NCBI GenBank assembly: GCA_016926505.1 | Contig: JAFGOM010000084.1 | Location: 1 to 35,472, forward strand | Source of the DNA: Methanospirillaceae archaeon | GTDB taxonomy: Archaea; Halobacteriota; Methanomicrobia; Methanomicrobiales; Methanospirillaceae | Length of the DNA: 35,472 nt | Direction of reading: 5' to 3' | Shown: piece by piece, positions 1 through 35,472 of the stretch | Layout of the letters: the number at the start of each line of letters is the position of its first letter | How positions within the stretch are numbered: the stretch's first letter is position 1 | The notes under the pieces: generated by a model | Told to the model about the DNA's origin: nothing | The model's database searches: none | The model's input: only the letters and a program-made list of their open reading frames with translations | Program-made: the position numbers and the translations under genes

Positions 1-16
1 TTTGAGGAGACCTTAA

Positions 17-35
17 GATCGCGCCACCCGCGATC
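17..35. repeat. Perfect 7-bp hairpin downstream of truA
   Basis: GATCGCG and CGCGATC flank a 5-nt CCACC loop, just past the truA stop. It could be a 3' RNA hairpin of the truA transcript or an operator for a gene beyond the left edge. Positions 1-58 hold no gene that I can see. A TATA-like GTTATAAAT lies at 37-45. Confidence 0.4.
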
Positions 36-58
36 CGTTATAAATCCATAATCTCAGG

Positions 59-883
59 TCAGGTGTCAGGGAAGATCTCCTCACAGAGGAGCGAGATCAG
101 CTGATGATGCATATGCAAGGCTCTCCTCTTCTCTTCTTTCTTTAAAACCGGTAACAGAGGTATCCATGCAAGTTGACACTCGATATCCCAGAGCACGAGG
201 CCGGTCGGATCAGCAGGGGGAATCCGGGCAGGACAGGTACCGGAAAGCATATTATGTACATCGTTTTTGGAAATTTTTCCCTGACTGCACCAGAGCAGTG
301 CCGTAACGATTCCCCTGACCATATTCCACAAAAAACTCTCTGCCTGTATCTCATAATACCACCTGCCGGTTTCGGTTACCAGTGATGAGGCATAGACATG
401 GCGAACCGGATCCCTGCCCGGCTCCATCTTTGCAAAACAGTGGAATGCATGGGAACCGATAAAAAGTGAGGCTACCTCGTTTACATACCCGGGATCCGGA
501 ATCGGCGAGAGGCTATAGTAGCGGTATGTCCGGGAAACAGGAACATAACGGGGATTAAACCGGTCATCTACCACCGCATAGGCAGAGAGATAAATATCAG
601 GGGGCAGGAGTTTCTGAAGTACGAGGATTGCCCGTTGTGGATAGCAGGTGGTAAAGGCAAATATCTGGCGGCGTGCTGATACCCCCCTGTCGGTTCGTCC
701 GGCCATCCTGAACCGTCCTGATCCGTCATCCTTGAAAAGATTGGTTTTATAGCAGATGCGAAGAATATCTCCTTCTACTGTCCGCACCCGGGGCTGTACC
801 TGGGAGCCATGAAACCCGGATCCCAGGTATGAGACTAAAAATGCAATCCTTACCGGGAGATTCTTCGTTTTATCCGGTTCCAT
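59..883 (-). CDS. truA: tRNA pseudouridine synthase A
   Basis: TruA isomerises uridines in the tRNA anticodon arm (positions 38-40 in the bacterial enzyme) to pseudouridine. The protein is 274 aa, the usual family length. The catalytic motif AGRTDRGVSA is present, with the nucleophilic Asp at about residue 65, and the N-terminal strand region FLVSYLGSGFHGSQ fits the family. The C-terminal half has the family-typical ESFLWNMVRGIV segment. The ATG at 883 lies inside the 3' end of the upstream PHP gene (34-nt overlap), so the two genes are probably co-transcribed and translationally coupled. I see no alternative start that removes the overlap. Assignment is firm; the exact target positions are inferred from the family. 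Confidence 0.93.
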   Translation of the reverse strand: MEPDKTKNLPVRIAFLVSYLGSGFHGSQVQPRVRTVEGDILRICYKTNLFKDDGSGRFRMAGRTDRGVSARRQIFAFTTCYPQRAILVLQKLLPPDIYLSAYAVVDDRFNPRYVPVSRTYRYYSLSPIPDPGYVNEVASLFIGSHAFHCFAKMEPGRDPVRHVYASSLVTETGRWYYEIQAESFLWNMVRGIVTALLWCSQGKISKNDVHNMLSGTCPARIPPADPTGLVLWDIECQLAWIPLLPVLKKEEKRRALHMHHQLISLLCEEIFPDT

Positions 884-1515
884 GAGTTCCTGGCAGACTG
901 CCCGGTGTAGACCATAAGCGGTGTCTTTCTCCCGCCATATTCAGTTTTCCCATCACGGATGGCAGTCAGTATCGAGAGAAGGTCGGGTTTTGCATCGATA
1001 TACGTCAGACCATACCCGACATATGATGCACGGTGAGCATCACTCCCACCTACCATGGGTTTATGATATCTTCCGGCTGCCTTTACTGCCTGCCTGTTAG
1101 CGGTTCCAATGATATACCTGCTGTTGTAGACCTCTACTGCATCAACAACGGCAATAACTTCAGGGATTATGAGCCCGGCGCCGTGACGGTACCGGTGAAA
1201 CGGATGAGGAAGGACAGATATTCCTCCGCATTCCCGAATTTCTGTAACGGTAGAAAAGATATCCTGACCCGGTGCAACCGGCTCTTTTATCCCGAGAGCC
1301 AGAAGATGTCCCTGCCGGGTTGATATCTCGATCCCCGGTATAATCATGAGTGGTGTTTCGATTGCGAGCGCTTCTGTCACTCCGCTCATGGTATCATGAT
1401 CGGTTATTGCAATACCAAAAAGACCTCTTCTCTCAGCTTCACGAATAATATCAGTGATACTACTCTCTCCATCCCGTGAATGAGAGGAGTGGACATGGAG
1501 ATCACATGCAAGCAT
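850..1515 (-). CDS. PHP-domain metal-dependent phosphoesterase
   Basis: The PHP (polymerase and histidinol phosphatase) fold is shown by DLHVHSSHSRDG at the N-terminus, AITDHDT, LPHPFH and GGSDAH near the C-terminus; these His/Asp residues form the trinuclear metal site of the family. Length is about 221 aa. The frame is open to an ATG at 1566, but that start would overlap the divergent gene at 1561 and add 17 non-conserved residues before the first PHP strand. I therefore chose the ATG at 1515, directly before LACDLHVHSS. The natural substrate is unknown; relatives hydrolyse small phosphoesters or nucleotides. It is the first gene of a two-gene minus-strand unit with truA. Confidence 0.85.
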   Translation of the reverse strand: MLACDLHVHSSHSRDGESSITDIIREAERRGLFGIAITDHDTMSGVTEALAIETPLMIIPGIEISTRQGHLLALGIKEPVAPGQDIFSTVTEIRECGGISVLPHPFHRYRHGAGLIIPEVIAVVDAVEVYNSRYIIGTANRQAVKAAGRYHKPMVGGSDAHRASYVGYGLTYIDAKPDLLSILTAIRDGKTEYGGRKTPLMVYTGQSARNSWNRIKRRISR

Positions 1516-1560
1516 ATCTATACCAATATTTTTCTTCTTGCCGGTACTTAATGAACCCAC

Positions 1561-2973
1561 ATGCACATTCTCCTCCCAACAGGATCCAGTACGGAACAGA
1601 TCGTGGCTGATGCTGCTGCCGGCCTCGATGCAACGGTTGTGGTAACCGGGGAGATCGCTTCCTTTCTTACACCGTCTTATCTCACAAAACTCGTTTGTGA
1701 AGGGAATTACGATCTTGTCATGGTATCAGGAATGTGCACGGCATCATTTGCAGCAGTTACGAAAAAGACAGGGGTGCCGGTGATCCGGGGTCCGCGCCAT
1801 GCATCTGATCTTGCTAGGATCCTTTCTTTACTCGGAACGGTTCAATTCTCAGAGACCATACCTGCCGATGATCTCCTTGCTGACAGATACCGGGAGGAGG
1901 CAAAGAACAGGGTTCTTGAAAGTGAAGAATCAGCACACGCTGCCTTTTATATCAGGGATAAAAAGATTGGCGGAGGGAGTCGGATGAAAGTGATAGCCGA
2001 GATCATGGATGCCGACCGGTGCCCGGATATTGCGTCACAGGTCAGAGATCTTTTTTCCCGTGGTGCTGACATAGTGGATCTTGGATTCGGATTTGATGCT
2101 ACGCCTGACTCGGTGAGAGAGACCATGAACCGGGTTTCTGATACAAAGGGGATTATCGCTGCAGATACGCAGGATCCTGAACTGATACAGGAGGCACTCA
2201 AAAGGGCCGAAATCATCCTCTCATTGCATGATGGCAATATGGGAGAAGCAGCACCCATGGTTGCCCGTGCCGGGGCAGCGGCAGTGATTATTCCCGGACA
2301 ATCGAGCCTTTTTGAGAATATCAGGGCTGCACGGGATGCCGGGATACAGAAGATCCTGGCTGATCCCCTCCTTCCACCCGTCGGATCCGGGCTTGTACAA
2401 TCCCTGGGACGCTTCATTGGGATCACTGATCCGATCTTCTTTGGCGCAGGCAACGTCATCGAACTCATCGATGCAGATGCACCCGGAGTTGTGGGTCTTC
2501 TTGCCGGGATGGCCCATGAGATCGGTGCCAGTCTCTTCTTCTGCAGTGAACACAGTGACAAAACGACCGGGTGTGTCTCTCTGGCACGGCAGGCGACAGA
2601 GATGATGGTACTGTGTAAGAACCGTCCGTTCCCAAAGGATCTCGGCCTGGACCTTCTTGTGATACAGGAGAAACACCGCCGATCTGAACCACCGATCCCG
2701 TATACAAGCTCTCTTGTGGCGTCTCCCGTACCTGATTCCGTTACCTATGATCCCTGTGGAAATTTCAGGATTGGAATCAGCAATGAATGCATTATTGCGG
2801 AACACAACGGTGAGGCAATCATCGGAAAGAAATGGGATGATATCCTGTATACCATCATCTCAAACGGGCATCTCTCACGGCTTGATCATGCTGCCTACCT
2901 TGGCAAGGAACTATACAAGGCAGAACTTGCACTCAGGTTCTCGCGGAGTTTTGAACAGGACGGACCATTCTGA
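1561..2973 (+). CDS. Dihydropteroate-synthase-like protein of methanogens
   Basis: This 470-aa protein matches the long archaeal DHPS-like family (TIGR00284 type). It has an N-terminal region of about 140 residues of its own, then a TIM-barrel-like pterin-binding region beginning near MKVIAEIMDADRCPD (about residue 142) with DLGFGFDAT, IIAADTQDPE and FFGAGNVIELIDADAPG. The C-terminal 120 residues are an accessory segment. Family members are proposed to act in tetrahydromethanopterin biosynthesis or related pterin chemistry, but the reaction of this long form is not settled as far as I know. The ATG at 1561 lies 45 nt from the divergent PHP start and has no clear Shine-Dalgarno sequence. The identity as DHPS-related is strong; the exact reaction is inference. 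Confidence 0.82.
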   Translation: MHILLPTGSSTEQIVADAAAGLDATVVVTGEIASFLTPSYLTKLVCEGNYDLVMVSGMCTASFAAVTKKTGVPVIRGPRHASDLARILSLLGTVQFSETIPADDLLADRYREEAKNRVLESEESAHAAFYIRDKKIGGGSRMKVIAEIMDADRCPDIASQVRDLFSRGADIVDLGFGFDATPDSVRETMNRVSDTKGIIAADTQDPELIQEALKRAEIILSLHDGNMGEAAPMVARAGAAAVIIPGQSSLFENIRAARDAGIQKILADPLLPPVGSGLVQSLGRFIGITDPIFFGAGNVIELIDADAPGVVGLLAGMAHEIGASLFFCSEHSDKTTGCVSLARQATEMMVLCKNRPFPKDLGLDLLVIQEKHRRSEPPIPYTSSLVASPVPDSVTYDPCGNFRIGISNECIIAEHNGEAIIGKKWDDILYTIISNGHLSRLDHAAYLGKELYKAELALRFSRSFEQDGPF

Positions 2974-3014
2974 CCGGTTCATTATGGTTTTGTATGCAAT
3001 GCGTACATTGCCGG

Positions 3015-3026
3015 ATTTTTTAAAAT
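3015..3026 (+). promoter_or_regulatory. TATA box for the JAMM-ribL operon
   Basis: TTTTTTAAAATA is a good archaeal TATA element. It would start transcription near 3045-3050 and leave a leader of about 120 nt before the JAMM gene, unusually long for this window. Confidence 0.5.
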
Positions 3027-3061
3027 ACCGCGACCGGGCAGAGATGACCCGGGGGATAAAA

Positions 3062-3117
3062 ATCACAAAACCGGGAACCGGTAATAGGAGCAGATCTTTC
3101 GTTACCCTTTTTGTGAT
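3062..3117 (+). other. Potential structured 5' leader of the JAMM-ribL operon
   Basis: ATCACAAAA (3062-3070) and TTTTGTGAT (3109-3117) are perfect 9-bp complements. Inside them GGTAA (3080-3084) and TTACC (3102-3106) can pair, closing a loop of about 17 nt. The element sits between the inferred transcription start and the JAMM start codon. It could be an RNA structure, a DNA operator, or part of the 3' end of the upstream gene. No known riboswitch class is recognised. Confidence 0.4.
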
Positions 3118-3167
3118 CCACTGACAACAGATAGGACAGGCATGATGAACAGGGATTTAACCATTAC

Positions 3168-3539
3168 ATGATGATAACCGGTATCAGGGAAGAGGTGATC
3201 CATCTTCTTCTCACTTTGGGAAAAGAGAATCACCCGCGGGAATTTGCAACACTCCTTGTTGAAGAAGACGGGATCATCTGTGAAGTGAACCTGCTTCCGG
3301 GGACTATCGGCGGAGAAACAAGTGCAACAATCCTCACAGACATGATACCGCTTGGTATATCCTATGCAGGGAGTGCTCACAGTCACCCAAACGGGGTGTT
3401 GAGACCTTCAAGCGCAGATATATCCTTTTTTAAACGAACCGGCAGGTGTCATCTCATCGTTGGATATCCTTATTTAGAGGACTGCTACCGTTGTTTCCGA
3501 AACGATGGAACCGAGCAGAATATCGAGGTTTTTTCATGA
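3168..3539 (+). CDS. JAMM/MPN+ (Mov34-PAD1) metalloprotease-like protein
   Basis: The 123-aa protein carries a complete JAMM zinc motif: Glu25 (in PREFATLL), His71 and His73 (in AHSHPNG), Ser81 and Asp84 (SSAD). Spacing fits HxH-x7-S-x2-D. Archaeal stand-alone JAMM proteins remove ubiquitin-like SAMP modifiers or cleave related C-termini, so isopeptidase or small-modifier processing is the likely activity. There is no membrane segment or signal peptide. Two adjacent ATGs exist (3168 and 3171) and the choice changes one residue. The stop overlaps the ribL start by ATGA, indicating translational coupling. The family assignment is strong; the substrate is unknown. Confidence 0.85.
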   Translation: MMITGIREEVIHLLLTLGKENHPREFATLLVEEDGIICEVNLLPGTIGGETSATILTDMIPLGISYAGSAHSHPNGVLRPSSADISFFKRTGRCHLIVGYPYLEDCYRCFRNDGTEQNIEVFS

Positions 3540-3991
3540 TCCGGGTCGTTGCAACAGGGACCTTTGATATTCTGCATCCCGGACACCTGCATTATCTCTC
3601 GGAATCAGCAGCCCTTGGTGATGAACTGTATGTTATCATCGCCCGTGACAAAAATGTCAGGCATAAACCGCGTCCGGTAGTACCTGAGATGCAGCGGCTT
3701 TGTATGGTCGATGCCTTAAAGCCGGTTACAAAGGCAGTTCTTGGTGATATGGATGATATGTTTGCCCCGGTACGAATGATTAAACCTGACATTATCACTC
3801 TTGGATACAACCAGCACTTCAAAACAGAAGATCTTGCACGCCTTCTTGTACAGGAAGGGATCACTGCTGAAGTTGTACGGATCTCTGAGTACGCTACATC
3901 GCCGTTTACAAGTTCCAGCATGATAGTAAAGGAGATTTTAGCAAGAGACCGGCACAACGGTATCGAACCGGAAGACTACACCGGCAGATAA
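3536..3991 (+). CDS. ribL: FAD synthetase (FMN adenylyltransferase), RibL-type
   Basis: A 151-aa cytidylyltransferase-like nucleotidyltransferase. Its N-terminus has TGTFDILHPGHLHYL with the HxGH nucleotide-binding motif at residues 14-17, and the C-terminal half has SPFTSSSMIVKEI, the family's ISSTxxR-region equivalent. Length and motifs match archaeal RibL (Methanocaldococcus MJ1179 type), which makes FAD from FMN and ATP or CTP. The frame is open upstream to 3446 inside the JAMM gene, but the conserved domain begins at the ATG at 3536, which overlaps the JAMM stop. Other small nucleotidyltransferases (glycerol-3-phosphate or ethanolamine-phosphate cytidylyltransferases) share the motif, so FAD synthetase is likely but not certain. 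Confidence 0.8.
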   Translation: MIRVVATGTFDILHPGHLHYLSESAALGDELYVIIARDKNVRHKPRPVVPEMQRLCMVDALKPVTKAVLGDMDDMFAPVRMIKPDIITLGYNQHFKTEDLARLLVQEGITAEVVRISEYATSPFTSSSMIVKEILARDRHNGIEPEDYTGR

Positions 3992-4090
3992 AACCCTCCT
4001 TTATCGTTTTCATTTGTATCGGGAGTTTATTACTTCTGGAACAAACGGCAGGATCAGGGCAAACCTCTTTTTCCCGGCTCACCCCATTCT

Positions 4091-5305
4091 ATGGGAATGA
4101 CTCTTCCCTCCTGGTGGCAGTCTGTCATCCTTGTTCTTCTCTTTATCCTCGTTGTCCCTCTTATCGGACAGACATGGATCGCAGGGATTCTTCTTGTCAT
4201 CATCTCAATCTACCTTCTCTATATCACTCTCTCCCCTTTTCTACCGGTGGCCCTCTTTACTCTTGGTTCATTAACCTTCCTTGGGATATTACCCTGTTTC
4301 GTTCTGGTAACAACGGTAGCTCTTGTTACCACCGGTATCGTACTCTTTCAGATATACCCAAAAAAACCTCACTTTTATGGCTTATTCCTTGTTTCGGGTT
4401 TATTGGTCTCGTCTCTCATCATGTTGTACATGAATCATGTATCAATCGTGACCGTCCTGATGGGAGTGACCGTTGCAGTAATGCTTCGTTCAATACTCGG
4501 AGAATCAGCAGAAGAAACAATGATTGAGATTCTTGGTGTTGCCATGGCGATGCTTCTTATCGAGGACCTCCAGTTTCATGCAACCCTGATTATCGTCCTC
4601 TTTGCAATGGTCATATCATTTGGTTTTGGATACTTTGCATACCGGTTTAAGACTGCAGATCTTCCCGGGCTCTTCTCAGCAGCTCTTATCGGAATAATTC
4701 TCATCATCTTTGCTGATATCAGGTGGTTCATTCTTATGCTCTGCTTCTTTATGGTGGGATCACTTGCATCCCGGTACCGGATAGATTATAAGAAAACACT
4801 CCATGTAGAACAGGAGAAAGGGGGGGCGAGGGGATATCTTAATGTCTTTGCAAACGGGATCGTTGCCGCTGCAGCTGCCGTCGGGTATGGTGTTTTTGGA
4901 AGTCCGGTCTTTGTCGCGGTTTATATCGGAAGTATCGCATCAGCGACTGCCGATACCATTGCCGGTGAGATCGGTGTCTGCAGCAGTAATCCCCGCCTTA
5001 TCACAAACTTAAAGCGGGTACCAAAAGGAACAAACGGAGGTATTACCCTGCTGGGTGAAGCTGCAGGGCTCGGTGGATCAGCTCTCATTGCAGGTATTGC
5101 CCTGGTTCTCGGTATTGCATCAGTTCCCCTCTGCATCGCGTGTATCATTGCCGGTTTTATCGGGACCAACGTGGACAGTCTTATCGGAGTTCTCCTCGAG
5201 AACAGGGGACTAACCAGAAATGCAGGAACAAATTACCTCTCAACCCTTATCGGCGGAGTTTCCTGTGCTGTCATCTACCTGAGCATGGGAGCGTTCTTTT
5301 CATGA
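4091..5305 (+). CDS. DUF92 family integral membrane protein (VTE6-like)
   Basis: A 404-aa polytopic membrane protein with roughly ten hydrophobic segments. The C-terminal half carries the DUF92 signature: ASATADTIAGEIG, a charged loop NLKRVPKGTNGGIT, and GEAAGLGGS. The plant relative VTE6 phosphorylates phytyl phosphate, and archaeal relatives may act in isoprenoid (geranylgeranyl) phosphate salvage. The role here is inferred from the family. The gene follows ribL after about 100 nt, and a TATA-like GTTTATTAC near 4025 suggests its own promoter. No Shine-Dalgarno sequence is visible before the ATG at 4091. It converges with the next minus-strand gene. Confidence 0.78.
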   Translation: MGMTLPSWWQSVILVLLFILVVPLIGQTWIAGILLVIISIYLLYITLSPFLPVALFTLGSLTFLGILPCFVLVTTVALVTTGIVLFQIYPKKPHFYGLFLVSGLLVSSLIMLYMNHVSIVTVLMGVTVAVMLRSILGESAEETMIEILGVAMAMLLIEDLQFHATLIIVLFAMVISFGFGYFAYRFKTADLPGLFSAALIGIILIIFADIRWFILMLCFFMVGSLASRYRIDYKKTLHVEQEKGGARGYLNVFANGIVAAAAAVGYGVFGSPVFVAVYIGSIASATADTIAGEIGVCSSNPRLITNLKRVPKGTNGGITLLGEAAGLGGSALIAGIALVLGIASVPLCIACIIAGFIGTNVDSLIGVLLENRGLTRNAGTNYLSTLIGGVSCAVIYLSMGAFFS

Positions 5306-5452
5306 GAAAATGATTCTATTCACTTAAATGCGGTATAATGGCTCATGCAGACATCCCTGCCGAAAATGACAACCAAAATTTGACATACCCACCGAAAAAA
5401 TAGCGGAGAGGATTGCATTTTTTCCGGGAGTATCTGCGATATCATCCGGGAC

Positions 5453-6340
5453 TTAATACTTATACCATCGCCCCTTCTCATCGTACTCTCCCTGCTCTGT
5501 CTTTCCAGGTATCGGTCCATTATCCGGGAACCCGGGTACTTCTCTTTCGTAACGGGAGAGTATCTGGTAGCATCGGTACCGGTAACCATACCAGAAAGTT
5601 ACAAAGAGGCATGTTCCGACGGCACCGATACCGGCGGTTACCAGAAAACCATACAGCCCGAAGAATGATATCCACTCCCCTGCAGACATACCTGAAAATT
5701 GCGCCGATATCTCCTGGCTGCTCATTCCCGAATAGGGCATAAAGAGATCGGCAAGTGCAAGACTGTATATCAAAAGGCAGATTATTCCAATCAGAAATCC
5801 GGCAAGAAGGATAACAACCAGAATGCCAAGAACTGACAGGGGCCTTTTTGCAACAAGGAAAAAGCTCTCCCTGATTGAAGTAAAGATCCGGGTGTCCCGG
5901 TATACGGCGATCATGTCATAAAAAAGTGTTCCAATCACCAGAAAACAGACGATAATGCAACCGATTCCTGCAATTATGCCACTAGTGAGAGTAACTGAAC
6001 CGGTAATAACAAAGGGACTCAATGCACCAAGAATCAGAACAAAACTGATAACTAGAACAAGAAATGCAGGGAGAAGGATCGGGAAGTAATACCGTTTGGC
6101 AGACACGAAAAACCCCCTTATCGTCGGAGGATTATTCCCGAGTGATGCCAGTGTTCCGGCCACGAAAAAAGGGAGAAGAACTGCAAGCAGGATTGCCACA
6201 CGACTTGCGATAAAGAGGGTTGAGTAGTAGCACAAAAGGATGCTTACAAAGACTACAAAACCGGCAAAGACACCGGGTATCCAGATGACCGGGCGGAAAA
6301 GCAACGGTAAAAGGGAAGAGGGGGGGGGCGTTTCCTGCAT
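5453..6340 (-). CDS. Polytopic membrane protein of unknown function
   Basis: This 295-aa protein has about six strongly hydrophobic segments, including IPGVFAGFVVFVSILLCYY near the N-terminus and LGILVVILLAGFLIGII near the middle, and a charged cytosolic-looking tail (KTEQGEYDEKGRW). A central soluble segment (IAVYRDTRIFTSIRESF) resembles the DUF4013 or glycerophosphodiesterase-membrane type of archaeal proteins, but I cannot assign a family securely. Its start lies 3 nt after the stop of the pyruvate-kinase-like gene, so the two form one minus-strand operon. No catalytic motif is visible. Confidence 0.7.
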   Translation of the reverse strand: MQETPPPSSLLPLLFRPVIWIPGVFAGFVVFVSILLCYYSTLFIASRVAILLAVLLPFFVAGTLASLGNNPPTIRGFFVSAKRYYFPILLPAFLVLVISFVLILGALSPFVITGSVTLTSGIIAGIGCIIVCFLVIGTLFYDMIAVYRDTRIFTSIRESFFLVAKRPLSVLGILVVILLAGFLIGIICLLIYSLALADLFMPYSGMSSQEISAQFSGMSAGEWISFFGLYGFLVTAGIGAVGTCLFVTFWYGYRYRCYQILSRYEREVPGFPDNGPIPGKTEQGEYDEKGRWYKY

Positions 6341-6343
6341 AAA

Positions 6344-6934
6344 TCACCGGTTCCGGGGCATCGCAACGATCTCGCGGACCTGCAGGTCAAAAAACCGCTG
6401 TGTGTGCGAAGGTTTTATGACACAGACGGTATCAGCGCCTGAAGCGGTACCACCAACGGCTATCACCTCACCATCAGGAGAGAGGACACCCTGATCGGTA
6501 GCGATAAGCACGCATTCGATTGCAACTTTTAAGCCCACTGCAACAACGCGCCTGAGTGATTCAGATACTGCTTCACTCCGTGATCCTCCTCCCACCTTGG
6601 GGGATGCAGAGAATGCCCGTTCAAGTCCTGACAAAACATGAGTTCCCGTGATGATACGGCTCCCGGAAGCACGAATCTCTTCAGCAATCCCCTGGTCAAA
6701 CTCCCATATCCCGGGTTTTGAAAACCCGACCACGTGCGTGACAATAACCAGCTCTAATTCACTTTCAGCAAGTGCACGATGAAAAGAGAGCGCTGTTTTA
6801 CCGGATGTACTTGCAACGACCAGAGTTTTGATGCCGGTTTCCCGGGCACGCTCAATGGCCATCCTGACACAGTCCCCGGTATTCTCCGGACCCGGGTTCT
6901 CGAAATAGTAGATTTTTTTTGTGCTGAAACTCAT
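6344..6934 (-). CDS. Pyruvate kinase alpha/beta (C-terminal) domain-like protein
   Basis: A 196-aa stand-alone protein related to the C-terminal domain of pyruvate kinase (COG1751 type). Visible features are TLVVASTSGKTA near residue 40, the central LVIVTHVVGFSKPG, and the tail GGTASGADTVCVIKP. It lacks the catalytic barrel, so it is not a pyruvate kinase; the function of these free domains is unknown, with a ligand-binding role plausible. The frame is open to 6961, but the ATG at 6934 precedes the conserved sequence and avoids crowding the divergent ychF promoter. It leads a two-gene unit with the downstream membrane protein. Confidence 0.75.
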   Translation of the reverse strand: MSFSTKKIYYFENPGPENTGDCVRMAIERARETGIKTLVVASTSGKTALSFHRALAESELELVIVTHVVGFSKPGIWEFDQGIAEEIRASGSRIITGTHVLSGLERAFSASPKVGGGSRSEAVSESLRRVVAVGLKVAIECVLIATDQGVLSPDGEVIAVGGTASGADTVCVIKPSHTQRFFDLQVREIVAMPRNR

Positions 6935-6974
6935 AATAACGATACCGACGTCTGGAACCATAAAAGGAATGTCT

Positions 6975-8144
6975 ATGATAACACTCGCTCTTGCCGGAAA
7001 ACCAAACTGTGGAAAGTCGACCTTATACCGTGCAGCAACAATGGCGCACGCAGATATCCAGAACTACCCGTTCACAACAATCGATGCAAACTTCGGGATT
7101 GCGTACGTGCGGGTGCCCTGTGCATGCCGTGATCTCGGACTCTCATGTGGCAGCTGTACTTCCGGGATCAGGTATATCCCGATAAATTTGATCGATGTTG
7201 CCGGCCTTGTTCCTGATGCCCATGCTGGTAAAGGGCTTGGAAACCAGTTCCTTGATAACTTAAGACAGGCAGATGCCATCATCAACGTCATCGATGCAAG
7301 CGGGGGTACTGATCTGGAGGGAAACCCGACTGAGATCGGGGCCAATGATCCCCTCGAAGAGATAGACCTTGTCAGGAATGAGATGGCAATGTGGCTGTTT
7401 GGTATCATTGGTAAACACTGGCCAAAGATGCAGCGTCAGGCACAACAGAGATCATATTCACTGGAGAGTGGTCTTGCAGAGATCCTTGCCGGTCTTGCCA
7501 TCTCAGAGCAGGACATCCTGGATGCAGAGCATTCCTCAAAAGTCAGCCTGAAGGGTGCCGGAGAAGAAGAACTCCTGATTTTTAGCCGGGAACTGCTTCG
7601 CATCTCAAAACCGATAATCGTTGCAGGAAACAAGACTGATATTGCTTCCAAAGACTCGGTAACCCGGCTGTCACAGAACAATGTGCGTCTTGTCAGCGGA
7701 GCTGCAGAGCTGGCACTGAGGCAGGCGGCATCTGCAGAATTTATCAGTTATAACCCGGGAGACACGGCTTTTCTGATACCAGAACCTGATAAACTCTCTT
7801 TAGCCCAGAAGAAGGGCCTCGATGCCATTGCTACCTACATGAAGGAGCACGAAGGAACAGGGGTTCAGGCGGTCCTGAACCATGCGGTCTTTGATCTTCT
7901 CCAGATGATCGTGGTATACCCGGTCGAGGATGAGAACCAGTATATGGATAAACGGGGAAGAATCCTGCCTGATGCATTTCTGATAAAAAAGGGATCAAAT
8001 CCTCACGATCTCGCTTTTATGGTACATTCTGATATCGGGGCCGGATTTTTATATGCAGTGAATGCAAGGACAAAGATGCGTATCAAGGAGAGTTATGAAC
8101 TTCAGAATGGTGATATCATCAGAATTGTCAGTACTGCCAAATAG
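6975..8144 (+). CDS. ychF: YchF/OLA1-family P-loop ATPase with TGS domain
   Basis: A 389-aa protein of the YchF (Obg-like ATPase) family. G1 is AGKPNCGKST near residue 10, the switch region is DVAGLVPDAHAGKGLGNQFL, and NKTD supplies the G4 position. A TGS domain fills the last 70 residues (FLIKKGSNPHDLAFMVHSDIG onward). The family associates with ribosomes and stress responses; bacterial and human members prefer ATP. A Cys cluster (CACRDLGLSCGSC) near residue 42 is a possible metal or redox site. ATG codons lie at 6969 and 6975; AGGA at 6965-6968 is ideally spaced for 6975, giving the start MITLALAG. Confidence 0.9.
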   Translation: MITLALAGKPNCGKSTLYRAATMAHADIQNYPFTTIDANFGIAYVRVPCACRDLGLSCGSCTSGIRYIPINLIDVAGLVPDAHAGKGLGNQFLDNLRQADAIINVIDASGGTDLEGNPTEIGANDPLEEIDLVRNEMAMWLFGIIGKHWPKMQRQAQQRSYSLESGLAEILAGLAISEQDILDAEHSSKVSLKGAGEEELLIFSRELLRISKPIIVAGNKTDIASKDSVTRLSQNNVRLVSGAAELALRQAASAEFISYNPGDTAFLIPEPDKLSLAQKKGLDAIATYMKEHEGTGVQAVLNHAVFDLLQMIVVYPVEDENQYMDKRGRILPDAFLIKKGSNPHDLAFMVHSDIGAGFLYAVNARTKMRIKESYELQNGDIIRIVSTAK

Positions 8145-8183
8145 AGGCTGATATTTTAGGTGAAACAGAAAAAACAATGCGTA

Positions 8184-8193
8184 TTTTTAAATA
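8184..8193 (+). promoter_or_regulatory. TATA box placing transcription start at the ATG (leaderless)
   Basis: TTTTTAAATA is centred about 26 bp before the ATG at 8215, the usual TATA-to-start distance in archaea. The message is therefore probably leaderless. Confidence 0.6.
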
Positions 8194-8214
8194 GAAAGGA
8201 AACAACTTTTTATT

Positions 8215-8535
8215 ATGGGAGGTGAGGTGTATCAGGCGCAGGTTATCAGGAATTTTTTTGATACGATTACCGGAACGGACAGAAACCTCACCCGGATTTA
8301 CATGTGTGTGATAAGCCTTGCAAAGCTGAGACACGAAGATCCCGACCGGGTCTCTGCACTGGTTGAACAGATACAGAGAAGCAAGGTAAAGAAAGAGTTA
8401 TCTATTGATATTCTTGAATATGTCTGCGATATCGCCTCAGAACTTGAGATGAATGCTGTCCGGACAGCGTTTGGGGTAAAGGAGATCCGGGACATGGTCG
8501 AGGACTTTCGGGGAATCAGTATCGATTCGCTCTGA
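8215..8535 (+). CDS. Conserved-looking hypothetical protein, 106 aa
   Basis: A 106-aa, probably all-helical soluble protein with a mixed charge pattern (DPDRVSALVEQIQRSKVKKE in the middle). No signal peptide, membrane segment or catalytic motif is visible and I do not recognise the family. A well-placed TATA box and in-frame codon usage like the neighbours support a real gene. GGAGGTGA follows the ATG at 8218 and is therefore not a usable Shine-Dalgarno for this start. A T-rich stretch at about 8549-8566 could end transcription. It sits alone between ychF and a nucleotidyltransferase. Confidence 0.65.
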   Translation: MGGEVYQAQVIRNFFDTITGTDRNLTRIYMCVISLAKLRHEDPDRVSALVEQIQRSKVKKELSIDILEYVCDIASELEMNAVRTAFGVKEIRDMVEDFRGISIDSL

Positions 8536-8710
8536 TTCTCTGCAGACCATTCCTTTCCTGTTTTTCCCACTGAATCACCCGTCAAAAAAAAAGGGACTAA
8601 TACTGCCCTATTATTCTGTATGACCATCCTGTATCCTCTTTAGGTCTTTTATCCCTGTCAGGGGGGATTTGAGGAGGAACCGGTATCGTTTTTCAGTCAC
8701 CGTTTATCTC

Positions 8711-8720
8711 TTATATCTAT
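8711..8720 (+). promoter_or_regulatory. TATA box of the nucleotidylyltransferase gene
   Basis: TTATATCTAT lies about 30 bp before the ATG at 8747, which implies a leader of only about 5 nt. Confidence 0.55.
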
Positions 8721-8746
8721 ATCGTTTAACGAACCATAGTAGGGTG

Positions 8747-9925
8747 ATGAAAGTCTGTATCATGTGCGGGGGTGAAGGAACCCGGTTACGCCCGCTTACA
8801 TTTGACCGGCCAAAACCATGTATCCCGATTGGTAACATTCCTTCATTATGTCACCTGGTATCACACCTTGCCAATCTCGGGTTCTCTGAAGTAATCATTA
8901 CAACCGGATACAAGGGTGATGCCATCGGGAAGATCCTGGGAGATGGATCCCTGTTTGGTGTGACGATAACCTACGTGTATGAAGAGACAAAACTCGGCAC
9001 TGCAGGAAGCGTCAGGAATGCCATGGAGTACCTGAAAGGCAGTACTTTTCTCGTCGTTGGCGGGGACCACCTGACTGATCTCAACCTTATCGAGTTTTAC
9101 CGCGAACACCTCTCTCATGATGCCATGATAACCGTGGGACTCATCTCGATTGATGAGCCAAAAGACTATGGTATAGCCGAGATCGATATCAGGAACCGTA
9201 TCTTACGGTTTGCAGAAAAGCCGGGTCCGGGGGAGATATTCTCAAATCTCGCAAGTACCGGCATGTATGTTTGTAACCCCGAGATCTTTGATTATATACC
9301 GGCAGGCCAAAAGTTCGACTTTGCCAAGGATCTCTTCCCGCTCCTCTTACAAGAAGGAAAAAAAATAAACGGCTGGCTTGCCAGCGGGAACTGGTCAGAT
9401 GTCGGAAGTCCGCTCTCTCTCCGTGCAGCAGAGAAATGGCTGCTTCATAAGATCCCGTATACCGATATCACCGGAGACCTTGATGTGAAGAACGCAACGA
9501 TTCAGGGACCGGTACGGTTCGGGGGATCCATCTCACTCGGACAGCATGCACGAATCATCGGACCGGTTTCAATCGGACACGGAACAAAGATAGGTGACGG
9601 CGTTCTTATCGGACCCTACACAAGCATCGGGAACCAGTGTGTTATCAGGGATAATGCAAAGATATTCTCATCATCCCTCTATAATCAGGTAATAATCGGG
9701 AGTAATACCACAATTTCGGGAAGTATCATTGATAACGATACCACGATAGGAGAAGAATGTACCATCGAGCACGACACGGTCATCGGCCCGCGGGTTGTTA
9801 TCAGGAACGGGTGCATTGTTCATACCAGGATTCGGATCTGGCCTGAGGTTGTCATAAAGGAGAATAGTATCGTAAAGGCTCACGTGATGAATGAGAAGTA
9901 CGACACAAAATTTGAGGGATCGTAA
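8747..9925 (+). CDS. Sugar-phosphate nucleotidylyltransferase with left-handed beta-helix
   Basis: A 392-aa NDP-sugar pyrophosphorylase. The signature GGEGTRLRPLTFDRPKP is at residues 7-23, the metal-binding VGGDHL near 105, and the EKP motif near 165. The C-terminal 150 residues are hexapeptide repeats (for example GPVSIGHGTKIGDGVLIGPY), forming a left-handed beta-helix as in GlmU-like or mannose-1-phosphate guanylyltransferase-like enzymes. The product is an activated sugar for glycans or lipids; which sugar cannot be read from sequence. The frame extends to 8669, but the conserved motif and the TATA box position support the ATG at 8747. It is separate from the ManC-type enzyme at 32.8 kb. 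Confidence 0.85.
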   Translation: MKVCIMCGGEGTRLRPLTFDRPKPCIPIGNIPSLCHLVSHLANLGFSEVIITTGYKGDAIGKILGDGSLFGVTITYVYEETKLGTAGSVRNAMEYLKGSTFLVVGGDHLTDLNLIEFYREHLSHDAMITVGLISIDEPKDYGIAEIDIRNRILRFAEKPGPGEIFSNLASTGMYVCNPEIFDYIPAGQKFDFAKDLFPLLLQEGKKINGWLASGNWSDVGSPLSLRAAEKWLLHKIPYTDITGDLDVKNATIQGPVRFGGSISLGQHARIIGPVSIGHGTKIGDGVLIGPYTSIGNQCVIRDNAKIFSSSLYNQVIIGSNTTISGSIIDNDTTIGEECTIEHDTVIGPRVVIRNGCIVHTRIRIWPEVVIKENSIVKAHVMNEKYDTKFEGS

Positions 9926-9930
9926 AAGAC

Positions 9931-10716
9931 CTAATAATACCGGGATATCCTGCTTGTACCCGCGACAAGGGGATGGCGGGCGTAATCAAGGATCTCAATA
10001 TCATCGAGATTTCGGAGATGCATCGCATGGGCGGTTCGTTCAAGACCAAGTTCCATATCAGAATTGATCGTGATGATGTATGCCTCTAAAATCTTGATCC
10101 CAAGTTTTTTTGCTGCTACTGCACGATGGTGGCCATCCACGAGCAGTGTCTTTCTGGGTTTTTTAATTACAATAACCGGTTCAGCAAGACCTTTCTGAAT
10201 CTCATATATCCTTCCTTCAAGTTCATCCATGTAAATCTTGGACTGGGTGGGAAGAAGTTCGGTAATCCTGACCGGTCCCCGTGAGAGGGCTGGTTTTAAT
10301 CCATGAAGACGCTCAAGGGTATCGATAAATTTATGCACCTTCTCCGGGGAGACGTGCTCTATCTGGGATCGGACCACGTCGGTGTTTGATATGATACCTA
10401 AAAGCCGGTTATCCTCATCCACAACCGGGAGTTTTTGTATCCCTGACCTGATGATAACCCGTGCAACATCACTGATAACCATATCCGGTTCAGCGACAAT
10501 GAGACGATGACTCATAACATCCTTTACTGAAGATTCAGGGGTAACAAAGAGGAGATCACGTGCCGAGATGTATCCTACCACCTCGTTATCATCAACAACA
10601 GGAAATCCGTCATGCGTACTTCGTTTTATTGCATCAATCACATCCTGTACCGTCCCCCTTACATCGATGGTATCGACATCATAGGTCATGTAATCCCTGA
10701 CCCTTTTTTTATCCAT
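9931..10716 (-). CDS. CBS-domain pair fused to ParB-like domain
   Basis: A 261-aa soluble protein. Two CBS repeats occupy roughly residues 8-115 (SARDLLFVTP and ISNTDVV end the two repeats). A ParB/sulfiredoxin-like domain follows, with VDGHHRAVAAKKLG near residue 195, the box II-type G-H-H-R motif. CBS pairs bind adenine nucleotides. The ParB-like fold here binds or hydrolyses nucleotides in some families, or may act on a protein or small molecule. Such fusions are recurrent in methanogens, with unknown function. It stops 5 nt from the convergent nucleotidylyltransferase stop and has its own promoter region facing the FKBP-like pair. Confidence 0.82.
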   Translation of the reverse strand: MDKKRVRDYMTYDVDTIDVRGTVQDVIDAIKRSTHDGFPVVDDNEVVGYISARDLLFVTPESSVKDVMSHRLIVAEPDMVISDVARVIIRSGIQKLPVVDEDNRLLGIISNTDVVRSQIEHVSPEKVHKFIDTLERLHGLKPALSRGPVRITELLPTQSKIYMDELEGRIYEIQKGLAEPVIVIKKPRKTLLVDGHHRAVAAKKLGIKILEAYIITINSDMELGLERTAHAMHLRNLDDIEILDYARHPLVAGTSRISRYY

Positions 10717-10866
10717 AAAAGAGAATGGTACGCCTCTGCTTCATTAAAAGTGATCGACAATACAGGGTTTGAGATCGGTTTCGCCCGGGCATACCAGCTC
10801 AGTCACATGAGATGGGAAAGACCGGGAGTGCCATGTTTATCTCTCTGGAAGATGATCATATAGGGA

Positions 10867-11565
10867 ATGAAAGGATACCGTCATAAGTCAGAAGAGGAAA
10901 AAAAACCAGTGAATTGGAAACAGATTGGGATTATTATCGCCTGTGTACTCTTTGCAGTGGTCATGATCGTTGCCGGGATGGGAAGCAGCTGGTTAAACGT
11001 ATTAAAAGATGCAAAACCGGGAAATACTGCCAATATTGACTTTACATTCAGGGATGCCATGAACAGGCCAATCATTACCACCAGCTCCAATATCATGGAA
11101 AAAGGGCTAAAAGACGGCAATATCGTTTTCAAGGCATACCAGATGATAGTCCCGGTCAATATATCAGCAAATACAGACCTTGAGACCGTGCCGGTTGCAC
11201 ATCCCAATATTCCGAATCTGGTCTACTTTGGCCTGACAGGAGATGAGATCGATGCTATCCGGTTCGGCGTGACCGGAATGAAGGTCAACGAGGATCGTGT
11301 CATCAGGCTCCCTGAAAACCAGGGTATGATCGGTCTTATTGAAATAAAGACAATGAATGAACAGTTCCAGACACAGATAAACATGGCAAAACCGGGAGAC
11401 CAGGTACTCATGCCATTTATCTACAACCAGGACGAGTCTGCCGGCAATACTTCTGAGGAGGCATATTACCGGACGGGAACGCTCATCTCAAAGAACGATG
11501 ATGAGGCCGTTATCAATTACCAGTACCCCACCATCGAGATCAGGCTTACCCAGTTAAACAACTGA
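10867..11565 (+). CDS. Membrane-anchored FKBP-like protein (tandem copy 1)
   Basis: A 232-aa protein with a cytosolic basic N-terminus, one membrane segment (about residues 18-37) and an exported domain. That domain begins with GNTANIDFTFRDAMNRPIITT, resembling the first strands of FKBP, and later has DAIRFGVTGMKVNEDRVIRLPENQG, which aligns by eye with the FKBP segment where the substrate loop ends in a conserved G-M-x-x-G pattern. An insert of about 50 residues resembles an IF (insert-in-flap) region. Peptidyl-prolyl isomerase or chaperone activity outside the membrane is inferred; aromatic active-site residues are poorly conserved. TTTAT at 10836-10840 gives a near-leaderless start. A paralogue follows 24 nt downstream. 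Confidence 0.6.
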   Translation: MKGYRHKSEEEKKPVNWKQIGIIIACVLFAVVMIVAGMGSSWLNVLKDAKPGNTANIDFTFRDAMNRPIITTSSNIMEKGLKDGNIVFKAYQMIVPVNISANTDLETVPVAHPNIPNLVYFGLTGDEIDAIRFGVTGMKVNEDRVIRLPENQGMIGLIEIKTMNEQFQTQINMAKPGDQVLMPFIYNQDESAGNTSEEAYYRTGTLISKNDDEAVINYQYPTIEIRLTQLNN

Positions 11566-11579
11566 TTTTTCTTTTTTTA
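11562..11579 (+). terminator. T-rich tract between the tandem FKBP-like genes
   Basis: Two runs of T (5 and 7) directly after the first stop match the T-tract terminators of archaea. It may attenuate read-through into the second copy. Confidence 0.4.
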
Positions 11580-11589
11580 GTGAATTCCC

Positions 11590-12270
11590 ATGAAGAATAC
11601 GATATTACTCATCACAGCAGTTCTTGTGACGGTTCTTGTTTTTCTCTTCATCTCTGCAGGATGTATCCAACCCGATACCCGGTCAGGTGCAGAGGTATCA
11701 GGATTGGATAATGCGGGTGTGATCCCGGGGATGAACGCTACGGTCGGGTTTACTTTCTTTGATGAGACCGGCAGACCGGTAGTAACGACTGACAAATTAG
11801 TCTTCTCATCTGCATATCAGGCCGGAGGACTTGTCTTCTTCTCTGATCGTATCAAAATCCCAGGCAATACCTCATCAGGAGTTGACAGAATAAGTCTCCC
11901 TGTCAGTCATCCGGGTATGAATGAAAGCATGAGTTATACGCTCTTTGGCCCGGAGCTTGATACCATCAGTTATGGAATCATCGGCCTTAAACCCGGTGAA
12001 AAAAAGACACTGTCAAACCCGATGCAGGATTTAGTAAAAACGATAGCCATCGATAAATTTGCAGGCATCGTCGGGGAGGATTTTGCAGAGGCTGGTCCGG
12101 GAGAACAGGTTCTCATCGGCTTTTCAGAGACCCCTCTCATAGCGGTGGACGATACCCGGATAAAAGTCCCGATACGGGTAGCTGATGTTCTGGGAAGGGA
12201 TGAGAAAGGAGTGACCATATCATATGGTTCTCCACGAATAGAGGTATATCTCGTAGATACAGAGCAGTAA
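11590..12270 (+). CDS. Lipoprotein FKBP-like protein (tandem copy 2)
   Basis: A 226-aa protein with a hydrophobic signal (residues 4-23) ending in a lipobox-like SAGC (Cys25), so it is probably a lipid-anchored surface protein. It resembles copy 1 in order of elements: MNATVGFTFFDETGRPVVTT, the segment LPVSHPGMNESMSYTLFGPELDTISYGIIGLKPGEKKTL (matching copy 1's PVAHPN...FGLTGDEIDAIRFGVTGMK), GPGEQVLIGF, and a C-terminal VTISYGSPRIEVYL. The two arose by tandem duplication and diverged in anchor type. FKBP-like folding activity is inferred from the fold-level match, not shown. The stop is 4 nt from the convergent HVO_0476-type gene. Confidence 0.6.
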   Translation: MKNTILLITAVLVTVLVFLFISAGCIQPDTRSGAEVSGLDNAGVIPGMNATVGFTFFDETGRPVVTTDKLVFSSAYQAGGLVFFSDRIKIPGNTSSGVDRISLPVSHPGMNESMSYTLFGPELDTISYGIIGLKPGEKKTLSNPMQDLVKTIAIDKFAGIVGEDFAEAGPGEQVLIGFSETPLIAVDDTRIKVPIRVADVLGRDEKGVTISYGSPRIEVYLVDTEQ

Positions 12271-12274
12271 CCGG

Positions 12275-12865
12275 TCAGACACGAAACCCGTATATCCGTT
12301 TTATCTTACTTGCCGGTTCATACTTCCCCTCTCTTTTTCGTATGGAACCATCCCTGTTCTTGATATGGGTAATCCGGTATCTGATTGTTTTGTGTGTTCC
12401 TGCTTTGTATAATTCACCAACAACAAACTGCTCATCACCGGTACAGGTCACATACAGGGGTATGGTGGTTTTGCCGTCATGGACCGATATCCGGACGACC
12501 ACCATGTCAATAACCCGTGTCCAGAGTGTCGTGATATCAGGTGCCTCTGCTGATTGTACCCGTCTGTCTTCTACTTCTATTGACATCACCTCTACCCCTG
12601 CACCTTCGCCATCAGGACATTCGGCAACGATCCTGTCACCAGCCGTTATCACCTCATCCTCAAAAAATTCAGCGAAACAGACTGAAGAATGGTCTTCCCT
12701 GCTTACAATGGTCTTAACCCGTACCTGGTCAGGTTCTTTCGGGGGCTGTACTTTTCGTATCGTCTGACACGAAGAACACTGAATGACCAGAAGGTGAGAG
12801 GAGGCCAGTACATCATGCTCAGTATCCTCTTTGCAGACCGGGCAATAATCCATAACGCGATCCAT
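12275..12865 (-). CDS. HVO_0476-type zinc-finger protein
   Basis: A 196-aa archaeal protein beginning with a zinc ribbon: CPVCKEDTEH at the N-terminus and CSSC about 20 residues later. The rest is a beta-rich domain (VVRISVHDGKTTIPLYV, then KAGTHKTIRYRITHIKNRDGSIRKREGKY) ending in basic residues. It matches the archaeal zinc-finger family COG1326/HVO_0476, whose role is unknown; nucleic acid binding is plausible from the ribbon plus basic tail. Starts at 12865 (MDRVMDYCPVC) or 12853 (MDYCPVC) are both possible. It is divergent from the DUF371 gene with only 30 nt between starts, so the two promoters overlap. Confidence 0.75.
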   Translation of the reverse strand: MDRVMDYCPVCKEDTEHDVLASSHLLVIQCSSCQTIRKVQPPKEPDQVRVKTIVSREDHSSVCFAEFFEDEVITAGDRIVAECPDGEGAGVEVMSIEVEDRRVQSAEAPDITTLWTRVIDMVVVRISVHDGKTTIPLYVTCTGDEQFVVGELYKAGTHKTIRYRITHIKNRDGSIRKREGKYEPASKIKRIYGFRV

Positions 12866-12895
12866 TGATTATGAATAACGACCTCTCTGTACTTA

Positions 12896-13342
12896 ATGAT
12901 AACAGCCACCGAGTGTATCACTGCCTATGGTCATCCAAAAATTACAGCAATGCATCGATCCACCTTTGAAGTGACCACACACGACGTGGTTACGAAAGCA
13001 GGGGACTGTATCATAGCAGTCGGGGCTGATATTGGTTGTGCCGGTCTCTCCCGGGAGTTTAAAGATATCCTCTCCCATGACGAAGCGGTTCTGACAACCA
13101 CCCTTCTTTGCAACGGACTTCGGGTGACGGTTACCAGCAGGGGATCATCACAACAGACACTTGACCATCCCCATGATCTGGTCTGGCGCAGAAGTGACTA
13201 TGTGTGCGGGCGGACCATCGGGATTGGTAGTTCCCATACTGCAGAGATGATTCCCCGCGAGATCATCTATGAACTGCAGCAGGGTGCGCCGATCCGTCTC
13301 ATCCTCTCTGTCCGGTATGATCCGTCTCATCCTCTCACCTGA
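12896..13342 (+). CDS. DUF371 family protein
   Basis: A 148-aa archaeal protein of the DUF371 (COG2090) type: ECITAYGHPKITAMHRSTFEVTT at the N-terminus, then DCIIAVGADIGCAGLS, and RRSDYVCGRTIGIGSSHTA in the second half. No catalytic role is established for the family. A conserved pattern of His, Cys and Asp residues suggests metal or ligand binding, which is my inference. The ATG at 12896 has no Shine-Dalgarno and lies about 30 nt from the divergent start, so the transcript is probably leaderless. Confidence 0.8.
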   Translation: MITATECITAYGHPKITAMHRSTFEVTTHDVVTKAGDCIIAVGADIGCAGLSREFKDILSHDEAVLTTTLLCNGLRVTVTSRGSSQQTLDHPHDLVWRRSDYVCGRTIGIGSSHTAEMIPREIIYELQQGAPIRLILSVRYDPSHPLT

Positions 13343-13733
13343 TACCGGTTCCTGAAAAATAATAACAGCAATCCGGAAGGATAATACCAGACACTGGATC
13401 TGATACAAGGATTCCTTATCTCTGCCTTTCTTTCGCAGATCTTCGTAGAGAGGCACCTGGATCCATGCATGCTGATTATGCGGTGACAAAACGAACACCC
13501 CGTTTCCCTGATCCCCGTACCGTTGACCCATACCTATAATCATTGACCCATACCTATAATCAGTGATTCATCCAAATACTATACGGTACAACCTAATTAT
13601 TCAGTGAATGTTCCGGTGTGTTTTAAACAACAGGCACTGACCGGGTTTCCTGTTCTGATCATCTCTTCGGGCAGGATTACCGGTTCTGCATCTGATACAT
13701 CCGGACATACATTGATAGGGAGGATTATTAATC
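13343..13733. other. Gene-poor stretch with repeats and a possible gene remnant
   Basis: No convincing full-length gene is visible. A 24-codon frame at 13465-13539 (MHADYAVTKRTPRFPDPRT...) could be a peptide or the remnant of a larger gene, and its stop lies in the first copy of a 20-bp repeat. TTTTAAA near 13621 could be the TATA box of the small membrane protein that follows. Confidence 0.4.
13521..13580. repeat. Tandem 20-bp repeats (two near-identical, one decayed)
   Basis: Units at 13521-13540 and 13541-13560 differ at one base (core TTGACCCATACCTATAAT). A third unit at 13561-13580 matches at about 13 of 20 positions (CAGTGATTCATCCAAATACT). The 20-bp period, two helical turns, fits a regulator array or recent local duplication. 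Confidence 0.7.
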
Positions 13734-13913
13734 ATGGATAAAATGGGAATTGCAATGCTTATTGCTGGAATCATTCTTGTTATCGCAGGTGCATATGAGA
13801 TATCACTATTCTGGAATGAATTTATTGTATTCATAGAGGGGGGTATCGGACTTTGTGCTATCATCATCGGGATAATGATGGCAGGCATTGGTTTTATCCT
13901 TGTTAAGGATTAA
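13734..13913 (+). CDS. Small two-helix membrane protein, 59 aa
   Basis: A 59-aa protein with two predicted membrane helices: residues about 5-20 (GIAMLIAGIILVIAGA) and about 37-56 (GGIGLCAIIIGIMMAGIGF), joined by a short acidic segment with EISLFWNEF. The start is supported by GGGAGG about 10 nt upstream of the ATG. It is too short for many gene callers. The family is not recognised; small Gly/Ile-rich membrane proteins of this type often modulate a larger complex, but no partner can be named. The T-rich stretch after the stop (TTTTACTTCTTTTTT) is a good terminator. Confidence 0.65.
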   Translation: MDKMGIAMLIAGIILVIAGAYEISLFWNEFIVFIEGGIGLCAIIIGIMMAGIGFILVKD

Positions 13914-13930
13914 TTTTACTTCTTTTTTGC
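13911..13930 (+). terminator. T-rich terminator after the 59-aa gene
   Basis: The sequence from the stop codon onward, TAATTTTACTTCTTTTTTGC, contains two T runs typical of archaeal intrinsic termination. Confidence 0.45.
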
Positions 13931-14049
13931 ATAAGAGGGGGCAGAAGCCTTTCCTGCCAAAAAACGGGTTATGTGTCCACCCCCCGAGCAGAAGCTATCT
14001 TTTCTGTGACTACACCCTTTGCAATACATGCCGGGAATCATCCGACGAC

Positions 14050-15225
14050 TCACGTTTTATTCCTGCAAAAAGTCCGGTATGGATGAGGTATAACTGCGTA
14101 AAAGATGCCTGAGATCGCCAGAAGCAGACCAAAGAGAGCAATAGAAGATATAAGCCCCCACGTGTCTGCGATGTAACCGGATGCAGCTACCCCGATACCT
14201 CCGGCACCAAGTGCAGATCCTAAAAAGAGTCCTGATGTCAGACCGATATTTTTCGGCATCAACTCGTGCGCCATGGCGAGGGTTACCGCAAAGGTAGACC
14301 AGAGAAAGAAACCAAAGAGGAGCATGGAAATAACGGCAACGACGCCTGAACTCGTAAGGAAGAGAATTAATGGCGGTATTACGAGAAATGTCGTGACAAC
14401 AAGGTAATCTTTTCTGCCATACCGATCAGAGAGAACACCGCCGATTATCTGCCCGAGGACACCAGCAAGAAGCATCGCCGTAACCAGCATGGTAGCGGTA
14501 AGAATCGTATAGCCGTTTGCTACAAGATAAAGCGGGAAGAACGTTATGGATCCGAATATTACCCAGGACCTGAATGTTGAAGCACAAAAAAGAGTGATTA
14601 TCGGAATATTCCCATCCGGCATTCCCGCAGAAGATGTTTCACTTTCCAAAGAGAGGGGAGGGGTTTTTTGTCTGCACCGGGTAAAAGAGAGGTTTCGCAG
14701 TATGATGGCAACCAGAAAGGCAGGAATCATGAGGAGGGTGACACCAAAAAAACCAGATTCTGCCAGAAGATATCCAACGATGACCGGGCCACAGGCAAAT
14801 CCGATATTCCCGCCAACCACAAAGTACGAGGTCATGATACCACGGTTTGAGTCGTTCGAAAGATCTGACACAATTGACAAGGCTGCCGGATGAAAGCTCG
14901 CATGGCCTACCGCTGCAATCGCTACAGAAACTATTAAAAGGATATATACACCGGGAAAGAAACCTGTCGCTGATATGAAAAAACCGGAAATCAGGATAGA
15001 GACCGATACCGGGATACAGATATCCCTTTTGTCTGAGATATATCCAAAGAGCGGCTGAAGAACAGACGAGGCCAGGCTGTGGGTTGAGGCCAGGCATGCT
15101 GCAAGAAAGTAACTGTAGCCATAGGTGCTCATCAGGAGCGGCAGTAGTGCCATGATAACCGGAGTATAGATGTCATTGACCAGGTGGGCGAAGAACAGAT
15201 TGAGAATGGTCTTGTTTCGTATCAT
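14050..15225 (-). CDS. MFS transporter, fosmidomycin-resistance (Fsr)-like
   Basis: A 391-aa transporter with about 12 membrane segments. The N-terminus (NLFFAHLVNDIYTPVIMALLPLL) and GYISDKRD after helix 2 are typical of the Fsr-like branch of the major facilitator superfamily. GVLSDRYGRKD marks the corresponding loop of the second half. Transport is probably proton-coupled export of a small molecule, with substrate unknown. It is the last gene of the overlapping minus-strand operon, its start overlapping the METTL5-like stop by 4 nt. Confidence 0.82.
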   Translation of the reverse strand: MIRNKTILNLFFAHLVNDIYTPVIMALLPLLMSTYGYSYFLAACLASTHSLASSVLQPLFGYISDKRDICIPVSVSILISGFFISATGFFPGVYILLIVSVAIAAVGHASFHPAALSIVSDLSNDSNRGIMTSYFVVGGNIGFACGPVIVGYLLAESGFFGVTLLMIPAFLVAIILRNLSFTRCRQKTPPLSLESETSSAGMPDGNIPIITLFCASTFRSWVIFGSITFFPLYLVANGYTILTATMLVTAMLLAGVLGQIIGGVLSDRYGRKDYLVVTTFLVIPPLILFLTSSGVVAVISMLLFGFFLWSTFAVTLAMAHELMPKNIGLTSGLFLGSALGAGGIGVAASGYIADTWGLISSIALFGLLLAISGIFYAVIPHPYRTFCRNKT

Positions 15226-15830
15226 GTGTTCCTCCTGATAATGAGGATCTCCACCGGTATCTCAACCTGGTCACGGGTATGAAATGCAAACGTATTCCTG
15301 ATTCGTATCTCTGACCTGATGCTGTCAGTTATCGTTCCCCTGTTCTGCACGTACCTCCTGATAAAGGCCAGAGATCCCGCGTTGAAAATCCCGTAGACCG
15401 TATCTGCGATGGCAAGGGCAGCATCCAGAAACGGCCTGTCTGCGTGCTCTTTCTGGGCACCAAAAGGCGGGTTCATGATAACGGTATCACAGGGAGGAAG
15501 TGACGGTACGGGCCCCGTAATCGTCTCTTCTCTCCACAAAACGGTAACCCCTGCCTGTCGTGCATTATCAGCTGCTACCTTGAGAGCAGACGGGTCTGCA
15601 TCCACACCGGTAACCTGTTTCGCCCCGAGCAGGGCGGCTCCGATGCCAAGGATCCCGGTGCCGCAACCCAGATCACAGACTTCCTTCTCAAAGATATCTC
15701 CCTGAGTAAAGGCAGTGTAGAGGAAGCGTGCAGCCAGCGGTGCCGGTGTCAGGTACTGCTCAAGAGCAGGGGAGGGGTCCGTAAATCCTGCAAGAGAGGA
15801 GAGTTTCATCTCGAGGTGTCGCAGTTTCAT
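15222..15830 (-). CDS. METTL5-like SAM-dependent methyltransferase
   Basis: A 202-aa class I methyltransferase. Motif I is VCDLGCGTGILGIGAALLGA near residue 50, the acidic loop VDADPSA near 76, and motif IV is NPPFGAQ near 120, which indicates N6-adenine (or another exocyclic amine) methylation. The architecture matches archaeal relatives of METTL5 (COG2263). Human METTL5 makes m6A in 18S rRNA; an rRNA or tRNA target is likely here but inferred. Four-nt overlaps on both sides (with dph2 upstream and the MFS gene downstream) indicate tight co-translation. Confidence 0.82.
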   Translation of the reverse strand: MKLRHLEMKLSSLAGFTDPSPALEQYLTPAPLAARFLYTAFTQGDIFEKEVCDLGCGTGILGIGAALLGAKQVTGVDADPSALKVAADNARQAGVTVLWREETITGPVPSLPPCDTVIMNPPFGAQKEHADRPFLDAALAIADTVYGIFNAGSLAFIRRYVQNRGTITDSIRSEIRIRNTFAFHTRDQVEIPVEILIIRRNT

Positions 15831-16768
15831 GGTATCTGATCCACGGTATACTCCTCCCAGTTCCTCACCCCGCAGACTATCTCAAACTCCCGGGGGGTGA
15901 GAACCGGTACCGGGAAGTTTCCCTGGTCATCATAGGCGAGTCGCGGGCATGCCGTGTTCACATAACAGGGAAACCCGAGATTGTACAACTGATCAGGGGT
16001 TACTTCATTCATCGTAACAAGAAGGGCAGAGGGATGGAGGGATACAAGAAAGCGGGCAAGCTCCTCCCTGCGTTGTCCGCTCTTTGTCGAGAGGAGAATA
16101 CCAAACTGTTCTGCCACCTTTGCCTTCTCAATCAGTGCAAACCTGACACGCAACAGCCGTTCTGCAGATACCTCCTGTACGATCCCGGTAACGGGATCGA
16201 GAGCAATAACACGGGCATTGGTTGCGATAGCAACACCAAGGGGATGAAAAAGACCCGTTCCCACGTAGAGAATTTCACTGCACCCGGCGGCTTTTGCTGC
16301 TTCAAAAGAGCAGCCGAGAACCTGGCCCGGATGAGGAGTTCTCTTTCCCCCTGCTTTCACAACAGCAACGATTCCTTCATTTGCAAGGAACTCCTGTATC
16401 ATCGGGATACAATGGAGATGCTGGGTGACCGTAACAAGCCCGATACGCTTTTGCGAAAGGTGCCTTACACCTTCTCTGAGAGAGTCTTTTGGGATATCAA
16501 CCTGATAATACTCGTATATGACCTTGTTTGTATCATCGACCGGTGCATGACCGATATGTACAAGGATATCTGCTATGGCAGGCCCTTCCCGGTCAAGATC
16601 ACAGGATCCATAACAGGGATCACCGGACATGATAACCCTAAATCCTTCTCTTTTCAGATCAAAGGCGAACCGAACAGCCTCTCGTTTCAGTCCTTCTGGT
16701 GCCTGAACAGCAACGGTTTTTACATCTCTCCGGTGTAATTGTAAAATGATATCAGAGCGTTGTATCAC
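15827..16768 (-). CDS. dph2: Diphthamide synthase Dph2
   Basis: A 313-aa radical-SAM-like enzyme that transfers the 3-amino-3-carboxypropyl group from SAM to a histidine of elongation factor aEF2, the first step to diphthamide. The cluster cysteines are visible: GDPCYGSCDLD near residue 50, the middle Cys in GCSFEAAKA near 157, and VNTACPRLAYDD near 275. These match the three-domain non-canonical [4Fe-4S] arrangement of archaeal Dph2. The C-terminal CGVRNWEEY is also family-typical. The start overlaps the hpt 3' end by 17 nt. Confidence 0.92.
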   Translation of the reverse strand: MIQRSDIILQLHRRDVKTVAVQAPEGLKREAVRFAFDLKREGFRVIMSGDPCYGSCDLDREGPAIADILVHIGHAPVDDTNKVIYEYYQVDIPKDSLREGVRHLSQKRIGLVTVTQHLHCIPMIQEFLANEGIVAVVKAGGKRTPHPGQVLGCSFEAAKAAGCSEILYVGTGLFHPLGVAIATNARVIALDPVTGIVQEVSAERLLRVRFALIEKAKVAEQFGILLSTKSGQRREELARFLVSLHPSALLVTMNEVTPDQLYNLGFPCYVNTACPRLAYDDQGNFPVPVLTPREFEIVCGVRNWEEYTVDQIP

Positions 16769-17300
16769 AGATCTTCACCTGATCGGTAACATCAATCCGT
16801 ACCAGGTACCGATAGGGGTGATCCAGGAGAACATCACCCTTGCTGATGACAAAACAGATATCCTGCACGATTGCCCCGATACTCTCAAACGCAGAAAGAA
16901 GTGCCTTTGTAGTCCCGCCAGTACTGATGACGTCATCAACAATAACGATACGATCTCCTCTCTTGATGCCGTTGATAAATAACTGGTTTTTTGAGTATCC
17001 TGTCACCTGACTGACAGATACTTCTCCGGGAAGACCATACTCGCGTTTTCTTACGATAGAGAGCGGAATATCGGTCATGAGGGATAGTGCAATGCCGATG
17101 GGAATTCCCATGGCTTCTGCCGCTACAATGTAGTCAGCGCGGGAGAGATCCATGATACGGATCATGGCACATGCTACTTCCCTGATGAGTGCAGGTGAAA
17201 TACTGGGAACCCCATCGGTAATGGGATGAATAAAGTAATTGTAATCCCCTTTTTTGACTATCGGGGATGCCAGAAGTGATTCTTCAAGTCGCTGTAACAT
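16752..17300 (-). CDS. hpt: Hypoxanthine/guanine phosphoribosyltransferase, archaeal type
   Basis: A 182-aa type I phosphoribosyltransferase. The PRPP loop is DRIVIVDDVISTGGTTKAL near residue 115, and AAEAMGIPIGIALSL near 62 fits the archaeal Hpt/adenine-PRT-like family. It salvages hypoxanthine or guanine to IMP or GMP; adenine specificity is a possible alternative that sequence reading cannot exclude. It overlaps mfnA upstream and dph2 downstream by 17 nt each. No DNA-binding region is attached, so it is not a PurR-type regulator. Confidence 0.85.
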   Translation of the reverse strand: MLQRLEESLLASPIVKKGDYNYFIHPITDGVPSISPALIREVACAMIRIMDLSRADYIVAAEAMGIPIGIALSLMTDIPLSIVRKREYGLPGEVSVSQVTGYSKNQLFINGIKRGDRIVIVDDVISTGGTTKALLSAFESIGAIVQDICFVISKGDVLLDHPYRYLVRIDVTDQVKICDTTL

Positions 17301-18390
17301 TCAGTTCACCGATATCTTCTAAAAATGCTTCAACATGGTCGCGGGTCACATGGGGCATACATACGATCCGTATATGATTATTCCTCGTGGCAGATACAAC
17401 CCATCTGTCCGGGATCCTGCATGGCATGAAGGTTGCCACGTTGACATCAGGTGTAACAGCCCTATGGATACCAAACGCTTCCATTCCACCAATTAATCTT
17501 TTCGTATTTTCCATGCATCCTGATACAACCGCCTCCATCCCGTTTCGTCCGAGGTAATCAAGGACCGCAAGTGCACCGGCAACCGATGCTCCGGAGCGTG
17601 TTCCGGCAAGGGTAAATTCCTTCTTAACCGTCAGGTAGGGAGTATCTACATTTAAACGGTGTAATACCAGCGGATCACGGACCATAAGCACACCGGCAGG
17701 GATGGTACTCATTCCCATCTTGTGTGGATCGACTGATATACTTGATACTCCGGGAATAGAGAAGTCAAATGCAGGGGAATCGGGAAGGAACGGAAGCACA
17801 AGGCCTCCAAAGGCTGCATCAACATGAAAGAAAATGCCATGCTCCTGTGCAAGGGCTGCTATTGCAGGTATCGGATCGACTACCCCGTACTCAGTGGTTC
17901 CTGCAACTGCGAGGATTCCACAGGTATCTGCATCTATCATCCCGGCTAGAACATCCGTATCCATGCGCATCTCTTTATCCGGGGGAACACAGCGCATCTG
18001 TAGCCCGAGCATATCACAGGCTTTCTGGCATGAGAAGTGAGCTGACGCAGGGAGGATGACATTCGGTCTTTTGGTCGGATGTATCTGGCGGGCTATCCGT
18101 AATGCCTGGATGTTTGACTCTGTCCCGCCTGATGTTGCATACCCTCCGGCTTCCGGGCAGGAGAAGAGTTCTGCAAACCGGGTAACCAGGATCTGTTCCA
18201 CCTCATGGGTTCCCGGAAAAAGCCCGGGATCACCAAGGTTTGTCTCCATAAAGAGGTTATGGGCCCGGATGGCAACAGGATGAGGGCGCGTGCACATGGA
18301 GCTTAAGATGAGATCATACCTGATGTCCTTGTTTCGTTTTGCCTCTAAAAAACAGAAGAGTTCATCTTCCCCGATACCCTGCTTTCTCAT
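17284..18390 (-). CDS. mfnA: L-tyrosine decarboxylase MfnA
   Basis: A 368-aa group II PLP-dependent decarboxylase. The PLP lysine is in SVDPHKMGMSTIPAG near residue 225, and HVDAAFGGLVLPFL lies just before it. YATSGGTESNIQA near 86 is the phosphate-binding turn. In methanogens MfnA makes tyramine for methanofuran, and archaeal relatives can also decarboxylate aspartate to beta-alanine for coenzyme A. Length matches the family. The start overlaps the ppsA stop by ATGA. Tyrosine is the preferred assignment for a methanogen; activity on aspartate remains possible. Confidence 0.9.
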   Translation of the reverse strand: MRKQGIGEDELFCFLEAKRNKDIRYDLILSSMCTRPHPVAIRAHNLFMETNLGDPGLFPGTHEVEQILVTRFAELFSCPEAGGYATSGGTESNIQALRIARQIHPTKRPNVILPASAHFSCQKACDMLGLQMRCVPPDKEMRMDTDVLAGMIDADTCGILAVAGTTEYGVVDPIPAIAALAQEHGIFFHVDAAFGGLVLPFLPDSPAFDFSIPGVSSISVDPHKMGMSTIPAGVLMVRDPLVLHRLNVDTPYLTVKKEFTLAGTRSGASVAGALAVLDYLGRNGMEAVVSGCMENTKRLIGGMEAFGIHRAVTPDVNVATFMPCRIPDRWVVSATRNNHIRIVCMPHVTRDHVEAFLEDIGELNVTAT

Positions 18391-20663
18391 CGGTTGGATC
18401 TCGCAGCATCGAGGATAATTCTCTGCTCAGTGCCCGCGACGGTCTGTCGGATCTTGGCAATGGCATCAATATTGGATGAGACGCTCGTTATCCCGTGCTC
18501 GACCAGCCACCTGACCATGAGGGGATCTGATCCGGCCTGCCCGCATATCGAGACCTCAACATGATGCTTTCTGCATGCCTCTATACAGGTATCAATAAGT
18601 TTCAGTACTGCAGGATGCTGTGAGTCGTACATGTCGGTAACATACTCATTGTTCCGATCGATGGCAAGGGTATACTGGATGAGATCATTTGTTCCAAAAG
18701 ACGCAAACCGAATGCCTGCTGCAATGAACTCATCTATCATGAGTGCACAACCCGGTATCTCTATCATGATACCGAGACTGACATCATCAACCCTGACTCC
18801 GTACTGGCGGAAGAACTCTTTTGCCATGATAAATTCACGGGGGTGTGAGACCATCGGAAACATGATCCCGAGGTTATTGTATCCCAGTTCCCATAACCGC
18901 CTGAATGCCTCTGTCTGGAGTCTGAACTGTTCTGTACTCTGGAGATCACGCCTGATTCCACGCCAGCCAAGCATTGGATTGTGTTCAATCGGCTCGTTCT
19001 GGCCACCCGGCATGTTCCGGAACTCATCGGTGGGTGCATCAAGGGTCCGTACCCAGACCGGTTTTCCGGGAAATGCATCGAGAACCGTCTTTATCCCACC
19101 CATCAGCTCCACAATGAAATCATCCTCACGCCGGTTCTCGATGAACCAGTTTGGGGTTTTGCCAAGACTGAGTGTCAGATGTTCTATCCGCAGGAGACCG
19201 ACTCCATCAGCCCCGGTTGCAGCTGCACGCTGTGCAGCCTCAGGCATCGAGACATTGACCTTGACTGCGGTTGCGGTGATAATGGGTGCTGCAGCATGAA
19301 CCGTCGCAGATTCCTCCCTTTTCTCTGCTGAGGATATCGCATCTGCTCCCTCGTAGACAAGGCCCCGCTCTCCGTCCATGGTAATGAGTTGCCCGTCTTT
19401 TAAGGAGGTGGTTGCTGTCTTGGTCCCGACGATGGCAGGAGTACCGAGTTCCCGTGATACTATCGCAGCATGACAGGTCATCCCTCCTTCATCGGTAATG
19501 ATCCCTGCTACCTTCTTCATGGCCGGGACCATGTCAGGATTGGTCATTTTCGTGACCATGATGTCGCCTTCCTGCACCCGGCCGGTGTCCTTGACATCAT
19601 AGATGATGATAACTTTTCCACTGGCGATACCAGGTGATGCTCCCTGTCCCTTGAGAATTACCGTCTCTACTTTATTCTCTTCCCTGGGTTTCATGTTTGA
19701 TCCTCTCCTGATTGTTGTTATCGGCCGGGATTGCAGGATATAAAAATCAGTTCCGACAATTGCCCACTCGATATCCTGGGGAACTCCGTAATGCTCTTCT
19801 GCAACATGACCATAGGTCACCAGACGGGTAATCTCCTCATCAGAGAGAACCTGTGCATCCTGTTTTGCCGGATCAACTGCCACTTCAAGGGTTCCGTTAT
19901 CCCCGTCAGGGATGATCATCGTCTTTTTATTAGTTATTCTGCGCTCAATAACCGTCTCAGCCTTCCGGTCATACTCGTAATTGTCAGGAGAGACAGAACC
20001 GGATACTACTGCCTCACCAAGACCCCAGCTCCCTTCGATAATGGAAACAAGGGCACCAGTGGTCGGATGAGAGGTGAACATCACCCCGGCCTTCTCTGAA
20101 GGGATCAGCTGCTGTACTACGACGGCGATATTTACGCTCTCATCATCAAATCCCTGAGTTGCCCGGTAGTATATGGCACGCGCTCCATACAGGGATGCCC
20201 AGCAGGACTGAACTGCATGCAGAAGGGCATCTGCACCGGTAATGTTGAGGTACGTCTCCTGCTGCCCTGCAAAACTTGCATCAGGGAGGTCTTCTGCCGT
20301 GGCACTTGAACGGGCTGCGACAACCGGGTAACTCTTTGCGAGCTTGCCATAGGTACGGATAATGGCTTCCTTTAAATTGGCAGGCATGGCTGCATCCATC
20401 ACTGCTTTCTTTGCCTTTGTCGCAGCCTTCTCGAGTTCCTCGTTATTATTGACATCAAGACCTGCCAGATCTAAAAACAGTGTCTTATCCAGTCCGGTCT
20501 CTACCAAAAACCGACGGAACGCCTGGCTGGTAACGACAAATGCCGGAGGAACCGGAAGACCAATAGAGGCCATCTCACCGAGTGATGCCCCTTTCCCGCC
20601 TACTGAAGGGATATCTTCTTTTCGAATCTCTTCTAACCATAAAATATCAGGAACCTGCTTCAT
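18387..20663 (-). CDS. ppsA: Phosphoenolpyruvate synthase
   Basis: A 758-aa PEP synthase, which converts pyruvate, ATP and water to PEP, AMP and phosphate for gluconeogenesis. Domains in order: ATP-grasp nucleotide-binding domain (1-330, GGKGASLGEM near 22 and AARSSATAEDLP near 117), mobile phosphohistidine domain (GGMTCHAAIVSRELGTPA, His near 398), and a C-terminal PEP-binding barrel ending in the catalytic CGQAGSDP near 700. Length fits the family. It is the first gene of a six-gene overlapping operon and is transcribed divergently from serA. A perfect 10-bp palindrome touches its start codon. Confidence 0.94.
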   Translation of the reverse strand: MKQVPDILWLEEIRKEDIPSVGGKGASLGEMASIGLPVPPAFVVTSQAFRRFLVETGLDKTLFLDLAGLDVNNNEELEKAATKAKKAVMDAAMPANLKEAIIRTYGKLAKSYPVVAARSSATAEDLPDASFAGQQETYLNITGADALLHAVQSCWASLYGARAIYYRATQGFDDESVNIAVVVQQLIPSEKAGVMFTSHPTTGALVSIIEGSWGLGEAVVSGSVSPDNYEYDRKAETVIERRITNKKTMIIPDGDNGTLEVAVDPAKQDAQVLSDEEITRLVTYGHVAEEHYGVPQDIEWAIVGTDFYILQSRPITTIRRGSNMKPREENKVETVILKGQGASPGIASGKVIIIYDVKDTGRVQEGDIMVTKMTNPDMVPAMKKVAGIITDEGGMTCHAAIVSRELGTPAIVGTKTATTSLKDGQLITMDGERGLVYEGADAISSAEKREESATVHAAAPIITATAVKVNVSMPEAAQRAAATGADGVGLLRIEHLTLSLGKTPNWFIENRREDDFIVELMGGIKTVLDAFPGKPVWVRTLDAPTDEFRNMPGGQNEPIEHNPMLGWRGIRRDLQSTEQFRLQTEAFRRLWELGYNNLGIMFPMVSHPREFIMAKEFFRQYGVRVDDVSLGIMIEIPGCALMIDEFIAAGIRFASFGTNDLIQYTLAIDRNNEYVTDMYDSQHPAVLKLIDTCIEACRKHHVEVSICGQAGSDPLMVRWLVEHGITSVSSNIDAIAKIRQTVAGTEQRIILDAARSNR

Positions 20664-20673
20664 TGGTGCACCA
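20664..20673. promoter_or_regulatory. 10-bp palindrome abutting the ppsA start
   Basis: TGGTGCACCA is a perfect palindrome lying directly before the ppsA ATG on the minus strand. It might be an operator or mask translation initiation. A TATA-like ATTACAAATAATC (minus strand) lies at about 20717-20729. Confidence 0.35.
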
Positions 20674-20800
20674 CAATCCTGTCTTTCGTACTGTTTCCTA
20701 TTATCTATCTGTAACAGATTATTTGTAATCCTACTACCTGACCGCGCTATATCGATACTGTCAGGTGGCCGATAAGAAAATACTATGTATCTATTGTTGA

Positions 20801-20815
20801 GTACCTTACAGGTAC
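20801..20815. promoter_or_regulatory. Inverted repeat over the serA start region
   Basis: GTACCT-TAC-AGGTAC is a perfect 6-bp inverted repeat with a 3-nt spacer, ending 4 nt before the serA ATG. With a TATA-like ACTATGTATC near 20782, transcription would start inside the repeat, so an operator is more likely than an RNA hairpin. Confidence 0.4.
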
Positions 20816-20819
20816 TGTT

Positions 20820-22403
20820 ATGTATAAAGTACTTGTAAGTGACGAATTGGCAGCAGAAGGGATAGCAATCCTCAGGAAATCTGTTGATGTGGATATCAGG
20901 ACCGGGCTTGATGAGGAGGAACTGATCCGGATCATTCCTGAATATGATGCGCTGCTGGTTCGATCCGGGACAGATGTTACCTCATCGGTTATAGAGGCCG
21001 GGAAAAAACTCAGGTTCATCGGAAGGGCAGGAGCAGGTGTTGATAATATCAATATGGATGCTGCCACGAAACAGGGAATAATCGTTGCCAATGCACCTGA
21101 AGGGAATACCCTTGCTGCAACCGAGCATACCCTCGCGATGATGCTCTCACTGTGCCGCAATATTCCATGGGCTGACTCTTCAATGCGACGGGGTGAGTGG
21201 AAACGGTCACCCTTTATGGGTATTGAACTGAATGAAAAGACGCTTGGAATAGTCGGGCTTGGCCGCATCGGGCGGGAAGTTGCAAAAAGAGCATCTTCGT
21301 TTAATATGCGGATCATCGGGTATGACCCGTTCATCACGACAGAGAAAGCGGCAGAGATGGGTATCGAGTCCATGACACTTGATGAACTGTTCAGGCAGGC
21401 AGATGTGATAACGGTTCATACACCCTTAATCAAGGAGACCCGTCATATCATCAATGCAACCACCATTGCCACCATGAAAGACGGAGTGCGGATAATCAAC
21501 TGTGCCCGGGGAGGAATCATTGACGAAAAAGCCCTGGCTGATGCGGCAATCAGTGGAAAGGTTGGCGGAGCCGCTATTGATGTGTTTGAGGAAGAACCAC
21601 CGAAAAACTCACCTCTCCTGAACGTTCCCGGGATCATCACCACCCCCCATCTTGGTGCAAGTACCGTTGAAGCACAGAAAAATGTTGCCATATCTGTTGC
21701 AAACCAGTGTATTTCCGTACTACACGGAGGAGAAGCCTCTGCTGTCGTAAATGCACCGATAATATCACCGGATCTAAAAGACCGTATCTCGCCGTATGCC
21801 GATCTCGCAGATAAGATGGGACATCTTTTAGTCCAGATTATAGAAGGGAAGATACGGCAGGTTTCAGTGACCTATTCCGGGGAACTCGCTTCAATGGACA
21901 GGGGATGCAAGATACTGACCAGAATGGTACTCAAAGGACTGCTTGATCCGATACTGATGTCCCCGGTAAACATGATTAATGCCGAGGTCGTGGCACGGGA
22001 CAGGGGTATTGGTATCTCCGAGACTCTGACAGAAGATGCTTCAGGATATAAAAACCTGATCACGATATCGGTCACAACCGAGTCGAGTGAACTCTCTATA
22101 TCGGGATCAGTCTTATACAAGGGGGGCAGCAGAATCGTCTCAATCGGCGGGTATACCATGGACATGGTTCCAAAAGGGTATGTGATAATATCCCGTCACC
22201 TTGACAGACCCGGTGTTATCGGTCGTGCTTCTACGATTTTAGGGAATAATAACATCAACATTGCCGGGATGCAGGTAGGGAGATTTATCCCGGGAGAAGA
22301 GGCAATCATGGTCTTAAACATCGACAACGAAGTTTCAGAAGAGATCATGAAAGAGATCCGGGCCCAGCCCGGTATCTTCTCGGCTACCTTTGCACATATC
22401 TGA
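20820..22403 (+). CDS. serA: D-3-phosphoglycerate dehydrogenase
   Basis: A 527-aa type 1 PGDH, the first step of serine synthesis. The NAD-binding GIVGLGRIGREVAKRA is near residue 143, the catalytic region runs from NCARGGIIDEKALA to TTPHLGAST near 280, and an ASB-type intervening domain precedes the C-terminal ACT domain (about 455-527, HLDRPGVIGRASTILG). The ACT domain suggests serine feedback control. It is divergent from ppsA and followed by a tRNA gene with its own promoter. Confidence 0.94.
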   Translation: MYKVLVSDELAAEGIAILRKSVDVDIRTGLDEEELIRIIPEYDALLVRSGTDVTSSVIEAGKKLRFIGRAGAGVDNINMDAATKQGIIVANAPEGNTLAATEHTLAMMLSLCRNIPWADSSMRRGEWKRSPFMGIELNEKTLGIVGLGRIGREVAKRASSFNMRIIGYDPFITTEKAAEMGIESMTLDELFRQADVITVHTPLIKETRHIINATTIATMKDGVRIINCARGGIIDEKALADAAISGKVGGAAIDVFEEEPPKNSPLLNVPGIITTPHLGASTVEAQKNVAISVANQCISVLHGGEASAVVNAPIISPDLKDRISPYADLADKMGHLLVQIIEGKIRQVSVTYSGELASMDRGCKILTRMVLKGLLDPILMSPVNMINAEVVARDRGIGISETLTEDASGYKNLITISVTTESSELSISGSVLYKGGSRIVSIGGYTMDMVPKGYVIISRHLDRPGVIGRASTILGNNNINIAGMQVGRFIPGEEAIMVLNIDNEVSEEIMKEIRAQPGIFSATFAHI

Positions 22404-22440
22404 TTATCCATACGCAATGGGAGAAAACCATTCGGAATTT

Positions 22441-22450
22441 TTTTATGTAT
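22441..22450 (+). promoter_or_regulatory. TATA box of the tRNA-Val gene
   Basis: TTTTATGTAT lies about 32 bp before the tRNA 5' end, the usual archaeal tRNA promoter position. Confidence 0.55.
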
Positions 22451-22477
22451 AACGACCGTACATTATAAGGCACATCC

Positions 22478-22551
22478 GGGCTCGTGGTCTAGCTGGTTAT
22501 GACGTCGCCTTGACATGGCGGAGGTCCTGAGTTCGAATCTCAGCGGGCCCA
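22478..22551 (+). tRNA. tRNA-Val (anticodon GAC)
   Basis: A 74-nt cloverleaf: acceptor GGGCTCG pairing with CGGGCCC (one T-G pair), a D arm GTC/GAC, anticodon stem TCGCC/GGCGG around the loop TTGACAT giving anticodon GAC, variable loop, T arm CTGAG-TTCGAAT-CTCAG, and discriminator A. CCA is not encoded and no intron is present. T-rich sequence follows the 3' end. Confidence 0.96.
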
Positions 22552-23000
22552 TCTCATTTTCTCTTCTGATATCATCCCTCTTTTCGAAGAAAAAATTCTG
22601 CATTGATATTCTCAATGGGAAATTTACCGATCCCAGGACATTCCCGCCATTCTCCTGAATCTGTCTGCAGGGTCCATTGTAAGGAAGATTACTCCCTGAT
22701 GTATCTCTCAAAAGAAAGGAGGGTAAATGGATGGAATCTACGTAACGATATTGTTATTCCTCAGGCAACACCACTCCCAACCCACCGGTTACCGGGTATC
22801 GCATCATCAAAGAAATGCACCCGGGTTAAACCAGAAAAAACTCTCTGAATCAGATCTATAAGAAGAGACAGAGGAGAAATATTTAGCCTTATGGGATTTT
22901 CAGGGGAATTTCACATACGATCTGAGAGCGAAATAAAGGGGGCAGACCGGAGAGGTGTGATCATCTCCATGGCACAGAAACCAGATGCTCCTCCCGCTCG
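22552..23000. other. Intergenic stretch without a convincing gene
   Basis: About 450 bases between the tRNA and the 3' end of the regulator gene. A frame at 22603-22848 needs a TTG start, and its composition does not look coding. A 40-codon frame at 22891-23013 has poorly spaced GAGGAG and overlaps the regulator. Neither is called. Confidence 0.5.
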
Positions 23001-23381
23001 TCATAGTGAATGAATAAGTGTCCGTACCCGTTCGAGAAGTTCAATCTGATGAGAATAATCTCCTTCAATCGATCTCTCTATCTGATCGATTATCTCATCC
23101 GGTGGGTAGACAAGGCTGTATACCTTTACCGGTCTTCCTTTATTTTCTGTGAGAAGGCTTGATATCTGAACCCAGCCTTTCTTCATGAGGCTCGTTATCG
23201 CAATACTGACTTCAGGTTGCCGAAGATCGGTATTGCGTTCGATATCACGTGATGTCACCTCGGCACTTCTCATAAGAAAGACCAGTACACGGGCTTCATT
23301 GCTCTTCAGCCCCATAATTCTCATAATTCCGGTCATCTCTTCATCGATCTCAGAAAATTGAAGATTTCCATCAACAACCAT
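23001..23381 (-). CDS. Winged helix-turn-helix transcriptional regulator
   Basis: A 126-aa DNA-binding protein. A winged HTH spans about residues 20-95: LKSNEARVLVFLMRSAEVTSRDIERNTDLRQPEVSIAITSLMKKGW, followed by a wing with NKGRPVKVYSL. The C-terminal 30 residues (EIIDQIERSIEGDYSHQIELLERVRTLIHSL) look like a coiled-coil dimerisation helix. It resembles archaeal TrmB/ArsR-type regulators without an effector domain. The start codon is preceded by a strong minus-strand TATA box and overlapping palindromes, suggesting self-repression. It lies about 210 nt downstream of the end of the PAS signalling operon, on the same strand. Confidence 0.8.
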   Translation of the reverse strand: MVVDGNLQFSEIDEEMTGIMRIMGLKSNEARVLVFLMRSAEVTSRDIERNTDLRQPEVSIAITSLMKKGWVQISSLLTENKGRPVKVYSLVYPPDEIIDQIERSIEGDYSHQIELLERVRTLIHSL

Positions 23382-23388
23382 GCTATGG

Positions 23389-23423
23389 TATGTATTACTG
23401 TATTACATAATATAGTTTATGTA
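23389..23423. promoter_or_regulatory. Nested palindromes over the regulator promoter
   Basis: TATGTATTAC-T-GTATTACATA (23389-23409) is a 9-of-10 inverted repeat. TACATAA (23404-23410) and TTATGTA (23417-23423) form a second, perfect inverted repeat. They share the TACATA edge and cover the transcription start expected from the TATA box. They look like operators for the wHTH protein. Confidence 0.65.
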
Positions 23424-23424
23424 G

Positions 23425-23436
23425 TTATATATGTAA
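23425..23436 (-). promoter_or_regulatory. TATA box of the wHTH regulator gene
   Basis: On the minus strand TTACATATATAA lies about 50 bp before the ATG at 23381. Transcription should begin near 23404, within the palindromes. Confidence 0.6.
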
Positions 23437-23517
23437 ATGAGATAGAAATTCAGAAAAATCAGGATTCACCGGGTATCAGAAGATAAGGAATATACCCGAT
23501 GTATCAACTCACTTTCG

Positions 23518-23535
23518 GCAAAAAAAAACGGCCGC
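23518..23535 (-). terminator. Terminator of the PAS signalling operon
   Basis: A run of nine A at 23520-23528 reads as nine T on the minus strand, about 60 bases past the last kinase stop, flanked by short CGGC/GCCG arms. Confidence 0.5.
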
Positions 23536-23594
23536 CAGAATATATCTTTCTATTGACACCCCTATCGTTCCGGAAAATCTCTGGCCGGTCCCAC

Positions 23595-25871
23595 CTACAG
23601 AGGATTAATCCGGAAAAACCCCTTTGGAACGAGAATTTCAAACCGTGCACCTTTTCCCCTAATTCCGGTCTCGGTGATACTGCTCCCGGTAAGAGCAAGG
23701 ATCTCCCGTGCCAGAAACATCCCGTACCCGGTATTTTTTCCGTAACCTCTGGCAAAAATCTGCTTTTTTTCTTCATCGGCAATGCCGGTACCGTTATCTT
23801 CCCACACTAGTACCAGATCATTACCACAAGAGACTCTTGAGAGGTGTATCCGGGTTACCCGCTCCCCATGCCGTAGTGCATTATCAAGCAGGTTGTAAAA
23901 GACCTTCTCAAGCATCGGATCTCCATATACACAAACACCTTCACAGTCAGTGCAGACAGAAACCGTGTCAGGAACAGGCAGTCGTGAGATAATTGACGTA
24001 ATATCCTGCCATTGTGGTTTTTCTGTCCCGAGATCCTGGTATATTCGTGTGAACTCGATCTGGTTCCTGATGCTCTTTGTTGCACATTCTATCTTTGTGA
24101 GATACTCACCCATTTCAGGATCTTTGCAGATCATATCTGCAAATTCCAGGTACGAGAGGATGATCGTGATCCCGTTTAAGATATCATGCCTTGTTATCCC
24201 GTTAAGCAGGTTTAACTGGCGGTTTGCCTCCCGAAGTGATTCTTCAGTCTTTTTCCGTTCCGTAATATCCAGGTTGGCACCATATGTCTTTATCGTGCGA
24301 CCGGATTCATCCTTGACAACACCAATGCGTACCTGAATATACCGGATCTCCCCGTCTCTTCTGATGATCCGGTGCTCGCGCTGAGACTGATAACAGGGGT
24401 CAGACGTCTCGAGTGCCTTTTTTTCCTCTTCCAAAACAACATCACGGTCCTCATGAGGGATAAATTCCCGGGCATACGTTTCCGGTGTCATGTGGATACC
24501 ACCCTCCTGCTCTTTTGTTGTTCCATAGAATGCATAGAAACGTTCATCAAAGGTGAAAAATCCGGTTTTTACATCATACTCCCAGTTTACAAGATCTGCA
24601 ATATCCATGGCACCTGCGAGCTTTCTCTGGCTTTCTAAAAGGGCATTCTCGATCTGGATCCTCTCGATATCAGCAGAAGCCTTCACTGCAATAATCTCTA
24701 AAAACTCCCGGATATTCAAAGGCGGGTACTGAATCGGATCCCGGAAGAGTACGCAAAGGATCCCAAAGACCTCTCCGAGAGAGTTAAACAGCGGGACACC
24801 CATGTACCCTTTGATCTGAATCGGGGCAATCGCTGCTGTGAAGGGATATATCACATCAACATTATCAGGACTGATGCAAAAACCGTTCTTTACAGCCGTC
24901 TCACAGGGAGTACCGGGCAGGGCATAGGAAAAACCAGAGACCTCATTCCCGTCAAGAAGCATGGATAAAACAGTGACTGTCTCTTTTTTTGAAGAAATTT
25001 CCCCAATCATAACACAATCAGCGTGCAGCCATGAGCATACATTCTCTGCAATCGTGCGAAGGGCATCTCTTCCGGTTATCCCGACAATACTTTTAAAAAG
25101 GGTTTGAAACGCAATTTCAGAAGATTTACGAGCAGTAATATCCTCAAAGGACGACAAAATATAGGGTTTTCCCTTCATGATAACAAAACAGGAAGACATA
25201 AGTCCGTTTATCGTCCTTCCGTCCTTGTTCCTGCAGGTTATCTCCATGGCATGTACGTCCTGCCAGTTCTGTAACGACGTGACGAAACGCATATATTCAT
25301 CAGAATCGACATAGAGTCCCAGTTCTTTTGCGGTCTTTCCAATCACTTCCTCCCTGCCATACCCGGTACTCCTGACAAAGGCATCGTTTACATCAACAAA
25401 AACTCCATTTTTGGCAGATACAACAGCAAGTGAAGTCGGGTTATGGGTAAAGATCGTGGTAAACTTCCTCTCAGACTCACGCAATACATCCTCCACATTC
25501 TTCTGAAGGGTCAGGTCAACGGTCATGGTCATGATGGCTGGTTCATTCCCGAAACTGACCGGTATAGCAGAGAGAAGAATATGCATATTGCTGCCGTCTT
25601 TCCCGGTGACTGTCATCGGAATACTCTCAATTTTTCCCTTTTTGCGGATTATATCCATCGCCTTTCTGAATGTATCCCGGTCAATGAGGCCCTGCTTTAC
25701 CGGATCTCTGCCGATAACCTCGTCCTCCCGATACCCGCTTGCGGTCAGAAATGCCGGATTGACCGCAATAATTTTCCCGTCTGATGCACGGTTCAGGGTA
25801 ATTGGATACGGGCTGTTAAAAAAGACCGTTTTGAATTTATCTTCACATTCAGTCTCTTCTGTTTCTGTCAT
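23595..25871 (-). CDS. PAS-PAS-GAF-PAS sensor histidine kinase
   Basis: A 758-aa soluble kinase. Domains in order: PAS (about 10-130), PAS (135-255), GAF (260-415), PAS/PAC (420-550, ending TYGANLDITERK), and a methanogen-type kinase core. The phospho-acceptor region has GITRHDILNGITIILSYLE near residue 565. The ATP-binding domain has NLLDNALRHG, WEDNGTGIADEE and GYGMFLAREI. No membrane segment is visible, so sensing is probably intracellular (redox, ligand or partner protein). The start overlaps the stop of the REC-PAS gene by ATGA. The kinase core is similar to that of the 1263-aa protein in the same operon. Confidence 0.88.
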   Translation of the reverse strand: MTETEETECEDKFKTVFFNSPYPITLNRASDGKIIAVNPAFLTASGYREDEVIGRDPVKQGLIDRDTFRKAMDIIRKKGKIESIPMTVTGKDGSNMHILLSAIPVSFGNEPAIMTMTVDLTLQKNVEDVLRESERKFTTIFTHNPTSLAVVSAKNGVFVDVNDAFVRSTGYGREEVIGKTAKELGLYVDSDEYMRFVTSLQNWQDVHAMEITCRNKDGRTINGLMSSCFVIMKGKPYILSSFEDITARKSSEIAFQTLFKSIVGITGRDALRTIAENVCSWLHADCVMIGEISSKKETVTVLSMLLDGNEVSGFSYALPGTPCETAVKNGFCISPDNVDVIYPFTAAIAPIQIKGYMGVPLFNSLGEVFGILCVLFRDPIQYPPLNIREFLEIIAVKASADIERIQIENALLESQRKLAGAMDIADLVNWEYDVKTGFFTFDERFYAFYGTTKEQEGGIHMTPETYAREFIPHEDRDVVLEEEKKALETSDPCYQSQREHRIIRRDGEIRYIQVRIGVVKDESGRTIKTYGANLDITERKKTEESLREANRQLNLLNGITRHDILNGITIILSYLEFADMICKDPEMGEYLTKIECATKSIRNQIEFTRIYQDLGTEKPQWQDITSIISRLPVPDTVSVCTDCEGVCVYGDPMLEKVFYNLLDNALRHGERVTRIHLSRVSCGNDLVLVWEDNGTGIADEEKKQIFARGYGKNTGYGMFLAREILALTGSSITETGIRGKGARFEILVPKGFFRINPL

Positions 25872-27112
25872 TTTTGTTGAGAGATATCGATAAAAAAGAT
25901 TCTGAATCCCGTGATCTCCCCGTCATGGGAGACGAGTGTGATGGTTAGGATTGCGGGAAAGGTGCTCCCGCCCCTTTGTACCAGCGTATACTCTCCGGGT
26001 TTAGCAGGTTCCGATGGGATCCGGGTATCCCGTATTGACTGAAGATCTGAATGATGAGATATATCGATAAGGGAGAGGAAAGAAATACCGCTTTTCAGAT
26101 CCACAGGAGATATCTGTAACGAGTTGAGTGCATTCCGGTTTGCATAGGTCACCAGCAGATCCCGGTTGAGTTCACAGACACCAAGAGGCAGGGATTCTGC
26201 AATATCACTGAATGATATCTTCTCTGCTCTGGTAAAACCCTCCTGTGTATCTGTTTGGATCTCACAAACCGACTCGATTGCACCGGTTACATCCCCTTCA
26301 TCGTTATGCAGGAGAGCTGCCCTGATACAGACCGGAATCGTTCCTTTTGCATGATGGGTAATAACAGAAGATGCGGTGATGGTCTGACGGGTTTTTGCAA
26401 TATCATGATACCTATCAGGAATCATCTCATCAGGGGCATCAATCAGATCGACAAGAACCGGTGTTTTTTTGCCGTACAAGGCTTCTGCATAGGCATAGTC
26501 ACCTTTTTTCAGGATCTCACCGGCAGGTACTCCGGTCATCTCTGCAATAGCCTTGTTCCAGGCAGTCACCGTGCCTGACCGGTCGATAGCAAAGGTTGCA
26601 TCAGGAAGGAAATCGATGATATCAGAGAACTGTCGGATTTGGGAAGAGAGTGAGAGTTCGGCCTTCCTTCCCCTGACTGCCTGTTTAATTCTATGAACCA
26701 GTTCGGCAAACTGTGCCTTTGGATTGCCTCCTTTCTGAAGATACGAATCTGCACCGTTGTTGATGGCCTCTATCACTACCTCTTCGCGTCCCCTTCCGGT
26801 AAAGATGATAAACGGGATAGTACCATACTCACGCCTGACATGCTTGAGGAACTCTATCCCGTCCATATCAGGCATCTGGTAATCTGATATGATGACATCG
26901 TAGGAGCTGATATCCATGGAGTCAAGAGCAGTTCGTGCTGAAGCTGCGGTATCAACTGCAAATTCACCGGTCTCTTCGAGAATGATCTCAACCACCTTTA
27001 ACAGGTTGGGTTCATCATCCACATAGAGCACAGAGATGAGTTCCCTCTCTGTATCCTGCACGGTATGGGTACTACCGATACCAGCAACCTTTTCTGCAAC
27101 CATTGCCATCAT
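25868..27112 (-). CDS. Response regulator receiver with two PAS domains
   Basis: A 414-aa protein. The N-terminal 140 residues are a REC domain: acidic pair in LYVDDEPN, phosphorylation Asp in DVIISDYQMPDMDG, and Lys in SYLQKGGNPK. Two PAS domains follow (about 165-290 and 300-410), the last ending in FRIFFIDISQQK. There is no DNA-binding or kinase output. REC plus first PAS is very similar to the same part of the neighbouring 1263-aa kinase, so they are duplicates. GGGAG lies 5 nt before the ATG. It probably passes phosphoryl or conformational signals to the kinase encoded immediately downstream. Confidence 0.87.
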   Translation of the reverse strand: MMAMVAEKVAGIGSTHTVQDTERELISVLYVDDEPNLLKVVEIILEETGEFAVDTAASARTALDSMDISSYDVIISDYQMPDMDGIEFLKHVRREYGTIPFIIFTGRGREEVVIEAINNGADSYLQKGGNPKAQFAELVHRIKQAVRGRKAELSLSSQIRQFSDIIDFLPDATFAIDRSGTVTAWNKAIAEMTGVPAGEILKKGDYAYAEALYGKKTPVLVDLIDAPDEMIPDRYHDIAKTRQTITASSVITHHAKGTIPVCIRAALLHNDEGDVTGAIESVCEIQTDTQEGFTRAEKISFSDIAESLPLGVCELNRDLLVTYANRNALNSLQISPVDLKSGISFLSLIDISHHSDLQSIRDTRIPSEPAKPGEYTLVQRGGSTFPAILTITLVSHDGEITGFRIFFIDISQQK

Positions 27113-27124
27113 ACTCCCATTTTT

Positions 27125-30100
27125 TTATTCTTCGATCCGGAATGCATCCTGCGGCACCTGCATCTCGAACCGTGCACCTGCCCCGAACATTCCTGTCTCT
27201 TTGATCGTGACCCCGGTAAGAGAGAGGATCTCTTTAACCAAAAACAATCCGAAACCGCTATTTTTCCCAAATCCATGTTCAAATATCTTGTCTTTATCCT
27301 GATCAATAATCCCTGGCCCGTCATCTTCCCAGACAAGGACAAGGCTGTCTCCTGTAAGGTATGAAGAGACAACGATTTGGCTCTCCGTTCCTCCATGCCG
27401 TATGGTATTATCCAGCAGATTAAAAAAGACCTTCTCTATCATGGGATCTGCAAACAGAGTGACATTGTGCAGATCTGTCTGCAGGGATATATCCTCTGGA
27501 ACCGGGAGCTTCTTTAGTATCGTTTCCGGCTGTACCCATACCGGATCCTGGATCCCAAGACCATCATAAATTCGCGTAAACTCGATCTGTGACTGAATTA
27601 CTTCTGTGGTAGATTCAATCGTATTGATATACTCTGTAAGCCCGGGATCCTGGTATCGTTTTCTGACCAGCTCAAGATAGGCAAGGATTATGGTAATCCG
27701 ATTGAGGATATCATGCCGGGTTATGCCAGATAACAGGTTCAGCTGCCGGTTTACTTTTCGGAGAGCATTCTCTGCTTCTCTGCGTTTGCTGATATCCCGG
27801 GTTACCCCGACAAATCCCACAGGTTTTGTACCCTCCAAAACCATGTTTGCGATAAGCTCGGCCCAGACGGTTGAACCATCTTTCCGATACAGTTCAATTT
27901 CCAGGATTTTTTCTGATAAAACGTTCTCTTTATTCTTCAGAGCATGTATGAGAAACTCGTACCCTTCTCTTACTTTATTGAAGGACTGCGGTGTCATCAT
28001 ATCACTGACCGGCATCTGTATCGCGTCTTCCTGTAGAAATCCGGTAAGCATCCTGATCGACGGGGAGATATAGATCATGTTCAGGTCAAGATCTGCAGTC
28101 CATATGACATCATGAACATTATCAGCAAGTAACCGGTACTTCTCCTCACTCTCGCGAAGCGCCATCTCAGCCCGTTTTCTCTCGGTAACATCCCGCATTG
28201 AGACCTGTGCACCGGTAAAGACAGTGTCTGATAATATGGGCACTGCATGAAGATTCAGGTACGCAGTATCACCATTCTTTTTTGTGATAACGATATCCAT
28301 GTTCTCAATGCTGATACCATTCTTCAGTTCCTGCACAAAAACAGCAATACCGGTGTTTGCATCAATCCGTTCCTGCTCTGCAAAAAAACCGATAGACTGA
28401 CCGGTTAATTCATCGGGATCATACCCGGTGATAGTCAGAGCTGAGGGAGAGACATATGAGATGATCAGATCAGCAGAGAGGACTACAATCAGGTCTGATG
28501 ATCGTTCTGCCATTCCGCGGAACCGCTCCTCGCTCCTCTTCAGTGCATCTTCAGTCTGTTTGTGACGGGTGATATCCTCATCAACACCACAGTAACCGGA
28601 GAACAACCCGTTCTCATCATACATCGGAGTTCCACTCGTTTTTAAATAAACCGGTTTCCCGTCTTTGTGCAGATTAACATTGGTAAAATCATGGAATGAC
28701 TGCTGTGACTGAAATACAGAGAGAGCCTTCTCCTGTAATAAATCACGAACTGATGGTTCAAAGAGGTCATAGAAGTGTTTTTTTCCCACGAGTTCATCAG
28801 GCCTGAATCCGAGGATATGTTCGACTGCAGGGCTGCAGTACCAGTACCGGCCTTCGGTATCCACCTCCCAGACAAAGGATCCTGCATTCATCGTGACCGC
28901 CAAAAACCGCTGTTCACTTCTTCTTAGTCTCTCTTCGAAGTTCTTCTGCCTCGTGACATCAGTCACAATTCCTTCAATAGCTACGGCTCTGCCATCCTCA
29001 TCTGCAACCACCACGTTTCTCTGGTTCACCCACCTGACACTTCCATCCCGATGGATAATCTGGAACTCATAATAAGGAGGGGCCCTGTTTTCCATAAGGG
29101 CAGAGTACTCTCTTTGCAGGTACTCACGCCATGCCGGATGAATCGTATGATTGAGGATTAAGGGATCACAATAGAATTCTTCAGGTTCATACCCGGTAAT
29201 CTCAACCGATGCAGGGCTTACATACTCGTATTCCCCGCCGGGAAGTAACCGGCGGAAGATCATGTCAGGAGCCTGGTTTGCAAGGCGGAAAAACTTCTGT
29301 TCACTCTCATGCAGGGCATCCCGGGCCGCCTTCTCATCAGTGATATCGTGAGCAATCGAACCAAACCGGAATCCCTTGTCAGTATGTATGGGGAATATCA
29401 CCTGCCGGATAGAGATCCTTCTGCCATCACTCTGCTGTGCCGCAACGATCCTCTGCCCTGAAAAGATGGGAATCCCGGTTGCAAACGATCTCTCTACCTT
29501 CTCGTACAGTGTTTTTTTTGTTCCCGGCAGGCGCTGATCCTCAGGCAGCAGAGAGATGAGAATGTCACCGATGTACCTGCAGATTGCATCTTTTTTTCTG
29601 ATCCCAAAGATGCGTTCTGAGCCTGCGTTCCACTCAATAACAATGCCCTCTTCATCGGTAAGGATTACTGATTCCCAGGTTGTCTCAATAAAGGAACGTA
29701 ACCGTGATTCACTCTCTAAAAGAGCAGTTTCTGCCAGTTTCTGCAGGGTAATATCCCTGCCAACCACCTGAAACTCTACCAGCTGTCCGGTTTTATCAAA
29801 TAATGCACGGATGGTCCAGTGGTGCCAGTACAACTGATTGTCCCTGCCAGTATCTTCCTGTTCAATCTCATAAATCGGAGACTGAGGAGAGAGGAATGAG
29901 AGAAGATTCTCAGAAACCCCTTCTTCTGCCAGCTGCAGAATATCCCGTATATGCATTCCTTTTATCCCGGAATGATCGAGCATCGGGATAAAAAATAAAC
30001 GGAAAGCCTCGTTCGTAAAGGTTATTATCCCCTCCGGAGAGAAACGCACAATCATCTCAGTCTGGTCATTGACGATGGACTGATACTGTTCCCTGCTTTT

Positions 30101-30916
30101 TTTGAGCTCCTCTTCTGTCTTTTTTATGGAACTGATATCGCGTACCGACTCTATTGCCCCGGTTATCTCACCCTTCTCATCATAGAGCAGACAGGCCTTG
30201 CCAAGAACCGTTATCGGTTCTCCCCCCTGCTTAAAAATCGTTGTCTCGGCACTAATTGAGGTTTTTGTCCGGCTGATATCGTGATAATTCTCTGCAATGA
30301 CTTCCAGAGGAGCGTCGATGAGATCAATCAAAACAGGACGGGTTACTCCATGGAAAGGGATTCCGTAGGCATGATCACCCTTACCCAGCATATCTTTTTT
30401 CGATACTCCGGTCATCTCTTCGATAGCCCGGTTCCATGCGATAACGATACCGGAACGGTCGATGGCAAACGTTGCATCAGGAAGGAAATCGATGATATCA
30501 GCAAGCTGTTTCTGTGATTGAACAAAGGAACGTTCAGCCTCCTTTCTCCTGACCGCCTGTTTTACCTGGTACACCAGCTCAGCAAACCCGGCTTTTGGAT
30601 TGCCTCCTTTCTGGAGATACGAATCTGCCCCGTTATTGATGGCTTCGATACCGATCTCTTCCCTGCCTCTCCCGGCAAAGATAATAAACGGGATATCACC
30701 GTACATGTTTCGCACCGTTTTGAGAAATGCGATACCGTCCATGTCGGGCATCTGGTAATCAGAGATTATCACATCATATGACCTGATATCCATAGAATCA
30801 AGGGCTATCCGTGCAGAGGCAGCGATATCTACATGAAACTCTCCGGTCTGCTCAAGAATTATCTGTACTACCCGTAAGAGATTGGGTTCGTCATCAACGT
30901 ACAATACTGATATCAT
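27125..30916 (-). CDS. REC - seven PAS - histidine kinase hybrid, 1263 aa
   Basis: A soluble sensor with receiver at the N-terminus (DDEPNLLRVV, Asp in DVIISDYQMPDMDG), then about seven PAS domains, which begin near DIIDFLPDATFAIDR, QYQSIVNDQTEMIV, LRSFIETTWESVIL, FFRLANQAPDMIFR, FLAVTMNAGSFVWE, FRGMAERSSDLIVV and YRLLADNVHDVIWT. It ends in a kinase core (GITRHDILNRITIILAYLE, NLLDNTIRHGG, WEDDGPGI, GFGLFLVKEI). No membrane helix is visible. It is the first gene of a three-gene operon; the next gene starts 12 nt after its stop. The upstream region contains a TATA-like CTATTTATTC (minus strand, about 31003-31012) and an AGAATG/CATTCT inverted repeat at 30941-30962. Ligands are unknown. Confidence 0.9.
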   Translation of the reverse strand: MISVLYVDDEPNLLRVVQIILEQTGEFHVDIAASARIALDSMDIRSYDVIISDYQMPDMDGIAFLKTVRNMYGDIPFIIFAGRGREEIGIEAINNGADSYLQKGGNPKAGFAELVYQVKQAVRRKEAERSFVQSQKQLADIIDFLPDATFAIDRSGIVIAWNRAIEEMTGVSKKDMLGKGDHAYGIPFHGVTRPVLIDLIDAPLEVIAENYHDISRTKTSISAETTIFKQGGEPITVLGKACLLYDEKGEITGAIESVRDISSIKKTEEELKKSREQYQSIVNDQTEMIVRFSPEGIITFTNEAFRLFFIPMLDHSGIKGMHIRDILQLAEEGVSENLLSFLSPQSPIYEIEQEDTGRDNQLYWHHWTIRALFDKTGQLVEFQVVGRDITLQKLAETALLESESRLRSFIETTWESVILTDEEGIVIEWNAGSERIFGIRKKDAICRYIGDILISLLPEDQRLPGTKKTLYEKVERSFATGIPIFSGQRIVAAQQSDGRRISIRQVIFPIHTDKGFRFGSIAHDITDEKAARDALHESEQKFFRLANQAPDMIFRRLLPGGEYEYVSPASVEITGYEPEEFYCDPLILNHTIHPAWREYLQREYSALMENRAPPYYEFQIIHRDGSVRWVNQRNVVVADEDGRAVAIEGIVTDVTRQKNFEERLRRSEQRFLAVTMNAGSFVWEVDTEGRYWYCSPAVEHILGFRPDELVGKKHFYDLFEPSVRDLLQEKALSVFQSQQSFHDFTNVNLHKDGKPVYLKTSGTPMYDENGLFSGYCGVDEDITRHKQTEDALKRSEERFRGMAERSSDLIVVLSADLIISYVSPSALTITGYDPDELTGQSIGFFAEQERIDANTGIAVFVQELKNGISIENMDIVITKKNGDTAYLNLHAVPILSDTVFTGAQVSMRDVTERKRAEMALRESEEKYRLLADNVHDVIWTADLDLNMIYISPSIRMLTGFLQEDAIQMPVSDMMTPQSFNKVREGYEFLIHALKNKENVLSEKILEIELYRKDGSTVWAELIANMVLEGTKPVGFVGVTRDISKRREAENALRKVNRQLNLLSGITRHDILNRITIILAYLELVRKRYQDPGLTEYINTIESTTEVIQSQIEFTRIYDGLGIQDPVWVQPETILKKLPVPEDISLQTDLHNVTLFADPMIEKVFFNLLDNTIRHGGTESQIVVSSYLTGDSLVLVWEDDGPGIIDQDKDKIFEHGFGKNSGFGLFLVKEILSLTGVTIKETGMFGAGARFEMQVPQDAFRIEE

Positions 30917-31227
30917 TCATTTTTCCGGGATCGCTCGTAAAGAATGAAAGAACGTACATTCTAATAAACTCTATGGTCACTGATACAATACCGGAAAGAT
31001 AAAGAATAAATAGAAGCTTGTTTCGTGATACGCAATGAATCTGCTCAAACGGGATGCTCTCCATCAGAGTATTTGGAATGCCCCCGGCCTTGTGTAAAAC
31101 CGGGAATTACCAGATGTTATATCAGATATAAAAAAAACAGGAGGGGGCTGTTGGTTCCTGCCGGACTGATACACATTCCTGAAAGTAATGAGACATGAGA
31201 TTTTTCCGGGAATCGTGCAGAAAGACC
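30917..31227. other. Promoter/terminator region between signalling operon and BtuF-like gene
   Basis: No gene is seen in these 311 bases. It holds the promoter region of the 1263-aa kinase (inverted repeat AGAATG/CATTCT at 30941-30962 and a minus-strand TATA-like element near 31003-31012) and the terminator of the BtuF-like gene. Confidence 0.5.
31120..31140 (-). terminator. T-run terminator of the BtuF-like gene
   Basis: Eight A at 31130-31137 read as T8 on the minus strand, about 90 bases after the stop, next to a short inverted repeat (TTATATCAGATATAA). Confidence 0.5.
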
Positions 31228-32442
31228 CTATACAAGCGGTATCTTCTGAAATATAAATCCCTGCAATGACTGATCCATCTCTTCAAAAAGAGGTGCTCCA
31301 TACAGGAAGGTAAAGATATCATCTGCCATCTTTTCCGGGTTCACATCGGTAAACTTGTCAGGATACATCATTTTTCCGAGGAAATAGGCATTTGCAATGA
31401 CAGAACCGTAATTAAAACCATAGTGCTGTGAAGGAAACAGCCCGTACACCGAGCCGTCACTGATTGCAGATATCCTCGTATAGGTGGGATAGGTTCGGAG
31501 TTCTGTTATCGCATTATCTGCATTTTTGAGCGTTGCCAGATCGATAAAGACAGCATCCGGTTTCTCTGCTACCAGATCAGTAAGAGAGATGTGTACCACG
31601 GTATTCCCGTCATCGGCAAGTTCTGCTCTTGTAATCGCAATCGAAGACGGAATCTGATCGATCCTCGCAAGAATAAAAGGCAGATAACCCGGGGTGGTGT
31701 CAAGAATGTCCCGGGTATACCCGAATGAACTGCCACCCACGTATGCAGTTTTTTTCAGGTCTTTTGAAAGGACGATGGTTCTGTCCTGCAGGTTACCGGT
31801 CAGGGTCCGGAAGAATAAAATTACCGCTTCAGATCTACTCCTTTTCTGCAGCACCGTCCCAAGGAGACGCAGGCTGTTCTCAAACTCATCCTTTTTCATA
31901 TTCAGATCGCCGGGACTCGTTACTATCACCGGGATACCGGTTTTGGCCTGCAATTCATCAGGATTATCGGTTCTGATGCTGTGAGTCGAAAAGATGACAT
32001 CAGGTGCGGGAGAGAGCATACTGATACGATCCAGATCCGGTACGCCTGACTCATCGGAGACTGCAGGAAGACGGAACAGCCCCGGATACAGGGACTGATA
32101 TTCATTGGTATCTCTGCTCCCGGGAGCAAGAAACGGTTTATCAACCGCTGCTATCAGATCATGGGCATCTAACATGACAAGAAGGCTGACACATCCCTCA
32201 CCAAGGCAGATTACATGAGAGATATACCGGGGAACCGCCACCTGCCGGCCTGCAGAATCATAGACGATCATCGAACCGGCATCAACATTGATACCTTCAA
32301 TCTCAGCGATCGAAGGACCGGGGATAGTGGGAACCGGAGTCAAAACATCATTCCTGCCGTCCGGTGAGATACATCCGCAGCTGATGAGGAGGGATCCCAG
32401 AAGAAAAAGGATCAGCCCATATTTTGGCAAATAAGCGGCCAT
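31228..32442 (-). CDS. ABC transporter substrate-binding lipoprotein, BtuF/FepB-like
   Basis: A 404-aa exported protein. The signal peptide ends in a lipobox LISC (Cys22), giving a membrane-anchored surface receptor. The mature part begins with a linker (VPTIPGPS) and the TroA/BtuF fold: DSAGRQVAVPRYISHVICLG, then LLVMLDAHDLIAAVD, then PAPDVIFST, typical of Fe-siderophore, cobalamin or other metal-chelate binders. Shine-Dalgarno AAGGAG lies about 8 nt before the ATG. No permease or ATPase gene lies on either side in this window, so it is an orphan receptor here. The ligand is unknown; cobalt corrinoid or iron chelates are the family expectation. Confidence 0.84.
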   Translation of the reverse strand: MAAYLPKYGLILFLLGSLLISCGCISPDGRNDVLTPVPTIPGPSIAEIEGINVDAGSMIVYDSAGRQVAVPRYISHVICLGEGCVSLLVMLDAHDLIAAVDKPFLAPGSRDTNEYQSLYPGLFRLPAVSDESGVPDLDRISMLSPAPDVIFSTHSIRTDNPDELQAKTGIPVIVTSPGDLNMKKDEFENSLRLLGTVLQKRSRSEAVILFFRTLTGNLQDRTIVLSKDLKKTAYVGGSSFGYTRDILDTTPGYLPFILARIDQIPSSIAITRAELADDGNTVVHISLTDLVAEKPDAVFIDLATLKNADNAITELRTYPTYTRISAISDGSVYGLFPSQHYGFNYGSVIANAYFLGKMMYPDKFTDVNPEKMADDIFTFLYGAPLFEEMDQSLQGFIFQKIPLV

Positions 32443-32827
32443 ATAAATCTCCTTACGATGTTTTGCGATGCATCTGAAATGAGAGAATCATCGATGAATA
32501 AACCTGTGATTAACCCCGGGTTTTCGTTACCTGATTGTGCAGCGGACCTGGTTCTTGTTTTTTTCTGAATTTAACTGTATTTCAACTGTTTTGCCGTTTA
32601 ATTTAATAAGCATTCTGATCTGATATGCATACGGATATACTCATATAATGAACAATGCAATTGGAATGATTACGACCGGTATACAGGACACTGGAATGAA
32701 ATTAAGATTTTTCTTCAGGTTTTTACCTCCAATCAGTTTTTTTATTCGATCCTGCTAATCCCGGCATTCGGCAACCGGATTATTCAAAACTGACTTATGG
32801 AAAGAGAAGAAACCAGATACTACACGT
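32443..32827. other. AT-rich divergent promoter region
   Basis: Holds the promoters of the BtuF-like gene and the ManC gene. TTTAATTTAAT near 32597-32607 is a candidate plus-strand TATA box. An unproven 36-codon frame lies at 32648-32758 (basic and aromatic, MKLRFFFRFLPPISFFIRSC at the end); I do not call it a gene. Confidence 0.45.
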
Positions 32828-34186
32828 ATGAGCACGATTACCTCGGTCATTCTTGCGGGAGGTATCGGGACCCGCCTGTGGCCACTCTCACGAACAAACT
32901 ATCCTAAGCAGTTTTTACAGATAGCAGACAGAGAATCGTTATTCCAGGAGACTTTTACCCGGGCACTGAAACTGTCAGAACCGGCCGATATCTATATTGT
33001 TACCAGTGAACTACACCAGTTCCTCGTTATCAACCAGATACGGGATTGTGGGTGTGATCCTGCTCTCGTTCATATTCTTAAGGAACCGGTTGGAAAAAAC
33101 ACCCTGCCTGCCATAACCTGGGCGGTCAGTGAAGTCCTTCGGTGTTCTTCACCAAAAAAGATCGTGGTCTTTCCCAGTGATCACTCCCTTGCTGAGGAGG
33201 CCATCACAGAAATCACGGGTGCTCTTTCCCTTACCGACCAGTACCTTGTTACCTTTGGGGTACAACCCCGGTCACCCCATACCGGGTACGGATATATTGC
33301 CCCGGGAGAACCCTGCGGTATCGGGATGACTATTGCAGAATTCAAAGAAAAGCCGGACAGGGAGACTGCTATTTTGTATCTTAAGAAGGGATATCTCTGG
33401 AACAGCGGCATTTTTTCTTTTCATGCCGATCTTTTCTGTGAAGAACTGCACCGCTATGCCCCTGATATTGCCGATGCTTTTAAAACGCCTCATCCGGATT
33501 ATTATGCCATCAGATCCATCTCCATGGATTATGGACTCATGGAGAAGACCGGACGCGGAGCAGTGGTTCTGCTTAATGCCGGATGGTCAGATCTGGGAAC
33601 GTTCCAGGCATGGTATGATCATGCCCTCCATGATGCAGACGGGAACGCCGGGACATTTACTGCCATTGATGCAAGCCGGAACTATGTGCATACCGGAGAT
33701 AAGCGGACCGCTCTTATCGGTGTCTCTGATCTCGTGGTGGTAGATACCATGGATGCACTCCTTGTCTGCAAACGGGATGAGAGTGAGCGGGTCGGGAGTC
33801 TTGTCTCACAGTTAAAAGAAAAATCAGATCCCATCACCGAGATTCACCGTCATGTGTACCGTCCCTGGGGGGGCTATACCGAACTTGAGCGGTGCAATAA
33901 CTTCAGAATAAAACGGATAACCGTCCGTCCGGGAGAGCAGTTATCTCTGCAGATGCACCGGCACCGGAGTGAGCACTGGATCGTTGTGCGGGGTATGGCA
34001 GATGTGACCCTTGGGGATGAGACGCTGTGTATCGGTGCAGGTGAGAGCACCTTTGTCAAGGCAGGAACCCGTCACCGGCTCGGAAATTCCGGGATACTGC
34101 CACTCGAAGTCATCGAGGTGCAGATAGGAGAGTACCTTGAAGAGGATGATATCGAGCGGTATGATGACACGTATGGGAGGACCTAA
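32828..34186 (+). CDS. manC: Mannose-1-phosphate guanylyltransferase / mannose-6-phosphate isomerase (type II)
   Basis: A 452-aa bifunctional enzyme. The N-terminal nucleotidyltransferase has LAGGIGTRLWPLSRTNYPKQ (residues 10-29), VFPSDH near 115 and FKEKPD near 175. The C-terminal cupin (about 335-445) has RPWGGYTELE, PGEQLSLQMHRHRSEHWIVV and HRLGNSG, giving the type II phosphomannose isomerase activity. It makes GDP-mannose from fructose-6-phosphate via mannose-6- and mannose-1-phosphate; a phosphomannomutase is needed between and is not in this window. GDP-mannose would feed surface glycans or N-glycosylation. Confidence 0.9.
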   Translation: MSTITSVILAGGIGTRLWPLSRTNYPKQFLQIADRESLFQETFTRALKLSEPADIYIVTSELHQFLVINQIRDCGCDPALVHILKEPVGKNTLPAITWAVSEVLRCSSPKKIVVFPSDHSLAEEAITEITGALSLTDQYLVTFGVQPRSPHTGYGYIAPGEPCGIGMTIAEFKEKPDRETAILYLKKGYLWNSGIFSFHADLFCEELHRYAPDIADAFKTPHPDYYAIRSISMDYGLMEKTGRGAVVLLNAGWSDLGTFQAWYDHALHDADGNAGTFTAIDASRNYVHTGDKRTALIGVSDLVVVDTMDALLVCKRDESERVGSLVSQLKEKSDPITEIHRHVYRPWGGYTELERCNNFRIKRITVRPGEQLSLQMHRHRSEHWIVVRGMADVTLGDETLCIGAGESTFVKAGTRHRLGNSGILPLEVIEVQIGEYLEEDDIERYDDTYGRT

Positions 34187-34261
34187 AAACCATCCCTTAT
34201 GATAACCGAATATCAATCCTCTTCTTTGGAGCACCCCACATCGCATCCCTCAAAACTCTTT

Positions 34262-34311
34262 TGTATCAGGAGAAAAGAGGGAAGAATGGGGAAAAAATGG
34301 GAAAAAAAGAT
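34262..34311 (-). terminator. Strong T-rich terminator after the PKD protein
   Basis: The minus strand from 34311 downward carries four T runs (7, 6, 2 and 4 long, separated by C-rich spacers) directly after the stop codon. This is a classic archaeal multi-T terminator. Confidence 0.6.
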
Positions 34312-35472
34312 TCAGAGTACAACTTCCGGCAGGGATGAGACCACAAGGGTTCCCCCCTGCGATGATCCACCAACCGATCCTGCAACCGGTGACAAGGTAG
34401 CAGAGACTACTGTTGGTATGGCGTTTCGAACATACACCGCATCAGTGTAATCGGTGTATCCGTCTTTTGTGATTTTCAGGGTATAGGGGCCGGGAAATAA
34501 CTTCTCTATCGTTACCGGGGTTGTTCCCCGCTCCAGTCCCTGCAGGTACACGGTTGCACCGGCAGGATCCGAACTCACGATAAGAAGTCCCAATCCGCTC
34601 TTATCCTGTGTGGTTACCGCAATGAGTGATGGCTTGCGGGTCACAGCACTTGCTCCTTCCTTTGCAACCTGCAGGGTAACTGAATACAGGCCGATTCCGT
34701 CGTAGGTGTGGACCGGACTCTGATCTGTTGAACTCGATCCGTCACCAAAGTTCCAGGAGAAACTCGTCGGTGAACCGGTTGAGGTGTCAGTGAATGCAAC
34801 AGAGAGAGGGGGTTGTCCCTGCAGGGGTTCTGCCGTAAACTGTGCTTCTAAAGGTTCAGGTGTGGGCGTGGGGGTCGGAGTCGGGGTAGGGGTTGGTGTC
34901 GGTGTGGGGGTCGGGCCATCTGATACCCGGATATAATCAGCACGTTCGAGAGAACTGCTGGTCTCGTCAGGATACTGGGCACGGAGCCAGACCGTATAGT
35001 CTCCTGTATTCGTATACGTATGGACCGGGTTTTGCATGCGAGAGGATGTGCCGTCACCAAAACTCCATATCCAGCTCGTCGGACCACCGGTGCTCTCATC
35101 GATAAAGACTACCGAGAGTGGTGCCGGGCCTGATGTGGGCGTCCCTGAGAATACTGCCTGCGGGGGTGTTGGCGGAACATCAGTAACGGTGATATAATTC
35201 ACCTTCTCTTCTGAATCAAAGGACCCGCCGGCAAATCCTGCGGTCAGATTCACGGTGTAGGTTCCGATGGTATCAAAGGTATGGGACGGGCACTGTTCTG
35301 TTGAGGTTTCACCGTCTCCAAAGGTCCAGGACCAGCTCTGTGGGCTGCCGGTAGACTCATCAGTGAACTGAACGGTGAGGGGAGAGACTCCGCTGCGGGG
35401 GGTGCCGGAGAATGCTGCTTCCTCTGTCTCCTGGCAGACCGTGATATAATCCTCTTTCTCTTCTGAATCAAA
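34312..35472 (-). CDS. PKD-domain and PEGA-domain surface protein (5' end outside window)
   Basis: The frame is open to the right edge, so at least 386 aa are encoded and the N-terminus is missing. In the visible part: PKD 1 (about 19-75, SWTFGDGETS), PKD 2 (104-165, SWIWSFGDGTSS), a linker of eight Thr-Pro pairs (189-205), PKD 3 (208-275, SFSWNFGDGSSS), then a PEGA domain (296-355, SSDPAGATVYLQGLERGTTP). PKD and PEGA domains are beta-sandwich modules of archaeal cell-surface proteins that mediate adhesion or envelope structure. Secretion is inferred. The last residues (GGTLVVSSLPEVVL) look like the first strand of a second PEGA domain that is cut off. Confidence 0.85.
   Translation of the reverse strand, partial: FDSEEKEDYITVCQETEEAAFSGTPRSGVSPLTVQFTDESTGSPQSWSWTFGDGETSTEQCPSHTFDTIGTYTVNLTAGFAGGSFDSEEKVNYITVTDVPPTPPQAVFSGTPTSGPAPLSVVFIDESTGGPTSWIWSFGDGTSSRMQNPVHTYTNTGDYTVWLRAQYPDETSSSLERADYIRVSDGPTPTPTPTPTPTPTPTPTPEPLEAQFTAEPLQGQPPLSVAFTDTSTGSPTSFSWNFGDGSSSTDQSPVHTYDGIGLYSVTLQVAKEGASAVTRKPSLIAVTTQDKSGLGLLIVSSDPAGATVYLQGLERGTTPVTIEKLFPGPYTLKITKDGYTDYTDAVYVRNAIPTVVSATLSPVAGSVGGSSQGGTLVVSSLPEVVL
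34858..34914. repeat. Low-complexity Thr-Pro linker repeat
   Basis: A hexameric GGTGTC/GGGGTC-like repeat encodes the (TP)8 linker between PKD 2 and PKD 3. Such tracts vary in length between strains. Confidence 0.7.

Follow-up and report, generated by a model that had tools for sequence, protein, structure and literature searches.

A long REC-(PAS)n-histidine kinase gene appears to have been duplicated in an archaeon of the family Methanospirillaceae (Methanomicrobiales), and one of the copies to have then been split into two overlapping genes by a change of a single base within the linker between two PAS domains. We regard this sequence of duplication and fission as probable. The three resulting genes lie together within a window of 35,472 nt, which is the whole stretch of DNA analysed (assembly GCA_016926505.1, contig JAFGOM010000084.1), and are listed with their principal features in Table 1.

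Table 1. Positions in the window of the three kinase genes, their duplicated modules and the features around the junction of genes 2 and 3.
Feature	Position	Strand	Description	Evidence
Gene 1 (p1)	27125..30916	-	REC-(PAS)7-histidine kinase, 1263 aa, one chain	ORF, Pfam, domain profile, REC residues
Gene 2 (p2)	25868..27112	-	REC-PAS-PAS, 414 aa, without output domain	ORF, Pfam, REC residues
Gene 3 (p3)	23595..25871	-	PAS-PAS-GAF-PAS-histidine kinase, 758 aa	ORF, Pfam, motifs
REC + PAS1 of gene 1	30131..30916	-	Duplicated in gene 2	Trees, alignment
REC + PAS1 of gene 2	26252..27040	-	Sister of gene 1 REC + PAS1	Trees, alignment
Junction CAACAAAAATGACAG	25860..25874	-	A5 run; gene 2 TGA stop overlaps gene 3 ATG	Sequence, alignment with fused homologues
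Inter-PAS linker DISQQK/MTETEETECEDKF	25832..25889	-	19 residues rebuilt across the junction	Linker census, alignment
Downstream fold	25780..25872	-	11-bp stem beginning 10 nt after the A5 run; z -2.23, 5/200 shuffles as good	

All three genes are co-directional; genes 1 and 2 are 12 bp apart, and genes 2 and 3 overlap by 4 bp, ATGA. Searches against Pfam found the REC domain, the PAS array and HATPase_c over the cut-off in p1, the PAS count of seven coming from a profile built for this analysis; REC and two PAS domains in p2; and PAS, PAS, GAF, PAS and HATPase_c in p3. HisKA falls under the cut-off in both p1 (16.7 against 26.9 bits) and p3, yet the H-box GITRHDILN is present in each, and p3 has both this and its ATP-binding motifs intact. 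With its N-terminal REC, PAS array and C-terminal kinase, p1 has exactly the layout of the archaeal REC-(PAS)n-HisKA-HATPase kinases, common in methanogens (Galperin et al. 2018, PMC5847659), as do a paralogue in the same genome (C109) and a Methanospirillum protein (L249). By contrast p3 begins with a PAS domain and has no N-terminal REC detectable by Pfam, although these two colinear homologues do. In p2 only PAS domains follow the REC and there is no output domain, which is the layout of the REC-(PAS)n response regulators of the same study. None of these is a hybrid histidine kinase, in which the REC lies C-terminal to the kinase core, as it is N-terminal in p1 and, by Pfam, absent from p3.

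The initial annotation held that the REC and first PAS domains are duplicated between p1 and p2 and that the kinase cores of p1 and p3 match, and both similarities are far above chance. The amino acid identity of p1 and p2 is 83% in the REC, 52% in PAS1 and 67% over both together, and 505 bp of their genes align at 75% nucleotide identity (E 2e-94); the kinase cores of p1 and p3 are 55% identical at the protein level and 67% at the nucleotide level over 294 bp. In separate phylogenies p1 and p2 are sisters, with support of 100/99 for the REC and 100/96 for PAS1, such that a lineage-specific duplication of this front end is well supported by the sequences. Recent gene conversion was considered as the source of the similarity and set aside; along most of the tract the synonymous positions are largely diverged, with two better-conserved patches. 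The trees neither support nor reject a sister relationship of the kinase cores of p1 and p3 (AU p = 0.549), and each has equally close relatives elsewhere; hence the pattern that would speak against the proposed duplication, nearest relatives in unrelated loci, is half borne out. Evidence for a tandem duplication embracing the entire gene is consequently confined to its front end.

The further proposal that genes 2 and 3 together reproduce the domain order of gene 1 fails, since p3 has a GAF domain, which p1 lacks, and the two proteins carry distinct PAS modules. Only the REC, PAS1 and kinase are common to the two copies: PAS1 is followed by six PAS modules in p1, and by PAS, PAS, PAS, GAF and PAS in the other copy. 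Gene 1 was therefore rejected as the fused parent of genes 2 and 3, which together match other fused proteins. Both sets of modules are found together in 12 related proteins in a conserved order, which is kept in 91.7% of pairs as against 62% (maximum 69%) in shuffles; PAS6 of p1 breaks the consensus order. On the basis of these relatives, p1 and p2/p3 appear to represent complementary parts of one longer array. A rough hand estimate puts the chance of such complementarity at approximately 0.002 to 0.06, depending on the assumed size of the ancestral array.

At the junction, gene 3 is in the -1 frame relative to gene 2. Joined end to end, p2 and p3 align colinearly and in one piece with L249, a single ORF of 1170 aa (43% identity, 922 bits), whilst C109 (1284 aa) matches p3 over its full length at 47% and provides a fused counterpart that takes in p3 together with the second PAS domain of p2. 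These two proteins, rather than gene 1 as had been proposed, represent the fused state. The alignment to fused homologues crosses the junction without gaps, and the 19 residues of the rebuilt linker are the dominant length in a census of inter-PAS linkers in the family; hence a single base separates the split from the fused form. Among the matches listed from 108 genomes of the family, more than 30 cross the junction in one open frame with no stops. With colinear single-ORF homologues and a junction inside a linker of normal length, a derived fission of a fused gene into p2 and p3 is well supported, and this part of the 'duplication followed by fission' originally suggested stands. Synteny, which had been put forward as a further check, was looked for in the flanking genes, and none was found between the immediate neighbours of the three genes and the fused homologues. 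The split is seen in one genome, the only one of its genus among those compared. Surveys of this genome comprised searches and selected stretches; no other overlapping pair of the p2/p3 kind was found in the loci surveyed, a REC protein of 359 aa paired with a HAMP kinase of 631 aa (C45) not having the same layout.

The rebuilt linker differs from continuous ones in its residues. Position 12 is Leu, Ile or Val in 190 of 198 family linkers and Glu here, a residue found in 0/198 elsewhere; likewise, the Thr at position 13 has no counterpart (0/198). A Glu at position 12 is to be expected once the helix has ceased to connect two domains, although the divergence could also mean that the two halves have drifted apart in function. 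The split might also be real but an early stage of decay, with p3 or p2 becoming a pseudogene. On C22 of the same genome a REC-PASx5 gene precedes the remnant of a kinase gene in which there are several lesions, and a broken p3 homologue is found in G023; however, across their 1172 codons p2 and p3 are otherwise free of lesions, and the receiver, H-box and ATP-binding motifs are retained, making decay unlikely. The lack of a Shine-Dalgarno sequence before gene 3 was rejected as evidence that this gene is broken, because 7 of 11 ATGA pairs in stretches of the same genome also lack one, and in Haloferax reinitiation can proceed without it (PMC6728339).

It is also rather unlikely that the split is a sequencing or assembly error, the true run being A6 and genes 2 and 3 together making up an unbroken REC-PAS-PAS-PAS-PAS-GAF-PAS-kinase gene, 1172 codons long, that lies next to its duplicate. 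One added base would restore a continuous frame with a linker of canonical length, every junction-spanning relative among the matches listed is a single ORF, and the genus is represented by one genome; the loss of the residues kept in continuous linkers, at positions 12 and 13, argues to the contrary. A miscall between A5 and A6 would be unusual for short-read data, which counts against an error if the reads were short.

Two further readings retain a fused product. The A5/UGA site might be programmed or switchable, giving a free REC-PAS-PAS receiver and a fused kinase through either -1 slippage or a reversible A5/A6 change between cells; this seems very improbable, but if true, the cell would set how much receiver is detached relative to the amount of self-gated kinase. 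Programmed -1 ribosomal frameshifting specifically, by which one message would yield p2 and a p2-p3 fusion, is very improbable. Gene 3 does lie in the required frame, the AAA codon in the P site can slip back by one base and again pair with AAA, and the predicted downstream stem lends weak support; however, the fold signal is itself weak, the spacer between the A5 run and the stem is on the long side and there is no canonical X XXY YYZ heptamer. Furthermore, adjacent genes of this genome commonly meet in ATGA overlaps, the linker residues needed in a continuous chain are lost, and conservation has no second split homologue to draw on. Finally, we think it very doubtful that this lineage never had p2 and p3 as a single gene, and that an independent REC-PAS-PAS gene instead came to precede a PAS-kinase gene: relatives do encode stand-alone REC-PAS-PAS-PAS proteins that share 37-39% identity with p2, and the stand-alone REC-(PAS)n class is already described (PMC5847659), but the linker is rebuilt gap-free, the colinearity with single ORFs is full-length, and the surveyed loci hold no further pair of this kind.

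The receivers of p1 and p2 are not equivalent. All five key residues (the Asp pair, phospho-Asp, Thr/Ser and Lys) are kept in p2, whilst p1 keeps the Asp pair, phospho-Asp and Lys but carries an Ala in place of the switch Thr/Ser (T87 equivalent), a substitution found in p1 alone among the 214 receivers compared. Up to 40% of the N-terminal RECs of such kinases may escape phosphorylation (PMC5847659). With p1 lacking the switch threonine, the working receiver of the operon would be the free p2.

Under duplication and fission, then, tandem duplication in this lineage would have given two copies of a lengthy histidine kinase gene of REC-(PAS/GAF)n layout. The copies carry different sensory modules, and the second would then have been split within its PAS-PAS linker through a net one-base frame change. 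The ATGA overlap probably couples the translation of the two products; co-directional genes that overlap or lie very close together are the pattern by which translationally coupled heteromeric pairs are recognised, and pairs with short overlaps are enriched for complex subunits (PMC10666635). The intact REC of p2 may be phosphorylated by p3, and possibly by p1 also, and p2 may dock on the N-terminal PAS of p3, modulating that kinase in trans, with p1 remaining a single-chain kinase in a putative division of labour with the free receiver. The best reading of p2 is thus a stand-alone phospho-receiver that would still dock on p3, and a p2-p3 complex is a reasonable inference from the fused homologues and the overlap. 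That duplication and a real fission left p2 and p3 as functional partners is, on balance, the account we favour, by a modest degree of confidence. Stand-alone REC-PAS-PAS-PAS proteins exist without an adjoining split kinase, hence p2 need not depend on p3. A winged-helix gene at 23001-23381 was considered as a cognate output; no link to the kinases was established, and its family is present in 60 of the 61 genomes searched.

Regulators and kinases of the REC-(PAS)n type have been described before, as have tandem copies; the additions here are a documented fission and the complementary arrays. Relative to the known kinases, p1 differs in the missing Thr/Ser switch and p3 in being the kinase part without a receiver, whilst p2 differs from the known regulators in that it appears to derive from fission of a kinase gene and overlaps the remainder, its predicted partner. 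Adjacent co-directional REC-PAS-kinase genes are known among archaeal tandem two-component duplicates (PMC5847659; also loci L145, L153, L177 and L193), but here one copy is split and the sensory modules are complementary. CheA3 and CheA4 of Rhodobacter sphaeroides (PMC3591291) similarly divide the functions of one kinase between two proteins in a proposed complex; there, however, the phosphoacceptor His and the ATPase are on separate proteins, whereas p3 keeps both and it is the receiver and sensory front end that are detached.

When they were described, archaeal REC-(PAS)n regulators had no known partners and N-terminal-REC kinases no experimental characterisation (PMC5847659). A fission pair whose homologues in relatives are continuous gives a specific partner prediction, p2 for p3, and a two-protein system in which gating of a kinase in trans by an N-terminal receiver can be examined. 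More broadly, the ordered, subset-wise sharing of PAS modules in this family of proteins offers a handle on how methanogens derive many sensors from one array.

The three reading frames of the signalling cluster lie where the initial annotation had placed them, all on the minus strand. Genes 1 and 2 are separated by 12 bp, whilst genes 2 and 3 overlap by the sequence ATGA. HisKA fell below threshold in the products of genes 1 and 3 (p1 and p3), and the H-box GITRHDILN is found in both. A periplasmic-binding-protein-like gene lies around 310 bp upstream of gene 1, and a winged-helix gene lies directly downstream of gene 3, followed by a tRNA gene and serA. The winged-helix family is represented in 60 of the 61 genomes searched, mostly as a single copy; the second copy in this genome, on contig C6, has a stop within the match.

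Genes of the kinase cluster and its neighbours in the window
Feature	Position	Strand	Basis
Gene 1 (p1), 1263 aa, REC-PAS×7-kinase	27125-30916	-	ORF, domain search
Gene 2 (p2), 414 aa, REC-PAS-PAS	25868-27112	-	ORF, domain search
Gene 3 (p3), 758 aa, PAS-PAS-GAF-PAS-kinase	23595-25871	-	ORF, domain search
Peripla_BP_2 gene	31228-32442	-	
Winged-helix (TrmB/MarR-like) gene, 126 aa	23001-23381	-	
tRNA-Val (anticodon GAC) gene	22478-22551	+	

The window is contig C93 of a genome of 2.94 Mb in 121 contigs, related to Methanoregula, Methanolinea, Methanospirillum and other Methanomicrobiales. This genome contains 60 REC matches and 45 matches to the kinase core of the p1/p3 type. This is a large signalling family, hence any paralogy must be weighed against many other members. 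Two or three tandem REC-PAS-kinase genes are common in the Methanomicrobiales examined (loci L145, L177, L153, L148, L193 and others), where they are co-directional and, in several instances, have ends that overlap or almost touch.

Joined end to end, p2 and p3 align as a unit with a single 1170-aa ORF from a relative (L249, genome G011; 43% identity, query 26-1169, 922 bits). The full length of p3 also matches a 1284-aa fused paralogue on contig C109 of the same genome (47%), with a match to the second PAS of p2 immediately before it. The alignment is gap-free at the junction (DISQQK/MTETEETECEDKF against, for example, DLSAQKKVERELQESEEKF), which rebuilds a linker of exactly 19 residues, the dominant length among PAS-PAS linkers with both ends recognisable (193 linkers; next commonest length: 15). 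The junction nucleotides are CAACAAAAATGACAG, in which one extra A would give a continuous frame. Among the 108 genomes of the family searched, more than 30 listed matches extend across the junction (from query 110 or lower to 250 or higher), all as a single open frame without stops. These relatives, together with the colinear fused homologues, indicate that the split is derived, and among the matches listed it is seen only in this genome; of the two routes originally proposed, fission or fusion, this supports fission. The lack of a Shine-Dalgarno sequence before gene 3 is nothing unusual, as 7 of the 11 ATGA pairs examined in this genome have none; the motif is dispensable for reinitiation in Haloferax (PMC6728339).

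As the split is known from one genome, the assembly may have dropped a base at the junction. However, of 198 linkers 190 have Leu, Ile or Val at position 12, where this one has Glu, and position 13 is Thr here, each residue having no counterpart in the 198; such changes are expected once the helix stops connecting two domains within a single chain. Neither half shows other damage, and their REC and kinase motifs are complete; together with the deviant linker these features of the sequence speak for a true split. Another explanation is that the gene is decaying. Elsewhere in the genome, contig C22 (L080, 3333-6440) carries what is apparently a decayed REC-PAS-kinase: a REC-PAS×5 gene and, behind it, the remains of a kinase interrupted by several stops and frame changes. 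Decay in the family also extends beyond this genome, since in one relative (L254, 5899-7971, genome G023) the p3 homologue has fallen apart into several short frames containing stops. Programmed -1 frameshifting is a minor alternative, consistent with a predicted stem that starts 10 nt after the A run (z -2.23, a fold equalled by 5 of 200 shuffles).

REC and the first PAS domain had also been described as duplicated between p1 and p2, and in trees built separately for the two domains with 50 relatives these proteins are indeed sisters (support 100/99 for REC and 100/96 for PAS1; identities 83% and 52%). Sisterhood in both trees means that the REC-PAS1 front end was duplicated within this lineage; the PAS1 branch of p2 is around threefold longer than that of p1 (0.88 vs 0.31). 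The p1 and p3 kinase cores, reported to match, share 55% identity, but for each of them other species have relatives that are just as close or closer; the kinase-core tree does not place the two firmly, and sisterhood is neither required nor rejected by an AU test (p = 0.549).

Gene 1 is not the fused version of genes 2 and 3 that had been suggested, because PAS2-PAS7 of p1 and the p2/p3 modules have different best relatives when each domain is searched alone. They also occupy different positions in longer proteins. Twelve related proteins combine at least two modules from each set; the 2203-aa L167, for instance, has the order REC, PAS1, p1-PAS2, p1-PAS6 (weak), p3-PASb, p1-PAS4, p1-PAS5, p3-GAF, p3-PASc, p1-PAS7, kinase. 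Across the 60 proteins that have two or more module types, 264 module pairs agree with a common order and 24 disagree (91.7%), a descriptive figure given no p-value since the proteins are not phylogenetically independent; order-shuffled sets, optimised likewise, reached a mean of 62% and a maximum of 69%. PAS6 of p1 departs from the consensus. A neat reading would be that, after duplication of a longer ancestral array, p1 and p2/p3 retained complementary subsets of it, the alternative being that modules were shuffled from a shared pool. In the relative G011, a p1-type gene (PAS6, PAS4, PAS5, PAS7) and a p2/p3-type gene (PASb, GAF, PASc) are adjacent and convergent (L256, 5951-9022 and 9057-12524), which may reflect a long-standing proximity of the two types.

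The receiver Thr/Ser at the position of CheY Thr87, following strand beta-4, couples phosphorylation to the conformational switch. All key residues are intact in the p2 REC, whereas p1 has the only Ala at this position among 214 unique RECs (Thr or Ser in 210). The p1 receiver is therefore probably a poor switch and that of p2 competent, and we infer that p2 provides the working receiver of the operon, acting in trans. Translation of genes 2 and 3 is probably coupled; in Haloferax, pairs of genes this close together show an 8-fold enrichment for complex subunits (PMC10666635). p2 would then dock on p3 through the PAS-PAS interface, covalent in relatives, be phosphorylated by p3 or p1, and modulate p3 in trans, presumably by gating. 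The p2/p3 pair is not a split kinase in the sense of CheA3/CheA4 (PMC3591291), as p3 retains both phosphoacceptor and catalytic domains.

A 2018 study described REC-(PAS)n regulators, kinases with N-terminal REC domains and tandem duplication in archaea, without experiments and with partners unknown (PMC5847659). To these are added a documented fission at the linker, complementary module sets with a conserved order, and a predicted partner, p2 for p3.
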